A DNA stretch of 64,000 nucleotides from Saccharothrix saharensis. GTDB lineage: Bacteria; Actinomycetota; Actinomycetes; Mycobacteriales; Pseudonocardiaceae. The notes below the pieces were generated by a model, which made no database searches, was not told where the DNA came from, and saw nothing but the letters and a program-made list of their open reading frames with translations. Below are positions 1 to 64,000 of this stretch, piece by piece; position 1 is the first letter of the stretch, and each line of letters starts with the position of its first letter. Both the position numbers and the translations under genes were made by a program. Where the stretch lies: assembly GCF_006716745.1 (NCBI RefSeq), contig NZ_VFPP01000001.1, positions 3,286,001 through 3,350,000 on the forward strand, written 5' to 3'.

Positions 1-265
1 GCGGCAGGTCGCGCAGCACCACGGCGGTGCCCGCGGTCCCGTCCTCGACCGCCTCGACCACCGCCAGCGCGTTCCCGCTCCACGTCGCCTTGCTGATCAG
101 GTGCCACCCGACCCGGCGCGGCCCCGGCAACCACAGCCCGTGCGTGGTCGCCACGAGCCACTCGGCGCCGACCGCGGCCGACGCCAACACGTTCTCGTCC
201 GCGTCCAGCACGCCGGTGAACCCCTCGGGCGCACCCGAGCCGAAAATCCTCCGGAACAGCCCCAT
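1..265 (-). CDS. conserved hypothetical protein downstream of dnaG (partial)
   Basis: The ATG at 265-263 overlaps the dnaG stop codon by one base (TGATG), so translation is probably coupled to dnaG. The 88 visible codons begin MGLFRRIFGSG and continue with alternating hydrophobic segments (VLASAAVGAEWLVATTHGLWLPG). The reading frame is open to the window edge, so the C-terminus is missing. No catalytic motif is visible. Short proteins of this kind follow dnaG in several Pseudonocardiales as I recall, but I cannot assign a function. Confidence 0.75.
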   Translation of the reverse strand, partial: MGLFRRIFGSGAPEGFTGVLDADENVLASAAVGAEWLVATTHGLWLPGPRRVGWHLISKATWSGNALAVVEAVEDGTAGTAVVLRDLP

Positions 266-2154
266 CACAGCCCGCCCACCGCTTGTTGACCCAACGCCTT
301 GTGGTAGTCCTCCAGCGCGATGAGGTCCCCGAACAGGGCCCGGTACTCGTCGGGCTCCTCGATCGGCGACACCCGCCGCAGCCGGGACTTGATCTCGGTG
401 ATCTGCCCGGCCACCAGGATCTGCTGCAACCGCGCCAGCACGCTCTGCACGTACCGGTACTCGTCCTCGGACTTGACCCGCAGCGGCTCCACGGCCAGCT
501 CGGTCAGCACCGACCGCACGGCCTGCTGCCGGCACACCTGCGACACCGCGTCCAGGAACGCCGGACCGGCCAGCCCCGACGACACGCCGCCCGCGTCCCG
601 GATCGCCTGGTGCAGCGCCAGGTAGGCGGGGTGCGTGAACGCCTCGTCGGGCAGCGAGTCGTAGTACGGGCCGGCCATCTCGGGCAGCTGCAACGCGGCC
701 TTCAACGCCTCCCGCTGCGCCCACAGCGCCGGGTCGCGCGGGTCGGGGCGCGGCGGGCCGTCGACGTCCAGCGCGCCCTGGTTCGGGTCGACCGGAGCGG
801 CGCGGCGGGGCCCGGCGGGCGCGCGGCCGGTCGCCGTCTCCCGCACCCGGCGCACCACCGCGGCCTCGTCGTCCCAGCCGACCCACCAGGCCAACCGGGT
901 CGCGTAACCGTCCCGCTTGGCCCGGTCCTTGATCTGCGCCACGAACGGCACCATGACCTTCAGCGCCTCGACCCGGCCGTCGACCGAGTCCAGGTCGTAG
1001 TCCCGCAGCCGGGTCTTGATGGCGAACTCGAACAGCGGCGTGCGGCGGGCCACCAGGTCCCGCACGGCCACGTCGCCCTTCGCCTGCCGCAGCTCGCACG
1101 GGTCCATGCCGTCCGGCGCGATGGCGATGTAGGTCTGCGCGGAGAACGCCTGCTCGCCCTCGAACGCCTTGAGCGCCGCCTTCTGCCCGGCCGCGTCGCC
1201 GTCGAAGGTGAAGATCACCTCGCCGTTGAGCGAGTCGTCGATGAGCAGCCGGCGCAGCACGTTCATGTGGTCGGCGCCGAACGCCGTGCCGCAGGACGCG
1301 ACCGCCGTGGGCACGCCCGCCAGGTGCATGGCCATCACGTCGGTGTAGCCCTCGACGACCACGGCCTGCCTGCGCTTGGCGATCTCCCGCTTGGCCAGGT
1401 CCAGCCCGAACAGCACCTGGGACTTCTTGTAGATCGGGCTCTCGCTGGTGTTGAGGTACTTGGCCTGGATCGGGTCGTCGTCGAAGATGCGCCGCGCGCC
1501 GAACCCGACGACCTCGCCGCCCATGTCCCGGATCGGCCACAGCAGCCTGCGGTGGAACCGGTCGATCGGCCCCTGCCTGCCCTCCTTGGTCAGCTGGGCC
1601 TTGATCAGCTCGGTCAGCTCGAACCCGCGCCCGAGGAGGTGCTTGGTGAGCCTGTCCCAGCCACCGGGCGCGAAACCGCAGCCGAACTGCCGGGCCGCGG
1701 CCTCGTCGAACCCGCGCTGCGCCAGGAATTCCCGCGCCGCCAGCGCGTCCGGCGTGGCCAGTTGCTCGGCGTAGAACTCGGCGGCGACCCGGTGCGCCTC
1801 GATGAGCCGGCTGCGGGTGCCGCGGTCACGCTGGATGGTCGCGCCGCCGCCCTCGTAGGTGAGCTGGATGCCCGCCCGGTCGGCCAACCGCTCGACCGCC
1901 TCGACGAACCCGAGGTGCTCGATCTTCATCACGAACGCGATGACGTCGCCGCCCTCGCCGCAGCCGAAGCAGTGGAACGTGCCGTGCGACGGGCGGACGT
2001 TGAACGACGGCGACTTCTCGTCGTGGAACGGGCACAGCCCCTTCAGCGCGCCGCCACCGGCCCGACGCAGCGAGACGTGGTCCCCCACGACCTCGTCGAT
2101 CCGGCTCCGGTCGCGGACGAGTGCGATGTCGCTCTCCCGGATGCGTCCTGCCAC
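265..2154 (-). CDS. dnaG: DNA primase DnaG
   Basis: DnaG synthesises RNA primers at the replication fork. The 629-residue product has the N-terminal CHC2 zinc finger (CPFHDEKSPSF ... HCFGCGEGGD), the primase catalytic core, and a TOPRIM domain with VVVEGYTDVMAM and the acidic TFDGDAAG motif. A C-terminal helicase-binding region follows. I chose the GTG at 2154 (product starting VAGRIRESDIALV) because family members start there; an upstream ATG at 2244 would run across the divergent sigma gene. Its length is normal for an actinobacterial primase. The usual dgt neighbour lies about 4 kb away at 6283-7545, separated by an accessory insert. Confidence 0.97.
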   Translation of the reverse strand: MAGRIRESDIALVRDRSRIDEVVGDHVSLRRAGGGALKGLCPFHDEKSPSFNVRPSHGTFHCFGCGEGGDVIAFVMKIEHLGFVEAVERLADRAGIQLTYEGGGATIQRDRGTRSRLIEAHRVAAEFYAEQLATPDALAAREFLAQRGFDEAAARQFGCGFAPGGWDRLTKHLLGRGFELTELIKAQLTKEGRQGPIDRFHRRLLWPIRDMGGEVVGFGARRIFDDDPIQAKYLNTSESPIYKKSQVLFGLDLAKREIAKRRQAVVVEGYTDVMAMHLAGVPTAVASCGTAFGADHMNVLRRLLIDDSLNGEVIFTFDGDAAGQKAALKAFEGEQAFSAQTYIAIAPDGMDPCELRQAKGDVAVRDLVARRTPLFEFAIKTRLRDYDLDSVDGRVEALKVMVPFVAQIKDRAKRDGYATRLAWWVGWDDEAAVVRRVRETATGRAPAGPRRAAPVDPNQGALDVDGPPRPDPRDPALWAQREALKAALQLPEMAGPYYDSLPDEAFTHPAYLALHQAIRDAGGVSSGLAGPAFLDAVSQVCRQQAVRSVLTELAVEPLRVKSEDEYRYVQSVLARLQQILVAGQITEIKSRLRRVSPIEEPDEYRALFGDLIALEDYHKALGQQAVGGL

Positions 2155-2188
2155 GTCGAGCGAGTCTAGTGCTGGCAGACTGGCGCCC

Positions 2189-3106
2189 GTGACCACAGCC
2201 TCGGAGTCCCCGGCGGCCGAGCAGACCCTGGCCGCGACCTTCACCGGCCACCGCGCCCACCTGGTCGGCGTGGCCTACCGGCTCACCGGCAGCGTCGCGG
2301 ACGCCGAGGACGCGGTGCAGGAGGCGTGGCTGCGGCTGTCCGGGCTGAGCGACCGGGCGCGCACCGACATCCGGGACCTGCGGGGCTGGCTGACCACCGT
2401 GGTGGGCCGGATCTGCCTGGACCGGCTGCGGTCGGCGGCGGTGCGGCGGGAGCGCTACGTCGGGCAGTGGCTGCCCGAGCCGGTGGTGACCTCGGGCGAG
2501 GACGACCCGCTGGACGCCGTGGTGCGCGACGACGGCGTGCGGATGGCGGCGCTGGTCGTGCTGGACCGCCTCACCCCCGAGCAGCGGGTGGCGTTCGTGC
2601 TGCACGACGCGTTCGACGTGCCGTTCGCGGAGATCGCGGACTCGTTGGGCTGCACGGTCACCACGGCCCGCCAGCACGCGTCACGGGGCCGGCGGGCGGT
2701 GGCGGAGGCCGACCCGCCGCCGCGGGTGGCGCTGGAGGAGCAGCGCGAGGTGCTGGAGCGGTTCCTCGCGGCCGTCGCGTCGGGCGACCTCGACGCCGTG
2801 GTCAGCCTGCTGCACCCGGACGTGGTGATGGTCGGCGACGGCGGCGGCAAGGCCAAGACCGCGGTGCACGTGGTCAGCGGCGCGGACAAGGTCGCGCGCC
2901 TCATCCTCGGCCTCATGCGCCGCTACGGCGACGTCGAGGGTCGGCCCGCGCTGGTCAACGGCGACCTCGGGCTGGTGTTCGCCGCCCAGGGCGAGCTGAC
3001 GCCCCGGGTCGAGGCGATCGTGGTGCGGGACGGCAGGGTGGCCGGCGTGTACGACATGTCGAACCCGGACAAGCTCGGCCACGTGCCGTTCCCCGAGGCT
3101 CCCTGA
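2189..3106 (+). CDS. sigJ: ECF41-family sigma factor (SigJ type)
   Basis: This is an extracytoplasmic-function sigma factor of 305 residues. Regions sigma2 (GSVADAEDAVQEAWLRL) and sigma4 (LTPEQRVAFVLHDAFDVPFAEIADSLGCT) are clear. They are followed by a SnoaL-like C-terminal extension of about 120 residues containing DGGGK and NPDKL. Those two motifs are signatures of the ECF41 group, in which the fused extension replaces a separate anti-sigma factor. The GTG start lies 34 bases from the divergent dnaG start; a CAGACT -10-like element 7 bases upstream suggests a leaderless message. The convergent neighbour is a carboxymuconolactone decarboxylase, the classic ECF41 partner, with a matching promoter at 3713-3739. 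The inducing signal is unknown. Confidence 0.93.
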   Translation: MTTASESPAAEQTLAATFTGHRAHLVGVAYRLTGSVADAEDAVQEAWLRLSGLSDRARTDIRDLRGWLTTVVGRICLDRLRSAAVRRERYVGQWLPEPVVTSGEDDPLDAVVRDDGVRMAALVVLDRLTPEQRVAFVLHDAFDVPFAEIADSLGCTVTTARQHASRGRRAVAEADPPPRVALEEQREVLERFLAAVASGDLDAVVSLLHPDVVMVGDGGGKAKTAVHVVSGADKVARLILGLMRRYGDVEGRPALVNGDLGLVFAAQGELTPRVEAIVVRDGRVAGVYDMSNPDKLGHVPFPEAP

Positions 3107-3110
3107 AGCG

Positions 3111-3680
3111 TTACGGCATGGGCACCCGGCACGCGTCACCCGAGGTGAAGCCCTGGTCGGTGATGCCGAACGCCGAGTTGAACCGGCCGCGCTGGTTCTC
3201 CAGCGCGATGAGGTAGGTCAGCTCGACCAGGCCCTGGTGCCCCAGCCGCCGGTCGAGCTCGGCGACCTGCTCGTCGGTGACCGCGGTGGGCGTCTCGGTC
3301 ATCGCGTCGGCGTAGGCCAGGGCCAGCTTCTCCAGCTCGGTGTACTTGTCCGACGCGCGGTAGTCGTGGATCTCCTTGAGCCGGTCGACGTCGAGGCCCT
3401 CGTGCTTGATCAGCATGGTGCCGAAGTCGACGCACCACGAGCAGCCGAGCTTCACCGCGGTCAGGTAGACGACCAGCTCGCGCAGCGACACGGGCAGCGT
3501 CTTGGCCGCCTTCTCCACCGCCATCTCGTGCCGCGCGCTCGCCACGAACAGCCGGCGGTGGTGCGCGGCCACGGTGAACGGCTCCGGCACCGCCCCGAAG
3601 CGCTTCCTGGCGAACCGGTAGGCGAAGCGCACCAGCGGGTTGGCCTGCTCGGTCGTGACGACCGGGATCCTGGGTGCCAT
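3111..3680 (-). CDS. carboxymuconolactone decarboxylase / AhpD-like protein
   Basis: The 189-residue protein belongs to the AhpD-like fold. The core CxxC-type segment appears as LGCSWCVDFGTMLIKHEGL, where the two cysteines and downstream acidic/His positions resemble the redox centre of AhpD-like proteins. The true substrate is not known for this subgroup, and a thiol-peroxide or quinone role is only inference. It converges on sigJ with 4 bases between stop codons. An AGGAGG-type Shine-Dalgarno precedes the ATG. The upstream region carries an ECF41-type promoter, so SigJ probably controls it. Confidence 0.9.
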   Translation of the reverse strand: MAPRIPVVTTEQANPLVRFAYRFARKRFGAVPEPFTVAAHHRRLFVASARHEMAVEKAAKTLPVSLRELVVYLTAVKLGCSWCVDFGTMLIKHEGLDVDRLKEIHDYRASDKYTELEKLALAYADAMTETPTAVTDEQVAELDRRLGHQGLVELTYLIALENQRGRFNSAFGITDQGFTSGDACRVPMP

Positions 3681-3712
3681 GTCCCCTCCTCGTTTCGGGT
3701 CTTCACCCGGTG

Positions 3713-3739
3713 GACGAGGAGGGAGGCCCGGACGTGACA
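3713..3739 (-). promoter_or_regulatory. putative ECF41 (SigJ) promoter of the CMD gene
   Basis: On the minus strand TGTCAC (3739-3734) is followed after 17 bases by CGTC (3716-3713), 33 bases before the ATG at 3680. ECF41 sigma factors are known to use a TGTCACA-type -35 and a CGTC -10. The match and its position in front of the usual ECF41 target gene make this a strong candidate promoter. Confidence 0.75.
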
Positions 3740-3740
3740 G

Positions 3741-3800
3741 CTACGGCTTGGCGACTTGCGGTTCGGCCCGCAGGAACAAGGTCAGGCGCATCGATCGCGG
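3741..3800 (-). pseudogene. relic of a serpin gene 3' end
   Basis: Read on the minus strand this stretch encodes MRLTLFLRAEPQVAKP followed by TAG. The intact serpin at 4989-6035 has MMRLTSFMPAEPAR ... AQVAKP at its C-terminus. At the DNA level 3760-3792 matches 5086-5118 with about 4 mismatches in 33, and 3745-3758 (GGCTTGGCGACTTG) is identical to 4993-5006. The roughly 79 bases between these blocks in the intact gene are reduced to one base here. No serpin body remains upstream. It is a second, eroded copy of the serpin tail lying on the opposite side of the HTH/PIN module. Confidence 0.8.
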
Positions 3801-3865
3801 TCCGTGCCGCGGGTCGTGCAGTGCAGTTGGCACCTGTCCGACGAGCGTGGTTCCATGGACCTTGT

Positions 3866-3881
3866 TGCACATATAAGTGCA
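3866..3881 (+). promoter_or_regulatory. palindrome and -10 element upstream of the HTH antitoxin gene
   Basis: TGCAC-ATATAA-GTGCA forms a perfect 5-base-arm palindrome whose spacer contains a TATAAG -10-like hexamer, about 45 bases before the ATG at 3922. An operator overlapping the -10 would suit an autoregulating HTH antitoxin. The assignment is inference from position and symmetry only. Confidence 0.45.
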
Positions 3882-3921
3882 CACACGATCGGTTGTAACT
3901 GGAGTGCCCCGTGAGGGAGTG

Positions 3922-4365
3922 ATGGCAGTGTCGACGGTAGTGGCCACGGCTGATCGTGATGTCGTGTTGGCGGACGAACGCGACCAGCGGCAGGCGCAGG
4001 CGCTCATGACCCGGCTTCCTGCTCGTGGCGCGCGGTTCACCGCCATGACCGACGGCCAAAGCGAAGGCGTCCCGGTACCGGACGAGTTGTCGGCGATCAT
4101 CGCCCAGGTCGTCCACGCCGTTGCGCAGGGGCACGTGGTCACCGTCAGCACGATGCCCGAGGAACTGACGACGACCGCCGCCGCCCAACTGCTGGGCACC
4201 TCGCGTCCAACCTTGATGCGCAAGATCGGTGCGGGCGAGATTCCCGCGCACAAGGTCGGTTCGCACACCCGTTTGCGGACAGCCGACGTACTGCAGGAAC
4301 GGCATGCGCGCAGGCAACGCCAGTTGGCCGCATTCGAGGAACTGCGGGCGTTGGAAGACGACTGA
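3922..4365 (+). CDS. excisionase-type HTH protein, probable antitoxin of a PIN module
   Basis: The 147-residue protein carries a helix-turn-helix of the excisionase/MerR type near residues 75-120 (LTTTAAAQLLGTSRPTLMRKI ... followed by VGSHTRLRTADVL). Proteins of this shape are commonly paired with a downstream PIN-domain ribonuclease toxin in actinomycetes, as is the case here. I chose the ATG at 3922 because a GGGAG element sits just upstream; an earlier in-frame start would lie inside the palindrome. The frame is intact although the toxin gene next to it is broken. It could still repress its own promoter. Confidence 0.82.
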   Translation: MAVSTVVATADRDVVLADERDQRQAQALMTRLPARGARFTAMTDGQSEGVPVPDELSAIIAQVVHAVAQGHVVTVSTMPEELTTTAAAQLLGTSRPTLMRKIGAGEIPAHKVGSHTRLRTADVLQERHARRQRQLAAFEELRALEDD

Positions 4366-4427
4366 CAGTGACTCACGGCCGTCGACCCGGCCACTGAGAA
4401 AGCAGGGTTGAGCGCTAACCTGCCGCA

Positions 4428-5019
4428 GTGGCCCCCACGAGAGTCCTCGTCGATGCGAATGTGCTTTACTCCCGCGCATTCTCCGGGACTGGCTCGCACT
4501 GTTGCGGTTGAGGTCGTCCGGAGAACCATTCGCGGTTGACTGGACCGAGGACGTGCTCGCGGAGACGATCTACCGCCTACGTCGGAACAACCCGACGCGG
4601 AGCGGCGCGAAGATCACCGCCATACGGGATCCGATCGCGCGGACCTTCGAAGGTGGCAGGGTCGAGGACTTCTCCATCGACGACTCGTTCCCCGGTGGTG
4701 ACGCTGACGACCGCCACGTGCACGCTGCGCGGTGGCCTGTGGGGCGGATTTCATCCTCACGGGTGACCAAGACTTCTTCATTGCCGATGAGGACGCGGAC
4801 TCGCGGCCTTATGAGGTCTTCCGACCCGACGACTTCTTCGCGCTGGTCGATGACAGTGCACCCGCTCTGGTGGAACTCGTGACCCGCGAACGAACCACCT
4901 ATTGGACCGAACGGGGCGGCCGCACCGATCTGGCGGCCCGGCTCAGTGCGGCGCGAAGTCCCCGGTTCGCCGAACGGGTGCGGATCCATCAGGGCTTGGC
5001 GACTTGGGCGAGGAAGTAG
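4428..5019 (+). pseudogene. PIN-domain toxin gene broken by two frameshifts
   Basis: Three consecutive frames together encode a PIN-domain protein. The pieces are VAPTRVLVDANVLYSR from GTG 4428, then LRDWLALLRLRSSGEPFAVDW onward from about 4481, then VACGADFILTGDQDFF from 4732 to the TAG at 5019. The acidic residues expected of PIN ribonucleases (VDANVL, DDRHVHAA, TGDQDF) are all still visible across the pieces. Each junction (4476-4480 and 4730-4731) is one base short, so two single-base deletions would explain the breaks. The last codons, GLATWARK, lie antisense to the serpin 3' end. Sequencing error at both sites is possible but less likely. Confidence 0.8.
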
Positions 5020-6035
5020 ATGGCGCCTGTCTCAGCGTGCCGCACCAGGAGCAGGTACGGCCGGTCGACGCGGACCGTGCGCGCGGGTTCGGCGGGCATG
5101 AACGAGGTCAGGCGCATCATCACGGCGGTCGCCGCGGCACCCTCGAAGCCCTGCTCGTCCAGCCGCAGCACGGCTTCGTGCACCACGTCGTCCACATAGA
5201 GCCGGGGGTCGGGGCTCAGGCCGGTGAAGTCCGCGCCACGGCCGAACATCGTGCGCACGCCGACCTGCTGCAACGCGTCGGCCAGGGAGACGTTCACGGA
5301 CAGGTCCAGCTTGGGCAGGAACAGCTCGACCCGGTCGTGGTCCAACGCCTCCAGCACCGCGGGCACGCCCTCGGTGCCGCCCAGGTCGCCGTCGGGCAGC
5401 AGCACGACCGCCTCGACACCGCCGCGCGCGGCCAGCGCCACGGCCTGCCACCCGTCCCGCTGGGCGTAGCGCACGTTCCCCTCACGGCGCATGGTGGCGA
5501 CCTCGCCGGCACCTCGGAACGGCAGGTCGGCGGTGTCGTGCTCGGGGAACTCCTCGCTCCACGCGCACTTCAGGTACAGCGCGTTGACCAGCGTCGCGAC
5601 CGTGTCGGACGTGATCGCGCCCGATGCCAGCAGCTCGGGGACCAGCCCCCGGGTCGTCTCGGCCACGTCGGCGTTGATGAGCTTGCGCGCGCCTTCCGGG
5701 TCCTGCGCGAACGGCGCCGAGCGCGCCTTCGCCCCCGGCCAGCCGGCCAGGTCGGTGAGGAAACCCTCGTTGAGCGGCAGGTCGTCCCACGCCCACAGCG
5801 TGTTGGCCACGGCGAACTCGGCGTCGTCGCCCACCACCGCGCCCTTGAGCACCTTGGCGTGGTCCGCGCCGAGCAGCGCGACCAGCTCGGCCTCGGTCTC
5901 GCCCCGCGCCGCCTGCGCCGTCATGCCCAGCGCGCTGGCCACCGAGTACGGCGACCAACAGGCGTTGCGGGTGCGGTCGGGCGCGACGGCGTCGTGCAGG
6001 GTGAGGGCGAACGTCAGGTGCGCTCGATCAGGCAC
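4989..6035 (-). CDS. serpin-family protease inhibitor
   Basis: The 348-residue protein has the serpin core. It shows NACWSPYSVASALGM near the N-terminus, the breach/shutter segment ANTLWAWDDLPLN, and VATLVNALYLKCAW. Its hinge and reactive-centre loop run EGAAATAVMMRLTSFMPAE, followed by the C-terminal strands DRPYLLLVRH and GAIYFLAQVAKP. The small-residue hinge is the type seen in inhibitory serpins, which trap serine or cysteine proteases. No signal peptide is visible, so the target is probably cytoplasmic. A GTG start with AAGGAG upstream was chosen. The gene overlaps the small upstream gene by 22 bases and the PIN relic by 31 bases. Confidence 0.93.
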   Translation of the reverse strand: MPDRAHLTFALTLHDAVAPDRTRNACWSPYSVASALGMTAQAARGETEAELVALLGADHAKVLKGAVVGDDAEFAVANTLWAWDDLPLNEGFLTDLAGWPGAKARSAPFAQDPEGARKLINADVAETTRGLVPELLASGAITSDTVATLVNALYLKCAWSEEFPEHDTADLPFRGAGEVATMRREGNVRYAQRDGWQAVALAARGGVEAVVLLPDGDLGGTEGVPAVLEALDHDRVELFLPKLDLSVNVSLADALQQVGVRTMFGRGADFTGLSPDPRLYVDDVVHEAVLRLDEQGFEGAAATAVMMRLTSFMPAEPARTVRVDRPYLLLVRHAETGAIYFLAQVAKP

Positions 6036-6262
6036 TGGGTCTCCTTAACCGCTATCGGGTCGTCCGGGATCGGACGTTCGCCCGCGCCGCTCACGGGTCC
6101 GAGCGGCTGGGGGTGACGTGGCTCGCGCACGCCGGCGGCGCCGTCGTCGGGTTCGTCGTCCCACCCGTCGTACGGGAACTCGCCACCGACGTGCACCGGG
6201 TCGCGGGTCGGTCTGCGCCACGGCCAAGGACGGCCTGGCGGTCTCCTGGACTCATCGGCCAT
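6014..6262 (-). CDS. small Pro/Arg-rich hypothetical protein
   Basis: The 82 codons from ATG 6262 encode MADESRRPPGRPWPWRRP and a central acidic stretch (YDGWDDEPDDGA). The gene starts 20 bases after the dgt stop and its end overlaps the serpin start, which points to a dgt-small gene-serpin transcript. It has no recognisable domain, no membrane segment and no clear Shine-Dalgarno. The compositional character could also result from chance in GC-rich DNA, so I rate it as probable only. Confidence 0.55.
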   Translation of the reverse strand: MADESRRPPGRPWPWRRPTRDPVHVGGEFPYDGWDDEPDDGAAGVREPRHPQPLGPVSGAGERPIPDDPIAVKETQCLIERT

Positions 6263-6282
6263 GACGTCGAGTGTGCCACCGG

Positions 6283-7545
6283 TCACAGGGGTTCGGGGGC
6301 GACGTTCGCCAGCGACCGCCGCCACGCCGCGGCCTGGGCGTCGGTGAGGGACGCCACCTGGTCGACCACGACGCGCAGCCGTTCGGCGTCGGTACCCGCG
6401 GCGACCCAGGCCGGGTGGAACGCGGGGTCGAGCGTGTCCGGGGCGCGCATGAGCAGCAGGTGGACCAGTTCGGCGACCAGCTCCCGCTGCCGCGCCTGCA
6501 TGGCCAGCCGCGACGGGTCGCTCATCACGTACCGCACCGCGACCGCCTTGAGCAGCGCCACCTCGGCCGCGACCCGGGGCGGCACGACCAGGTCGGCCCG
6601 GTAGCGGCTCAGCGGGCCGTCACCGTGCACGTCGCGGGTAGCGCCGACGGCGGCCGAGGCGAACCGGCCGACCAGCTCGCTGGTGAGTCGCTTCAACGCC
6701 ACCTGGGCGCGCAGCGAGCCGTCGTACTCGGCCAGCTCGGCGATCACCGGCAGGCCGAGCAGCTCGGTGGCGGTGGCTTCGAGCACGGACACCGGCTCGT
6801 CGGAGAAGTGCTTGGCGGCCAGGTCGGCGATGACGGCGCGCTCGGCCGGGTCGCCGAGGGCGGACAGGCTGATCCGGTGCGCGAGCACCCCGTCCTCCAC
6901 GTCGTGCACGGAATAGGCGACGTCGTCGGCCCAGTCCATGACCTGCGCCTCAAGGCACCGCCGGTGGTCCGGCGCGCCCTGACGGACCCACGAGAACACG
7001 TCCAGGTCGTCGTCGTAGGCGCCGAACTTCACCATCCCGGGACGGCGGGTCCACGGGTACTTGGTCGCCGCGTCCAGGCACGCCCGGGTCAGGTTGAGGC
7101 CCCGGGCGGTCTTGGGTTCCAGCCGGGTCAGGATGCGCAGCGTCTGGGCGTTGCCCTCGAAGCCGCCGCACGGCCCGGCCAGCTCGTCGAGCGCGCGTTC
7201 GCCGTTGTGCCCGAACGGCGGGTGCCCGATGTCGTGGGCCAGGCCCGCGGTGTCGACCAGGTCGGGGTCGCAGCCCAGCTCCTCGCCGATGCCCCGGCCG
7301 ATCTGGGCGACCTCCAGCGAGTGGGTGAGCCGGGTGCGCGGCACACCGGTCACCTCCGCGCCCTCGTTGGGGCCGACGACCTGGGTCTTGCCCGCGAGCC
7401 GGCGCAGCGCCGCCGAGTGCAGCACCCTGGCCCGGTCGCGGGAGAACGGCGAACGGCGCTCGGTGCGCGCTCCGGGCAGCACCGCTCCCTTGGGCGGCTC
7501 GGGCAGCAGCCGCGCGAAGTCGTGTTCGGTGTAGCCCTGGCTCAT
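6283..7545 (-). CDS. dgt: deoxyguanosinetriphosphate triphosphohydrolase-like protein
   Basis: This HD-superfamily enzyme hydrolyses dNTPs to deoxynucleosides and triphosphate. The 420-residue product shows the metal-binding series in order: the first His in [14 protein letters not shown], then the HD pair in [16 protein letters not shown], and a later Asp in the segment [14 protein letters not shown]-terminal [28 protein letters not shown] is typical of the bacterial Dgt-like family. It normally lies beside dnaG in actinobacteria. Here it follows a YdcF-like gene with a 21-base gap, in the same direction. Confidence 0.95.
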
Positions 7546-7566
7546 CCGCCCAGGGTAAGCGGCGGC

Positions 7567-8205
7567 CTACAGCAGGATGCCGTCGAACGCACCCGCCGGC
7601 GCCTTCATCAGGTGGTAGTAGAGCAGCGCGCCGGTCTCGCGGCGGATGTAGAACAGCTGGGTCTCGCGGGTCTGCACGTTCGGGCCGCTGCGGGTCGGCG
7701 ACGTCCACGCCGACAGCCCCTCGTCCTCGGCCATCGTGCGCGCCCGCAGCGAGTGCCACGGGTCGCTGACGATCACCGCCGTGGTGAGGGACTTCTCCCG
7801 GGCGGCGGCGGCGAGCGCGCGGATGCTGCCCAGCGTGTCGGTGCCCTCGCCGACCTCGAGGATGCGGTCGGCGGGCACGTCGCGCTCCTCCAGCCACATC
7901 CGGCCGGCCTCGCCCTCGGTGAAGTTGTCGCCGGGCTGGCGGCCGCCGGTGGTGGCGATGTAGTTGACCACGCCCTGCTCGTAGAGCCGGCGGGCGTGCT
8001 CCAGCCGCGCTTCCAGCACGTCCGACGGCACGCCGTTGAACTGGGCCGCGCCCAGGACCACGGCCATGTCGGCGTGGGTGCGGTCGTCCTCGCGGGCCAC
8101 CTGCCACACGCGGAACGCCGTGCCGCCGACGACCAGCAGCCCGATCACCAGGCCGCCCAGGACGACGCGCGTGGCAAGCCTGCGGAGCCTCGGCAGGAAC
8201 GTCAC
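7567..8205 (-). CDS. YdcF/SanA-family (DUF218) membrane protein
   Basis: The 212-residue protein has one N-terminal membrane helix (VVLGGLVIGLLVVGGTAF) followed by a DUF218 domain with ADMAVVLGAAQFNGVPS, IATTGGRQ and IVSDPWHSLRA. Members of this family in E. coli (SanA, ElyC) affect envelope integrity and peptidoglycan-lipid metabolism, but their chemistry is unresolved. The start is GTG at 8205. The gene is probably co-transcribed with dgt. Confidence 0.88.
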   Translation of the reverse strand: MTFLPRLRRLATRVVLGGLVIGLLVVGGTAFRVWQVAREDDRTHADMAVVLGAAQFNGVPSDVLEARLEHARRLYEQGVVNYIATTGGRQPGDNFTEGEAGRMWLEERDVPADRILEVGEGTDTLGSIRALAAAAREKSLTTAVIVSDPWHSLRARTMAEDEGLSAWTSPTRSGPNVQTRETQLFYIRRETGALLYYHLMKAPAGAFDGILL

Positions 8206-8257
8206 GTCGCGGATGATCCCATATCGGCCCCGACGTCACCGCTGCCAGGATCACCTC

Positions 8258-8989
8258 ATGCCAGCAGACCAGCCGACCATCGTGGCGACCTCGGGCGGTT
8301 TCCGCGCCGGGCGCCGGACCAACCTCGAGTTCCACGGCCTCGTGCGCCACGCCGTGGACCTGTCCGGCGTGCACGGCCGCACGCCGAAGCTGTGCCACAT
8401 CGGCACGGCCGCGGGCGACCAGCGGTGGTTCAACGCGGACATCTCCGAAGCCGGGCAGCTCGCGGGCTGGGAGGTGTCGCACCTGAACCTGTTCACCATG
8501 CCGCCGACGACCGACGTGCCGGGCTTCCTGCGCGAGCACGACGTGGTGTGGGTCGGCGGCGGGTCGGTGGCGAACCTGCTGGCCGTGTGGGCGGTGCACG
8601 ACCTCGGGCCGGCGCTGCGGGGTGCGTGGCAGGACGGCGTCGTGCTCGGCGGCGTGTCCGCCGGGTCGATCTGCTGGTTCGCGGGCGGCGCGACCGACTC
8701 GTTCGGGCCGGAGCTGCGGGTGATCACCAACGGGCTGGGCTTCCTGCCGTACGGCAACGGCGTGCACTACGACAGCGAGGCGGCGCGGCGGCCGACGATC
8801 CACGCGGCGGTGGCGTCGGGCGTGCTGCCGGTGACGCACTGCACCGACGACGGCGCCGGGCTCGTCTACCACGGCACCGAGCTCGTGGAGGCCGTGTCCG
8901 AACGGCCCCGCGGCGGTGCGTACGTCGTGCGACGTGACGAATCTTCAGCAACCGCACAGGAGGAACCGCTCGACGTCAGGCGGTTGTGA
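8258..8989 (+). CDS. peptidase S51 family protein (dipeptidase E-like)
   Basis: The 243-residue protein has the S51 signatures: an N-terminal strand IVATSGGF, DVVWVGGGSVANLL, the nucleophile elbow GGVSAGSICWF with serine in GVSAG, and a late HCTDDGAGLVY segment near the expected catalytic His. Members cleave Asp-X dipeptides or cyanophycin-like peptides; which applies here is not shown. No signal peptide is present. The ATG has an AGGA element upstream. The gene is divergent from the YdcF-like gene. Confidence 0.88.
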   Translation: MPADQPTIVATSGGFRAGRRTNLEFHGLVRHAVDLSGVHGRTPKLCHIGTAAGDQRWFNADISEAGQLAGWEVSHLNLFTMPPTTDVPGFLREHDVVWVGGGSVANLLAVWAVHDLGPALRGAWQDGVVLGGVSAGSICWFAGGATDSFGPELRVITNGLGFLPYGNGVHYDSEAARRPTIHAAVASGVLPVTHCTDDGAGLVYHGTELVEAVSERPRGGAYVVRRDESSATAQEEPLDVRRL

Positions 8990-9005
8990 GACGGACCGTG
9001 GAGGG

Positions 9006-9881
9006 GTGGGAAGACGCTGGTGGGTGGTCGCGGTCGCGGTGGTCGCGGCCGTGATCGCGCTGGTGCACCCGCGCACCGCGGAGTGCACGGCGCACGCGTC
9101 GCTGGTCGCGCCCGACAGCACCGCGAGCACCTCGGCGGACGCCCCGCGTCCGGCCGCGCCACGCTCCGCCGAGGCACCTGCCCCGGACCTCTCGGCGGCG
9201 GTGGCGCGGGCGGTCGGGGCCGCGGGCGACGTCGACCTGGGGCTCGCCGTGGTGGACCTGGAGACCGGTGCGACGGCGGGCGCCGACGCCGACACCCCGT
9301 TCCGCTCGGCGTCGCTGAGCAAGCTCCTGGTGGCCGTCGACGTGCTGGCGTCCGGCGAGGTCCCGGCGGCCGACCTCGACCGACTGGCCCGCGCGCTGAG
9401 CCTGAGCGACGACGACGCCATGAACGCGCTGTGGACCGTGCACGACGGCATGGGCGCGATCGGCCGCGTGGCCACCCAGGCAGGCCTGACCGCGACCCAC
9501 GCGCCCGCGGACGCCTCCCAGTGGGGTGACGTCGAGATGTCGGCCGCCGACGTCGCCCGGCTCTACCGCTACATCGCGACCGGCCTCCCGACCGCCGACC
9601 GGACGTTCATCGTCGACGCCCTGTCCTCCGCCACCCCGACCGCCGCGGACGGCTTCGACCAGGCGTACGGCCTGCTCGCCCCCGGCACCGACGCCTACGC
9701 CAAGCAGGGCTGGATGTGGTACCTGCCGGCCGACCTCCACCTGCACACGTCCGGCGTCCTCGCCGACCGCTACGCCGTGGCCGTCCTGTCCGTCCAGACG
9801 GGCGTGGACGAGCAGACCGCGAAGGACCGCCTGACCGCCGTCACCGGCGAGCTGGTCGCGGCGCTCATCCCGGCCGGTTGA
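9006..9881 (+). CDS. membrane-anchored serine hydrolase, class A beta-lactamase-like
   Basis: After a short basic N-terminus comes a single membrane helix (WWVVAVAVVAAVIALV), then an Ala/Pro-rich linker and a penicillin-recognising fold. The SxxK nucleophile motif is SLSK, an SDN-like SLSDDDAMNAL follows, and AKQGWMW stands where KTG would be. The substitution of the KTG triad makes true beta-lactamase activity uncertain; a peptidase or esterase is equally possible. The start is uncertain. GTG 9006 fits the membrane helix, but the GGAGG lies only one base away, so a leaderless or re-initiating start is possible. The gene begins 16 bases after the S51 gene. Confidence 0.85.
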   Translation: MGRRWWVVAVAVVAAVIALVHPRTAECTAHASLVAPDSTASTSADAPRPAAPRSAEAPAPDLSAAVARAVGAAGDVDLGLAVVDLETGATAGADADTPFRSASLSKLLVAVDVLASGEVPAADLDRLARALSLSDDDAMNALWTVHDGMGAIGRVATQAGLTATHAPADASQWGDVEMSAADVARLYRYIATGLPTADRTFIVDALSSATPTAADGFDQAYGLLAPGTDAYAKQGWMWYLPADLHLHTSGVLADRYAVAVLSVQTGVDEQTAKDRLTAVTGELVAALIPAG

Positions 9882-9926
9882 AGCTTTGACCTCGACCCTC
9901 CTGCGCTTTCCCGCCAAAAGCTTCAA
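9878..9926. repeat. 10-base inverted repeat around the 9882-9954 intergenic gap
   Basis: TTGAAGCTTT (9878-9887) and AAAGCTTCAA (9917-9926) are perfect inverted arms separated by 29 bases. The left arm overlaps the stop codon of the preceding gene. The area is AT-rich compared with its surroundings. It could be a regulator binding pair or a weak terminator; there is no U-tract, so an operator seems more likely. Confidence 0.6.
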
Positions 9927-9954
9927 TTAGCAGTTGAAAGTTACGCTTGAAGGT

Positions 9955-10416
9955 GTGAATGCCGAGGAAATGACGGAGCACATCAAGTCCTTCGCCGGTA
10001 CCCGCGTGATGGAGGCCTACGGCGACACGTTCTTCCTCTACGACCCCGACGGCGACCTCCCGCCCGAGCGCCAGATGCCGTTCGCGACGATCGTGACCAG
10101 CGACAACTACGAGCAGGTGTCCGACTTGAACCAGCCGGGCGCCTACCGGCTCAACATCGGGCTGACCAAGGCGACGTACACCGGGTTGTTCGGGCCCGTG
10201 CCGACCGAACGCGACGAACAAGGCGTGCTGAGGACCGGCTTCGACCACGCGGAACGGGATCGGTTGATGCCGCACCCCGTCTACGCCTCCCAGTACTGGG
10301 TTTGCGTGGTGTCGCCGGGTGAGGCGACGGCGGACGCCGTCGGGCCGCTGCTCGTCGAGGCGCACGAGTTCGCGGCGCGCAAGCACGCCAACCACGCCCG
10401 GCGGTCGCAGGCGTGA
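9955..10416 (+). CDS. DUF6194 family protein
   Basis: The 153-residue protein matches the DUF6194 pattern: FAGTRVMEAYGDTFFLYDPDGD, then MPFATIVTSDNYEQVSDLNQ, then GAYRLNIGLTKATYTGLFG. The C-terminal part ends HPVYASQYWVCVVSP. Function is unknown for the family. The fold resembles small predicted ligand-binding proteins, with no membrane segment. Start choice is open between TTG 9934, GTG 9955 and ATG 9970; I took GTG 9955 because GAAGG lies directly upstream. Confidence 0.82.
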   Translation: MNAEEMTEHIKSFAGTRVMEAYGDTFFLYDPDGDLPPERQMPFATIVTSDNYEQVSDLNQPGAYRLNIGLTKATYTGLFGPVPTERDEQGVLRTGFDHAERDRLMPHPVYASQYWVCVVSPGEATADAVGPLLVEAHEFAARKHANHARRSQA

Positions 10417-10463
10417 GGCGGGTCGCCCGGCGCGGGGGGGCGGTCCCGCGCCGGGCGTGGCGC

Positions 10464-11918
10464 TCAGTCGGACGCCGGGTGGATCAGCTCGACGCCGCCG
10501 CGGCCCGCGGCCCAGTGGTCGATCGCCTGGCCGCACGCCTGGTCGAGGTGGCGGACGCCGGTCAGGTCGACCCGGACGTGCCTGCTGTCCGGCACGGCCT
10601 CCAGGGTCTCCAGCAGGCCCGGCAGCTTGAGGAACGTCGCGTTGCCGCGCACGGCCACGTGGTGGTGGTCCTCGCCGTGCGCGGTCACCGTGACGGTCAG
10701 GCGGGACATGTCCCAGGCCGTCTTGACCACCGCGGCCAGCAGGCCGGCGAGGGTTCCGGTGAGCAGGTCGGTCAGCACGATCAGGCCGGCGGTCAGGACC
10801 AGGATGGCCGCTTCCGCCCGGTCCGCGCGGGCCAGCGCGAGGACCTGCCTGGGCGCCAGCAGCTTCCAGCCCGCCTGCACCAGCAGCGCGGCCAGGACCG
10901 GCAGCGGGACGTACGACAGCACGCCCGGCAGCAGCACCACGAACACCAGCAGCCACCAGCCGTGCAGCACGCGGGACAGCCGGGTGCGGGCCCCCGCGTC
11001 CACGTTGGCCGCGCTGCGCACGATCACGGCGGTCATCGGCAGCGCGCCGAGCACGCCGCACACCGCGTTGCCGACGCCCTGCGCCACGAGTTCCCGGTTG
11101 TACCGGGTTCGCGGCCCGCTGTGCATCCGGTCCACGGCGGCCGCGCAGAACAACGTCTCCGCCGACGCCACGAGGGCGAACGTCAGCATCGCGCCGAGCA
11201 GGCCCACGTCCAGCAGGGAGAGGTCGACCAGCGCCACCACGTCGGTCAGCGGGCCGACCTCGATGCGCGGGACCGGCAGCAGCACGCCCACCGCCGAGGC
11301 GACCACGACGGCCACCAGCATCCCCGGCACGGCGCGCCACGGCGTGCGCTTCCACAGCGAGGCCACGACCAGCGTCAGCACGGCGACGGCCACGCCGCTC
11401 AGGCCGACGGCGGTGGTCGTCGCGGCCCGGACCAGGTCGGCCAGACCCGTGAACTTCCCGCCGGTCGTGACGGGCTGGTCCTGGCCGGCGAACGGGTAGA
11501 GCTGGCCCAGCACGAGCACCAGGCCGATGCCCGCGAGCATGCCCTGGACCACGGCGGGCGAGATGGCGCGGAACCAGCGGCCCAGGCGCAGCAGGCCCAT
11601 GGTCACCTGGAGCAGGCCGGCACCGAGCACGATGAGGCCGAGCGCGGGCAGGCCGTGCCTCGCTACGGTGTCGGCGACCAGTACGGTCAGGCCCGCCGCC
11701 GGGCCGCTGACCTGCATGGTGCTGCCGGGCAGCAGGCCGACCACAAGGCCGCCCACCACCCCGGTGATGATGCCCAGCTCGGCCGGGACGCCGGAGGCGA
11801 CGGCGATGCCCACGCACAGCGGGAGCGCCACCAGGAACACCACCAGTGACGCGCCGACGTCGGGCCAGAGGGTCGCCCGCAGCCGGGCCGCGGCGGGTCG
11901 TCCGGTCATGGTGCTCAC
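10464..11918 (-). CDS. SulP-family inorganic anion transporter
   Basis: The 484-residue membrane protein has the SulP/SLC26 core (LVVFLVALPLCVGIAVASGV, then GPAAGLTVLVADTV) and at least ten hydrophobic segments. It ends in a STAS domain of about 90 residues (VRVDLTGVRHLDQACGQAIDHW). Relatives carry sulfate, bicarbonate or other anions across the cytoplasmic membrane. No carbonic anhydrase is fused or adjacent, so the substrate is undecided. I chose GTG 11918, which has GGGGAA about 7 bases upstream, over an upstream ATG whose added 55 residues look non-coding. Confidence 0.92.
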   Translation of the reverse strand: MSTMTGRPAAARLRATLWPDVGASLVVFLVALPLCVGIAVASGVPAELGIITGVVGGLVVGLLPGSTMQVSGPAAGLTVLVADTVARHGLPALGLIVLGAGLLQVTMGLLRLGRWFRAISPAVVQGMLAGIGLVLVLGQLYPFAGQDQPVTTGGKFTGLADLVRAATTTAVGLSGVAVAVLTLVVASLWKRTPWRAVPGMLVAVVVASAVGVLLPVPRIEVGPLTDVVALVDLSLLDVGLLGAMLTFALVASAETLFCAAAVDRMHSGPRTRYNRELVAQGVGNAVCGVLGALPMTAVIVRSAANVDAGARTRLSRVLHGWWLLVFVVLLPGVLSYVPLPVLAALLVQAGWKLLAPRQVLALARADRAEAAILVLTAGLIVLTDLLTGTLAGLLAAVVKTAWDMSRLTVTVTAHGEDHHHVAVRGNATFLKLPGLLETLEAVPDSRHVRVDLTGVRHLDQACGQAIDHWAAGRGGVELIHPASD

Positions 11919-12128
11919 CGGTCGTTCCCCGCCGATCCGCTCACCGCGCGTGATGTCGCGCGACTGGTGGACGGGGTCGGTGATCGGTCGTTCGCGCACC
12001 CGCGTCCCATTTCCTGGGACAGGCGGGGCGGATATGCACGGGCGTCGTGCGCCCGTGGGTGGATTTCCATCGGATTTCCCCACTCGTCGGTGGTCGGACT
12101 GTGCGATCGACTGGCGGTGGGGCGCCGA

Positions 12129-12467
12129 TCAGTTCCGGAACACCTGGAGAGCCGATGGGGTGGACCACGCCCGGAGGTGTTCCCGTCGTCCTCGGCCGAC
12201 CGGTGGGTCCGTGCCCGTGGACGCGTCGACGCGCCGGAGGACGGGGACGACGCGGGAGTGGTTCACCGCTGGTCGGGCCGGCGACGAGCGCGTGGTCCAA
12301 GATCGCGACTCGGCGCCGGTGCGGTACTCGCGGGCCGGCTCTTCCTCCGAACTCGTGACGGAGTGCCCGACCGGGGCGGCGCGCACGACGCCGACCGGGC
12401 CGGACGGCGACGGCACGAGCACGGCGACGAGCGCCAAGGCGACCGCGACGACGACAACACGCGCCAT
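12129..12467 (-). CDS. possible small secreted protein
   Basis: An ATG at 12467 is preceded by GGGGGG 4 bases away and opens 112 codons. The first 25 residues look like a signal peptide (ARVVVVAVALALVAVLVPS). The remainder is rich in Ser, Arg and Pro with no recognisable domain. It lies in a 700-base stretch with no other convincing gene, upstream of the SulP gene in the same direction. It may be a decayed or random frame, so confidence is low. Confidence 0.4.
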   Translation of the reverse strand: MARVVVVAVALALVAVLVPSPSGPVGVVRAAPVGHSVTSSEEEPAREYRTGAESRSWTTRSSPARPAVNHSRVVPVLRRVDASTGTDPPVGRGRREHLRAWSTPSALQVFRN

Positions 12468-12623
12468 GACACCCCCCGAGGAACCGTGACTGCAATCCAG
12501 TGTCACAAATCCGGGTGACGTGGGGGTTAATGTAGAAGCCGTTTTCACGCAGTCGGTTCGATATTCACCCGATGGTTCGTGACGCAGATCATTAAACCGA
12601 AATATGATTACTCAACGTGATTG
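12468..12623. other. AT-richer intergenic stretch
   Basis: This 156-base stretch is noticeably AT-rich, especially 12540-12615. It contains GTCAC and GTGAC arms near 12503-12521 in inverted orientation. It separates the small secreted-protein candidate from the DUF1772 gene and could carry a promoter or terminator. I see no gene or RNA in it. Confidence 0.5.
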
Positions 12624-13055
12624 CTACCGTAGGGCGGCCAGGGTGAACGCCAGGGCCGCGGCGAGCGACAGCAGCGCCCGGACGTGGTTCGCGGGCACCC
12701 ACTCGCGCAGGTAGCGGGCCCAGTACTCGGTCGTGCCGAACCGCTCCAGCTCGTTGTTGCGCGGGATGTGGAACGCGCCGGTGAGCACGATCCCGCCCAG
12801 GCCGTAGAGCGCCGCGCCGGCCCACGCCCACGGGCCACCCCCGAACGCCGCCACCACGCCGACGACCGCCGTGCCGACGAAGAGGGCGATGAACGCGGGG
12901 TTCACCACGGCCAGGTTGATCGCCCGCATGGCGGCCACGCCGACCTCGGGCTCGGCCCGCCGCAGACCGGGCATGACCATCGCGGAGAACGCGAAGAAGA
13001 CTCCAGCCATCATCCCGCAGCCGAGGGCCGCGATGATCGTCACCGTGGGGAACAT
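12624..13055 (-). CDS. DUF1772 (anthrone oxygenase-like) membrane protein
   Basis: The 143-residue protein has four hydrophobic segments and the conserved DUF1772 elements MMAGVFFAFSAMVMPGLRR, NPAFIALF, and the C-terminal YLREWVPANHVRALLSLAAALAFTLA. Family members resemble the small membrane protein anthrone oxygenase, but bacterial substrates are unknown. Two starts are possible, ATG 13091 and ATG 13055; the second gives the usual short N-terminus before the first helix. Confidence 0.85.
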   Translation of the reverse strand: MFPTVTIIAALGCGMMAGVFFAFSAMVMPGLRRAEPEVGVAAMRAINLAVVNPAFIALFVGTAVVGVVAAFGGGPWAWAGAALYGLGGIVLTGAFHIPRNNELERFGTTEYWARYLREWVPANHVRALLSLAAALAFTLAALR

Positions 13056-13122
13056 GCGCCCAGTCAAGTCGAGGGGTCCTGGACTTCCCATGGCTCAACG
13101 CCTCGATCGCATACGCGAGCGT

Positions 13123-16100
13123 CTACCTGCCTGCCTCGGACAACGCGGCGAGCCGTGCCGCGGCCTGCTCGGAGTGCGGGTCGACCCGATTCATCATCGT
13201 GCGCAGGACGCCCACCGCGTCGTCGAGGCGGCCGAGGCCCAACAAGACGTCCACGAGCATGTCCTCGACGTCCCACATCGCGTGCTCGTGGTCGAGTTTC
13301 AACCGGCGGGCCAGGAAGGCGGCGGCCTCGTCCACGCGTCCGACCTCCACCAACAGGTCGGCCAGCAGCAGGGCGGTGGTGTTGCCGTGCAGCAGGTTGG
13401 CGTACTCGGCGTCGAAGTCCATCCGCCGGAGAGCCCGGTCGTCGCGCTCCAGCCGCGCCCGCATGAGGGCGACCGCCTCCTCGACGTCACCCCGTGCGGC
13501 GAGGTCCGCGGCCAGCAGGCGGGTCGCGTGCGCGCCCACGCAGATGTCGTCCGCGTCGGCGCGTTCCCGCAACTCCGCCCACTCCCCGGCCTCGGCCAGT
13601 AACGCCGCCAAGCGCCATGCCACGTTCTCCTGAGTCGGGTGCGGCCGATCCGCGCCGTCCCGCAACACCGCGAGCGCCTCAGCCTCCCGCCCCGTCCGGG
13701 CCAGGAGGTCGGCCAGCTTGACGCGGCCGTCGTGGAAGACCACCACCTCGTCGTCCAGGTGGGAGCGCAGGAAGTCGACGACGTGGTCGAGCGGCTCGTC
13801 CGCCGAGTGTGTCGACAGCCACCCGGCCGCGACCACGGCGAGCAGGTCTTCCCCGTAGGTGAGGACCCGGATCTCGGCCAGCCGGCCGTGGTGCGCGAGC
13901 AACCCGACCAGTTCCTCCGCCGCCTCCTCGGCGCCGAGGCCGTGCCACAGCCCGGCACGCAGGACCGGGATCGCCTCGTCCACCCGTCCGGCCGCCACCA
14001 GCGCCCTGGCCAGGGCCATTCCCGCTTCGTGACCACGCGTGCCCGGCAGTTCGGCCGCCATCTCGCGCAACTCGTCCAGCCGGCCTTCGGCCGCCAGCAG
14101 GTCGGCCAGCGGTTTCGCCGTGGGGTCGCTCAAGTAGAACTGCGGCACGGTGTCCCGCAGGAGGGTGATCGCCTCCGCCACGTCGCCCCGGCGTGCCATC
14201 GCCTCGGCCAGGCTCACCACCGCGTATTCGGACATGTAGTCGTCCTGCTCCACGAGGGTCGTCAGGTGTTCGACCCGCACCGGCTCCTCCAGGTGGTCCT
14301 GGAGCAGCGCGTGCCGGAATTGCAGGGCCGTCCCCGCCTGTCGGAGCACTTGGAGGTTCCGCGCCTCGTTCAGGAACCGTCGCGGACGCCACGGCCCGAT
14401 CCCCAGCATGGCGTTGGCGACGACCACGCACCGGTACCAGGCCAGCGAGCGCAGACCGGCCCAGTAGGCGGCGTTCAGCCCGCAGCACACAGCCGCCACG
14501 GCCGCCGCGCGGATGATCGCCGACGGTGTCGACGTCCACGCCACCGCGACGGCCACCAGCGTCCCACCCAGAGCACCGTGCCGAGCGGCGGCGGCGAGCG
14601 ACCGGCGCCAGGCCGCCGACATCGTCGCCCACGGCGTGAAGCTGGACCGCCACGCCCGCGTCGGCACCGGCATCACGGCCGCGATCACCGCGTAGGCGGC
14701 GGCGGAGACGAAGACGGCGCGATTCTGCACCGCCGCACCGGCCACGACGCAGAACGCCGCGCCGAACACACCGCAGACCACTCGCCGATCGCCGTCGACG
14801 AACCGGTCCCGCAAGACCGTGACGACCTTGCTGCCGGACTGCACCCACAGCGGGATCCGTGCCAACACTTCATAGGAGACAACCGTGACGGTCAACATCA
14901 CGCCGAGCGCGCCGACCTCTCGATCCGAGGTCAGGAACTGCTCGATCAGCACCGCCACGCCGGAACCGACGAGGTAGGTGCCACCGGCTGCCAGGAGGCT
15001 CGCCAGGTGCGATCGCAGGCTGAAGATGACGAACATGATGCAGATCGCCACCACCCCGAAGACGATCTGCATGCCGAGGGTGAGCCGGTCCTCCGCCGAT
15101 GCCGGACCGAAGGGGGCGAAGAATCCCCAGAGGGCGACGACCACCACCGCCACCGGCAGGATCACGAGCGTCGCACCGGCCATCCACCGTCGCGGCGACG
15201 GGCTGGGTGCGGTGTGCTTCGGTGAGACGTTCCACCAGTGCCAGTCGCGCGTGCCGGCCTGGTGCAGTTGGAACGCCAGGTAGCGCAACCACTTCACGGC
15301 CTTGCGGGGCCGTGGCGGAGCCGGCCGGACCGCGGTGGGGTCCGGCTCGGCCGGTGGGTAGGCGTCGGCCAGGAAGGCGTCGAAGAGGGTCCGCGCCACG
15401 GCGGCGCGGTCGGCGAGCCTGAGCAGCGCCGCGGGATCGGTGGTGGCGGACCGGTAGGCCGACCGGGCGATCGACACCATCAGCGGTGTGGACAGGACCT
15501 CGGCCAGCACACCACCGGGCTCGGCCTCGAGGTGCCTCAACACCGGCTCCCACCTCTGCGGCACGGGCGTGCCCGTGGCCAGGAACGACCCGACCCGGGA
15601 CCCGTCCACCGGTGCCAGCTCCACCACCGCCGCCCGGCCGAGCACGATCCCGCTGGAGGTGACGGCCCGCTCGTACTCCTCGCTGCGACAGGTCAGCACC
15701 AAAGGCCGCTTGGCGACGGTCCACCGCTCCAGCTTGCGCAACGCCTGTTCGTGCCAGACCGCGGGCACCTCGTCCAGGCCGTCCAGCACGGGCAGCACCA
15801 GCCCGTCCCGCACCAGGCGGCGGACGGTCTCCGCGTCGACCGCGTGGTCCTCGGCCGTCCGCCGCACCAGGAAGTCCTCGACCTCTTCGACGGCGGGGTT
15901 CCACGACGAGACGGCGAGCAGCACCGGAACCGGCTCGCCGGCCGCGTGCCGGTCGACCAGGCCGAGCGTCAGCAGGACCGCCAACGCGCTCTTCCCCGCG
16001 CCCGGCGCGCCCAGCACCACGAGCTGCCGGTGCGGCAGGGCCGGCAGCGCGTCCGCGACCTGCCCGACACCGCCCGTCAACGGGGCGTCGTGCCACCCGG

Positions 16101-16485
16101 GACCGTCCGGGTCGTCCAACACGGTCCGCCGATCGGCCGCGACCGGCCGTTCGGTGGACGACCAGCGCACGTCCAGGGGCGCGGGCTGGAGCAGCTTGCG
16201 CTTGGCCGCCTCACCCGTCCACGCCTCCCGCACCCCGTCCAGGACGGTCCGGAGCACGTCCCCCGGCTCCGGCGACGCCGAGGCCGCGCGCCGCCGCTCG
16301 ACCGACGACTGCACGACGACGCCCAGCACGACCAGCAGTCCGACCGCCGACCAGGCGACGGCCGGCCACCACGGCCGGTCGACCGCCTCGACGGTGTCGG
16401 TCGCGATGTTGACGGCGACGGCCAGTGCCGCGGACACCACGGCCGCCGCAGCGGCCCACCAAGCCAGTCTGCCGGGTAATCGCAC
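13123..16485 (-). CDS. NACHT NTPase with membrane domain and TPR-like C-terminus
   Basis: This 1120-residue protein starts with two membrane helices (residues 7-27 and 41-58). A NACHT-type P-loop domain follows: Walker A GAPGAGKS near 159-166 and Walker B VLPVLDGLDEVP near 230-241. A hydrophobic central region with several helices spans about 430-690. The last 400 residues are repeated helical pairs of TPR character (EAITLLRDTVPQF, EAIPVLRAGLWHG, EAVALMRARLE, DAVGVLRTMM). The architecture is that of STAND signalling ATPases, some of which act in antiphage defence. Whether this one does is inference. It starts 33 bases from the divergent AraC gene. Confidence 0.9.
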   Translation of the reverse strand: MRLPGRLAWWAAAAAVVSAALAVAVNIATDTVEAVDRPWWPAVAWSAVGLLVVLGVVVQSSVERRRAASASPEPGDVLRTVLDGVREAWTGEAAKRKLLQPAPLDVRWSSTERPVAADRRTVLDDPDGPGWHDAPLTGGVGQVADALPALPHRQLVVLGAPGAGKSALAVLLTLGLVDRHAAGEPVPVLLAVSSWNPAVEEVEDFLVRRTAEDHAVDAETVRRLVRDGLVLPVLDGLDEVPAVWHEQALRKLERWTVAKRPLVLTCRSEEYERAVTSSGIVLGRAAVVELAPVDGSRVGSFLATGTPVPQRWEPVLRHLEAEPGGVLAEVLSTPLMVSIARSAYRSATTDPAALLRLADRAAVARTLFDAFLADAYPPAEPDPTAVRPAPPRPRKAVKWLRYLAFQLHQAGTRDWHWWNVSPKHTAPSPSPRRWMAGATLVILPVAVVVVALWGFFAPFGPASAEDRLTLGMQIVFGVVAICIMFVIFSLRSHLASLLAAGGTYLVGSGVAVLIEQFLTSDREVGALGVMLTVTVVSYEVLARIPLWVQSGSKVVTVLRDRFVDGDRRVVCGVFGAAFCVVAGAAVQNRAVFVSAAAYAVIAAVMPVPTRAWRSSFTPWATMSAAWRRSLAAAARHGALGGTLVAVAVAWTSTPSAIIRAAAVAAVCCGLNAAYWAGLRSLAWYRCVVVANAMLGIGPWRPRRFLNEARNLQVLRQAGTALQFRHALLQDHLEEPVRVEHLTTLVEQDDYMSEYAVVSLAEAMARRGDVAEAITLLRDTVPQFYLSDPTAKPLADLLAAEGRLDELREMAAELPGTRGHEAGMALARALVAAGRVDEAIPVLRAGLWHGLGAEEAAEELVGLLAHHGRLAEIRVLTYGEDLLAVVAAGWLSTHSADEPLDHVVDFLRSHLDDEVVVFHDGRVKLADLLARTGREAEALAVLRDGADRPHPTQENVAWRLAALLAEAGEWAELRERADADDICVGAHATRLLAADLAARGDVEEAVALMRARLERDDRALRRMDFDAEYANLLHGNTTALLLADLLVEVGRVDEAAAFLARRLKLDHEHAMWDVEDMLVDVLLGLGRLDDAVGVLRTMMNRVDPHSEQAAARLAALSEAGR

Positions 16486-16506
16486 GACGCCATCCTGCCG
16501 CAGCCC

Positions 16507-16519
16507 TAGGCTCGGTCCG
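16507..16519 (+). promoter_or_regulatory. leaderless -10 element of the AraC gene
   Basis: TAGGCT (16507-16512) ends 6 bases before the GTG start codon and no Shine-Dalgarno is present. Transcription would start at or next to the GTG. The same element with the same spacing occurs before 22369 (TAGGTT) and 52463 (TAAGTT). Confidence 0.55.
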
Positions 16520-17444
16520 TGGACGCTCTCGCCGCGTTGTTGGACGGGCCGCGCGCCCGGGGCGCGTTCCTCATGCGCACCGTCCTGGACCCGCCGTGGT
16601 CACTGCGCATCGAGGACCGCGCGCCTCTCACCGTGGTCGCCATGGTGCGCGGGGACGGTTGGCTGCTGCCGCACGACGGTGACCCCGTGCCGCTGCGCGC
16701 CGGTGACGTCGCGGTGCTGCGCGGGCCCGACCCGTACGTGCTGGCGGACGACCCTGCGACGCCCGTGCAGGCGGTGGTCCACCCCGGCGAGATCACCACC
16801 ACGCCGGACGGCGCAGCGTTGTGCGAGCAGTGGGGACTGGGCGTGCGGACGTGGGGTGCGAACGCCGACGGGTCCGTGGTGATGCTCAGCGGCACGTACC
16901 AGTTGGACGGCGAGGTGAGCCGCCGGTTGCTGTCGGTGCTGCCGCCGTTCCTCGTGGCGCCGCGCGCGGAGCTGCCGTTGGTGCCCCTGCTGGCCGACGA
17001 GATCACGCGGGACGAGCCGGGCCAGGAGGCCGTGCTGGACCGCCTGCTCGACCTGGTGCTGATCTCCGTGCTGCGGTCGTGGTTCTGCCGGCCGGAAGCG
17101 CGGACGCCGGCCTGGTTCTCGGCGCACGCCGACCCCGTGGTGGGGCGGGCGCTGCGGCTGCTGCACGCCGACCCGGCCCACCCGTGGACGGTGGGTTCGC
17201 TGGCCGAGGCGGTCGGCGTGTCGCGGGCGGCGCTGGCCAGGCGGTTCACCGAACTGGTCGGCGAACCGCCGATGGCCTACCTGACCGACTGGCGCCTCAC
17301 CCTGGCCGCCGACCTGCTGCGCGAACCGTCCGCCACGGTGGCCGCGGTCGCCCGCCAGGTCGGCTACAGCACCGCGTTCGCGCTGAGCACGGCGTTCAAG
17401 CGGGAACGCGGCCTCTCCCCTCCGACCACCGCGCCACCCCGTGA
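16519..17444 (+). CDS. AraC-family transcriptional regulator with a frameshifted 3' end
   Basis: The N-terminal half is a cupin-type sensor (VVAMVRGDGWLLPHDGDPVPLRAG). The C-terminal 100 residues are the double HTH domain (WTVGSLAEAVGVSRAALARRF and VAAVARQVGYSTAFALSTAFKRERG). Just after FKRERGLSP the frame fails to stop and would run on for some 660 codons antisense to glyS. Adding one base to the C4 run at 17417-17420 restores the normal ending SPSDHRATP and a TGA at 17442-17444. This is either a real indel or a homopolymer sequencing error. The stop codon falls inside the first 22-base repeat unit. Confidence 0.82.
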
Positions 17445-17504
17445 GTCGAACGCTCAGGTCCCGAGAGTCGAACGCCCGGGACCCCCGAGTTCAACGCTCA
17501 GGTC
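17439..17504. repeat. three tandem 22-base units (repeat family, site A)
   Basis: Three direct copies at 17439-17460, 17461-17482 and 17483-17504 share the core GAGTCGAACGCTCAGG with small changes (third copy GAGTTCAACGCTCAGG). The array lies between the convergent araC and glyS genes and overlaps the glyS stop codon (17505-17503) and the restored araC stop. Related units occur inverted at 34020-34169 and 57691-57798. Confidence 0.9.
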
Positions 17505-18894
17505 ACGCGCCGATCAGCCGGGCGGCCAGGTAGCCCTCCAGCTGGTCCATCGACACGCGCTCCTGCGACATGGTGTCGCGCTCCCGCACCGTCACGGCGT
17601 GGTCGGTGAGGGTGTCGAAGTCCACCGTGACGCAGAACGGCGTGCCGATCTCGTCCTGCCTGCGGTAACGGCGGCCGATGGCGCCCGCGTCGTCGAACTC
17701 GATGTTCCAGTGCTTGCGCAGCGCGTTGGCCAGGTCCTTGGCCTTCGGCGACAGGTCGGCGTTGCGCGACAGCGGCAGCACGGCCGCCTTCACCGGGGCC
17801 AGCCTGCGGTCCAGGCGGAGCACCACCCGCTTGTCCACGCCGCCCTTGGCGTTGGGCGCCTCGTCCTCGGTGTAGGCCTCCAGCAGGAACGCCATCATCG
17901 GCCGGCCCACGCCCGCCGCGGGCTCGATCACGAACGGCTTGTAGCGCGAGTTCGTGGCCTGGTCGAAGTACGACAGGTCGACGCCGGAGTGGTTCGAGTG
18001 GGTGGTGAGGTCGAAGTCGGTGCGGTTGGCGATGCCTTCCAGCTCACCCCACTCCTGCCCGCCGAACCGGAACCGGTACTCGATGTCGACGGTGCGCTTC
18101 GAGTAGTGCGACAGCTTTTCCTTGGGGTGCTCGTAGTGCCGCAGGTTCTCCTTGGAGATGCCCAGCTCGGTGTACCAGCGCGTGCGCTCGTCGATCCAGT
18201 ACTGGTGCCATTCCTCGTCCGTGCCCGGCTCGACGAAGAACTCCATCTCCATCTGCTCGAACTCACGGGTGCGGAAGATGAAGTTGCCCGGCGTGATCTC
18301 GTTGCGGAAGCTCTTGCCGATCTGGCCGATGCCGAACGGCGGCTTGCGGCGCGACGTGGTCTGCACGTTCAGGAAGTTGGTGAAGATGCCCTGCGCGGTC
18401 TCCGGGCGCAGGTAGTGCAGGCCCTCGTCGGTCTCGACCGGGCCGAGGTGGGTCTTGAGCAGGCCGTTGAACATCTTCGGCTCGGTGTACTGGCCGCGGG
18501 TGCCGCAGTTCGGGCACGGCACGTCGGACACGTCGCCCTCGGCCACCTGCTTGCCGGTGCGCTCGGCGTACTCCTCGGCCAGCGTGTCCTGCCGGAACCG
18601 CTTGTGGCACGAGTTGCACTCGATCAGCGGGTCGACGAACGCCTCGACGTGCCCGGACGCCACCCACACCTCGCGCGGCAGGATCACCGACGAGTCCAGG
18701 CCGACGACGTCCTCGCGGCCGCGCACCATGTAGTTCCACCACTGGCGCTTGATGTTGTCCTTCAGCTCGACGCCGAGCGGGCCGTAGTCCCACGCCGACC
18801 TGGTGCCGCCGTAGATCTCGCCGCACGGGTAGACGAACCCGCGACGCTTGCACAGGCTGACGACGGTCTCGATGCGATCGGCTGCCACGGACAC
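17503..18894 (-). CDS. glyS: glycyl-tRNA synthetase (dimeric type)
   Basis: This class II synthetase charges tRNA-Gly. The 463-residue protein has the eukaryote-like alpha2 form: [27 protein letters not shown] at the N-terminus, class II motif 2 around [10 protein letters not shown] with [14 protein letters not shown], and motif 3 in [18 protein letters not shown]. The anticodon-binding domain ends [16 protein letters not shown]. Zinc-type cysteines are visible in CNSCHKRF and CPNCGTRGQ. The start is GTG 18894, with a second in-frame GTG at 18888. Position beside smtB-zur is as in M. tuberculosis. Confidence 0.97.
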
Positions 18895-18999
18895 TCCATC
18901 GGGAGATGCAGAAAGGACGGAAACGGGCTTGCCAGGGTAGTCCTTGCCGTCAGCTCCCCATCGGGCGACCGGGCCACGCCCCGCGCCCCGGCGGTCCGC

Positions 19000-19380
19000 T
19001 CAGCGCGGGGTGGTCGGCCCCGCGGCCTCACCCAGGCGGACGGTGCCCGCGTCGTGCGCCAGCAGGCTCACCTCGCGCCGCACCGCGCCGTCGGCGGCGA
19101 CCAGCAGCGGCTCGTAGGCGGCGGGTTCGTCGGTGTTCGCCTCGGACAGCAGGGGGATGACGTGCTCCCGCACCTCGAACGGCGACAGCGCCCGCCGGTA
19201 GGCCACCACCGAGTCGAACTCGACGGTCAGCACGAACCGGTCCGCCTCGTCGGTCGACCGGGACAGCTGGGCACGCCGACAGCCGGGTTGGGCGGTGAGC
19301 AGGGCCAACGCCCGGTCGACGCGCCCGGTGAACGCCTCGACCCCGGGTTCGGCCACGGTGAAGCGGCACACGAGCAGCAC
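19000..19380 (-). CDS. antibiotic biosynthesis monooxygenase-domain protein
   Basis: The 126-residue protein has the ABM dimeric alpha/beta-barrel pattern: MLLVCRFTVAEPGVEAFTGR, QPGCRRAQLSRSTDEADRFVLTVEFDSV, and FEVREHVIPLLSEA. Family members include small quinone-forming monooxygenases and haem-degrading enzymes; many have no assigned reaction. It begins with GTG, 17 bases from the divergent DUF6703 gene. A CATCCT -10-like element lies 6 bases upstream, indicating a leaderless message. Confidence 0.85.
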   Translation of the reverse strand: MLLVCRFTVAEPGVEAFTGRVDRALALLTAQPGCRRAQLSRSTDEADRFVLTVEFDSVVAYRRALSPFEVREHVIPLLSEANTDEPAAYEPLLVAADGAVRREVSLLAHDAGTVRLGEAAGPTTPR

Positions 19381-19385
19381 GGTGC

Positions 19386-19392
19386 AAGGATG
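19386..19392. promoter_or_regulatory. overlapping back-to-back -10 elements
   Basis: On the plus strand AAGGAT (19386-19391) ends 6 bases before the GTG at 19398. On the minus strand CATCCT (19392-19387) ends 6 bases before the GTG at 19380. The two -10 hexamers overlap by five bases, so the two leaderless promoters could not be occupied together. Confidence 0.45.
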
Positions 19393-19397
19393 CCACG

Positions 19398-19664
19398 GTG
19401 GCTGGTAACTCGAAGCGGACCCTGATCCCCGGTGCCGGACCGCTCTCGCGGGTGCCCGCGCCGGCGGCGTTCCTGCTGGTCCTGGTGCTGTTCGGGCTCG
19501 GCGTGTGGCTCCAGGGCACGGTGGGCGCGCTGCTGCTGGGCCTGTTGGCGCTGGGGGTGGCGGCGCTGCTCGCCACGACCTGGCCCCTGCTCACCCCGAG
19601 CGCGCGCGTGTTGAGACTCCTCGTGCTGGCCGTCCTGGTGCTCATCACGGTGTCCGTGCTCTAG
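19398..19664 (+). CDS. DUF6703 family small membrane protein
   Basis: The 88-residue protein has two closely spaced membrane helices (AAFLLVLVLFGLGVWLQG and ALLLGLLALGVAALLATTW) and a third at the end (LRLLVLAVLVLITVSVL). It matches the actinobacterial DUF6703 family found beside glyS and zur. Function is unknown. It starts with GTG and seems leaderless. Confidence 0.85.
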   Translation: MAGNSKRTLIPGAGPLSRVPAPAAFLLVLVLFGLGVWLQGTVGALLLGLLALGVAALLATTWPLLTPSARVLRLLVLAVLVLITVSVL

Positions 19665-19677
19665 CGCCGTAGTATCG

Positions 19678-19697
19678 GTGGTGAAAATCCATACCAC
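19678..19697. promoter_or_regulatory. inverted repeat upstream of smtB, probable metal-regulator operator
   Basis: GTGGT (19678-19682) and ACCAC (19693-19697) flank GAAAATCCAT. The segment TGAAAATC resembles one half of actinobacterial Zur boxes, while the arms resemble ArsR/SmtB dyads. It lies just before the Shine-Dalgarno GGGAGG (19700-19705) of smtB, so the operon is likely autoregulated. Which of the two regulators binds cannot be told from sequence. Confidence 0.5.
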
Positions 19698-19709
19698 GTG
19701 GGAGGCGAC

Positions 19710-20111
19710 GTGACGGTCGGAGTGCGGGGCGAGCACGTGCACTCCCCGGAACGCCGCGTGCCCCCGCCGGCGCCGCGCCAGCCGACCCGGACCCTGTCCG
19801 CGGCCGGTGAGCTGCTGCGCGCGCTCGCCGCGCCGGTGCGGATCGCGATCGTGCTGCAACTGCGCGAGGCGGACCGGTGCGTGCACGAGCTGGTCGAGGC
19901 GCTGGGCGTGGCCCAGCCGTTGATCAGCCAGCACCTGCGGGTGCTCAAGGCGGCGGGCGTCGTGCACGGCGAGCGGCACGGCCGCGAGGTCGTCTACCGG
20001 CTCGTCGACGAGCACCTCGCGCACATCGTGGTGGACGCGGTGACCCATGTGGACGAGGGGCCGCGTGGTATCAACCAGACCGACCGGTCCCCCCGGACGG
20101 AGGAGATGTGA
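19710..20111 (+). CDS. smtB: ArsR/SmtB-family zinc-sensing repressor
   Basis: The 133-residue protein has a winged helix (CVHELVEALGVAQPLISQHLRVLKAAGVVHGERHGREVVYRL). The last helix carries the full alpha-5 zinc site D-x-H-x10-H-x2-E (DEHLAHIVVDAVTHVDE), the spacing known from SmtB/CzrA. That predicts release from DNA on binding zinc. I chose GTG 19710 because GGGAGG lies 4 bases upstream, instead of GTG 19698. It overlaps zur by four bases (GTGA), the same two-gene order as in M. tuberculosis. Confidence 0.93.
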   Translation: MTVGVRGEHVHSPERRVPPPAPRQPTRTLSAAGELLRALAAPVRIAIVLQLREADRCVHELVEALGVAQPLISQHLRVLKAAGVVHGERHGREVVYRLVDEHLAHIVVDAVTHVDEGPRGINQTDRSPRTEEM

Positions 20112-20539
20112 CCACTAGCGAGCGTCCGACCACCGCTGTGCCCGGCCTGCGGTCGACCAAGCAGCGCACCGCGGTGTCCAAGCTGCTCGACTCGCTCGGC
20201 GAGTTCCGCTCGGCCCAGGAGCTGCACGAGGAGCTGCGCAAACGCGGCGAGGGCATCGGCCTGACCACGGTCTACCGCACGTTGCAGTCGCTGGCCGACG
20301 CCGGCGAGGTGGACGTGCTGCGCACCGACTCCGGTGAGGCGATCTACCGCCGCTGCTCCCAGCACCACCATCACCACCTGGTGTGCCGCAACTGCGGCCG
20401 CACGGTGGAGGTCGAGGGCCCGGCGGTGGAGAAGTGGGCCGACCGCGTCGCCGCCGAGAACGGGTTCGTCGAGGTCAGCCACACCGTGGAGATCTTCGGC
20501 ACGTGCCGCGACTGCTGCGGGCAGGCTCAGCCCTCGTAG
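20108..20539 (+). CDS. zur: Fur-family zinc uptake regulator Zur
   Basis: The 143-residue Fur-family protein has the winged helix (RSTKQRTAVSKLLDSLGEFRSAQELHEEL ... GLTTVYRTLQSLADAGEVD). The metal region follows: CSQHHHHHLVCRNCGRTVE, then HTVEIFGTCRDCCG. Two CxxC pairs form the structural zinc site. Pairing with smtB identifies it as Zur rather than the iron regulator: with ample zinc, Zur represses uptake genes. The GTG start overlaps the smtB stop. Its 3' end overlaps the convergent TIGR03943 gene by 13 bases. Confidence 0.95.
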   Translation: MTTSERPTTAVPGLRSTKQRTAVSKLLDSLGEFRSAQELHEELRKRGEGIGLTTVYRTLQSLADAGEVDVLRTDSGEAIYRRCSQHHHHHLVCRNCGRTVEVEGPAVEKWADRVAAENGFVEVSHTVEIFGTCRDCCGQAQPS

Positions 20540-21246
20540 GTGTCCTCGGGCGTGGCGATCGGCACGACCTGCGACACCGTGAACGTGGGCACGAACGCGC
20601 TCTCCTTGGTCGCCGAGCCGGGCACGACCCGGCCGGTGGCCTCGACCCACTGGTCGGTGGGCAGCGCGGCGAAGTCCTGGCCGACCATCTTCGCCTTGAC
20701 CGGCGAGGCGTCCGCGGCGCAGCACGAGATGGTCAACCGGGCGATGAACACGTCGGCGTCCTTGCGCACGACGAACCCGGTGAGCTTGACCGTGCGGTCG
20801 TCCAACGAGCCGGAGTCGTCCCACGCCGTGCGGGTGACGAACTCCGAGATGGTGAGCGGGACGACGTCGTCGGAGGGCAGCGGCGCGAACCCGCTCGACG
20901 CCTTGGCCTCCTGGGCGGCGTTGCGGTCGGACCGGTTCACCGTGTCCGCGCCGAGCGCGGGCGGGCTGATCAGGAACACCGCGAACACCGGCAGCAGCAG
21001 CATCCACGGGCTGCGGGACGTGCCGTGCTCGTGCCCGGCGTGCTCGACGCCGCTCGGGTTCTGCTGACCGCCGCGGATGTCGCGCACGATCGACACCAGG
21101 GCCAGCACGACCATGACGCCGCCGGTCAGGACCAGCCACGGTTGCAGCGACTCCTTGACGTACCGCAGGTACGTGCCGGTCAGCGCGAGCTTGAGCAGCG
21201 CGCCGCCGAGCAGGACCAGCAGGATGTTCTGCGTCTCTCGTCTCAT
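20527..21246 (-). CDS. TIGR03943 family (DUF1980) membrane protein
   Basis: The 239-residue protein has N-terminal helices (NILLVLLGGALLKLALTG, WLVLTGGVMVVLALVSIV), a His-containing loop HAGHEHG, a third helix, and an extracytoplasmic domain ending with RLTISCCAADASPVKAKM. It is the partner subunit of the DUF318-type permease encoded 13 bases upstream. Pairs like this are frequently under Zur control in other bacteria, and here they lie next to zur. A role in metal handling is therefore plausible but not shown. I found no convincing Zur box before the pair. Confidence 0.88.
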   Translation of the reverse strand: MRRETQNILLVLLGGALLKLALTGTYLRYVKESLQPWLVLTGGVMVVLALVSIVRDIRGGQQNPSGVEHAGHEHGTSRSPWMLLLPVFAVFLISPPALGADTVNRSDRNAAQEAKASSGFAPLPSDDVVPLTISEFVTRTAWDDSGSLDDRTVKLTGFVVRKDADVFIARLTISCCAADASPVKAKMVGQDFAALPTDQWVEATGRVVPGSATKESAFVPTFTVSQVVPIATPEDTYEG

Positions 21247-21259
21247 GGGACCTCACGCC

Positions 21260-22270
21260 TCACAGGAACACCGCTCCCGCCGCCAGGGCCGACGCGATCG
21301 CCACCAGGAACGTGGCCGGGGCGAAGCGCGCCGCGAAGGACTTGCCGAACGCGCCCGCCTGCAGCGCGATGAGCTTGACGTCGACCGCCGGGCCGACCAC
21401 GAGGAACACCAGCCGGGGCAGCAGCGGCAGCGCCGACATGGAGGCCGCGACGAACGCGTCGGCCTCGCTGCACAGCGCCAGCACCACGGCCAGCAGCGAC
21501 AGCACCACGACGGCCAGCACGACCTGGCCGCCCAGCGTCTCCAGCCACTCCTGCGGCACGAGCACGTTGAACGCGGCCGCGAACACGCCGCCGAGCACCA
21601 GGAACCCGCCCGCGTCGACCAGGTCGTGCCGCGCGGTCTCGGCGAACACCGCCCAGCGGGACGTGCCGTCGTGGTCGGGCAGGCGGCGCAACGCGCGTTC
21701 GGCGATCCACTCGGCCTTGCCGAACCGGGTCCACAGCCAGCCCATGACGATGGCGGTGAGCAGCGCGCCGACGAACCGGGCGGGCACCATCATGGGCGCG
21801 TTCGGGAACGCCACGGCCGTGGACACGAGCACGATCGGGTTCACCGCGGGCGCGGCGAGCAGGAACGTCAGCGCCACGGCGGGTGCCACGCCCTGCTGCA
21901 TCAGGCGGCGTGAGACGGGCACGGACGCGCACTCGCAGCCGGGCAGCGCGACCCCGGCGACACCGGCGACGGGCACGGCCAGCGCGGTCTTCTTCGGCAA
22001 CGCCCTGCGCAGCACGTTCGCCGGGATGAACGCCGCGATGGCGCCGCTGATGAGCACGCCGAGGACGAGGAACGGCAGCGCCTGCACGCACACCGCGACG
22101 AACACCGTGGACGCCGTGCGCAGCACCGGCACGTCGAGCACGCCGACCAGCCAGTCCTGCAGCACCAGCGCGAGCACGAGCAGCACGCAGAGCACTTCCA
22201 GCGAAGTGATCTTCCAGCGCGGTGGCGTGCCGCGCCGGCGCGAGCCGCGGATCTCGCCAGTGATTGTCAC
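21260..22270 (-). CDS. DUF318/YraQ-family permease
   Basis: The 336-residue protein has eight or more membrane helices in two halves. It carries the family signatures GVALPGCECASVPVSRRLMQQGVAP and LLAAPAVNPIVLVSTAVAF in the first half, and ALCSEADAFVAASM in the second. The paired Cys and acidic residues in the membrane region suggest metal transport, but no substrate is proven for the family. The start is GTG 22270. It leads a two-gene operon with the TIGR03943 gene. Confidence 0.9.
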   Translation of the reverse strand: MTITGEIRGSRRRGTPPRWKITSLEVLCVLLVLALVLQDWLVGVLDVPVLRTASTVFVAVCVQALPFLVLGVLISGAIAAFIPANVLRRALPKKTALAVPVAGVAGVALPGCECASVPVSRRLMQQGVAPAVALTFLLAAPAVNPIVLVSTAVAFPNAPMMVPARFVGALLTAIVMGWLWTRFGKAEWIAERALRRLPDHDGTSRWAVFAETARHDLVDAGGFLVLGGVFAAAFNVLVPQEWLETLGGQVVLAVVVLSLLAVVLALCSEADAFVAASMSALPLLPRLVFLVVGPAVDVKLIALQAGAFGKSFAARFAPATFLVAIASALAAGAVFL

Positions 22271-22368
22271 TTTCGAGATGATGCCAGAACTCCGGCCCGT
22301 GGCTCACCGACCTCCGGCTGGTCTTCGGCCGACGGCCACGCGGCCGTCACCGGCGGTAGGTTCGCGGG

Positions 22369-23019
22369 GTGGACTGGCACGGGTGGCACGACGACTACGA
22401 CCGTCCGGACTCGGGGCTGGCCCGGCGGCTGCGCGCCGTCCAGGAGCAGGTCCGGGCCGCGTTGGACGACAGTCCCCCGGGACCGTTGCGCGCGGTGAGC
22501 CTGTGCGCAGGCCAGGGGCGTGACCTGCTGGACGTGCTCGCCGACCACCCCCGGCGCGACGACGTCCGAGCACGCCTGGTCGAGCTCGACCCGCGCAACG
22601 CCGACGTCGCCGCGGCACGGGCGGCCGGCCTGCCCGGGGTGGAGGTGCTGACGGCCGACGCCTCGCTCACCGACCACTACCGCGACCTGGTCCCGGCGGA
22701 CCTCGTGCTGGTCTGCGGCGTGTTCGGCAACATCACCGATTCCGACGTCGAGCGGACCGTCGACCACTGCGCCGCGTTGTGCCGGACGGGTGGCACGGTG
22801 ATCTGGACCCGTCACCGCGGCGCTCCGGACCTCGTGCCGTCGATCTGCGCGTGGTTCGAGGAGCGCGGGTTCGAGCGCCGGTGGCTGTCCGACCCGGACA
22901 CGGGGTACGGCGTCGGCGTCCACCGCTTCCGGGCCGAACCGCGACCGCTGACCCCGGGCGCCCGCATGTTCGCGTTCATCGGGTACGAGGTGCTCGAAAG
23001 ACCTCAGCGGTCGAAGTAG
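22369..23019 (+). CDS. class I SAM-dependent methyltransferase
   Basis: The 216-residue protein has a Rossmann motif I variant (AVSLCAGQGRDLLDVL), motif II acidic residues (RLVELDPRNADVAAARAAG), and the later strand ADLVLVCGVFGNI. The CAGQGRD form is shared by a small actinomycete subgroup with no known substrate. A TAGGTT element 6 bases before the GTG indicates a leaderless message. The end overlaps the convergent macro-KAP gene by 16 bases. Confidence 0.85.
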   Translation: MDWHGWHDDYDRPDSGLARRLRAVQEQVRAALDDSPPGPLRAVSLCAGQGRDLLDVLADHPRRDDVRARLVELDPRNADVAAARAAGLPGVEVLTADASLTDHYRDLVPADLVLVCGVFGNITDSDVERTVDHCAALCRTGGTVIWTRHRGAPDLVPSICAWFEERGFERRWLSDPDTGYGVGVHRFRAEPRPLTPGARMFAFIGYEVLERPQRSK

Positions 23020-25766
23020 GAGAACCGCCGCACGTGCGGGGTCCACTCCTGGAACACGGCGAGCCCCGGCAACGTGACCAGGCGCGTGACCCCTTCGAGC
23101 CCGTCGTGCAACCGCAGCCACCGGCCTTCCTGATCGGGGGTGACCCTCCCGACGACCGGTGAGTGCCCGTCGTCCGGCCGCAGGTCCGCCGCGAACGAGG
23201 CCCACGTCCCGCCCTGGTCCCGGTGCACGAGCCCGCCGCGGACCTCCACCGCCGGCGGGGCGTCGAGCACGGCGACGGCCAGCGAGGGTGCCACGGCGAC
23301 GATCCCCAGCAGCACGACCACCGCCTGGAACTCGCCGGGCCGCTCGTCGTCACCGAGGAACCGCGCCGCGTCGCCGAGGTCGCGGGTGGCGCGGATCATC
23401 CGGTAGATGTTGAACAGCCGCTTCGCCGCGCGCGGTGTGTCGACGAGCGGGTCCAGTGCGGCGAGGAACACCATCTCGCGCTCGGTCAGCGGCCGGGCGG
23501 GCAGGGGAGCGGGCGTGGAGGTATCCAGCTGCGCCCCCGGTTCGACGGGCAGCACGTGTTCCGGCACGTCGTCGCCCGGATCGGCTCGCGGCACGTCCGG
23601 GCCGTCCCCGGCGACCGAGGTGTGTGCCTCGACCTCCGCCATGGACCGCAGCACCTCGCCCAGCCTGCCGCGGGCCATGCCGGGCAGGGTGAACGGGATG
23701 TTGATGATCTTCTCGAGGTAGTCCTCCGGCAGGACGCGCCACGGTGACGCCGCGGTGTCCCCGTCCAGCACACCGGCGTAGTGGTCGCGCAGCGAGCGCA
23801 CGAGCCAGCGCGGGTCGACGCCGACCACCACGACGAACAGGTCCATCGCCAGCAGCAGGTGCACGGCCTCCATGACCTGCACGACCTGCCGCGGCTCGCA
23901 CCGGTCGAGGTCGTCGATGTGCAGCACGATCCGGTCGACCGGTCGCTGCCCGCCGCGGTCCGCGTCGGGGTTCGCCCGCCAGTCGGCCAGCAGCGCGACG
24001 AGCTGCTCGAAGTCCCTGCGCAGGACGGACACGACCCCCAGGTCACGCGTGTAGGCCTCGCCCTTGGCGGCCACGAACGCCGACATCCGGCGTGCCGGGT
24101 CGAGGTTGGCCAGCTGCCTGCCCAGCTCACCGACGTGGGTGACCACCTCGTCCAGCTGCGCCTGGGCGACGAGCTGGTCCGCCTCCGCCTTGCGGAGCAG
24201 GTCCACGGTGTCGGAGACCTGCTCGCGTACGCGTTCCTCGTGGATCCGGTCAAGGCCGCCGCGGATATCCTCGGCCAGCACGCGCAGCTCACCCAGCCCC
24301 TTGCGGGCACGCAGGAGCAGCCCGCCGCCGACCGTCGCGAGGGCCAGGCCCGCGACACCGCCGAGCCAGGTGATCAGCGGCGCCACCACCGCGGCGGCCG
24401 CCGTGACGCCGAGCACGACACCCGCCGCGGCGAGCGCGACCTTGCCCTGACGGTCGCTCGGTAATCGGCGCAGCGCGTCCACGTCAGCGTGGGAGTCCCG
24501 CAGCTGCTGCGACAGCAGCCGGCCCTGCTCGACCTCGTCGGCGACGCCGATCCGGCTCCACACCCGGTCCAGCCGCTCCCGCAGCCGGGTCGACTCCCTC
24601 AGCGCGATGAGCAGGTCGCGGGCGCCGGTGACGTGCTGACGGTCGGCCTCGTCGACCTTGGCCTTGAGGCGGGCGACCTCCTCCTCGGCACGCTGGTTGA
24701 GCTCTGCCAGTTCGTCGTGCCGGTCGACCGTCTCGGCCAGCAGGCGGCGCAGCTCGCCGCGCTGCCGGTGCGGGTCGCGGTCCGCGTCGGCGAGCGCGCG
24801 GAAGATGACGTCCGCCAGGCTCGCCCAGAGGTTGGTGTCCGCGTAGTGCCAGGCGTTGAACCCGATCTGCACCACGCGTCGGCAGTACTTCGGCGAGCCG
24901 GACTCCGCCAACTCGCCGATCCGCCCGCGTAGCATGCCCATGAAGAAGCTCTTGCCCGAGCCCCAATCCCCGAACACGCCGACCGACAGCGGCGTCGGGG
25001 TGGCGCGCTCGGCGATCACCGCGGCCAGCATCGACGCGTACGTGGCCACGCCGAGCCGGTCCCTGGCCAGGGGGATCGGCTCGGTCGGGTCGACCAGGTC
25101 GCTCGACACCCCGCCGGCCAGGTCGTCCGACACCCGGCGCTCATCGGGGCGATCCACCGGCGTCGCGCGCTCCGGTTCCGCCACCGACGTCGGCGCCTCG
25201 GCCTCCGCGGGTGGGCGATCGTGATCGGACCACCGACGGACAACCGCGTCGACCACCTCGGCGTCACGGCCGAACAGCACGACCTGCCGCAACCCCCGCC
25301 TGGAGGGCAGCCGCAGGACGTCCAGGACCGCCGGCACGACCGCCGCGGCCACATCGCGCGGGGGGAGGCCGAGCGCGCCGGTGGCGAGCAGGGGCAGCGC
25401 GACACCGGTCGCGCCCTCCCGGGCAGCCGTGCGGATCGCCGCCCGCGTCGCCGCCACCACGCTCGACGTGTCCACGAGCCCGTAATCGCCATGGGGCGAT
25501 GCGAGGACTACGAGGGCGAGCGAGCCGATGCCCCTCAGCCGGACAACCTCGGGGTCGGACGGCGCGATGCGGGCGAGGTTGACCCGCGAGACGGCCTGGT
25601 CGAAGGTCGGGAACCGATCGGCCAGGACCGACCCGAGGTCACCGAGGGTTTCCCCCACGGACACGACCAGCGCGTCGACCCCCATGTCCCACGGTTCGGC
25701 GGTGACGCAGACCGCCACCGCCACCCCGTCGACGTTCCCCAGTTTCACGATCCTCGGTGAACTCAC
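23004..25766 (-). CDS. macro-like domain fused to a KAP-family P-loop NTPase
   Basis: The 920-residue protein has two parts. Residues 1-165 look like a macro domain: DALVVSVGETLGDLG near the start and VALPLLATGALGLPPRDVAAAV in the position of the ADP-ribose-loop signature. After a low-complexity linker comes a KAP NTPase with Walker A GDWGSGKSFFMG near residue 265 and Walker B VLHIDDLDRCEPRQVV near 600. A coiled coil and two membrane helices (VALAAAGVVLGVTAAAAVVA and GVAGLALATVGGGLLL) are inserted between them, as is typical of KAP proteins. NIPFTLPGMARG and RLFNIYRMIR follow. I chose GTG 25766 because of GGGGGG upstream. It sits at the end of a housekeeping operon and is probably an accessory gene. 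Confidence 0.85.
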   Translation of the reverse strand: MSSPRIVKLGNVDGVAVAVCVTAEPWDMGVDALVVSVGETLGDLGSVLADRFPTFDQAVSRVNLARIAPSDPEVVRLRGIGSLALVVLASPHGDYGLVDTSSVVAATRAAIRTAAREGATGVALPLLATGALGLPPRDVAAAVVPAVLDVLRLPSRRGLRQVVLFGRDAEVVDAVVRRWSDHDRPPAEAEAPTSVAEPERATPVDRPDERRVSDDLAGGVSSDLVDPTEPIPLARDRLGVATYASMLAAVIAERATPTPLSVGVFGDWGSGKSFFMGMLRGRIGELAESGSPKYCRRVVQIGFNAWHYADTNLWASLADVIFRALADADRDPHRQRGELRRLLAETVDRHDELAELNQRAEEEVARLKAKVDEADRQHVTGARDLLIALRESTRLRERLDRVWSRIGVADEVEQGRLLSQQLRDSHADVDALRRLPSDRQGKVALAAAGVVLGVTAAAAVVAPLITWLGGVAGLALATVGGGLLLRARKGLGELRVLAEDIRGGLDRIHEERVREQVSDTVDLLRKAEADQLVAQAQLDEVVTHVGELGRQLANLDPARRMSAFVAAKGEAYTRDLGVVSVLRRDFEQLVALLADWRANPDADRGGQRPVDRIVLHIDDLDRCEPRQVVQVMEAVHLLLAMDLFVVVVGVDPRWLVRSLRDHYAGVLDGDTAASPWRVLPEDYLEKIINIPFTLPGMARGRLGEVLRSMAEVEAHTSVAGDGPDVPRADPGDDVPEHVLPVEPGAQLDTSTPAPLPARPLTEREMVFLAALDPLVDTPRAAKRLFNIYRMIRATRDLGDAARFLGDDERPGEFQAVVVLLGIVAVAPSLAVAVLDAPPAVEVRGGLVHRDQGGTWASFAADLRPDDGHSPVVGRVTPDQEGRWLRLHDGLEGVTRLVTLPGLAVFQEWTPHVRRFSYFDR

Positions 25767-25830
25767 CAGGCCCCCCGGTCGCGCCGGCAACCTATTGGAG
25801 TGCCGACGGTACCGGGTTCATTACTGAGGG

Positions 25831-26103
25831 TTACTCGGGGTCGGCTTCCTCGTCGCGCAGCTCGGCGATCGTCGCCAGCACGTCCGCCGCTTCCGCCACC
25901 GGCAACAGCGGCTCGACCACGGCGGTCACGCCGCGGCTCGCGGCGAGCACCTCCTCGGCCAGCTTCACCGCGTCGTCACGGTCGTAGGGGCCGCACACGA
26001 ACGACGCCCACTCCTCCCCCGCCGACGCCTCGAACGTGATCGCCCACGGCAGGCCCTCCACGTCCGTCTCGTCGTCGGGCTCGTACACGATCACACCGGC
26101 CAT
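25831..26103 (-). CDS. 90-residue hypothetical protein
   Basis: The ATG overlaps the preceding stop codon by one base (TGATG). The acidic protein begins MAGVIVYEPDDETDVEGLPW and has a central EEWASFVCGPYDRDDAVKLAEEVLA segment. There is no membrane segment or recognised motif. Its coupling to the YbjN-like gene and to uppS suggests it is translated as part of that operon. Confidence 0.75.
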   Translation of the reverse strand: MAGVIVYEPDDETDVEGLPWAITFEASAGEEWASFVCGPYDRDDAVKLAEEVLAASRGVTAVVEPLLPVAEAADVLATIAELRDEEADPE

Positions 26104-26528
26104 CAGGCGCTCCCGGTTCCGGCCAGCAGCTCGTTGCGCAGCTGCGAAGCAGTGGACACGACCAACATCAGCAGCGTGCTCAACGGCTCCGGCTTCAACC
26201 CCTCGGCCGGGAACGCGTAGCGCAACGTGACGTCCATCCCGCGCTCGGTGTGCACCACGCCGAGCGTGCCGAACAGGCCCTGACCCGCGCGTTCGGCGGC
26301 GGACACGGCGAGGTTGCGGTCGTCGGGCAGGTCCCAGGCCACCACGCAGGTCAGGCTGAGCACGGTCAGGCCCTCGGCCAGCCGCATCGCCTGCACCGCG
26401 CACGGCACCTCGCCGTGCTGGAAGCTCAACGCGCCGTCGTCGTCGACGTGGACGTCGTGGAACATCTCCAACGCCTCACGGGCCGCGGTCAGCAGTTCCG
26501 CGGTCACCTTGGCGTCCTGGTCGGTCAC
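26103..26528 (-). CDS. YbjN-like domain protein
   Basis: The 141-residue protein resembles the YbjN/type III secretion chaperone-like fold: an N-terminal helix, then DDDGALSFQHGEVPCAVQAMRL, LSLTCVVAWDLP, and MDVTLRYAFPAEGL. These domains usually act as small scaffolds or chaperones. The GTG start directly abuts the uppS stop codon (TAA GTG), indicating coupling. Function here is unassigned. Confidence 0.75.
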   Translation of the reverse strand: MTDQDAKVTAELLTAAREALEMFHDVHVDDDGALSFQHGEVPCAVQAMRLAEGLTVLSLTCVVAWDLPDDRNLAVSAAERAGQGLFGTLGVVHTERGMDVTLRYAFPAEGLKPEPLSTLLMLVVSTASQLRNELLAGTGSA

Positions 26529-27347
26529 TTAAGCATCCTCCACGTCGGGCTTGTCCACGGCGCCGCCGAAGCGCCGGTCGCGCATGGCGTACGCCTCGCA
26601 GGCGCGCCACAGGTCCAGCCGGTCGAAGTCGGGCCACAGGATGTCCTGGAACACCAGCTCCGCGTACGCCGACTGCCACAGCAGGAAGTTCGACGTGCGC
26701 TGCTCGCCGGAGGGCCGGATGAACAGGTCCACGTCCGGCATCTCCGGCTGGTACATGTGCTTGGCCAGGGTGCGCTCGTCCACCTTCTCCGGGTTGAGCT
26801 TGCCCGCCGCGACCAGCCGGGCGATCTCCCGCGCCGCGTCGCCGACCTCGGCCCGCCCGCCGTAGTTGATGCACATCGCCAGGTTCAGCACGGTGTTGTC
26901 CTTCGTGCGCTCCTCGGCGACCTCGAGCTCCTTGATGACGCTGCGCCACAGCCTGGGCCGGCGACCCGCCCACCGCACCCGCACGCCCAGCTCGTCCAGC
27001 TCGTCGGTGCGGTGGTGGATCACGTCACGGCTGAAGCCCATGAGGAAGCGGACCTCCTCCGGGCTGCGCCGCCAGTTCTCGGTGGAGAACGCGTACAGCG
27101 ACAGCCACTTCACGCCCATCTCGATCGCGCCCTTGGCGGCCTCGACCACCACGGCCTCGCCGCGCTTGTGGCCCTCGATGCGGGACAGGCCGCGCTGGTT
27201 CGCCCACCGGCCGTTGCCGTCCATGACGATCGCGATGTGCCGGGGCACGAGGTCCGCAGGCAGCACCGGCGGCGTCGCGCCGGTCGGGTGCGGTTCCGGG
27301 GGTCGGGGAACGCGCTGGACGCGCTCAACCCGCCGTCGGCGGAGCAT
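26529..27347 (-). CDS. uppS: polyprenyl (decaprenyl) diphosphate synthase, UPP synthase family
   Basis: This cis-prenyltransferase makes the long-chain polyprenyl diphosphate used as lipid carrier for cell-wall synthesis. The 272-residue protein has [38 protein letters not shown] and the C-terminal [22 protein letters not shown] motif. ATG 27347 was chosen because GGAGAGGA lies about 6 bases upstream. The N-terminal extension [13 protein letters not shown] is longer than in E. coli but common in actinobacteria. It follows recO by 43 bases. Confidence 0.96.
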
Positions 27348-27390
27348 GGCTGTCCTCTCCATGGGTGGGGTTCTCGTGCGGCGAGCGAGC

Positions 27391-28143
27391 CTAACCGTCG
27401 GCCGGCTGCGCCTTGCGCTCGACCAACGGCAGCGAGCGCAACTGCCGCTCCAGGTGCCACTGGAGGTGCGCGGCGACCAGGCCGCTCGCGTCGCGGCGCG
27501 CGCCCGCGGGGATGCCGTCCACCACGTCCCACCGGCCGCGCAGGAGCGCGGCGAGCAGGCGCAACGTGTCGGCGGACGGCGTGGCGCTGCCCGGCGGACG
27601 GCACCGCGGGCAGACCATGCCCCCGGCGTGGACGTTGAACGCCTTGTGCGGGCCGGGGTCGCCGCAGCGGGCGCACTCGTCCACCGCAGGCGCCCACCCG
27701 GCGAACGCCATCGCACGCATCAGGAACGCGTCCAGGATGAGCGAGGCGTCCCGCTCCTTCGCCGCCAACGCCCGCAACGCGCCCGTGACCAGCAGGTACA
27801 GCCGGACGACCGGTTCGCCCTCCTCGGCGGTGAGCCGGTCGGCGGTCTCCAGCACCGCGCACGCCGCCGTGTAGCGCTGGTAGTCGTCCACCAGCACCAC
27901 GCCGAACGCGTCCAGCGTCTCCACCTGCGTGATCACGTCCAGCGACCGGCCGGGGTAGAACTGCACGTCGACGTGCCCGAACGGCTCCAGCCGCGCGCCG
28001 AACCGGGACGACGTGCGGCGCACGCCCTTGGCCACCGCGCGCACCTTGCCGTGCCGCTGGGTGAGCAGCGTGATGATCCGGTCGGCCTCGCCGAGCTTCT
28101 GCACCCGCAGGACCACCCCGGTGTCCCGGTAGAGGTTCGCCAC
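27391..28143 (-). CDS. recO: DNA repair protein RecO
   Basis: RecO loads RecA on SSB-coated DNA with RecR. The 250-residue protein has the N-terminal OB fold ([24 protein letters not shown] ... [12 protein letters not shown]) and a C-terminal zinc finger (CARCGDP ... [12 protein letters not shown]). The GTG start directly follows the era stop codon (TGA GTG), so the two are translationally coupled. Confidence 0.96.
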
Positions 28144-29040
28144 TCAGAACCCCAGTCTGCGCAACTGCTTCGGGTCGCGCTGCCAGTCCTTGGCGATCTT
28201 GATGTGCAGGTCGAGGTACACGCGGGTGCCGAGCAGCTTCTCGATGTGCCGGCGCGAGGTGATGCCCACCTGCTTGAGGCGCTCACCGCGGTGGCCCAGG
28301 ATGATCGCCTTCTGGCTGGGGCGCTCCACGAACACGTTGGCGTGGATGTCCACCAGGTCGTCGCGGCCCTCGCGGGGCAGCATCTCCTCGACCACGACGG
28401 CGATCGAGTGCGGCAGCTCGTCGCGCACGCCCTCCAGCGCCGCCTCGCGGATCAGCTCGGCGACCAGGGTGAGCTCCGGCTCGTCGGTCAGCTCGCCGTC
28501 CGGGTACAGCGGCGGCCCCTCGGGCAGCTTGCCCAGCACCAGGTCGGCCAGGGCGTCGACCTGGTAGCCGTCCACCGCGGACACCGGGATCAGCTCGGCG
28601 AAGTCCATCACGTTCTGCAGGGCGAGCAGCTGCTCGGCGACCTGCTGCTGGCCGACCAGGTCGGTCTTGGTGACGATGCCGATGACCGGCGTGCGCTTGG
28701 CGATCTTCTCCAGCTCGGCGGCGATGAACTTGTCACCGGGGCCGACCTTCTGGTCGGCGGGCACGCAGAACCCGACCACGTCCACCTCGGACCACGTCTC
28801 GCGCACCAGGTCGTTGAGCCGCTGGCCGAGCAGGGTGCGCGGCCGGTGCAGGCCGGGGGTGTCCACCAGGACCAACTGCCCGTCCTCGCGGTGCACGATG
28901 CCCCGGATGGTGTGCCGGGTGGTCTGCGGCTTGCTCGACGTGATCGCGACCTTGGTCCCGACGAGCGCGTTGGTCAACGTCGACTTGCCTGCGTTGGGGC
29001 GGCCGACGAAGCACGCGAACCCGGAGCGGTAACCATCCAT
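28144..29040 (-). CDS. era: GTPase Era
   Basis: Era is a GTPase that binds 16S rRNA during 30S maturation. The 298-residue protein has G1 GRPNAGKST, G3 DTPGLHRPR, G4 TKTDL and a C-terminal KH domain (VERPSQKAIILGHRGERLKQVGITSR). Its length is normal. It precedes recO without a gap, and a 69-base gap separates it from the ferredoxin-like gene. Confidence 0.97.
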   Translation of the reverse strand: MDGYRSGFACFVGRPNAGKSTLTNALVGTKVAITSSKPQTTRHTIRGIVHREDGQLVLVDTPGLHRPRTLLGQRLNDLVRETWSEVDVVGFCVPADQKVGPGDKFIAAELEKIAKRTPVIGIVTKTDLVGQQQVAEQLLALQNVMDFAELIPVSAVDGYQVDALADLVLGKLPEGPPLYPDGELTDEPELTLVAELIREAALEGVRDELPHSIAVVVEEMLPREGRDDLVDIHANVFVERPSQKAIILGHRGERLKQVGITSRRHIEKLLGTRVYLDLHIKIAKDWQRDPKQLRRLGF

Positions 29041-29109
29041 CCACCCATTGTCCCCGCCCCCGCCGACCGCGCCGCGTCAGCCCTCGCCAGGCACCCGTGC
29101 CGGACCTGT

Positions 29110-29439
29110 TCAGGCCTGCTGCGCGGGCGGCGCGATGCGGTTCACCTCGAGCGTCGCCGGCATCGGGCCGCCGTCGGTGAGCCAGCGCTCAACGTCGTCC
29201 ATCACCGCGTCGTGCAGGACGAAGCCCAGCCACACCGGCTTCTGCCCGGCGGGCTTCACCACGACGACGTTCGAGTTCTCGCACGCGTCGAGGCAGTCGG
29301 CGGTGCGCACGCGCAGCCGACCGCCGGAACCGTCGGCCAGCGCCCGCAACCGCCGCAACTGCTCGTCGTGGTCGTAGTCCGGGTGCTTCTTGAGCGTGCC
29401 GCAGCAGCAGCCGCGGCACACGGTGACGTAGTCGCGCAC
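29110..29439 (-). CDS. thioredoxin-like [2Fe-2S] ferredoxin-domain protein
   Basis: The 109-residue protein has cysteines in CRGCCCGTLKKH and TADCLDACENSNVVVV, the arrangement of thioredoxin-like (2Fe-2S) ferredoxins. It probably acts in electron transfer with an unknown partner. The GTG start directly abuts the stop of the CDA-like gene. It forms part of the phoH-ybeY-corC cluster. Confidence 0.8.
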   Translation of the reverse strand: MRDYVTVCRGCCCGTLKKHPDYDHDEQLRRLRALADGSGGRLRVRTADCLDACENSNVVVVKPAGQKPVWLGFVLHDAVMDDVERWLTDGGPMPATLEVNRIAPPAQQA

Positions 29440-29772
29440 TTACACGGTTTCCTGCACCGCGCCCGACGCGTCGGCGCGCAGCACGGGCGCGTCGGCGGTC
29501 AGGTCGCGCACCGCCGCCACCGAGTCCTGGTCCACCTCGCCGGACGCCGTGACGACGGCCGCCGCCTCCAGGCCCTCGGCGCCGCTGGACACGGCCGCGG
29601 CGACGGCGGCTTGGAGGGCCGTCAGCTTCAGCGACGGCAGCGCGATCGTGGTCGCCGCGTAGGTCCGGCCGTCCGTGTCACGCACCGCCGCGCCCTCCGC
29701 CGCGCCGGTGCGGGCCCGCGCCGAGCGCGCCAGCGTGACGATCTTCTGGTCCTCGGGGTCGAGGTCACTCAC
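29440..29772 (-). CDS. cytidine deaminase-like protein lacking zinc ligands
   Basis: The 110-residue protein follows the cytidine-deaminase fold (KIVTLARSARARTGAAEGAAVRDTDGRTYAATTI). Yet where CDA has the catalytic Cys/His-Ala-Glu and the PCxxC zinc pair, this protein has LTALQAAVAAAVSS and no cysteine at all. It is therefore not expected to deaminate cytidine. Its 5' end overlaps corC by 8 bases and its 3' end abuts the ferredoxin gene. A structural role is possible. Confidence 0.75.
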   Translation of the reverse strand: MSDLDPEDQKIVTLARSARARTGAAEGAAVRDTDGRTYAATTIALPSLKLTALQAAVAAAVSSGAEGLEAAAVVTASGEVDQDSVAAVRDLTADAPVLRADASGAVQETV

Positions 29773-31066
29773 CGGTGGTCCCCTCGCTGTCGTCGCCGTT
29801 GTCCACCGGGCGCACGAGCACCGTCGTGATGCGCATCCGCCCGCGTTCGTCCTTGCCGCCCTCGGCCCGCATCCGCAGGCCCGCGATCTCGGCTTCCGTG
29901 CCCGGCAGCGGCACGCGGCCCAGGCGCTGCGCCAGCAGCCCGCCGACCGTCTCCACCTCGTGGTCGTCCAGCTCGGTGCCGAACAACGCGTCCAGGTCGT
30001 CCACCGGCAGCCGCGCGCTGACCCGCACCGAACCGTCGTCCAGGTGCTCCACCGGCGGCCGGTCGTCGGTGTCGGACTCGTCGGTGATCTCGCCGACGAT
30101 CTCCTCCAGGATGTCCTCGATGGTGAGCAGGCCCGCCGTGCCGCCGTACTCGTCCACCACCACCGCCAGGTGGTTGCGCGACAGCTGCATCTCCCGCAGC
30201 AGGTCCGCGATCGGCTTCGAGTCAGGGATGAACGACGCCTGCTTCATCACGTCCGCCACCGACGTGCCGTTCGGCTCCTCGGCCAGCGTCAGCCGCACCA
30301 GGTCCTTCAGGTTCACCACGCCGACGATGTCGTCCACGCTCTCCCCGATCACCGGCACCCGGGTGTACCCGGTGCGCAGCGACAGGGCCAGCGCCTGGCG
30401 GATCGACTTGGTCTGCTCGATCCACACGATCTCGGTGCGCGGCACCATCACCTCGCGCGCGATCGTGTCACCCAGCTCGAAGACCGAGTGGATCATCTCG
30501 CGCTCGCCCTCGTCCACGACGCCCCGCTCCTGCGCCATGTCGACCAGCTCGCGCAGCTCCACCTCGGACGAGAACGGACCCTCGCGGAAGCCCTTGCCCG
30601 GCGTGATCGCGTTGCCGACCAGGATCAGCAGCTTGCTCAACGGCCCCAGCACGCGGCCCAGCACCCGGATCGGGCCCGCCGCGAGCAGGCTCACCGCGTA
30701 GGGGTGCTGCCGGCCGATCGTCCGCGGACCCACGCCGACCAGCACGTACGACACCACGAGCATGCTCAGCCCGGCGACCGGCATGGCCACCCAGTCGGTG
30801 GCGATGAGACCCAGGCACACCACGGTCACGATCACCGTCGCCGCCAGCTCGCAGCCCAGCCGCAGCAACAGCAGCAGGTTCACGTGCCGCGGCCGGTCGG
30901 CCAGCAGGGCGATCAACTGCCCCGCGCCCGCCCGGCCCTGCCGCTGCAACGCCTCGACCCGGGCCCGCGACACCGTGCCCAGCGCCGCGTCCACCCCCGC
31001 GAACGCACCCGCGGCCAACACCAACACCACGGCCAACACCAGCAAGCCGGCGGAACTGCCTATCAC
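29765..31066 (-). CDS. hemolysin/CorC-family membrane protein with CBS domains
   Basis: The 433-residue protein has an N-terminal DUF21 domain with three or four membrane helices, then the CBS pair (VMVPRTEIVWIEQTKSIRQAL and ADVMKQASFIPDSKPIADLLREM). The C-terminal CorC/HlyC domain begins near VEHLDDGSVRVSARLPVDDLD. Relatives take part in Mg2+/Co2+ handling; hemolytic activity is a historical name. Ten bases separate it from ybeY. Confidence 0.93.
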   Translation of the reverse strand: MIGSSAGLLVLAVVLVLAAGAFAGVDAALGTVSRARVEALQRQGRAGAGQLIALLADRPRHVNLLLLLRLGCELAATVIVTVVCLGLIATDWVAMPVAGLSMLVVSYVLVGVGPRTIGRQHPYAVSLLAAGPIRVLGRVLGPLSKLLILVGNAITPGKGFREGPFSSEVELRELVDMAQERGVVDEGEREMIHSVFELGDTIAREVMVPRTEIVWIEQTKSIRQALALSLRTGYTRVPVIGESVDDIVGVVNLKDLVRLTLAEEPNGTSVADVMKQASFIPDSKPIADLLREMQLSRNHLAVVVDEYGGTAGLLTIEDILEEIVGEITDESDTDDRPPVEHLDDGSVRVSARLPVDDLDALFGTELDDHEVETVGGLLAQRLGRVPLPGTEAEIAGLRMRAEGGKDERGRMRITTVLVRPVDNGDDSEGTTGE

Positions 31067-31076
31067 CCCGGCCGCC

Positions 31077-31631
31077 TCAGGTCGTCGGCTCGGGCCGGTC
31101 CGCGTCCTCCAGGCCCACCGCCCCGAGGAGCTTCGAGTCCGCCTCGCGCTGCGCCGACTTGCGCTCCGCCTCGGCCGCCGCGGTGCGGAAGTCGCCCAGG
31201 ATGCGGTTCTGCAGCGTGAACATCTCCCGCTCCTCGGCGGGCTCGGCGTGGTCGTAGCCGAGCAGGTGCAGCACGCCGTGCACGGTCAGCAGGTGCAGCT
31301 CGTCCAGCAGGCTGTGGCCCGCCTTCTTGGCCTGGTCCTTGGCGAAGTCCGGGCACAGCACGATGTCGCCGAGCAACGCCGGGCCGAGGCCCGCGGCGTC
31401 CGGGCGGCGCGCCGAGTCCAGCTCGTCCATCGGGAACGCCATCACGTCCGTCGGGCCGGGCAGGTCCATCCAGCGCTGGTGCAGGTCCGCCATCACGTCC
31501 AGCTCCACCAGCAGGACGGACAGCTCGGCCAACGGGCTCACGCCCATCCGGTCCAGGGCGAACCGGGCGGCGGCGACGATGGACGGCTCGTCCACGCTCA
31601 CGCCCGACTCGTTCGCGATCTCGATGCTCAC
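31077..31631 (-). CDS. ybeY: rRNA maturation endoribonuclease YbeY
   Basis: YbeY is a zinc-dependent endonuclease for 16S rRNA 3'-end maturation and ribosome quality control. The 184-residue protein has [20 protein letters not shown] and the metal motif [11 protein letters not shown]. It has about 25 extra C-terminal residues compared with E. coli. It starts 5 bases after the phoH stop, the usual phoH-ybeY order. Confidence 0.95.
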
Positions 31632-31636
31632 GGCGC

Positions 31637-32713
<1,077 letters not shown>

Positions 32714-32849
32714 GTGGCCTCGGGCCCTCTTCCTGCGCGTTCGCGCCGTGCTCGTGAATTCGACCTACCGGTTCCGATGCTAGCCGCCCCCACCGACAGT
32801 CCGCACCGGAGTAAGAAACGGGTTGGACACGGCGGGTGTACTCGGAGCT

Positions 32850-33638
32850 GTGGAGAAGTTGCGCGCGCTCACCCTCGACGACCTGCCCGCCTGCGTCGGG
32901 CTCGCAGCGGACCGGGGGTGGCCCGAGGAGCGGGAGAAGTGGGCCTTCCTGTTGCGCGTCGGAACCGGTTTCGGGCTGTTCGACGGCGATCGGCTGGTGG
33001 GCACGACCATCGTCACCCGGTTCGGTGACGAGCACGCGGCGGTGAGCATGGTGCTGGTGGCGTCGAGCCACGGCGGGCGCGGGTTGGGGCGGCGGCTCGT
33101 GGAGCACGCGCTGGCGTTCGCGGGGACGCCGGTGGTGTCGCTGCACGCGACTTCGTACGGCAAGCCGTTGTACGAGAAGCTGGGGTTCCGGTCGGTGGGG
33201 ACGGTGACCGCGCACGTCGGGGCGTTCGGCGGGACGGCCGCGGGCACGTCGTGGCCGGCGGAACCGGCGGACCGGGCGCGGGTGGTGGCGGTCGACGCCG
33301 AGGTGTTCGGCGCCGACCGGTCGGCGATGTGGGCGGCGTTGTTCGGGTTCGCGTCGCAGGTCAGGGTGGCCGAGGACGGGTTCGTGGCGACGTGGCGGAA
33401 CGGCCCGGTCACGATGGTGGGGCCGGTCGTGGCGCCGTCGGCGGGGCGTGCGGCGGAGTTGGTCGCGGACGTGGCGGTCGGGGCGGTGGTGCGGGTGGAC
33501 GTGCGCGACGCGAGGTTGGGCGCGTGGCTGGAGGCGCGCGGGGTCGTGCCGCGGTTCACCGCGGACCTGATGGTGCTGGGTGCGTTCGGCGGCGACCGGG
33601 CGCGGCTGTGGGCGCCGGTGATGCAGGCCCTGGGTTAG
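32850..33638 (+). CDS. GNAT-family N-acetyltransferase (double domain)
   Basis: The 262-residue protein has a GNAT acetyl-CoA site in the N-terminal half (MVLVASSHGGRGLGRRLVEHAL) followed by LYEKLGFRSVG. A weaker second GNAT-like half ends TADLMVLGAFGGDRARLWAPVMQALG. The substrate is unknown. GTG 32850 with GGAG 5 bases upstream was preferred to TTG 32823. It converges on the HIT gene with only three bases between stops. Confidence 0.88.
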   Translation: MEKLRALTLDDLPACVGLAADRGWPEEREKWAFLLRVGTGFGLFDGDRLVGTTIVTRFGDEHAAVSMVLVASSHGGRGLGRRLVEHALAFAGTPVVSLHATSYGKPLYEKLGFRSVGTVTAHVGAFGGTAAGTSWPAEPADRARVVAVDAEVFGADRSAMWAALFGFASQVRVAEDGFVATWRNGPVTMVGPVVAPSAGRAAELVADVAVGAVVRVDVRDARLGAWLEARGVVPRFTADLMVLGAFGGDRARLWAPVMQALG

Positions 33639-33641
33639 GCG

Positions 33642-33983
33642 TCAGGCCAGCGGGCCGAGCCGCCGTCCGCCGAGGACGTGCAGGTGGGCGTGGAAGACGG
33701 TCTGGCCCGCGTCCTGACCGGTGTTGAACAGCAACCGGTAGCCGGCGTCGGCGACGCCCTCGGACTTGGCCACCTCGCCGGCGGCCAGGAACAGGTCGTC
33801 CAGCACGCCGGGCGCGGCGGCGGCCAGGGCGACGGCGTCGGTCGCGTGCACCTTGGGCACCAGCACGACGTGCGTCGGCGCCTGGGGTGCGATGTCGCGG
33901 AACGCCAGCGTGGTGTCGGTCTCGTGCACCACCGTCGCCGGGATCTCGCGGGCGACGATGCGGCAGAACAGGCAGTCGGACAT
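33642..33983 (-). CDS. HIT-family nucleotide hydrolase/transferase
   Basis: The 113-residue protein has N-terminal CLFCRIVAREIPATVVHE, a metal-binding CxxC, and the histidine triad FHAHLHVLGG. Members cleave nucleotide phosphoramidates such as AMP-lysine. It lies in the rsmE region as in other actinobacteria. TAGCCT and GGAG lie upstream of the ATG. Confidence 0.94.
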   Translation of the reverse strand: MSDCLFCRIVAREIPATVVHETDTTLAFRDIAPQAPTHVVLVPKVHATDAVALAAAAPGVLDDLFLAAGEVAKSEGVADAGYRLLFNTGQDAGQTVFHAHLHVLGGRRLGPLA

Positions 33984-34019
33984 GGCTCCGCAGGCTACCG
34001 ACCCACCCGGCTCGTGCCG

Positions 34020-34169
34020 TCCCGAGCGTTGAACTCACCGGTCCCGAGCGTTCGACTCTCGGGTCCTGAGCGTTCGACACACGCGGCGTGGAGGTAGGGC
34101 CTCCGCGAGAGTCGAACGTTCGGGTCCCGCGTGTCGAACGTTCGGGACCGGTGAGTTCTACGTTCGGGT
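34020..34169. repeat. 3+3 inverted 22-base units (repeat family, site B)
   Basis: Three units at 34020-34041, 34042-34063 and 34064-34085 read TCCcGAGCGTT plus a variable tail. They face three inverted units at 34104-34125, 34126-34147 and 34148-34169. The 18-base centre contains a GGAGG/CCTCC hairpin. The tails are of three kinds: GAACTCACC, GACTCTC and GACACACGC, and the order differs between halves. The whole 150 bases can fold into one long hairpin. The stop codon of the hydrolase gene (34160-34158) is inside it. Confidence 0.92.
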
Positions 34170-34835
34170 CAGGCGGAGGGCGGCGGTGCGGCAGGTGGCC
34201 CAGGCGGTGGTGCCGGGGGTGACGAGGGACATGTGGTCGGTGCCGGGGAGGGCGATCAGCTCGGCGCCGGAGGCGCGGGCGAACGCCTCGCTCTGGGCGA
34301 ACGGCACGTCCTCGTCGTCCTCGCCGTGGACCAGGACGAGCGGCTTGGCGATGGGCAGTTGGGCGGCCGGGGAGGCGTCGGCGTAGCGGTCGGGCACCTC
34401 GGCGGGCGTGCCGCCCAGCAGTTCGGCGGCACGGCGGGTGATCTCCGGGTGCTGGAGGAAGTCCAGGACGCCGGCCTGCGCCACGGCCCCGACGACGCGC
34501 GGGTGGCGCGCGGCGGCCCACACGGCCAGGTGCCCGCCCGCGGAGTGACCCAGCGTGACGACCGGGCCGAACGACGGGTCGAGGGCGTCGATGGCGGCGA
34601 GCACGTCGTCACCGGTCGCGGGCCACCCGCCACCCCCGGTTACCCGCCGGTACTCCACGTTGTACGCGGCCACGCCGTGAATGACCAGGTCAGCGGCCAA
34701 GGGGCGGCCGAGTTCGAGTCCGTAACGCTGGTGCCAAAAACCACCATGGATTACCACGACAACCGGAAACGATTCACCGGGCGGCGTGGAAAACTCGCCG
34801 AACTGGCTCGGGTGCGGCCCGTAGACGATGCGCAA
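34158..34835 (-). CDS. alpha/beta hydrolase (BD-FAE/esterase type)
   Basis: The 225-residue protein has the oxyanion-hole motif VVVIHGGFWHQRYG, the nucleophile GHSAGGHL, an acidic residue in LVHGEDDEDVPF and the terminal His in LPGTDHMSL, giving a complete Ser-Asp-His triad. The annotated start is TTG 34835 with AAGGGG upstream. The ATG 34988 further upstream would place a perfect terminator inside the coding region. The last codons, T-R-T-stop, come from the repeat element, so the gene end was reshaped by it. Confidence 0.86.
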   Translation of the reverse strand: MRIVYGPHPSQFGEFSTPPGESFPVVVVIHGGFWHQRYGLELGRPLAADLVIHGVAAYNVEYRRVTGGGGWPATGDDVLAAIDALDPSFGPVVTLGHSAGGHLAVWAAARHPRVVGAVAQAGVLDFLQHPEITRRAAELLGGTPAEVPDRYADASPAAQLPIAKPLVLVHGEDDEDVPFAQSEAFARASGAELIALPGTDHMSLVTPGTTAWATCRTAALRLTRT

Positions 34836-34853
34836 TCGAAACCCCTTGGAGGC

Positions 34854-34907
34854 AAAAAAGAGGCCGCGTCGCGGTGGGACCTGGGGGTCGTCCCACCGCG
34901 ACGCGGC
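34854..34907 (-). terminator. rho-independent terminator after rsmE
   Basis: On the minus strand an 18-base perfect stem (34907-34890 with 34880-34863, loop of 9 bases) is followed two bases later by six T residues (34859-34854). The strength and the directional U-tract point to intrinsic termination of the hrcA-dnaJ-rsmE transcript. It lies 19 bases before the TTG start of the hydrolase. Confidence 0.93.
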
Positions 34908-35035
34908 GAGCGCCGGACCGAGGGGGGAGGTGTCCGGCGGGTCTGCGGAGGGGCGATCCCGGTTAGGCCAAGTCAGCCCCTCTGCCATGAGGGTAACCCC
35001 TATGTCAGGTGTTCGCCAGAAGGGAGCAAGGCCGA

Positions 35036-35770
35036 TTACCGCCAGCGATCGGTCAGCACACCCAGCGCACCCAAAGCGACCGCCGCGGCCGTCGACGCTC
35101 GCAGAACGGTGGGTCCCAGTCGCACAACGTGCGCGCCGGCACCGGTCAACGTCGACAATTCCTCGTCGGTGATGCCACCTTCCGGCCCGACGACCAGCAG
35201 CACATCACCCGAGGCGGGTAGCTGAACCGATCCGAGGGCCGAGGAAGAGGATTCGTGCAAAACCAAAGTGATCGCCGACGACGCCGCCAACCGCACCAGC
35301 CCGGACGTCGAAACGGGTTCGGCGACCGACGGCACGCGGGCCCGGCGGGCCTGCTTGGCCGCCTCACGGGCGGTGCTGCGCCAGCGCTCGAGCGCCTTCG
35401 CCCCGCGCGGCCCGTCCTCCCACTTGGTCACGCAGCGCGAGGCGCGCCACGGCACGACGCCGTCCACGCCCGCCTCGGTGGCCAGCTCCACGGCCAGCTC
35501 ACCCCGGTCGCCCTTCACCAGCGCCTGCGCCACCACGACCCGGACGGACGGCTCGGGCACGACCCACCGCTGCACGACGCGCAACCGCAGGGAGTCCTTG
35601 AACGCCTCCGACACCACGCACCGCACCTGCGCGCCCGTGCCGTCGGAGAGCACCAGCTCCTCCCCCGCGCGCAACCGGCGCACGGTGGCCGCGTGCCGCC
35701 CCTCGGGGCCGTCCAGGACGGCCTCGTCACCGGGCGGCAGCGCGGCGACCAGGAAGACCGGCAGCGTCAC
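35036..35770 (-). CDS. rsmE: 16S rRNA (uracil(1498)-N(3))-methyltransferase RsmE
   Basis: RsmE methylates U1498 of 16S rRNA. The 244-residue SPOUT-fold protein has an N-terminal PUA-like part ([20 protein letters not shown]), [13 protein letters not shown], and the SAM-binding trefoil-knot motifs [13 protein letters not shown] and [16 protein letters not shown] 35770 overlaps the dnaJ stop by four bases. Confidence 0.95.
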
Positions 35771-36915
35771 CGGTGGTTGCGGCCGGACCGCAGCCGCGAG
35801 AACAGACCGCCGCCGCCCTTGCCGTTGTGCGCGAGCGTCGGCTCGTCCTCGCCGCGCACGACGGCCAGCTCGCGCAGCAGCTCGACCTGCCGGGCGTCCA
35901 GCTTGGTCGGCGTCACGACCTCCAGGTGCACGTGCAGGTCGCCACGACCGTCGATGCGACCGCTGGACCGCAGCCGGGGCATGCCGCGCCCGGTGAGCAC
36001 CAGCTCGGTGTTCGGCTGGGTGCCGGGCTCGATCTCCAGCTCCTCGTCGCCGTCCAACGTCTGCAGCGGCAGCACCGCGCCCAGGGCGGCGGTCGTCATC
36101 GGGATGCGGATGGAGCAGTGCAGGTTCGCGCCGTCACGCTCGAAGATCTCGTGCGGCACCTCCTCGACCTCGACGTACAGGTCGCCCGCGGGCCCGCCGC
36201 CGGGGCCGACCTCGCCCTGGCCCGCGAGCCGCACCCGCATGCCCTCGGCCACACCGGCCGGGATCTGCACCGAGATGGTGCGCCGCGAGCGCACCCGGCC
36301 CTCGCCCGCGCACTGCTGGCACGGGTCGGGGATGACCTCGCCGAGGCCGCGGCAGACCGGGCACGGCCGGGCCGTGACGACCTGGCCCAGGAACGAGCGC
36401 TGCACGGACTGGACCTCGCCACGACCACCGCACGTGTCGCAGCGCACCGGGGACGAGCCCTCGGCGCAGCCGCTGCCCACGCACCGGTCGCACAGGATCG
36501 CCGTGTCCACGGTCAACTCGCGCGACGCGCCCGCCGCGCACTCCTCCAGCGTCATCGACAGCCGGATCAGCGCGTCCGAGCCGGGCTGCACGCGGCTGCG
36601 CGGACCTCGTCCGCCACCGCCGCCCGCGCCGAAGAACGCGTCCATGATGTCGCCGAGACCGAACCCCGCGAACGGGTCGCGCATGCCGCCGCCACCGCCG
36701 CCCGGCTCCAACGGGTCGCCGCCCAGGTCGACGACCTGCCGCTTCTTGGGGTCCGACAGGACCTCGTAGGCGGCGGTCACCTCCTTGAAGCGCGCTTCCT
36801 CGTTGGGGTTGACGTCGGGGTGCAGTTGCCGCGCGAGCTTGCGGTAGGCGCGCTTGATCTCGTCGGGAGTCGCGTTCTTGGAGACCCCGAGCGTGCCGTA
36901 GTAGTCCCTCGCCAC
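35767..36915 (-). CDS. dnaJ: molecular chaperone DnaJ (DnaJ2)
   Basis: The 382-residue co-chaperone activates DnaK ATPase. It has the J domain with the HPD motif ([13 protein letters not shown]), a Gly/Phe-rich linker ([14 protein letters not shown]), and four CxxCxGxG zinc repeats ([32 protein letters not shown]). The C-terminal substrate-binding domain is complete. It lies downstream of hrcA with an 82-base gap, so it is the actinobacterial DnaJ2 under HrcA. The GTG start has AGGAGG upstream. Confidence 0.96.
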
Positions 36916-36997
36916 CGTGTTTCCTCCTGCGAACGCGCTTCGTCACGCGCTCGCTCGCTTGCGAAACGTCCTGCGGGACCGCGGTGTTCCCCCGCCG

Positions 36998-38020
36998 TCA
37001 CCGTCCGGTCAAGATCTCCCCCACGTAGTTGGCGACCGCTCGCACCGCCGCCATCGTGCCGGGGTAGTCCATGCGGGTCGGCCCGACCACGCCCATGCCG
37101 CCGAGCAGGTTGTCCCGGCTGCCGTAGCCGATGGACACGACCGAGGTGCTGCGCATCTCGGCCGCTTCGTTCTCCTCGCCGATGTGCACCAGGATCCGGC
37201 CGGGGTCGCGGGCCGAGGCGAGCAGCTTGAGCACCACGACCTGCTCCTCCAGCGCCTCCAGCACCTGGCGCAGGGAACCCGGGAAGTCTGCCACGTTGCG
37301 GGTGAGGTTCGCCGTGCCACCCAGCACCAGGCGTTCCTCGGGGTGCTCGACCAGCGACTCGATCAGCACCGTGCTCACCCGCAGCACGATGTCGCGCAGG
37401 TCACCGGGCGCGTCGCCGGGCAGCTTCGCGACCTCGGCCGAGGCGTCGGACAGGCGCTTGCCGACCATGGCGCCGTTGAGCATGGACCGGATGCGGGCCA
37501 CGTTGTCCTCGGTGATCACGTCGCCGAGGTCGACCGAGCGCTGGTCGACGCGGCCGGTGTCGGTGATCAGCACCAGCATCAGCCGGGCCGGTGTGATGGC
37601 GAGCACTTCGATGTGCCGGACCGTGGAGCGGCTCAGGGTGGGGTACTGGATGACGGCGACCTGCCGGGTGAGCTGGGCCAGCAGCCGGACGCTGCGGCGC
37701 AGCACGTCGTCGAGGTCGTAGGCGCCTTCGAGGAAGTTCTGGATGGCCTTGCGCTCGGGCGTGGACAGCGGCTTGACCTCGCTGAGCCGGTCCACGAACA
37801 GTCGGTAGCCCTTGTCGGTGGGCACGCGGCCGGCGCTGGTGTGGGGCTGGGTGATGTACCCGTCCTCCTCCAGCGACGCCATGTCGTTGCGGACCGTCGC
37901 GCTCGACACGCCCAGGTTGTGCCGCTCCACCAGGGCCTTCGAACCGACCGGCTCCTGGTTCGACACGTAGTCGGCGACGATCGCGCGCAGTACCTCGAAC
38001 CGGCGCTCATCGGCGTTCAC
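36998..38020 (-). CDS. hrcA: heat-inducible transcription repressor HrcA
   Basis: HrcA represses class I heat-shock genes by binding CIRCE. The 340-residue protein starts [15 protein letters not shown] with a winged HTH ([20 protein letters not shown]), then the HrcA core with [14 protein letters not shown] and [26 protein letters not shown] chose GTG 38020, which has TGGAGG 8 bases upstream; the GTG at 38029 overlaps that Shine-Dalgarno. I saw no CIRCE element upstream of this gene. Confidence 0.96.
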
Positions 38021-38087
38021 GCACGTCACCTCCAGGACGGACCGAGCTGCTTCACCTTGAGTTTACGGAGCTTGCGGCCCGGATCGG

Positions 38088-38132
38088 AAAAACCGTTCGC
38101 CGGGCTTCGGTGCGGCGCCGGAGCGGGCCCGG
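38088..38132 (-). terminator. possible weak terminator after hemW
   Basis: On the minus strand GCC-rich arms CCGGGC (38132-38127) and GCCCGG (38105-38100) flank a GC-rich loop. Seven bases later come five T residues (38092-38088). This would separate hemW from hrcA-dnaJ-rsmE. The stem is short and the U-tract distant, so confidence is low. Confidence 0.35.
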
Positions 38133-38135
38133 TGG

Positions 38136-39350
38136 TCAGGTGAGCCGGCGCACGACCGCGTCGGCGAGCAGGCGGCCCCGGTCGGTGAGGACGCAGCGGC
38201 CGAGGTCGAGGGCGGTGTGGTCCAGCAGGCCGTCGGCGGCGGCGGACTTGGCCTCGGCCTGCCCGTCGGCGTCGAGGCCGTCCAGCGGCAGGCCGGTGGC
38301 CAGGCGCAGCTCCAGCAGCACGCGTTCCACCCGGCGGTCGTCGTCGTCGAGGAGCTCGCGGCCGACGGCGGGTGACGTGCCGGCGGCCAGCAGTTCGGCG
38401 TACTTCGCCGGGTGCTTGACGTTCCACCAGCGCACGCCGCCGACGTGGCTGTGCGCGCCGGGGCCCGCGCCCCACCAGTCGGCGCCCTGCCAGTACAGCA
38501 GGTTGTGCCGGCACGCGGCCTCGGCCGACGCCGCCCAGTTCGACACCTCGTACCAGGTCAGGCCCTGCGCGGTCATGGCCGCGTCGATCAGCTCGTACTT
38601 GTCCGCCAGCACGTCGTCGTCCGGCATCGGCAGCTCGCCGCGCCGCACCCGGCGGGCCAGTGCCGTGCCCTCCTCCACGATCAGCGCGTACGCCGACACG
38701 TGGTCGACACCGGCGCTGCGCACGGCGTCCAACGACGCCTGGAGGTCCGCGACGGTCTCCCCCGGCGTGCCGTAGATGAGGTCGAGGTTCACGTGGTCGA
38801 ACCCGGCCGTGCGGGCCTCCCGCGCGGCGGCCACCGGGCGACCGGGGGTGTGCGCGCGGTCCAGCACGGCCAGCACGTGGCGGGCGGCCGACTGCATGCC
38901 GAGCGACACCCGGGTGTAACCCGCGTCACGGATGGCGGCGAAGAACTCCGGCGACGTGGACTCCGGGTTGGACTCCGTGGTCACCTCCGCGCCCGCCGAG
39001 AGGCCGAACGAGGACCGCACCGCGTCGAGCACCTGGCCCAACCCCGTTGCGCCGAGCAGCGACGGTGTGCCACCGCCCACGAACACCGTGTCCGCCGCCG
39101 GCGGGTCGCCCAGCACGGACGCCGCGAGGTCCAGTTCCCGCCGCAGCCCCTCCAGCCAGGACGCCGGCGAGGCGGAAGTGCCCAGCTCACCGGCGGTGTA
39201 GGTGTTGAAGTCGCAGTAGCCGCACCGGGTCGCGCAGAACGGGACGTGCACGTACACCCCGAACGGGCGGTCACCCAGACCGGTGAGCGCGGACGCGGGC
39301 AGGGAGCCGTCGGGGGGCGCGGGGTCACCGATCGGCAGAGCGGAGGGCAT
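38136..39350 (-). CDS. hemW: radical SAM protein HemW (HemN-like)
   Basis: HemW is a haem chaperone of the coproporphyrinogen III dehydrogenase-like radical SAM family. The 404-residue protein has GVYVHVPFCATRCGYCDFNTY with the CxxxCxxC iron-sulfur motif, FVGGGTPSLL, ESNPEST, GMQSAARHVLAVLDR and LDLIYGTPGET. I chose ATG 39350 because actinobacterial relatives begin MPSALPxGD. It is divergent from the sulfate-reduction operon leader by 93 bases. Confidence 0.95.
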   Translation of the reverse strand: MPSALPIGDPAPPDGSLPASALTGLGDRPFGVYVHVPFCATRCGYCDFNTYTAGELGTSASPASWLEGLRRELDLAASVLGDPPAADTVFVGGGTPSLLGATGLGQVLDAVRSSFGLSAGAEVTTESNPESTSPEFFAAIRDAGYTRVSLGMQSAARHVLAVLDRAHTPGRPVAAAREARTAGFDHVNLDLIYGTPGETVADLQASLDAVRSAGVDHVSAYALIVEEGTALARRVRRGELPMPDDDVLADKYELIDAAMTAQGLTWYEVSNWAASAEAACRHNLLYWQGADWWGAGPGAHSHVGGVRWWNVKHPAKYAELLAAGTSPAVGRELLDDDDRRVERVLLELRLATGLPLDGLDADGQAEAKSAAADGLLDHTALDLGRCVLTDRGRLLADAVVRRLT

Positions 39351-39443
39351 GCCTCCCATTGTCCCATCTACCAGCGGCGCAACCCCGTCCCACGATGCGG
39401 ATGGCGGTGGACCACGAGATGGACGCGTGGCACGCTGACTGAC

Positions 39444-39530
39444 ATGACATCGACCGGAGTGCGCCTGGTGGTCCGCCGCCACGTCGACTTCCGGCGTGTC
39501 TCCAGCGCGATGTGCCGTCGTTCGGCATAA
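39444..39530 (+). CDS. leader peptide of the sulfate-reduction operon
   Basis: ATG 39444 opens 28 codons ending at TAA 39530. The peptide has the conserved block RRHVDFRRVSSAMC followed by RRSA, recognised in many actinobacterial upstream short ORFs as a putative leader peptide. Cysteine-responsive attenuator short ORFs are known before sulfur genes in mycobacteria; this one has only a single Cys codon near its end. No Shine-Dalgarno precedes the ATG and a CACGCT -10-like element ends 7 bases earlier, so it may be leaderless. The sulfite reductase starts 112 bases downstream. Confidence 0.8.
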   Translation: MTSTGVRLVVRRHVDFRRVSSAMCRRSA

Positions 39531-39563
39531 CCCGCGCCTGCCTTTTTGTTCCCGTCGGCGCCG

Positions 39564-39615
39564 GGTGCGCTGACGAGACCCCCACCACGGCTCCACCGGG
39601 ACTCGCACGCGCACC
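39564..39615 (+). promoter_or_regulatory. stem-forming segment between leader peptide and sulfite reductase
   Basis: GGTGCGC (39564-39570) pairs perfectly with GCGCACC (39609-39615). The pairing lies between the leader peptide stop and the Shine-Dalgarno GGAGG (39632-39636) of the reductase. It could be one of the alternative structures of an attenuator controlled by leader translation. No competing partner was worked out. Confidence 0.4.
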
Positions 39616-39642
39616 AGCGCCCCGAATCCCCGGAGGACGAGG

Positions 39643-41325
39643 ATGGTCCCCCCGACGACGACGCCTCAGCGCACCAAGCAGCGCCGAGGTGAGGGACAGT
39701 GGGCGCTGGGCTACCGCGAGCCGTTGAACCCGAACGAGCGGAGCAAGAAGGACGACAACCCGCTCAACGTCCGGTCGCGGATCGAGAACATCTACGCCCA
39801 CGGCGGCTTCGACTCGATCGACCCGGCCGACCTGCGTGGCCGTTTCCGCTGGTACGGCCTGTACACCCAGCGCAAGCCGGGCATCGACGGCGGCCGCACG
39901 GCCACGTTGGAGCCCGAAGAGCTGGACGACGAGTACTTCATGCTGCGCGTCCGCATCGACGGCGGCCGGCTCACCACGCAGCAGCTCGCCCTGATCGGCG
40001 AGCTGTCCCAGACCTACGCGCGGGACACGGCCGACATCACCGACCGGCAGAACGTGCAGTACCACTGGATCCGCATCGAGGACGTCCCGACGATCTGGCG
40101 GAAGCTGGAGGACGCGGGCCTGACCACGATGGAGGCCTGCGGCGACAGCCCGCGCGTGATCCTCGGCTCGCCGGTGGCGGGCATCGCGGCGGACGAGGTG
40201 GTCGACGGCACGCCCGCGATCGACGAGATCCTGCGCCGCTACATCGGCGACCCGCGCTTCTCGAACCTGCCGCGCAAGTTCAAGACGGCGATCTCGGGCC
40301 TGCCGGACGTGGCGCACGAGATCCACGACGTGGCGTTCGTCGGCGTGGACCACCCGGAGCACGGCCCGGGCTTCGACCTGTGGGTCGGCGGCGGCCTGTC
40401 CACCAACCCGATGATCGGCAAGCGGCTGGGCGCCTGGGTGCCGTCCGAGGAGGTGCCGGAGGTGTGGGAGGGCGTGATCAGCGTCTTCCGCGACTACGGC
40501 TACCGCCGGCTGCGGCACCGGGCCCGGATCAAGTTCCTGGTCGCGGACTGGGGCGTCGACAAGTTCAGGGAAGTGCTCGAAACCGAGTACCTCAAGCGGA
40601 AGATGATCGACGGCCCCGCGCCGGAGAACCCCGCGGTCCCGCGCGACCACATCGGCGTGCACAAGCAGAAGGACGGCTTGTTCTACGTCGGCGCGGCCCC
40701 GATCGCGGGCCGGGTGTCCGGTTCCACGCTGGTCGAGGTGGCCAAGGTGGCCGAGCGGGCCGGTTCGGGCCGGGTGCGGCTCACGCCGCAGCAGAAGCTC
40801 GTGGTGCTGGACGTGCCCGAGGCCGAGGTGAAGACCCTCCAGGCGGACCTGGCGAAGCTGGGGTTGCAGACCGAGCCGTCGCCGTGGCGGCGGGGCGTGA
40901 TGGCGTGCACCGGCATCGAGTTCTGCAAGCTCGCGATCGTCGAGACCAAGGCGCGCGCGGTGGAGCTGGTGGCCGCGCTGGAGTCCCGGCTGGCCGACGT
41001 CGTGGCGGGCGTCGCCGAGCCGATCTCCGTGCACATCAACGGCTGCCCCAACTCGTGCGCCCGCATCCAGACCGCGGACATCGGGCTCAAGGGCCAGATC
41101 GTCACCGACGCCGACGGCAACCAGGTCGAGGGCTTCCAGGTGCACCTGGGCGGCGGGCTCGGCCTGGACGCCGGGTTCGGCCGCAAGCTGCGCGGCCACA
41201 AGGTCACCGCCGCCGAGCTGTCGGACTACGTCGAGCGGGTGGTGCGCAACTTCGTCGCCAAGCGCGAGGCGGACGAGCGGTTCGCGCAGTGGGTCGCCCG
41301 CGCGGACGAGGCGGACCTGAAATGA
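39643..41325 (+). CDS. sirA: ferredoxin-dependent assimilatory sulfite (nitrite) reductase
   Basis: This sirohaem/4Fe-4S enzyme reduces sulfite to sulfide with electrons from ferredoxin. The 560-residue protein has two ferrodoxin-like halves, RFRWYGLYTQRKPG and TMEACGDSPRVI in the first. The cluster ligands are CTGIEFCKLAI and NGCPNSCARIQ. The Tyr and Cys positions known to be cross-linked in M. tuberculosis SirA/NirA seem present in YGLYTQ and MEACGD. The neighbouring cysHDN genes support sulfite rather than nitrite as substrate. GGAGG lies 6 bases before the ATG. Confidence 0.95.
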   Translation: MVPPTTTPQRTKQRRGEGQWALGYREPLNPNERSKKDDNPLNVRSRIENIYAHGGFDSIDPADLRGRFRWYGLYTQRKPGIDGGRTATLEPEELDDEYFMLRVRIDGGRLTTQQLALIGELSQTYARDTADITDRQNVQYHWIRIEDVPTIWRKLEDAGLTTMEACGDSPRVILGSPVAGIAADEVVDGTPAIDEILRRYIGDPRFSNLPRKFKTAISGLPDVAHEIHDVAFVGVDHPEHGPGFDLWVGGGLSTNPMIGKRLGAWVPSEEVPEVWEGVISVFRDYGYRRLRHRARIKFLVADWGVDKFREVLETEYLKRKMIDGPAPENPAVPRDHIGVHKQKDGLFYVGAAPIAGRVSGSTLVEVAKVAERAGSGRVRLTPQQKLVVLDVPEAEVKTLQADLAKLGLQTEPSPWRRGVMACTGIEFCKLAIVETKARAVELVAALESRLADVVAGVAEPISVHINGCPNSCARIQTADIGLKGQIVTDADGNQVEGFQVHLGGGLGLDAGFGRKLRGHKVTAAELSDYVERVVRNFVAKREADERFAQWVARADEADLK

Positions 41326-41480
41326 GCGAGCGCGCTACGCCCTTCTACTGCCCGTATTGCGGCGACGAGGACCTCCGTCCGCAGGAGGAGCCGAGCTACT
41401 CGTGGCTCTGCGCCTCCTGCCGCCGCGTGTTCACCGTGAAGTTCGTTGGTCTCAACCTTCCTCAGGAGGTGCAGCGATGA
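41322..41480 (+). CDS. 52-residue Cys4 zinc-ribbon protein of the cys operon
   Basis: This tiny protein has two CxxC pairs, FYCPYCGDEDL and WLCASCRRVFTV, spaced as a zinc ribbon or rubredoxin-like knuckle. It overlaps sirA by four bases (ATGA) and cysH by four bases (ATGA), so it is translationally wired between the two redox enzymes. It could bind zinc, or iron and carry electrons to sulfite or APS reductase. The function is unknown. Confidence 0.85.
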   Translation: MSERATPFYCPYCGDEDLRPQEEPSYSWLCASCRRVFTVKFVGLNLPQEVQR

Positions 41481-42178
41481 CCGCCCCCACCCGGGTCGAG
41501 GAACTGAAGGTGATCGCCGAGGCCGCTTCGGTCGAGCTGGCGGATGCCAGTGCCGAAGAGGCGCTCGCGTGGACCGCCCGCACGTTCGGCGAGAGCTGGA
41601 TCGTCGCGTCGAACATGCAGGACGCCGTCCTGGTCGACCTCGCCGCCAAGGTCAAGCCGGACGTGGACGTGCTGTTCCTGGAGACCGGCTACCACTTCGC
41701 CGAGACCATCGGCACGCGGGACGCCGTCGACCTGGTCTACCCCGAGGTGCACATCGTCAACGCCGCGGCCGAGCAGTCGGTGGCCGACCAGGAGGCCGAG
41801 TTCGGCCTGCTGAACCGGACCGACCCGAACCGGTGCTGCCAACTGCGCAAGGTCATCCCGCTCCAGCGGACCCTGAAGAACTACGACGCGTGGGTCACCG
41901 GCGTGCGCCGCGTGGACGCGCCGACCCGGGCGAACACGCCGATCGTCCAGTGGGACGACCGCAACGGGCTGGTGAAGGTCAACCCGATCGCGCCCTGGTC
42001 CGACGAGCAGTTCAACGCCTACATCGCCGAGCACGGGATCCTGGAGAACCCCTTGGTGCAGGCGGGTTACCCCTCCATCGGCTGCGCTCCGTGCACCGCG
42101 AAGCCGTTGCCGGGCGCCGACGCCCGCAGCGGCCGGTGGGCCGGGCTGGCCAAGACCGAATGCGGGTTGCACGGATGA
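41477..42178 (+). CDS. cysH: adenylylsulfate (APS) reductase
   Basis: CysH reduces APS to sulfite. The 233-residue protein has the PAPS-reductase fold (LFLETGYHFAETI) and the paired cysteines CCQLRK and GCAPCT that hold the 4Fe-4S cluster in APS-specific reductases. The catalytic Cys is in ECGLHG at the C-terminus. AGGAGG precedes the ATG. It overlaps both neighbours by four bases. Confidence 0.96.
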   Translation: MTAPTRVEELKVIAEAASVELADASAEEALAWTARTFGESWIVASNMQDAVLVDLAAKVKPDVDVLFLETGYHFAETIGTRDAVDLVYPEVHIVNAAAEQSVADQEAEFGLLNRTDPNRCCQLRKVIPLQRTLKNYDAWVTGVRRVDAPTRANTPIVQWDDRNGLVKVNPIAPWSDEQFNAYIAEHGILENPLVQAGYPSIGCAPCTAKPLPGADARSGRWAGLAKTECGLHG

Positions 42179-43080
42179 CCACCGCGACAGCTCTGGACAC
42201 GTTGGACCGCCTGGAGTCCGAGGCGATCCACATCTTCCGCGAGGTGGCGGGCGAGTTCGACCGGCCGGTGATCCTCTTCTCCGGCGGCAAGGACTCGACC
42301 CTGCTGCTGCACCTGGCGGTGAAGGCGTTCTGGCCCGCGCCGGTGCCGTTCCCGCTGCTGCACGTGGACACCGGGCACAACTTCGAGGAAGTCATCGAGT
42401 TCCGCGACAAGGTCGTGGCGCAGCACGGGCTGCGGCTGGAAGTCGCCAAGGTGCAGGACTACATCGACGACGGCCGGCTGGCCGAGCGCCCCGACGGCAC
42501 CCGCAACCCGTTGCAGACCGTGCCGCTGCTGGACGCGATCACCAACCACAGGTTCGACGCGGTGTTCGGCGGCGGTCGCCGGGACGAGGAGCGGGCCCGC
42601 GCCAAGGAGCGGATCTTCAGCCTGCGCAACGCGTTCGGCCAGTGGGAGCCGCGCCGGCAGCGCCCGGAGCTGTGGAACCTCTACAACGGCCGGCACCGCC
42701 CGGGCGAGCACGTCCGCGTGTTCCCGCTGTCCAACTGGACCGAGCTGGACGTGTGGCACTACATCGCCCGGGAGGGCATCGAGCTGCCGTCGATCTACTA
42801 CGCCCACCGGCGCGAGGTGTACCTGCGCGACGGGATGTGGCTGGCGGAAGGCCCGTGGGGCGGTCCGCGCGAGGGCGAGCGGAAGATCGAGAAGACCGTC
42901 CGCTACCGGACCGTCGGCGACGGGTCGTGCACCGGCGCGGTCGAGTCCGACGCCACCGACATCTCCGCCGTCATCGCCGAGGTGGCGGCCAGCAGGCTCA
43001 CCGAGCGCGGCGCGACCCGCGCGGACGACCGGCTGTCCGAGGCCGCCATGGAAGACCGCAAGCGGGAGGGCTACTTCTAG
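42175..43080 (+). CDS. cysD: sulfate adenylyltransferase subunit 2
   Basis: CysD forms APS from sulfate and ATP together with the GTPase CysN. The 301-residue protein has the PP-loop VILFSGGKDSTLLLHL, LHVDTGHNFEEV, and AVFGGGRRDEERARAKERIFSLR, and the C-terminal RTVGDGSCTGAVESDA. It overlaps cysH by four bases and its stop codon abuts the cysN start. Confidence 0.97.
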   Translation: MTTATALDTLDRLESEAIHIFREVAGEFDRPVILFSGGKDSTLLLHLAVKAFWPAPVPFPLLHVDTGHNFEEVIEFRDKVVAQHGLRLEVAKVQDYIDDGRLAERPDGTRNPLQTVPLLDAITNHRFDAVFGGGRRDEERARAKERIFSLRNAFGQWEPRRQRPELWNLYNGRHRPGEHVRVFPLSNWTELDVWHYIAREGIELPSIYYAHRREVYLRDGMWLAEGPWGGPREGERKIEKTVRYRTVGDGSCTGAVESDATDISAVIAEVAASRLTERGATRADDRLSEAAMEDRKREGYF

Positions 43081-44424
43081 ATGAGCGACCTGTTGAGGTT
43101 GGCGACGGCGGGCAGCGTGGACGACGGCAAGTCCACGCTGGTCGGCAGGTTGCTGTACGACACCAAGTCGGTGCTGGCCGACACGCTCGACGCGGTGCAC
43201 CGCGCCAGCGCCGACCGCGGCCTGACCACGCCCGACCTGTCGTTGCTGGTCGACGGCCTGCGCTCGGAGCGCGAGCAGGGCATCACCATCGACGTGGCGT
43301 ACCGCTACTTCGCCACGCCCAAGCGCTCGTTCGTGCTGGCCGACACCCCCGGCCACGTGCAGTACACCCGCAACACGGTGACCGGCGCGTCCACCGCCCA
43401 GCTCGGCGTGCTGCTGGTCGACGCGCGCAAGGGCGTCATCGAGCAGACCAGGCGGCACGCGGCCGTGCTGGCGCTGCTGGGCGTGCCGCGCCTGGTGCTG
43501 GCGGTCAACAAGATCGACCTGGTGGACTTCGACGAGGTCACGTTCTCCCGCATCGCCAAGGAGTTCACCGCGCACGCCACCGCCCTCGGGTACGCCGAGG
43601 ACGCCGTGGTGGAGATCCCGGTGTCCGCGCTGGCGGGCGACAACGTGGTGGAGCGCTCGACGCGGACCCCCTGGTACGACGGCCCGACGCTGCTGGAGCA
43701 CCTGGAGTCGGTGCCGGTGGAGCCGGACGCGCACGACGCGCCGTTCCGCTTCCCGGTCCAGTACGTGATCCGCCCGCGCACCGCCGAGCACCCGGACTAC
43801 CGCGGCTACGCGGGCCAGGTCGCGGCGGGCACCGTGCGGGTCGGCGACGAGATCGCCGTGCTGCCCGCCGGCCTGCGGTCCACCGTCACCGGCATCGACA
43901 CCGCCGACGGCCCGCTGCCGGAAGCCTCCTCGGGCCAGTCGGTGACGCTGCTGCTGGCGCACGACCTCGACATCTCCCGCGGCGACCTGATCTCCGCCGC
44001 GGGCGACCAGCCGACGGTGACCGACGAGTTCGAGGCCACGGTGTGCTGGCTGTCGGAGAAGGCGCTGACGCCGGGCGCCCGGGTGCTGGTCAAGCACGGC
44101 ACGCGGACCGTGCAGGCGATCGTCACCGAGCTGCGCACCCGGTTCGACGAGCAGAAGCTCGCCAGCACCGACGCGCCCGGCTCGCTGAGCCTCAACGAGA
44201 TCGGCCAGGTCGCGGTCCGCACGGCCGAGCCGATCCCGGTGGACGACTACGCGAAGGACCGCCGCACGGGTGCGTTCCTGGTGATCGACGCCGCCGACGG
44301 CAGCACGTTGGCGGCAGGGCTCGTGGGTGCCCCGCTGCCGGAGGTGGACGGCGTGGAGAGCTGTACCGAGGGCGGCGACGCCGCCCAACCCGACAGCCAC
44401 GCCCTCGTGTCCCCCGGTCCCTGA
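43081..44424 (+). CDS. cysN: sulfate adenylyltransferase subunit 1 (GTPase)
   Basis: The 447-residue elongation-factor-like GTPase drives APS synthesis. It has G1 GSVDDGKSTLVGRLL, G2/G3 REQGITIDVAYRYF and LADTPGHVQYTRN, and G4 NKIDL. It lacks the fused CysC kinase domain found in mycobacterial CysNC, consistent with a pathway that goes through APS rather than PAPS. Confidence 0.97.
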   Translation: MSDLLRLATAGSVDDGKSTLVGRLLYDTKSVLADTLDAVHRASADRGLTTPDLSLLVDGLRSEREQGITIDVAYRYFATPKRSFVLADTPGHVQYTRNTVTGASTAQLGVLLVDARKGVIEQTRRHAAVLALLGVPRLVLAVNKIDLVDFDEVTFSRIAKEFTAHATALGYAEDAVVEIPVSALAGDNVVERSTRTPWYDGPTLLEHLESVPVEPDAHDAPFRFPVQYVIRPRTAEHPDYRGYAGQVAAGTVRVGDEIAVLPAGLRSTVTGIDTADGPLPEASSGQSVTLLLAHDLDISRGDLISAAGDQPTVTDEFEATVCWLSEKALTPGARVLVKHGTRTVQAIVTELRTRFDEQKLASTDAPGSLSLNEIGQVAVRTAEPIPVDDYAKDRRTGAFLVIDAADGSTLAAGLVGAPLPEVDGVESCTEGGDAAQPDSHALVSPGP

Positions 44425-44438
44425 GAGGTCTCCCGATC

Positions 44439-45500
44439 GTGAGCACCAAACGCCGTTTCCTGACCACGTCACTGGCAGTACTGACCGCATTCACGGCACT
44501 AGCCGGGTGCTCCCGGATCGACCGCGGCGAGGACTCCACCGCCGGCGCCCAGGACCAGGGCGCCGCGGCGGAGGTCCGCCTCGGCTACTTCCCCAACGTC
44601 ACCCACGCCGCCGCGCTGATCGGCGTGGACAAGGGCTTCTTCGCCAAGGAGCTCGGCGGCACCAAGCTCACGACCCAGACGTTCAACGCCGGCCCGGACG
44701 CGGTCAACGCGCTGCTGGGCAGCTCACTGGACGTGTCGTTCATCGGATCCGGCCCGGCCATCAACGCCTACGCCAAGTCGGGCGGCGAGGCGGTCCGGCT
44801 GGTCGCCGGCGCCACCTCCGGCGGCGCGCAGCTAGTGGTCAAGCCCGAGATCACCTCGCCCGCCGACCTGAACGGCAAGGTCCTCACCACCCCGCAGCTC
44901 GGCAACACGCAGGACGTCGCGCTGAAGAAGTGGCTGGCCGACGAGAAGCTCGACGTGCAGGTGACCAACGTCGAGAACTCGCAGTCGCTCGACCTGTTCA
45001 AGCGCGGCGACATCCAGGGCGCGTGGGCGCCGGAGCCGTGGTCGTCACGGCTCGTGCTCGACGCGGGCGCGAAGGTGCTGCTGGACGAGAAGGACCTGTG
45101 GGAGGGCGGGAGGTTCCCGACCACCGTCGTCCTCGTGCGCGCCGAGTTCCTCGCCGAGCACCCGCAGACGGTGGAGGCGCTGCTGCGGGGCCACCTCGCG
45201 GCGACCGACTTCGCGCTGGACAACGAGGTCGAGGCCAAGCAGGTGGTCAACGCCGCGTTGAAGCAGCTCACCGGCAAGGCGCTCGGCGACGCGGTGCTGG
45301 ACCGGGCGTTCGACAACATCGAGCTGACGGTGGACCCGCAGGCCAAGAGCTTCCCGCAGCTGGCGGAGGACGCGGTGACCGCGGGCGTGGCGAAGGAGGC
45401 CGCGGACGTGGCCGGGCTCGCCGACTTCACGTTGCTGAACAAGGTGCTCACGGCGGCGGGCAAGCCGACCGTGGACACCGCCGGGCTGGACAAGAAGTAA
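44439..45500 (+). CDS. ssuA: sulfonate/sulfate-type ABC transporter substrate-binding lipoprotein
   Basis: The 353-residue protein has a signal peptide with the lipobox LAGC near residue 24 (FTALAGCSRIDRG), then the SsuA/NMT1-like fold: VRLGYFPNVTHAAALIGVDKGFFAKEL, FIGSGPAINAYAKS and GAWAPEPWSS. It delivers an organosulfur or sulfate ligand to the downstream permease. The GTG start lies 14 bases after the cysN stop. Confidence 0.92.
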   Translation: MSTKRRFLTTSLAVLTAFTALAGCSRIDRGEDSTAGAQDQGAAAEVRLGYFPNVTHAAALIGVDKGFFAKELGGTKLTTQTFNAGPDAVNALLGSSLDVSFIGSGPAINAYAKSGGEAVRLVAGATSGGAQLVVKPEITSPADLNGKVLTTPQLGNTQDVALKKWLADEKLDVQVTNVENSQSLDLFKRGDIQGAWAPEPWSSRLVLDAGAKVLLDEKDLWEGGRFPTTVVLVRAEFLAEHPQTVEALLRGHLAATDFALDNEVEAKQVVNAALKQLTGKALGDAVLDRAFDNIELTVDPQAKSFPQLAEDAVTAGVAKEAADVAGLADFTLLNKVLTAAGKPTVDTAGLDKK

Positions 45501-45521
45501 CTCGAGGAAGGCAGGCACACC

Positions 45522-46310
45522 ATGACCGCCACGCTTGAGACCCCAGCGGCCGTGTCCGACGTGGACGCCGCGGTGACCTTGTCCGGGGTGCGGAAGGTCT
45601 TCGGCCACGGCCCGGCCGGCGTCGTCGCGCTCGACGGCGTCGACCTGTCGGTCGCGCCGGGCGAGTTCGTGTGCCTGCTGGGCGCGTCCGGCTGCGGCAA
45701 GTCGACCTTGCTGAACCTGGTCGCCGGGCTGGACGCGCCCACTTCCGGCAGCATCGAGCTGACCACGTCACGGCCCGCCGTGATGTTCCAGGAGGCCGCG
45801 CTGATGCCGTGGCTGACCGCCGCGCGCAACGTCGAGCTGCCGTTGCGGCTCGCGGGCGTGAAGCGGGGGCCGCGGCGGGAGAAGGCCAGCGAGCTGCTGT
45901 CGCTGGTGCGGCTGGTCGGCGCGGGCCACAAGCGCCCGCACGAGCTGTCCGGCGGCATGCGGCAGCGCGTGGCGCTGGCCCGTGCGCTGGCCTCCACGCT
46001 GGGCAGCGCCGAGGACAACACGCCCGGCCTGCTGCTGATGGACGAGCCGTTCGCCGCGCTGGACGCCATCACCCGCGACGTGCTCCAGGCGGAGCTGGTG
46101 CGGGTGTGGCGGGAGACGGCGACGGCGATCGTGTTCGTCACGCACGACGTGCGCGAGGCCGTGCGGCTGGGTCAGCGGGTCGTGCTGCTGTCGTCCCGGC
46201 CGGGCCGCGTGGTGCGCGAGTGGTCCACCGTGGACTGCGACGAGCCCGCCGTGATCGAGGACATCACGGCCCACCTGCGAGAGGTGATCAGCGGTCATGC
46301 CGCAGCTTGA
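45522..46310 (+). CDS. ssuB: sulfonate-type ABC transporter ATP-binding protein
   Basis: The 262-residue ATPase has Walker A GASGCGKSTLLN, the signature HELSGGMRQRVALARAL, Walker B LLLMDEPFAALD and H-loop FVTHDVREAVRL. It belongs to the SsuB/TauB branch. It lies 21 bases after ssuA and overlaps ssuC by 14 bases. Confidence 0.94.
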   Translation: MTATLETPAAVSDVDAAVTLSGVRKVFGHGPAGVVALDGVDLSVAPGEFVCLLGASGCGKSTLLNLVAGLDAPTSGSIELTTSRPAVMFQEAALMPWLTAARNVELPLRLAGVKRGPRREKASELLSLVRLVGAGHKRPHELSGGMRQRVALARALASTLGSAEDNTPGLLLMDEPFAALDAITRDVLQAELVRVWRETATAIVFVTHDVREAVRLGQRVVLLSSRPGRVVREWSTVDCDEPAVIEDITAHLREVISGHAAA

Positions 46311-47169
46311 CACGGACCTCGCGGCGGTCGGCGCCGGGCTGGACGCGCTCGACGCGCCGTCGGGCGAGCGGCGGCCGTCGTTCCGCAAGCGGTTCGTCCG
46401 CACCGCCGTGCCGCCGCTGATCGCGTTCGCCCTGCTGCTGGGCGTGTGGCAGGCGCTGTGGGCGCTGGCGTTCTGGCCGGAGTACCAGCTGCCGTCGCCT
46501 GCGTCGGTGTGGGCGGCGGTGGCGGAGGCGATCCAGACCGGCCGGGCGTTCGAGGTGCTGTGGACCTCGGTGAGCCGCGCCGTGCTCGGGTTCCTCACCG
46601 CCGTGGTGATCGCCACGCCGCTGGGGTTGCTGATCGCGAAGGTGCGGGTGGTGCGCGCGGCCATCGGGTCGTTGCTGACCGGCCTGCAATCGCTGCCGTC
46701 GGTGGCGTGGGTGCCGGCGGGCATCCTGTGGTTCGGCGCGACGCCCGCGACCATCTACTTCGTCGTGCTGATGGGTTCCGTGCCCTCGATCGCGAACGGC
46801 CTGGTGTCGGGTGTCGACCAGGTCCCGCCGCTGCTGCCGCGGGTCGGTCAGGCGCTGGGCGCGAGCCGGGTCGCGGCGGCGCGGCACATCCTGCTGCCCG
46901 CCGCCCTGCCGGGGTACCTGGCCGGGTTGAAGCAGGGCTGGGCGTTCTCGTGGCGGTCGCTGATGGCGGCGGAGATCATCGCCACGTCGCCGCAGTTGGG
47001 TGAGGGGCTGGGGCAGTACCTGCACAACGGGTCGGCGTTGAACGACATCTCGATGGTGATCGCGGCGATCTTCCTCATCCTGCTGGTGGGCGTGGGGATC
47101 GAGCTGCTGGTGTTCCGGCCGTTGGAGCGGGCGGTGCTGCGCGCGCGCGGATTGACGGGTGCGCTGTGA
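46297..47169 (+). CDS. ssuC: sulfonate-type ABC transporter permease
   Basis: The 290-residue permease has about six membrane helices and the EAA-type loop RVGQALGASRVAAARHILLPAALPGYLAGL that contacts the ATPase. It resembles SsuC/TauC. It overlaps the chelatase gene by four bases (GTGA). Confidence 0.93.
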   Translation: MPQLDTDLAAVGAGLDALDAPSGERRPSFRKRFVRTAVPPLIAFALLLGVWQALWALAFWPEYQLPSPASVWAAVAEAIQTGRAFEVLWTSVSRAVLGFLTAVVIATPLGLLIAKVRVVRAAIGSLLTGLQSLPSVAWVPAGILWFGATPATIYFVVLMGSVPSIANGLVSGVDQVPPLLPRVGQALGASRVAAARHILLPAALPGYLAGLKQGWAFSWRSLMAAEIIATSPQLGEGLGQYLHNGSALNDISMVIAAIFLILLVGVGIELLVFRPLERAVLRARGLTGAL

Positions 47170-47891
47170 CCGCGTTGGTGGCCGTGGCGCACGGCAGCCG
47201 TGATCCGCGGTCGGCGGCCGTCGTGCACCAGTTGTTGGACGTGGTGCGGGCGTTGGCCCCGTCGTTGGACGTCCGGGGGTCGTTCCTGGACCTCTCGGTG
47301 CCGTTGTTGGGTGACGTGCTGCGAGGGGTGCACGCGGACGGTCACCGCTCGGCCGTGGTGGTGCCGTTGTTGTTGGGCAAGGCTTTCCACGCCCGGGTGG
47401 ACGTGCCCGGTGCCGTGGCGGACACGCGGCTGCCGGGTTTCGACGTGTCGATCGCCGACGTGCTCGGACCGGACCCCCGGCTGGAGTCGGCGGCGCTGCG
47501 CCGGCTGGCCTCGGTGGGCATCCGCTCCCGCGACCGCACGCTGGGCGTGGTGCTGGCGGGCGCGGGCTCGTCGCACGCCCCGGCCAACGCGCTGGTCTCG
47601 TCCATCGCCGCGCGCTGGGCCGCGGGCTCCGGCTGGGCGGGCGTCGAGCCCGCCTTCGCCGCCACCGCGCAGCCTGACGTGCCGACCGCCGTCGCCCGCC
47701 TGCGCGCCCGCGGCGCCCGCCGCATCGCCGTGGCGTCGTGGTTCCTGGCCCCGGGTTTCCTCCCGGACCGCGTCACCCGCCTGGCCGGCGACGCGATCAT
47801 CGCCCCACCGCTGGGCCCGGACCCGGAAGTCGCCGAACTGATCCTCCACCGCTACCACTCGGCCCTGGCTCCCCTCGCCGCCTCCGCGTGA
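47166..47891 (+). CDS. sirB: sirohydrochlorin chelatase (CbiX/SirB type)
   Basis: The enzyme inserts iron into sirohydrochlorin to complete sirohaem for the sulfite reductase encoded upstream. The 241-residue protein has two repeats of the chelatase fold, VAVAHGSRDPRSAAVVHQLL with the catalytic His and the second half AGAGSSHAPANALV. Its position as the last gene of the sulfite-reduction operon confirms the role. The same gene follows cysH in M. tuberculosis. Confidence 0.93.
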   Translation: MTALVAVAHGSRDPRSAAVVHQLLDVVRALAPSLDVRGSFLDLSVPLLGDVLRGVHADGHRSAVVVPLLLGKAFHARVDVPGAVADTRLPGFDVSIADVLGPDPRLESAALRRLASVGIRSRDRTLGVVLAGAGSSHAPANALVSSIAARWAAGSGWAGVEPAFAATAQPDVPTAVARLRARGARRIAVASWFLAPGFLPDRVTRLAGDAIIAPPLGPDPEVAELILHRYHSALAPLAASA

Positions 47892-47929
47892 TCTCCTCCT
47901 GAAGGTCTGCGCACAACCTGAAGTCGACG

Positions 47930-47960
47930 CACAATACCCCCCACTGCGCGGGGTATTGTG
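47930..47960. promoter_or_regulatory. perfect 11-base inverted repeat, probable operator of the HTH/NTase pair
   Basis: CACAATACCCC (47930-47940) and GGGGTATTGTG (47950-47960) are perfect inverted arms with a 9-base loop. The right arm holds a TATTGT -10-like hexamer, and the HTH gene starts at 47987. AbiEi-type repressors are known to bind inverted repeats in their own promoter. A terminator for the sulfur operon is the alternative, but there is no U-tract. Confidence 0.65.
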
Positions 47961-47986
47961 TAAGTCGTCGCTGGCTGGAGGCGTTA

Positions 47987-48694
47987 ATGGCGGAAGGACT
48001 CCGGGACTGGATCACAGTCCGCGCAGCTGCCGAGCGGCTGCGGGTCTCGCCCGAGCGCGTCCGTGAACTCGTCCGCTCCGGAGATCTCGAAGCGATCAGC
48101 CCCGGGCGGGACGTGCTGGTGCAAGCCGAGGCGGTCACCCGTCGGGCGAACGTCATCAAACCGACGGCCGGACGACCGCTGTCACCATCGATGGCGTGGG
48201 CGGTGTTGTCGCTCGTCTCGGACCTGAAGCCGCACTGGGTGTCCTCGTCGGAGCTGGTCCGGGCCCGGCGGTACGCCCGCCGACCCCTGTCGGAGTGGCC
48301 TCGGCTGCTGGCCGGCCGGGCTCAGGTGCACCGCGTGCGGATGCCCGGCCCCGCGCGCAAGCGGGTCCGGTCGTTGACCGGTGTCGCGGTCGGCGGCCAG
48401 TGGGCGGCCCGGCTGCACGGCGCCAACCTGGTGCTGCCGGAGGGCGAACCTGATGAGTGGTACACCACTCCGGCGGCTTTCGCCGCGTTGCGGGCCATGA
48501 AAGGTATCGGTTGGCAGTCGACCTCACCCGATGTGGTGATCCACGTGGTGCCGGACAGCCTTCCACCCGCCGTCGTGGCACAGGTGTTCGCCGAGGTCAC
48601 GGTATCGCGCGGAACAGCAGCGGCCGATCTGCTGGACCTCGGTGACGACCGGTCCCGCCGCGCTGCGGCCGAGTTGCTGGGGAAGGTCGACTAG
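47987..48694 (+). CDS. HTH protein, probable antitoxin of a nucleotidyltransferase module
   Basis: The 235-residue protein has an excisionase/MerR-like HTH at residues 8-52 (ITVRAAAERLRVSPERVRELVRSGDLEAI). A C-terminal domain of about 170 residues includes WVSSSELVRARRYARRPLSEWPRLLAGRAQVHRV and VRSLTGVAVGGQWAARLHG. It is followed 11 bases later by a nucleotidyltransferase gene. The pair resembles AbiEi/AbiEii type IV toxin-antitoxin genes, but the N-terminal HTH differs from classical AbiEi. ATG 47987 has GGAGG upstream. Confidence 0.75.
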   Translation: MAEGLRDWITVRAAAERLRVSPERVRELVRSGDLEAISPGRDVLVQAEAVTRRANVIKPTAGRPLSPSMAWAVLSLVSDLKPHWVSSSELVRARRYARRPLSEWPRLLAGRAQVHRVRMPGPARKRVRSLTGVAVGGQWAARLHGANLVLPEGEPDEWYTTPAAFAALRAMKGIGWQSTSPDVVIHVVPDSLPPAVVAQVFAEVTVSRGTAAADLLDLGDDRSRRAAAELLGKVD

Positions 48695-48705
48695 CCTGTC
48701 GGCGC

Positions 48706-49494
48706 ATGATTTCCGACAGGTGGCCGGAGCTGCCCGTCCTCGGCTCAGCGGACTTGCCACGACTGCACGACGACGCGTTGTGGCCCGCACTTCTCACGCT
48801 CTCCGAGCGACTACCCGCCGAACACGTCGTGATCGGCGGCATCATGGTCTACCTCCACGGTGCAGTCGCGGGACGACGACCGATCCGGGTGACCAGTGAC
48901 GTAGACGTGCTGTTCAACGTCGAGATCCAGCCGTCGTCACTCAAAGAAGCCGTGGACGTACTGGCTCAGTTGGGCTACAAGGTCGCGCCGGACAGCCCGA
49001 TCGAGTCGACGCACCGGTACCTCGGCCCCAACGGGGAGCAGGTCGATGTGCTGGCTCCTGCCGGAGTGAAGCCGCCCCCGAACCTGGAGACCACGCCTCC
49101 GGGTCGGACCGTTCCCGTCTACGGTGGTCGCCAGGCACTGCTCCACCGCGTTGTCATCAAAGCGACCCATGGTGGGCGAACAGCCGACATCGTGGTGCCC
49201 GACCTGGCACGAGCCTTGGCGATCAAGACAGCCGCGTACGGCGACCATGCACGTTCACGTCCCGCAGAGGCCTTCAACTCGCGACATCTCCTCGATCTCG
49301 CATTCCTGGCTTCGGTGGTCGAAGATCCCAGCGACATCCTCGAAGCGCTCGGCCCGGTGCCACCCGAGGGCCATCTCGACCAAGCGGCGGTCCTCGACGA
49401 TCCGGCGCATGCCGCTTGGTCGGGTGCCGGGGAGGACGCGGAGGACGCTCGACTGACCTGGGACGTGCTGCGTCACGGCTATGGCGCCGAGTGA
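48706..49494 (+). CDS. AbiEii-like nucleotidyltransferase, probable toxin
   Basis: The 262-residue protein has the polymerase-beta nucleotidyltransferase signature: GGIMVYLHGAVAGRRPIRVTSD with TSDVDVLF supplying the two metal-binding Asp residues, and a third acidic position likely in GEQVDVLAP. AbiEii-type toxins add nucleotides to tRNA acceptor ends, and activity of this one is inferred. TAGCCT lies 8 bases before the ATG, so the toxin may also have its own leaderless promoter. Its stop lies 3 bases from the convergent marR stop. GC content and codon use seem less extreme than in neighbours. Confidence 0.78.
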   Translation: MISDRWPELPVLGSADLPRLHDDALWPALLTLSERLPAEHVVIGGIMVYLHGAVAGRRPIRVTSDVDVLFNVEIQPSSLKEAVDVLAQLGYKVAPDSPIESTHRYLGPNGEQVDVLAPAGVKPPPNLETTPPGRTVPVYGGRQALLHRVVIKATHGGRTADIVVPDLARALAIKTAAYGDHARSRPAEAFNSRHLLDLAFLASVVEDPSDILEALGPVPPEGHLDQAAVLDDPAHAAWSGAGEDAEDARLTWDVLRHGYGAE

Positions 49495-49497
49495 CTG

Positions 49498-49983
49498 CTA
49501 CAAGTCCTCCGCGTCCAGGGCCTCCACCAGGCGGTCCATGACGGTCAGGGTGGTGCGCAGGTCGGCCAGGTCCACGTGGGACGAGATGCGGTTGGTGAAG
49601 GCGTGCTGGGCCCGGGCCAGGCGGGAGACGGCGGTGTAGCCCGAGGTGGTCGGGCGGAGGAGCTTGGCGCGCTTGTGGGCCGGGTTGGGCAGGTACTCGG
49701 CCAGGCCCTTCGCCACCAGCAGGTCGGCGATGCGCTGGACGCTCTGCCTGGTCAGGCTCATCTCGCGGGCGATGCCGGACACCGGCAGCGGTTGCCGCAG
49801 CACGGCGCCCAGCACCTGCCACCACGCGGCGGTCAGGCCGACCGGTTTCGTCATCACCTCCGCCGCCTCCAGGAAGCCGCCGTAGAGGCGGAACGTGCGC
49901 ATGATGACCTCGGTCAGCACGTCACCCGCCTCGGTGCGCGGCTCGACCCCCGGCTCAACCTCGCTCACGAGACGCTCGCTCAC
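49498..49983 (-). CDS. MarR-family transcriptional regulator
   Basis: The 161-residue protein has the winged helix of MarR (PLPVSGIAREMSLTRQSVQRIADLLVAKGLAEYL, then PAHKRAKLLRPTTSGYTAVSRL). GTG 49983 overlaps the DJ-1 stop by four bases; a second GTG at 49968 arises from a 15-base tandem duplication. It probably represses its own operon and the divergent enoyl-CoA hydratase through the palindromes at 50599-50635. Confidence 0.9.
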   Translation of the reverse strand: MSERLVSEVEPGVEPRTEAGDVLTEVIMRTFRLYGGFLEAAEVMTKPVGLTAAWWQVLGAVLRQPLPVSGIAREMSLTRQSVQRIADLLVAKGLAEYLPNPAHKRAKLLRPTTSGYTAVSRLARAQHAFTNRISSHVDLADLRTTLTVMDRLVEALDAEDL

Positions 49984-50600
49984 GAGACGGCGGCGACGAG
50001 CTTGCCGAACCACGCCGGGTCGCCCGTCCGGTACAGCCCGTACCACGCCTCCAGCACGGCCGGCTCGTACAGGTCCAGCTCCGCGAAGATCTCCCGCGCG
50101 AACTCCAGCGCCGACGCCGCACCGGCCGTGATCAGTCCGTCGGCCCGCACCGCGCGCTCGGAGCCGAACAACGCCGCACCGGTGTACCCCGGCACGGCCG
50201 CCAACTGCTCGACCGCGTTGCCACCGTGGGCACGCGAGTTCAGCAGGCCCTCGGCGGCCAGGCCGATCGTCGCACCGCAGATCGCCGCCACCGGCACGCC
50301 CGCGTCCAGCCACCGCCGCGCCGCCGTCGCGAACACCGCGTTGCCACCGCTCTCCCACGTCGCCGCGCCGGGCAGGATCAGCATCGCGCTGTCCGCCGGG
50401 TCGACGTCGGTCAGCGCCAGGTCCGGCGTGATCCGCAGGCCGCCGAGGGACGTCACCGGGTCGAGCGTCGCACCGACGGTCCGCACCCGGTACCGGCCGG
50501 GCTCCTTCTGGAAGTCCGGGGTGTTGATCTGCGCGGTCGCGTGGCCGAACTCCCAGTCCGCCAGCGTGTCGTAGAGCGCGAGGTGCACCGTCCTTGTCAT
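49980..50600 (-). CDS. DJ-1/PfpI-family protein
   Basis: The 206-residue protein has the DJ-1 nucleophile elbow VAAICGATIGLA with Cys, a DWEFG start-region motif, and the ILPGAATWESGG loop. Members act as chaperones, glyoxalases or regulators; the reaction here is open. The ATG at 50600 lies inside the first palindromic operator. The gene is translated ahead of marR. Confidence 0.9.
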   Translation of the reverse strand: MTRTVHLALYDTLADWEFGHATAQINTPDFQKEPGRYRVRTVGATLDPVTSLGGLRITPDLALTDVDPADSAMLILPGAATWESGGNAVFATAARRWLDAGVPVAAICGATIGLAAEGLLNSRAHGGNAVEQLAAVPGYTGAALFGSERAVRADGLITAGAASALEFAREIFAELDLYEPAVLEAWYGLYRTGDPAWFGKLVAAVS

Positions 50601-50635
50601 GACAGTATCCTGTCATTTTGACAGAACACTGTCAA
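50599..50635. promoter_or_regulatory. two palindromic MarR operators
   Basis: ATGACAG-TATC-CTGTCAT (50599-50616) and TTGACAG-AACA-CTGTCAA (50618-50635) are both perfect palindromes with 7-base arms and 4-base spacers. Their centres are 19 bases apart. They sit between the divergent DJ-1 and enoyl-CoA hydratase genes, and the first includes the DJ-1 start codon. The layout suggests cooperative repression by two MarR dimers. Confidence 0.88.
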
Positions 50636-50662
50636 TTACGACGGGATCGTAGAGTGCCGTCC

Positions 50663-51454
50663 ATGGCAGACGAGCTGGTCCACTACGAGGTGCGGCGTGG
50701 CATCGCGACGATCACGCTGGACTCCCCCCACAACCGCAACGCCCTGTCCGCCCGGCTGCGCGCCGAGCTGACCGGGCACCTCAAGACCGCGACGGCCGAC
50801 GACGCCGTGCGCGTGATCGTGCTGAGCCACACCGGACCGGTGTTCTGCTCCGGCATGGACCTCAAGGAGGCGGGCGGCGCGAGCGCCGACGAGCAGGGGG
50901 TCAACGAGTTCCCGGCGATCCTCGAGCAGCTCTGGACCAGCCCGAAGCCGGTGGTCGCCCGCCTGGCCGGCCCGGCGCGAGCGGGCGGTGTGGGCCTGGT
51001 GGCGGCGTGCGACATCGCGGTCGCGGTGGACACGGCGACGTTCGCGTTCAGCGAGGTCCGCATCGGCGTGGTGCCCGCCGTCATCTCGGTGACGGTGCTG
51101 CCCCGCCTGCTCCCCCGTGCCGCGCACGAGCTGTTCCTGACCGGCGAGACGTTCGCCGCGCCGCGGGCCGCGGCCATCGGTCTGATCAACTCGGCCGTGC
51201 CCGCCGACGACCTCGACGCCGAGGTCACCCGCTACACCGACATGCTCGCGCTGGGCGCGCCCAACGCCCTGGCCGCCACCAAGCGGATGCTCCGGGAGCC
51301 CCGGTCGAGTGAGCTGGGCGAGGTGTTCGCCGACATGCTGGCCCTGTCCGCACGGCACTTCGGCGGTCCCGAGGGCCAGGAGGGCATCGCCGCGTTCGTC
51401 GGCAAGCGCAAGCCCTCCTGGGTCCCCGCCGGGGGAGCCGGCGCCGAGGCCTAG
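50663..51454 (+). CDS. enoyl-CoA hydratase/isomerase family protein
   Basis: The 263-residue crotonase-fold protein has ITLDSPHNRNALSARL, the oxyanion-hole segment GPVFCSGMDLKEAG, and a second site ARAGGVGLVAACDIAVA with an Ile/Phe-rich FAFSEVRIGVVP. The glutamate expected in FSEVRIG is present. The substrate cannot be told; beta-oxidation or degradation of an aromatic is possible. It is the likely target of the divergent MarR. The 3' end overlaps the barstar gene by four bases. Confidence 0.9.
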   Translation: MADELVHYEVRRGIATITLDSPHNRNALSARLRAELTGHLKTATADDAVRVIVLSHTGPVFCSGMDLKEAGGASADEQGVNEFPAILEQLWTSPKPVVARLAGPARAGGVGLVAACDIAVAVDTATFAFSEVRIGVVPAVISVTVLPRLLPRAAHELFLTGETFAAPRAAAIGLINSAVPADDLDAEVTRYTDMLALGAPNALAATKRMLREPRSSELGEVFADMLALSARHFGGPEGQEGIAAFVGKRKPSWVPAGGAGAEA

Positions 51455-51720
51455 TCCGTGTAGACGACCGTGAGGACGCGGTCGCCCAGTTCGGCGGTTC
51501 GGGCGGCCGCGTCCGCCAGCACGGCCTCCACGTCGGCGTTCCCGCCCTCCCACTCCAGCACGTGCTCGCCCTCGGGCAGCCACGACAGGTCGGTCAGGCA
51601 GTCGTACAGCGCGTCCAGGTTGTGCCCGAACCAGTCGGGGAAGCTCAGCGCGTCCGCGATCGCCCCGATGGCCGCCTCCTTCGAGTGCGCGCCCCGCCGC
51701 ACCACGTGCCGGTGGGTCAT
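51451..51720 (-). CDS. barstar-family ribonuclease inhibitor
   Basis: The 89-residue protein has the barstar pattern AHSKEAAIGAIADALSFPDWFGHNLDALYDCLTDL with the conserved N-LDAL-D segment that contacts barnase. It protects the cytoplasm against the ribonuclease encoded just upstream. It overlaps the ribonuclease stop by four bases (ATGA). Confidence 0.93.
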   Translation of the reverse strand: MTHRHVVRRGAHSKEAAIGAIADALSFPDWFGHNLDALYDCLTDLSWLPEGEHVLEWEGGNADVEAVLADAAARTAELGDRVLTVVYTD

Positions 51721-52145
51721 GCGCTCACGTCCACGACCACGAACGACCGGTAGTGGTCACCCGTGTAGTACACCTCGTCGGACGACCCCGTCACGAGTCG
51801 CCGCGCCCCTCGGTCGTCACTGCCCGGCGTCGGCACCGTGTACTCCCGGTAGTAGTCGGACGGCTTGGCGGGCAGCCGCTTCTCGCGGTTCTGGAACGTC
51901 ACGCCGTCGTTGCGCGGGTACGGGAACGGCCCGCCCCGCGCGATCAGCTCCCACGTGTCCTTCACCTGCGCGGGCAGGCTCGACAGCGACTCGACCGGCA
52001 ACCCGGAGTCGGCGCCCGGCACGCCCGACACCGCGGGCGGCGGGGGTGGCGACGACGTGCCGGTGAGGTCCTTGGCGAAGTAGCCGACCACGACGAGCGC
52101 GATCAGGCCGAGCAGTGCGACGGAGAGCCGCCGGGCGGGAGTCAC
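51717..52145 (-). CDS. guanyl-specific ribonuclease (barnase/RNase Sa type) with membrane anchor
   Basis: The 142-residue protein has an N-terminal helix (LSVALLGLIALVVVGYFAKD), a Pro-rich linker, and an N1/T1-type ribonuclease domain of about 90 residues. Catalytic positions are visible: Glu in YYREYTVPTPG, Arg in RGARRLVTG and His in YYTGDHYRSFVVVDV. The uncleaved-looking N-terminal helix suggests a membrane-tethered or secreted enzyme. Confidence 0.92.
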   Translation of the reverse strand: MTPARRLSVALLGLIALVVVGYFAKDLTGTSSPPPPPAVSGVPGADSGLPVESLSSLPAQVKDTWELIARGGPFPYPRNDGVTFQNREKRLPAKPSDYYREYTVPTPGSDDRGARRLVTGSSDEVYYTGDHYRSFVVVDVSA

Positions 52146-52157
52146 GGTCTGCAGAGC

Positions 52158-52394
52158 CTACGAAGGCTCGCCCGCCTCCACCTTCCGGGGCTGCTCCTGC
52201 TCCGCCGCCGGCGGCACCTTCGGCACGGGGTTGAACCTGGTCGAGGCGTTGTCCACGACCCGGTCGATCAGCCGGGCCAGGCCCAGCGACAACGGCAGCA
52301 GCACGCACATGAGCAGCGCGAACTGGAACGGGAAGGCCAGCTGCGCGAGCCACAGCTCGACCCCGTCCCACCACTGCTCGACCGCGTCCACCAC
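52158..52394 (-). CDS. small membrane protein upstream of the ribonuclease
   Basis: The 78-residue protein has a single hydrophobic stretch (FPFQFALLMCVLLPLSLGLA) preceded by WWDGVELWLAQL. The C-terminus is charged and Pro-rich. It ends 12 bases before the ribonuclease start, in the same direction. The start is uncertain (GTG 52394 or 52391, or GTG 52433). Confidence 0.6.
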   Translation of the reverse strand: MVDAVEQWWDGVELWLAQLAFPFQFALLMCVLLPLSLGLARLIDRVVDNASTRFNPVPKVPPAAEQEQPRKVEAGEPS

Positions 52395-52462
52395 ACCGTC
52401 GAGCGTAGTCGCGTGACGCGCTTCACCGCACACGGATCACTACCAGTCGGTAAGTTGCCCGC

Positions 52463-53431
52463 ATGTTCGCCGTCTACGCAGCCGAGCCGAGCCCGCAAGA
52501 CCCGATCGCCGCCCTGCGCGTGGGCGAACGACCGGATCCCGAGGTACCGGAGGGCTGGGTGAAGGTGGCCGTGAAAGCGGCGAGCCTGAACATGCACGAC
52601 CTGTGGACGCTGCGCGGCGTGGGCATCAAGCCGGAGCAGTTCCCGATGATCCTGGGGTGCGACGGCGCGGGCGTGCTGGAGGACGGCACGGAGGTCGTGC
52701 TGCACTCGGTGATCGGCGACCCGGACTGGTCCGGTGACGAGACGCTGGACCCGCGCCGCACGCTGCTCACCGAGAAGCACCAAGGCACGTTCGCCGACCA
52801 CGTCGTGGTCCCGAAGCGCAACGCGCTGCCCAAGCCCGCGGGGCTGAGCTTCGCCGAGGCGGCGTGCATGGGCACGGCGTGGCTGACCGCGTACCGGATG
52901 CTGTTCGTGAACTCGGGCCTGCGGCCGGGCCAGACGATGCTGGTGCAGGGCGCGTCCGGCGGCGTCTCGACCGCGTTGGTGCAACTGGGCCGCGCGGCGG
53001 GCTTCCGGGTGTGGGTGACCGGCCGCACCGAGGAGAAGCGGGCGCTGGCCGAGAGCCTGGGCGCGCACCAGGCGTTCGAGTCGGGCGCCCGGCTCCCCGA
53101 ACGGGTGGACGCGGTGTTCGAGACCGTCGGCAAGGCCACCTGGTCGCACTCGATGAAGGCGCTCAAGCCGGGCGGGACGCTGGTCATCTCCGGTGCGACC
53201 AGCGGTGACGCGTCGGCGGCCGAGCTGCCCCGGCTGTTCTTCCTCCAGTTGCGGGTCGTCGGCTCGACCATGGGCACGCGCGAGGAGCTGGGCGACCTGC
53301 TGTCGTTCTGCGACCTCACCGGCCTGCGCCCGCAGATCGGCGCCGAGCTGCCGTTCGAGCGGGTCGAGGAGGGCCTGCGCGCGATGCTCGACGGCGAGAC
53401 CGCCGGCAAGATCGTCTTCGCCCGCGGCTGA
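52463..53431 (+). CDS. zinc-independent alcohol dehydrogenase/quinone oxidoreductase (MDR family)
   Basis: The 322-residue protein has the MDR fold: LNMHDLWTLRGVG, GCDGAGVL, and the NAD(P) site MLVQGASGGVSTALVQLGRAAGF. Zinc ligands of alcohol dehydrogenases are not visible, indicating a quinone reductase-type enzyme. A TAAGTT element lies 6 bases before the ATG, so the message is leaderless. Confidence 0.9.
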   Translation: MFAVYAAEPSPQDPIAALRVGERPDPEVPEGWVKVAVKAASLNMHDLWTLRGVGIKPEQFPMILGCDGAGVLEDGTEVVLHSVIGDPDWSGDETLDPRRTLLTEKHQGTFADHVVVPKRNALPKPAGLSFAEAACMGTAWLTAYRMLFVNSGLRPGQTMLVQGASGGVSTALVQLGRAAGFRVWVTGRTEEKRALAESLGAHQAFESGARLPERVDAVFETVGKATWSHSMKALKPGGTLVISGATSGDASAAELPRLFFLQLRVVGSTMGTREELGDLLSFCDLTGLRPQIGAELPFERVEEGLRAMLDGETAGKIVFARG

Positions 53432-53552
53432 GCTTCGTCAATCCGTACGGCCGCACAAAAACCGCTCCCTCGAATGGTGCAATCGAACAAACCCGGTGGC
53501 AGTCGACCGGCGTACGGTTCGCCGCACACCAATCCACCGAGGGAGCTGGACG

Positions 53553-54986
53553 ATGACGGTGCAGGACGGATTCGGCCGGGGCAGCGGCGTGTTCCGCCGC
53601 AAGCCGATCGAGCAGATCAGTGACGAGAAGACAGCGCTGACCCGGACGCTGGGGCTGTGGCAGCTCACCGCGATCGGCATCGGCGGCATCATCGGCGCGG
53701 GCATCTTCTCGCTGGCCGGGGCCGTGGCCAACAAGACCGCGGGCCCGGCCGTGCTGATCTCGTTCCTCGTCGCGGGCATCGCCAGCGCCGCCGCCGCGTT
53801 CTCCTACGCGGAGTTCGCCGGCCTGATCCCCAGGGCGGGCTCGGCCTACACCTACGGCTACGCCGTGCTCGGCGAGATCGTCGGCTGGTTCATCGGCTGG
53901 GACCTGCTGCTGGAGTACACCGCGATCGTGGCCGTGGTGGCGATCGGCATCAGCGGCTACTTCAACGAGCTGCTGAACCTGCTCGGCCTCGACCTGCCGG
54001 TGTGGATGCTCGGCGCGCCCGGCACCGAGACCGGTGACGTCGCGGCGGGCAGCTACAAGGTCAACCTGTTCGCCGTGCTGCTGTGCCTGCTGATCGCGTT
54101 CGTGCTCAACATGGGCATGAAGAACGCGGCCCGCTTCGAGACGACCCTGGTGTACCTGAAGGTCGCCGTGGTGCTGCTGGTGATCGTCGTCGGCGCGTTC
54201 CACATCAACACCGACAACTACAACCCGTTCTTCCCGTTCGGCATCTCCGGTGCGCTGACCGGCGCGGCCACGGTGTTCTTCGCGGTGTTCGGCTACGACG
54301 CCATGAGCACGGCCGCCGAGGAGTCCAAGGACTCCCAGAAGCACATGCCGAAGGCGATCATCTACTCGCTGGCCGTCTCGATGGTGCTGTACGTGCTGGC
54401 CTGCCTCGTGCTGACCGGCATGGTCAACTACAAGGACGTGGACGCGGAGAGCGCGTTCGCCTCGGCGTTCGCGGACATCGGACTGCCGGCGCTGGGCATC
54501 ATCATCTCCGTCGGCGCGGTGCTGGGCATCACGACGGTGCTGTTCACGTTCCTGATGGGCGCGGCGCGGGTCGGCTACTCGATGTCGCGCGACGGCCTGC
54601 TGCCGAAGTGGTTCGCCAAGACCCACCCGGTCAAGCACGTGCCGACGCGCACCACGTGGGTGCTCGGCGTCGCCTCCGCCGTCATCGCAGGCTTCCTGCC
54701 CATCGCCGAGGCCGCCGAGCTGACCAACATCGGCATCCTGCTGGCGTTCGTGGTGGTCTGCGTCGCGGTGATCGTGCTGCGGTACAAGCAGCCGGACCTG
54801 CCGCGCACGTTCAAGACGCCCGGCATGCCGGTCGTGCCGATCATCGGCGTGGTGTTCTCGCTGTGGCTGATCACGTTCCTGGCCCCGGAGACCTGGCTGC
54901 GCTTCGGCATGTGGTTCCTCATCGGACTGGTCGTGTACTTCGCCTACAGCAAGCGGAAGTCAGTCCTCAACAACACCGAGGACTGA
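53553..54986 (+). CDS. APC-superfamily amino acid permease
   Basis: The 477-residue protein has twelve hydrophobic segments and APC signatures: GLWQLTAIGIGGIIGAGIFSLAG, the helix-3 motif AGLIPRAGSAYTYGY, and GYDAMSTAAEESKD. It resembles YfnA/CAT-type cationic or branched amino acid permeases. A GGGAG Shine-Dalgarno precedes the ATG. The 121-base gap before it contains CCGTACGG and CGGCGTACGG, a pair of near-palindromes that may be promoter-related. Its end overlaps the DUF885 gene by 27 bases, convergently. Confidence 0.93.
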   Translation: MTVQDGFGRGSGVFRRKPIEQISDEKTALTRTLGLWQLTAIGIGGIIGAGIFSLAGAVANKTAGPAVLISFLVAGIASAAAAFSYAEFAGLIPRAGSAYTYGYAVLGEIVGWFIGWDLLLEYTAIVAVVAIGISGYFNELLNLLGLDLPVWMLGAPGTETGDVAAGSYKVNLFAVLLCLLIAFVLNMGMKNAARFETTLVYLKVAVVLLVIVVGAFHINTDNYNPFFPFGISGALTGAATVFFAVFGYDAMSTAAEESKDSQKHMPKAIIYSLAVSMVLYVLACLVLTGMVNYKDVDAESAFASAFADIGLPALGIIISVGAVLGITTVLFTFLMGAARVGYSMSRDGLLPKWFAKTHPVKHVPTRTTWVLGVASAVIAGFLPIAEAAELTNIGILLAFVVVCVAVIVLRYKQPDLPRTFKTPGMPVVPIIGVVFSLWLITFLAPETWLRFGMWFLIGLVVYFAYSKRKSVLNNTED

Positions 54987-56600
54987 GCCGCACCACCCGT
55001 CGACCACGTCGGCGAGCACGGCCATCGGCAACGGCCCGCCGCCGAGCACGAGGTCGTGGAACGCCCTGATGTCGAAGCGGTCGCCCAGCCTCCGCTCCGC
55101 CTCGCCGCGCAGGCGCTGGATCTCCAGCCGCCCCACCATGTAGGACAGCGCCTGCGCGGGGTTCTCGATGTACCGGTCGACCTCGGAGAAGATGTCGACG
55201 TCCGGCATGACGGCGTTGGCGCGCAGGTAGTCCACGGCCTGCCGGCGGGTCCAGCGCATCGCGTGCAGCCCGGTGTCGACCACCAGGCGCGCGGCGCGCA
55301 GCGAGTCGCCGGACAGCATGCCCAGCCGGGCGAGGTCGTCGCTGTAGAGGCCCATCTCGTCGGCCAACCGCTCGGTGTAGAGGGCCCAGCCCTCCAGGTA
55401 GGCCTCGATGGACGCGAACCGGCGCAGCAGCGGCAGGTCGTCGAGCCGCTGGGCCAGCGAGATCTGGAAGTGGTGGCCCGGCACGCCCTCGTGGAACGCG
55501 GTCGACTCGGCGCTGAACCGCTCGCGCAGCTCGGACCGGTGGGTGTTGACGTAGTAGGTGCCCGGCCGGGAACCGTCCATCGCCGGGTCGACGTAGTAGG
55601 CCAGCGGCGCGGTCGGCGCCTCCGCCTCGGGCACCGCCTCGACCTCGCACCGGGCCCGCGGCACCGTGCCGAACCACTCCCCCGCGACCTGTTCGGCGCG
55701 GGCGATCGTCGCCGCCGCCACCGCCACCATGTCCTCGGGGTTGGTCCAGCGCAGTTCCGGGTCGCCGAGCAGGCGGGCGCGCACGCCGGCGGCCGACATC
55801 GGGCCGAACACCCGGCCGCCGATCTCCTCGTACTCCCGGTCCAGCTCCTCGACCAGCGCCAGGCCGATCCGGTGCAGCTCCTCGGGCGTGTGGCCGGTCG
55901 TGGTGTACGTGCGGACCAGGTCCGCGTAGATCAGGTCGCCGTCGGGCAGCCAGCACAGGCCGGGCCGGTCCTCGCCGCGGCCGCGGCCGACCACCTCGGC
56001 GCGCAGGAAGTCGCGGTAGCGGGTGACGGCCGGCCGCACGGTCTCGTGCAGCAGCCGGGCGCACACCGCGGCGAACGGGGTGTCGCGCAGCGGAACGCCC
56101 AGCGGGTCGTCGGCCTCGGCGAGGTAGCGGTCGAGGCGGTGGACGGCGGCTTCCACCAGGTGCCGCAGCGGGCGGCGCACCGTGTCCCGCTGTCTTCGGG
56201 TGAGCGCGTCCAGGTAGCCGGGCAGCGCGGACAGCCGGGTCAGGTACGCCTTGCGCGCCTCGTCGTCCGACGGCCGCACCAGCGGTAACGCCGCCAGCAG
56301 CACCGCGAGCGGCGCGGTGAGGCCTTCGGCGTGGGTGTGCTCGACGAGGTGCGCGTCCAGCCGGTGCACCAGCCCCCACGCCTGCTCCACGACCACCGCA
56401 CGCGTCACCGGGTCGTCATCCCCGCCACGCGCGCGCCGCGCGATGTCCCCGGCACGGGAGCGCAGCACGCGTTCGGCGTCCGCGCTGGGGTCCGGCAGCC
56501 GGTTGTCCCAGCCGGGGATTCCCAGCAACGTCGCCATGACGGGATCGGCGTCCAGGACCAGGGTCAACATCTCGTCGGCGAGTTCGCGCGCGGTGGTCAC
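54960..56600 (-). CDS. DUF885 family (putative metallopeptidase)
   Basis: The 546-residue protein belongs to DUF885. It has STAFHEGVPGHHFQISLAQRL, a zinc-type HExxxHH region, and LEGWALYTERLADEMGLYSDD, consistent with a gluzincin-like peptidase. No signal peptide is visible. GTG 56600 (VTTARELADEML) was chosen over an upstream start that would overlap the neighbour further. The substrate is unknown. Confidence 0.88.
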   Translation of the reverse strand: MTTARELADEMLTLVLDADPVMATLLGIPGWDNRLPDPSADAERVLRSRAGDIARRARGGDDDPVTRAVVVEQAWGLVHRLDAHLVEHTHAEGLTAPLAVLLAALPLVRPSDDEARKAYLTRLSALPGYLDALTRRQRDTVRRPLRHLVEAAVHRLDRYLAEADDPLGVPLRDTPFAAVCARLLHETVRPAVTRYRDFLRAEVVGRGRGEDRPGLCWLPDGDLIYADLVRTYTTTGHTPEELHRIGLALVEELDREYEEIGGRVFGPMSAAGVRARLLGDPELRWTNPEDMVAVAAATIARAEQVAGEWFGTVPRARCEVEAVPEAEAPTAPLAYYVDPAMDGSRPGTYYVNTHRSELRERFSAESTAFHEGVPGHHFQISLAQRLDDLPLLRRFASIEAYLEGWALYTERLADEMGLYSDDLARLGMLSGDSLRAARLVVDTGLHAMRWTRRQAVDYLRANAVMPDVDIFSEVDRYIENPAQALSYMVGRLEIQRLRGEAERRLGDRFDIRAFHDLVLGGGPLPMAVLADVVDGWCGSVLGVVED

Positions 56601-56617
56601 GCCGACATTCTGTGGTG

Positions 56618-57655
56618 CTACACCGGGGAAATGCGCGTGATCGCGACGGAAAGGGCCTGGCGCGCCTCGGCGACCAACCGGGCCACCACCTCGGCCGCCG
56701 GGGCCGGTCGGACCAACGCGTACGTCTGCCCGGCCCACAACGACATCAGCTCCGGGTCGCCGGTCGCGCGCACCGGCTTGGTCAGGTGGTGCACCTCCGG
56801 GTACGCGGCGGGCGCCCGATCCTGGTTCTCCACCAGGAACCGGTTCACCAGGCCGCGCGCCGGACGTCCGCTGAACGCCCTGGTCAGCGCTGTGCGACGG
56901 GTGCCCTCCGCGAGGGCTTGGCGGTGCGCGGCGGACGTGCCCGCCTCCGGCGTGGCCAGGAACGCGGTGCCGAGCTGCGCCGCGACCGCGCCCGCGGTGA
57001 TCACGGCGGCCACGTCCGCGCCGTGCACCAGCCCGCCGGTCGCGATCAGCGGCAGGTCCACCTTCGCGCGCACCAGCCGCAACGCGGCCAGCACACCGTA
57101 CAGCTCACCGCCGCCGGGCGAGACGCCGTCGTCGGCGAACGTGCCGCGGTGGCCGCCCGCGTCGCTGCCCTGCACGCACAGCGCGTCCGCGCCGACCTGG
57201 GCCGCCTGCGCGGCTTCCTGCGGCGTCGTGACCGTGACGACGACCGTGGCGCCGGCCGCGTGCAGCCGGTGCACGTCCTCGGGGTTGGGCAGGCCGAACG
57301 TGAACGAGACCACCGGAACGCGCAGCGCCATCACGAGTTCCAGCTTGGCCGCGTAGGAGTCGTCGTCCCAGCGCGGCTCGCCCGGCTCGGTCGGGGACTG
57401 CGCCGCGACGCGCTCGCGGTAGCCGGACAGGTCGGTGGTGGAGCGGGGACCGGGGACGAACAGGTTCACGCCGAACGGCCGGTCGGTCAGCGCGGTCGTC
57501 GCGGTGATCCGCTCGGCGAGCGCCTCGACGGACAGGTAGCCGGCCGCCAGGAAGCCGAGGCCGCCCGCCCGGCCGACCTCGGCCACGAGCGCGGGTGTGG
57601 ACGCGCCACCGGCCATCGGCGCGGCGATGACGGGCACTTCGAGTCGGTCCAGCAT
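56618..57655 (-). CDS. nitronate monooxygenase (NPD family)
   Basis: The 345-residue FMN protein has a TIM-barrel with PVIAAPMAGGASTPALVAEV, the substrate region TFGLPNPEDV, ALCVQGSDAGGHRG with the His of class II NMOs, and the phosphate-binding GGLVHGADVAAVITAGAVAAQLGTAFL. It oxidises alkyl nitronates or acts as a related flavin oxidase. It precedes DUF885 by 17 bases. Confidence 0.92.
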   Translation of the reverse strand: MLDRLEVPVIAAPMAGGASTPALVAEVGRAGGLGFLAAGYLSVEALAERITATTALTDRPFGVNLFVPGPRSTTDLSGYRERVAAQSPTEPGEPRWDDDSYAAKLELVMALRVPVVSFTFGLPNPEDVHRLHAAGATVVVTVTTPQEAAQAAQVGADALCVQGSDAGGHRGTFADDGVSPGGGELYGVLAALRLVRAKVDLPLIATGGLVHGADVAAVITAGAVAAQLGTAFLATPEAGTSAAHRQALAEGTRRTALTRAFSGRPARGLVNRFLVENQDRAPAAYPEVHHLTKPVRATGDPELMSLWAGQTYALVRPAPAAEVVARLVAEARQALSVAITRISPV

Positions 57656-57690
57656 GGCGCGACCCTAACCCGCGCGACCGCCGGACGGCG

Positions 57691-57798
57691 TGTTCCGAAC
57701 GCTGAACCCGGGTGTTCCCGACGTACGACACACGCGTCCCGAACGGAGGACTCTCACGGGAGTCCTCCGTTCGGGAGCGGTGTGTCGTGCGATCGGGC
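57691..57798. repeat. repeat family site C with a 17-base perfect hairpin
   Basis: Units at 57691-57712 (GAACCC tail), 57713-57736 (GACACACGCG tail) and 57737-57758 (GACTCTC tail) are followed by inverted units 57759-57780 and 57781-57798. The inner arms 57737-57753 and 57760-57776 pair perfectly over 17 bases with a 6-base loop. The element begins one base before the chitinase stop codon and lies ahead of the nitronate monooxygenase gene. Confidence 0.9.
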
Positions 57799-59283
57799 TT
57801 ACGGCAGCGTGTCCAGGTGCGGTGCGACCGTGTTGGCGAACTGCCAGCTGTTGGACGCGTCCCAGTTGATCGACCAGGTCATCGCGCCGCGGATGCCGGG
57901 CCAGGTCTGCGCCGGCTTGAACGAGCCGCAGTTCGTGCCCTTGGCCAGGCAGTCGAGCGCCCGGTTCACGTTGGCGGGCGACTGGTAGCCGCCGCCCGCG
58001 CCCGACGGCGAGGCGGGCAGGCCCAGGCCGACCTGGTCGGGGCGCAGGCCGTTCTGCAACTGGATGCAGGCCAGCGCGACCAGGAAGTCCACCGTGCCCT
58101 GGGCGTAGACCTTCTGGTCGCAGCCGAGCATCGTGCCGGAGTTGTAGTACTGCATGTTGACGACGGTGAGGATGTCCTTCACGGCCAGCGCCAGCTTGAA
58201 GTACTCCTGGCCGGTGGACTGCATGTCGATGGTCTGCGGCGCCATCGCGATCACCTTGCCGCCGCCCGCGTGGATCGCGCGCAGCGCCTGCGCCATGTAA
58301 GTGGCGTTGACGCCGTTCTCCAGGTCGATGTCCACGCCGTCGAACCCGTAGTTCGCGATCAGGGACTTCACGCTGTTGGCGAAGTTGGTCGCGGCGGTGG
58401 AGTTGCCGACGCTGATCGTGCCCTTCTCGCCGCCGACCGAGATGATCACCTTCTGGCCCCGGTTCTGCAGCGTGCGCACGTCGGCCTTGAACTGGGCGTC
58501 GGTGTAGCCGCCGAGCTTGCTCGACAGCGTCGGGTCGAGGGTGAACGCGACCGCGCCCGGCGTGGTGGTGGCGTCGGCGAACGCGACGGCCACGATGTCG
58601 TACGTGGTGGGCACGTCGGCGAGCTTGAGCAGGCGCGAGCCGTTGTCGAAGTTGTGCCAGTAGCCGGTGAGCGCGTGCTTGGGCAGCGTCGGGTTCGGGT
58701 TCCCGGTCGTGGTGGTGGTGGTCGTCGTCGTGGTGGTCGTGGTGGTCGTGGTGGTCGTCGTCGTGCTGGTGGTCGTGCTCGTCGGCGGCGTGCCGGGGCC
58801 GTCGAGGCTCACGTCGTCGGCGTAGAACGTCGGCTGGCCGTACCAGCCGTGCACGAAGATCGTGACGCTGGTGCTCGCGCCGGTGGTGAAGTCGATCGAG
58901 AGCTGGCTGAAGCCCGCCGAGCCCGGCGTCCAGGTGCTCTTGTCTCCGCTGCCGGTGCCGGTCACGCCGAGGTAGACGTAGGTCCCCTGGACCCACGCGG
59001 ACAGCTTGTAGGCGGTGTTGGCCTGCACGGGGATCGTCTGCGAGCAGCGCGCGTTGTCCTGACCCGCCGGGGTGCCCGCCATGGCGTGCGTGCCGCTGCG
59101 CTTGGTCGTGGTCGCCGCGGTGGCCGCGGCACTGCACGTCCACCCGCCCGTGCCGCCCTCGAACCCGGGGTTGGCGACCAGGTTGGCGGCCGACGCGCTG
59201 CCCACGACCACCAGGGTCAGGCCCGCGATGGCCAGCACACCCGCCAGCACCGCGCCCAGTGCGCGTCTCGTCCTCGAAACCAC
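57799..59283 (-). CDS. secreted GH18 chitinase with N-terminal CBM
   Basis: The 494-residue protein has a signal peptide (ALGAVLAGVLAIAGLTLVVV ... GSASA), a carbohydrate-binding module of about 130 residues (LVANPGFEGGTGGWTCSAAA ... FYADDVSLDG), a long Thr linker, and a GH18 domain. The catalytic DxxDxDxE motif is in FDGVDIDLEN, with ALTGYWHNFDNGS and WSINWDASNSWQF at the ends of the barrel. It degrades chitin outside the cell. GTG 59283 has GGAGG 5 bases upstream. A DasR-type operator lies 63 bases upstream. Confidence 0.95.
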   Translation of the reverse strand: MVSRTRRALGAVLAGVLAIAGLTLVVVGSASAANLVANPGFEGGTGGWTCSAAATAATTTKRSGTHAMAGTPAGQDNARCSQTIPVQANTAYKLSAWVQGTYVYLGVTGTGSGDKSTWTPGSAGFSQLSIDFTTGASTSVTIFVHGWYGQPTFYADDVSLDGPGTPPTSTTTSTTTTTTTTTTTTTTTTTTTTGNPNPTLPKHALTGYWHNFDNGSRLLKLADVPTTYDIVAVAFADATTTPGAVAFTLDPTLSSKLGGYTDAQFKADVRTLQNRGQKVIISVGGEKGTISVGNSTAATNFANSVKSLIANYGFDGVDIDLENGVNATYMAQALRAIHAGGGKVIAMAPQTIDMQSTGQEYFKLALAVKDILTVVNMQYYNSGTMLGCDQKVYAQGTVDFLVALACIQLQNGLRPDQVGLGLPASPSGAGGGYQSPANVNRALDCLAKGTNCGSFKPAQTWPGIRGAMTWSINWDASNSWQFANTVAPHLDTLP

Positions 59284-59345
59284 GTCCACCTCCACGTTCT
59301 CGTCGGCGGCCAAAGCCCAGCGCAGGTGAGGTGGGCCACTCGAAA

Positions 59346-59361
59346 AATGGACTAGACCACT
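59346..59361. promoter_or_regulatory. DasR-responsive element (dre) upstream of the chitinase
   Basis: On the minus strand AGTGGTCTAGTCCATT differs at only one core position from the known dre consensus A(n)TGGTCTAGACCA(n)T. It lies between the chitinase start (59283) and the divergent HD gene (59378). DasR represses chitinolytic genes until N-acetylglucosamine-derived phosphates appear. Confidence 0.85.
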
Positions 59362-59377
59362 GGGGGTTGTCAAGGGT

Positions 59378-59818
59378 GTGAACAATGATCCGATGACGTT
59401 CACCGTTGATGACGCGATCCGGATCGCGCGGGCCGCCCACGACGGGCAGGTCGACAAGTCCGGCCAGCCCTACATCGGCCACCCGCTGCGGGTGATGGGC
59501 CGGGTGTCCGGCGAGCACGCGCGCATGGCGGCCGTGCTGCACGACGTCGTCGAGGACACCTCCGTCACCGCCGACGACCTGCTCGCCGCCGGGTGCCCGC
59601 CGGAGGTGGTCGCGACCGTCCTGGTGCTGACCCACCGTGACGGCGAGGCGCAGGAGGACTACCTCGCGCGGGTGCTGGCCGACCCGGTCGCGGTGGCCGT
59701 GAAGCGGGCCGACATCGCCGACAACACCTCACCGCCGCGACTGGCCCTCCTCGACACCGCCACCCAGGACCGACTGCGCGCGAAGTACTCCCGGGCACTG
59801 GACGTCCTAGGCCGGTGA
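59378..59818 (+). CDS. HD-domain protein related to SpoT/MESH1 hydrolases
   Basis: The 146-residue protein has the SpoT-type hydrolase layout: IARAAHDGQVDKSGQPYIGHPLRV, the HD pair in MAAVLHDVVEDTSV and VKRADIADNTSPPRL. These positions bind Mn2+ in (p)ppGpp hydrolases, so a small alarmone hydrolase role is plausible. GTG 59378 with AAGG upstream was chosen over ATG 59393. Confidence 0.82.
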   Translation: MNNDPMTFTVDDAIRIARAAHDGQVDKSGQPYIGHPLRVMGRVSGEHARMAAVLHDVVEDTSVTADDLLAAGCPPEVVATVLVLTHRDGEAQEDYLARVLADPVAVAVKRADIADNTSPPRLALLDTATQDRLRAKYSRALDVLGR

Positions 59819-59938
59819 CGCGGCCTTCACGCCCTCGTGACACTTGCGGCGGAGATCACGTCATATTTGGTCGCGCAAGCCCCTGACGTGCGGCATCATT
59901 GTAGGTGAACCGATACAGATGGACGACCGAAAGGCGAC
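59819..59938. other. intergenic region before a small gene
   Basis: The 120 bases between the HD gene and the small gene at 59939 are less GC-rich around 59860-59925. A promoter for the small gene is expected here. The Shine-Dalgarno-like GAAAGG lies near 59930. I see no further gene. Confidence 0.5.
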
Positions 59939-60160
59939 ATGACCACCCTTCTGGAGACCGTTCGCACGTACTTCGCCACCCGGCGGCAGATCCGCAAGCG
60001 GGAAGCGGACCTGAACCGCGAGTTGGCCGCCTACGACACCCCGAGCGCCCGGATGGACATGGAAGCCATCCTCGCCCGGCACTCCAGCCACGAGGCTCGC
60101 GAGATCGAGGCGATCCTCCGCCGCCAGGCGCTGAGCACCACTCTGCGCAACCACGGCTGA
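59939..60160 (+). CDS. 73-residue conserved small protein
   Basis: The product is a mainly helical, charged protein (TLLETVRTYFATRRQIRKRE and MDMEAILARHSSHEAREIEA). Similar small proteins occur in other actinomycetes as I recall. No domain or membrane segment is visible. GAAAGG precedes the ATG and an intrinsic terminator follows, supporting a real single-gene transcript. Confidence 0.75.
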   Translation: MTTLLETVRTYFATRRQIRKREADLNRELAAYDTPSARMDMEAILARHSSHEAREIEAILRRQALSTTLRNHG

Positions 60161-60177
60161 TCCGCCGCACCCTTGTG

Positions 60178-60217
60178 AGGGCCTTCAGGACAGGGGCGTC
60201 CTGGGGGCCCTTTCGTC
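60178..60217 (+). terminator. rho-independent terminator between convergent genes
   Basis: AGGGCC (60178-60183) and CAGGAC (60186-60191) pair with GTCCTG (60198-60203) and GGCCCT (60206-60211), with a TT/GG internal mismatch. TTTCGT follows. It lies between the 73-residue gene and the convergent Uma2 gene. Confidence 0.75.
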
Positions 60218-60788
60218 ATTCCGACTCGCCATCCCACAGCGTGCCGAGCAGCTCGGCCGGCACGACCCGCACCGGGAACGGCAGCGTCGCGTCGAACGGC
60301 TTCTCCCCCTGCACCTCGGCCACCTGCCGGTAGCAGCCCTCGGGGTCGAGCTCGAACGCCGCCAGCACGGGTTCCTGCGGATCGATCACCCAGTAGCTGA
60401 TCACACCCATCCGCTCGTACGCGTTCTTCTTGATGGTGAGATCGCGAATACCCGTGCTCGGTGAGAGCACTTCCACTGCCAGCAACGGGGCGACGGGCAA
60501 CAACTTTTCGGTGAAGTCGGCGTGACGACCGACGAGCAAGTCCGGTTGCAACTCGGTCTTTCCGCTCGGCTGCACGGCGAAGGGTGCCGGCAACACGGCG
60601 AGATCCTCCGGGCAGCTCGCATCCAGCAACGCGCCGAGCTTCAGCACGATCTTCTGATGCCGGTACCCCGGTGCCGGGCTCACGAGCAGGTGCCCGTCGA
60701 CGAGTTCGTAACGGCGTCCGTCATCAGGCATGCCCTCCAGGTCCTCGACCGTGTAGGAGCTGCCTTCGTGTTCGACCATGACGGTCAT
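60216..60788 (-). CDS. Uma2-family (DUF820) endonuclease-like protein
   Basis: The 190-residue protein has the PD-(D/E)XK-type Uma2 domain: YELVDGHLLVSPAP, then LQPDLLVGRHADF with the Asp, LAVEVLSPSTGIRD with the ExxS and LTIKKNAYERMGV with the Lys. Biological roles of these proteins are unknown. GAGGAGGGG precedes ATG 60788. Confidence 0.88.
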   Translation of the reverse strand: MTVMVEHEGSSYTVEDLEGMPDDGRRYELVDGHLLVSPAPGYRHQKIVLKLGALLDASCPEDLAVLPAPFAVQPSGKTELQPDLLVGRHADFTEKLLPVAPLLAVEVLSPSTGIRDLTIKKNAYERMGVISYWVIDPQEPVLAAFELDPEGCYRQVAEVQGEKPFDATLPFPVRVVPAELLGTLWDGESE

Positions 60789-60846
60789 GGTCCCCTCCTC
60801 CCGGTTGGTGCGCCAACCATGGCGGAGAAAACTCCCGGAAACAGCG

Positions 60847-60891
60847 ATCCGCGCCGACCGGTCACCCGAAGATGTGCCGATCGGCGCGGAT
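60847..60891 (-). terminator. possible terminator after lepA
   Basis: ATCCGCGCCGA (60847-60857) and TCGGCGCGGAT (60881-60891) are perfect 11-base inverted arms with a 23-base loop. On the minus strand a few T residues follow at a distance. The lepA stop lies 14 bases upstream. A factor-independent terminator is only one possibility. Confidence 0.45.
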
Positions 60892-60904
60892 TTGGCCGGT
60901 GGTA

Positions 60905-62752
<1,848 letters not shown>

Positions 62753-62842
62753 TCAGGTTCCTCGCACACGAAGGACGGGGGATCGACCCATCTTCTCACG
62801 TCACGGCGTCGTGGCGTTCCGCGCGTACGTGACCGAGACCAT

Positions 62843-63289
62843 ATGCTCGCCGCCGTGCACGCGAACGGTGAAGACGCCCGCCCCGCGAAGGGCGCGGTGC
62901 GCGAGGTCCACACGGCCGCGGTGGCGGCCACCCTGGAGTACTCGCCCGACCTGGACGGCCTGGCCGACCCGGGCGAGGTGGTGTGGGCGTGGGTCCCCTT
63001 CGAGGAGGACCCGGGCCGCGGCAAGGACCGGCCGCTGCTGGTCGTCGGCCGCCACCGCCGGGCGCTGCTCGGCCTGATGCTGACCAGCAGGACCCCCGAC
63101 CGGCACGAGGTGAACGACTGCCTGGACCTGGGCTCTGGCCGCTGGGACCGCGACGGCCGGCGGTCCTACGTGCGGCTGGACCGGGTGTTCGAACTGAACG
63201 AGGACGACATCCGCCGGGAGGGCTCGGTGCTGGAGCCGGAGCGGTTCTCGCTGGTCGTTGCCGCGCTGCGGCGGCTCGGCTGGCGCTGA
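62843..63289 (+). CDS. PemK/MazF-like protein
   Basis: The 148-residue protein resembles the MazF/PemK fold: GEVVWAWVPFEEDPGRGKDRPLLVVGRHRRALLGLMLTSR. This matches the GxxxWxxxPxxxxxxxKxRP pattern with DRPLLVVG for the SH3-like barrel. No antitoxin gene is next to it, and in mycobacteria the lepA-adjacent homologue is conserved and not a typical module. Ribonuclease activity is unproven. The ATG at 62843 has no clear Shine-Dalgarno. Confidence 0.8.
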   Translation: MLAAVHANGEDARPAKGAVREVHTAAVAATLEYSPDLDGLADPGEVVWAWVPFEEDPGRGKDRPLLVVGRHRRALLGLMLTSRTPDRHEVNDCLDLGSGRWDRDGRRSYVRLDRVFELNEDDIRREGSVLEPERFSLVVAALRRLGWR

Positions 63290-63349
63290 GTCGGCGGAGG
63301 CGGGCGAGTCGCATCGGATCCGAACGCGAGGACCATTAGAGTCCAAGCC

Positions 63350-64000
63350 ATGGACAAGCGACTGGTGAGCCTCGAAGTGGAAAATTTCCGAAGTCTTCGG
63401 AAGATCCACTTGCCACTCGGCGACCTCACCGTCTTAGTAGGCCCCAATGGGGCGGGCAAGACCAACGTCCTCAAGGTGTTCGAGTTTCTCGCAGACATAA
63501 TCCGAACCGACCTCGAACCGGCACTGAACGCTCGCGGCGGTTTCGACCAGATTGTTTTCCACGGCGGCGAGAAGCCTCCCTCCAGCATTCGAATCAACGC
63601 GACGGCGACATGGACGACGCACAGCAGTCGCAACGGACCCGACGAGTACGAGTTGCGCATCACTCGAACCCGGCGATCAACCGGCGACGTGTTGTCGCGC
63701 CGGGAGGCGTTTCAATTCAAGCGGCCCCAAGGACGTGGCAGAAGGATCACCATCAGTGGGCAACAGGCAACGGTGGTCAACACGGGGGCCACCGGGGGAA
63801 CCGAGGACTCGATCGGGATCAAGTCGTTCAGCAGTGGCTTGTCCACTTTGCCGCGCCTTCACGGCGCAGGTGGAGAAGAAGTCTCCGCCGTGGCAGACCG
63901 ACTGGCCTCGTTCCGGGTTTTCGATGTAGCGGTCCCGGCCGCGCGTCGTCCGGCTCGAATCTCCCGTCATCGCGAGTACCTCGAAGACGACGCGAGCAAT
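63350..64000 (+). CDS. AAA-family ATPase, SMC/OLD-like (partial)
   Basis: The 217 visible codons encode the N-terminal part of an ATPase of the RecF/OLD/SMC type. SLEVENFRSLRKIHLPLGDL leads into Walker A VGPNGAGKTNVLKVFEF. No Walker B is present before the window ends. GC content and codon use seem lower than in the lepA region, suggesting an accessory gene or island border. Such proteins often act with a nuclease partner in phage defence, but none can be seen here. Confidence 0.8.
   Translation, partial: MDKRLVSLEVENFRSLRKIHLPLGDLTVLVGPNGAGKTNVLKVFEFLADIIRTDLEPALNARGGFDQIVFHGGEKPPSSIRINATATWTTHSSRNGPDEYELRITRTRRSTGDVLSRREAFQFKRPQGRGRRITISGQQATVVNTGATGGTEDSIGIKSFSSGLSTLPRLHGAGGEEVSAVADRLASFRVFDVAVPAARRPARISRHREYLEDDASN

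Follow-up and report, generated by a model that had tools for sequence, protein, structure and literature searches.

A genome-wide family of 22-bp repeat arrays behind stop codons in Saccharothrix, possibly protein-bound gene-end boundaries

The window, by which we mean the whole 64-kb stretch of DNA analysed here, carries three small arrays of 22-bp units at gene ends: site A behind a glycyl-tRNA synthetase gene, site B at the end of an alpha/beta hydrolase gene and site C at the end of a family 18 glycosyl hydrolase gene, the neighbouring genes being identified by Pfam. Units in one orientation form an arm, and the arms are as follows.

17436..17501, minus strand: site A, a single arm of three direct 22-bp units
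17480-17501, minus strand: first unit of site A, GTTGAACTC, adjoining the glycyl-tRNA synthetase stop codon at 17503-17505
17436-17457, minus strand: last unit of site A, containing a TGA at 17442-17444
34022..34087, plus strand: left arm of site B, three units (34022-34043, 34044-34065 and 34066-34087), the first being GTTGAACTC
34088..34101, no strand: centre of site B, 14 bp separating the facing arms
34102..34167, minus strand: right arm of site B, three units, the first being GTAGAACTC at 34146-34167
57695..57760, plus strand: left arm of site C, degenerate, three units: 57695-57716, GCTGAACCC (first unit, read by eye); 57717-57738, GTACGACACAC; 57739-57760, GGAGGACTCTC
57753..57796, minus strand: right arm of site C, two inverted units, with unit limits set by eye

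All three loci lie where a preliminary description of the window had placed them, and its account of site A as direct units and of site B as three units against three inverted ones was accurate. The 14 bp across which the arms of site B face each other correspond to the usual 8-bp overlap of convergent arms plus one unit length, and the first unit of the right arm overlaps the stop codon of the hydrolase gene (34158-34160). The central hairpin described for site B follows from its inverted arms but is without covariation in this genome. Site C is a degenerate convergent arm pair whose right arm ends beside the stop codon of the glycosyl hydrolase gene (57799); its 8-bp overlap does make the inner hairpin that had been called perfect, which by eye is near-perfect. 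The unit length, given as 22-24 bases, is in fact a step of 22 bp, and the core singled out, GAACGTTCG, is one variant of the consensus. The gene facing glycyl-tRNA synthetase across site A ends, as judged by eye, in an AraC-like helix-turn-helix (17300-17444), and a Pfam search of its frame (16821-17444) gave no match. Its last codons seem to be shifted by one base relative to those of relatives, so that the frame lacks a stop codon at the array and continues beyond it.

The repeat noticed in the window is confirmed as real and as part of a genome-wide family. A 21-base consensus, allowed at most three mismatches, has 212 matches in its own genome (one contig of 8,924,967 bases, 8.92 Mb) and none when the pattern is reversed, while the 12-base word GTTCGACTCTCG has 79 exact matches in 47 places, against none for its control. 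Scanning 1.283 Mb with a position matrix gave 406 units, grouped into 79 clusters, as against one match on the reversed sequence, and these controls exclude a chance origin. The 1,283,072 of 8,924,967 bases that were read comprise a contiguous 450 kb including the window and further stretches, all of them chosen because matches were present. The 450 kb, which were not chosen for arrays, hold 11 of them, and extrapolation from this density gives a few hundred loci in the genome. Within the 64-kb window, a 13-base core with three mismatches occurs no more often than random matching would give (24 occurrences, 24.2 expected); the evidence for a repeat family is the spacing and the genome-wide copies. 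The places of GTTCGACTCTCG are unevenly distributed, with three in the first 2 Mb and one beyond 8 Mb, together 4 of 47 (p 0.001); given this scarcity, array loci may belong to the chromosome core. The largest array read lies at 3960049-3960351 of this genome and has 13 units, seven and six back to back, with a 17-bp spacer.

Within arms, units repeat at 22 bp, and the only exceptions in the 79 clusters are two steps of 21 bp and one of 44 bp. Each unit is an imperfect dyad in this genome, with 0.731 of cells paired, and the later units of an arm have the consensus CTG[A/G][G/A][C/G]GTTCGAC[A/T]C[T/G]CGGG[A/T][C/G]. The first, or cap, unit has AAC where later units have GAC: in arms of at least three units, an A occupies position 10 in 97 of 104 first units but in 1 of 266 later ones. 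The three ordered tails of the preliminary description fall into place here, since GAAYTC is the first-unit type and GACTCTC and GACACNC are later-unit types, and the order seen at three sites holds throughout the genome. At the two central bases, later units read as in GTTCGAC in 245 of 266 cases and AG in 18, mostly second units. Arms most often have three units; of 127 arms found by the position matrix in this genome, 66 have three, 21 four, 15 five, 13 two and 10 one. A motif-based finder, which requires at least two units, gave three units in 74 of 117 arms here (two units in 5) and in 36 of 52 in S. carnea (two in 1), with lower proportions in G054 (13 of 35, and 8 with two) and G166 (9 of 22, and 3 with two), two genomes of one other genus. 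A second unit with TAGGAC or TGGGAC is commoner in arms of four units (9 of 21) than in arms of three (6 of 66; p 0.001), for which we offer no explanation.

Arms occur singly, back to back (divergent) or face to face (convergent), and 32 of the 79 clusters are single arms, four of these being single-unit matches. Divergent arms of this genome are 16-18 bp apart in 20 of 29 cases, the other spacers being -3, 6 (three), 26, 27 (two), 37 and 93 bp. In S. carnea the same range accounts for 12 of 15 spacers, next to -5, 38 and a spurious -34 bp. Records of named species gave 16-18 (seven), 27 (two), 38 and 40 bp. The 15 non-modal spacers of these three sets fit a period of 10.5 bp counted from 17 (mean cosine 0.82, with 0 of 5000 random sets as good), and the classes -5/-3, 6, 26-27 and 37-38 thus join the 16-18-bp mode in one phase; some of these spacers belong to orthologous loci, and the -34 was dropped as a self-overlap. 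A period of 11 bp gave 0.80 and one of 10 bp 0.67, 12 bp fitted poorly, and 8, 9 and 13 bp did not fit. Outside the tested sets, 19 spacers from other relatives were 0, 6 (three, one being a locus of this genome), 16-18 (ten), 20, 24, 28 and 60 (two) bp, of which 0, 20 and 24 (3 of 19) are off phase, and those of G166 were 17, 17 and 48 and those of G054 -1, -1, 0 and 41 bp. Convergent arms of this genome share 8 bp in 10 of 12 cases. The same overlap was found in 6 of 7 pairs of S. carnea, in all five from the named species and in 7 of 9 from other relatives, while all six pairs of G054 overlap by 3 bp.

Of the 79 clusters, 48 lie between convergent genes, 30 between genes of the same direction and one, a single-unit match, between divergent genes, against a background of 215 convergent, 739 same-direction and 206 divergent among 1160 neighbouring gene pairs; gene calls came from our own codon-usage script rather than from annotation, and the script did not call the gene opposite glycyl-tRNA synthetase at site A. 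No cluster is contained entirely in a called gene. In 55 of 76 cases, the last unit has its edge at most 5 bp from the stop codon that it faces; 27 edges fall at exactly -2 and ten more, outside the 55, at exactly -9, and at both positions the unit itself provides stop-codon bases. First-unit edges lie at most 5 bp from a stop codon in 14 of 37 cases, and TAA is over-represented at arrays (14 of 86 vs 67 of 1180). S. carnea has a similar pattern, with 16 of 30 arrays between convergent genes and one between divergent genes (background, 48 of 257 pairs convergent) and median distances of 0 bp to 45 stops vs 99 bp to 15 starts. In G166, 2 of 7 arrays lie between convergent genes and the median distance to stops is 1 bp; placement is looser in G054, which belongs to another genus (11 convergent and 2 divergent of 21; medians of 16.5 bp to stops and 202 bp to starts). 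Most convergent pairs are without an array, which is held by 6 of 82 in the unselected 450 kb. A fixed polarity of arms toward incoming transcription was considered and dropped, because single arms between tandem genes point both ways.

Relatives were searched with a pattern that required the core CGTNSGACWCNCG twice at a 22-bp step and nothing else. This periodic pattern was detected in 15 of 25 genomes of the genus, of which 13 had at least 64 matches and two had one or two, while ten had none; it was present in 17 of 249 genomes of the family. A search of 296 class genomes, just two of them family members, found it in the window's own alone. Reversed controls gave no matches in the genus and family searches, and one class genome gave two. 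Named records with the repeat, in 40 stretches, were from Saccharothrix luteola, S. carnea, S. deserti and Saccharothrix sp. NRRL B-16348. The core is spelt GTTCGAC in this genome, GTACGAC in G054 and GTTGGAC in G166, while S. carnea has a mix of GTTGGAC, GTACGAC, GTAGGAC and GTTCGAC. Placement and the 22-bp step are kept despite this respelling, the step also in two genomes of another genus. Arms also start with AAC in loci L225, L226 and L229, from other genera, but AAC recurs in a later unit of both L225 and L226; the arms of G054 and G166 start with GAC.

Presence and absence vary between close relatives. A glycyl-tRNA synthetase tree unites 11 of the 13 array-rich genomes with one array-free genome in a single group of weak support and places the remaining two as a pair elsewhere, so that three state changes are needed. 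At the end of this gene, comparison by eye revealed arrays of differing spelling in G000, G014 and G017, three bases between facing TGA codons in G010 and G015, short gaps without an array in G006, G019 and G023, and an apparent ordinary hairpin behind the stop in G004, G005, G013 and others, which have no array at this site. A same-site comparison yielded 38 rows (28 distinct sites) in which a relative has an array and both flanks were found in the stretches of this genome, a sample biased by the choice of most of those stretches for their arrays. Units are present here by the strict motif in 32 rows and four more (two sites) proved to be degenerate arrays when read; for one row (from G009) the site in this genome has no array, and one row exceeded the length that could be displayed. 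One row comes from G054.

Period, arm size, cap unit, phasing, placement and dialects are shown by these data. The account of them that we tentatively favour, somewhat short of an even chance, is that they are helically phased operator arrays that are bound by a putative protein and terminate or insulate gene ends; we infer the protein, its binding and the effect on transcription. Each 22-bp unit would be a putative operator, an imperfect dyad with half-sites around a variable two-base centre. An arm of usually at least three units, set two helical turns apart and carrying a distinct cap unit, would allow cooperative protein binding along one face of the DNA, and two arms would be joined as a dyad at helically phased distances. 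Once bound, an array behind stop codons could form a boundary that stops or insulates converging transcription, acting as a protein roadblock rather than as an RNA hairpin. Sites in DNA are favoured because of the two-turn step, the three-unit peak, the cap unit, the phased dyad and a geometry that stays constant within the genus while spelling changes. A boundary role, most likely to terminate or insulate gene ends, is suggested by position, directly behind stop codons and mostly between convergent genes. The core dialects may reflect co-evolution of site and protein, aided by local duplication and gene conversion.

Several observations weigh against phased operators. The 22-bp steps between spacers could come from decayed central units, and an 11-bp step fits almost as well as one of 10.5 bp. 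The off-phase spacers in relatives, the other distances in G054 and the lack of an AAC first unit in G054 and G166 also count against this account, as do the good folding of inverted arms and of single arms in G054, G166 and the sample from this genome and the signs of pairing in S. carnea. The search for a binding protein, which covered one transposase family, found none.

These folding results lend themselves to a different explanation, possible but on the whole unlikely, in which the arrays are bidirectional RNA terminators or 3'-end stabilisers whose hairpins stop the polymerase or protect the mRNA. Such hairpins would be formed by inverted arms, or by a single arm in which unit 1 pairs with unit 3 around unit 2. 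Stable hairpins are indeed predicted at sites B and C (z -8.0 and -7.5 relative to shuffles), and site A folds moderately (z -3.2 on the unit strand and -1.9 on the other). Among three-unit arms, 56 of 66 fold better in the unit sense than in antisense, and their common hairpin, of the single-arm form just described, pairs 0.88 of cells in its register vs 0.21-0.52 in slid registers. In four-unit arms, transferring the first unit to the end weakens folding in 19 of 21 cases and raises the mean energy from -43.7 to -40.5. Folding of single arms exceeds that of shuffles in G054 (mean z -4.9, five arms), in G166 (-2.9, five arms) and in 28 arms sampled from this genome (-2.1). Position between convergent genes is also what would be expected of bidirectional terminators, and several relatives without an array at the glycyl-tRNA synthetase end have the apparent ordinary hairpins described above.

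Covariation, however, was sought in four ways in this genome and not found. The common hairpin has 0.882 of cells paired vs 0.885 after shuffling, with 456 of 500 shuffles as high, and the unit hairpin 0.731 vs 0.732. Left and right arms of the same locus match each other no better than arms of different loci in 28 divergent (p 0.26) or 10 convergent pairs (p 0.76), the core of divergent arms giving p 0.064. In S. carnea, divergent arms do match at the same locus (core, p 0.002; whole unit, p 0.024) and the unit hairpin has 58 paired double changes vs 44.7 in shuffles (15 of 500 as high); either RNA pairing or local copying could give both results. A role of the first unit as pairing partner of the last was tested in silico and rejected for three-unit arms. 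Their mean energy is -29.9 when intact, -29.9 when a copy of the second unit stands in place of the first and -30.1 when the first is shifted to the end. Single arms fold no better than shuffles in G019 (mean z -0.4, six arms), G008 (0.3, two arms) and G009 (-0.4, two arms), and the frequency of single arms in this genome, some with one unit, also counts against hairpins. None of 104 arms is followed by TTTT within 20 bases, although such runs are rare in this genome (0.24% of random 20-mers), and pairing does not explain the 10.5-bp spacer classes or the constant 22-bp step. The arrays share with intrinsic terminators their position behind stop codons and an ability of inverted arms to form an RNA hairpin, but differ in having no T-run, frequent single arms and spacing rules that fit the DNA helix, which bears out the earlier impression that this is not a simple terminator.

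It is distinctly improbable, in our view, that the arrays are a REP-like or miniature mobile repeat which is tolerated only behind genes and owes its unit rules to a mechanism of mobility, such as transposase sites. High copy number, changing spelling and presence or absence at the same site in relatives would all suit a mobile element, and adjacent units within arms are alike (112 arms; 0 of 1000 shuffles as low). REP elements and BIMEs are described as short imperfect palindromes, some 20-40 bp long, that occur in many copies, chiefly downstream of genes, and in direct and inverted clusters, and GTAG REPs lie downstream of genes and can provide stop codons (PMC3733652). The present arrays likewise lie downstream of genes and away from promoter regions, and have in common with REP elements as presented there their size, gene-end position, copy number, direct and inverted clusters and stop codons supplied by the element. 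They differ in the direct 22-bp tandem step, the usual number of at least three units, the cap unit and the absence of tag, transposase and covariation; letter counts over 406 units and 104 arms gave no GTAG or CGTC tag at the unit end. A REP transposase was rejected as mobiliser because the Y1_Tnp gene (PF01797) is absent from this genome and, of the five among 25 genus genomes that have it, just three belong to the 13 that are array-rich, although the association with Y1_Tnp is described for GTAG and not for CGTC families (PMC3733652). Target duplication is not evident at 35 divergent arrays (2.77 vs 2.66 shared bases, p 0.17), while all 72 arrays have a slight excess (3.36 vs 3.17, p 0.03). 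Many sites are common to species though respelled, with the sampling bias noted above, and neither the three-unit peak nor the cap unit would be expected under neutral spread.

We file the arrays as extragenic palindromic repeats in the broad sense, with REP-like repeats as the nearest known kind and without membership of a named family. No entry of Rfam 15 matched any part of the window at E up to 5, and the main text of the REP survey has no mention of Actinobacteria (PMC3733652). The words 'repeat', 'palindrom', 'tandem' and 'terminator' are absent from the S. espanaensis genome paper (PMC3469384). A literature search at the level of titles and the starts of abstracts, with most subscription papers outside its coverage, found no description of a 22-bp array family. 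The original suggestion of a rule-governed intergenic family without a recognised name has held for its copies, its unit order and its relation to gene ends, and neither result named beforehand as counting against it, a lack of more copies or assignment to a known repeat family, was obtained.

Uptake-signal sequences with dialects, kept by biased DNA uptake and only secondarily at gene ends, are a very improbable explanation. The Neisseriaceae likewise have dialects that leave a core unchanged, with many copies and with inverted pairs where genes end, but their uptake sequences are thousands of short words, many inside genes (PMC3630211). They lack phased multi-unit arms and are far more numerous than the few hundred phased-arm loci extrapolated here, where no cluster lies entirely within a called gene.

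Like CRISPR arrays, these are short direct repeats with a regular step, but their units abut without spacers and form many small dispersed arrays. A likeness to the plasmid clt sites of Streptomyces was briefly considered, and a literature search gave it no useful support. Iterons and the end sites of transposases such as Tn7 TnsB and phage Mu consist of direct 20-22-bp sites on one helical face in groups of at least three; the present arrays differ in being dispersed at gene ends and in having no clear target duplication when divergent. Protein sites, RNA hairpins and mobile repeats could also be combined in one element.

Taking the protein-site account further, we consider it rather doubtful, though worth stating, that some Pseudonocardiaceae have a dedicated, fast-evolving putative DNA-binding protein that forms helically phased filaments on capped arrays of at least three operators behind stops, making boundaries or roadblock terminators whose spelling co-evolves with the specificity of the protein. 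Eukaryotic ribosomal genes have roadblock terminators, and if the proposal is true, bacteria have a genome-wide, protein-bound gene-end system of similar logic. To our knowledge, it is not well understood by what means transcription stops where convergent genes are closely packed in high-GC Actinobacteria, in which T-run terminators are scarce. The arrays are of interest in this respect as a lineage-specific element that keeps a strict geometry at many gene ends while its core spelling changes between species. The presence or absence of an array at the same site in close relatives provides a direct comparison of one gene pair with and without the element, and, should the arrays be recognised by a protein, the joint evolution of that protein and the dialects would offer a clear example of specificity turning over at many sites simultaneously.

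Two loci in relatives have additional features. At locus L183 of G009 (about 541-582), the centre of a divergent array carries a short near-palindromic insert, GTTCTTTACTCGCGAGTGAAGAAC. In G045, which represents another genus of the family (g22) and in which two loci were examined, one arm of the divergent array at locus L167 (right arm ending near 685) is followed by the T-rich, terminator-like TTATTTTTGTTTTTT and the other arm is without it.
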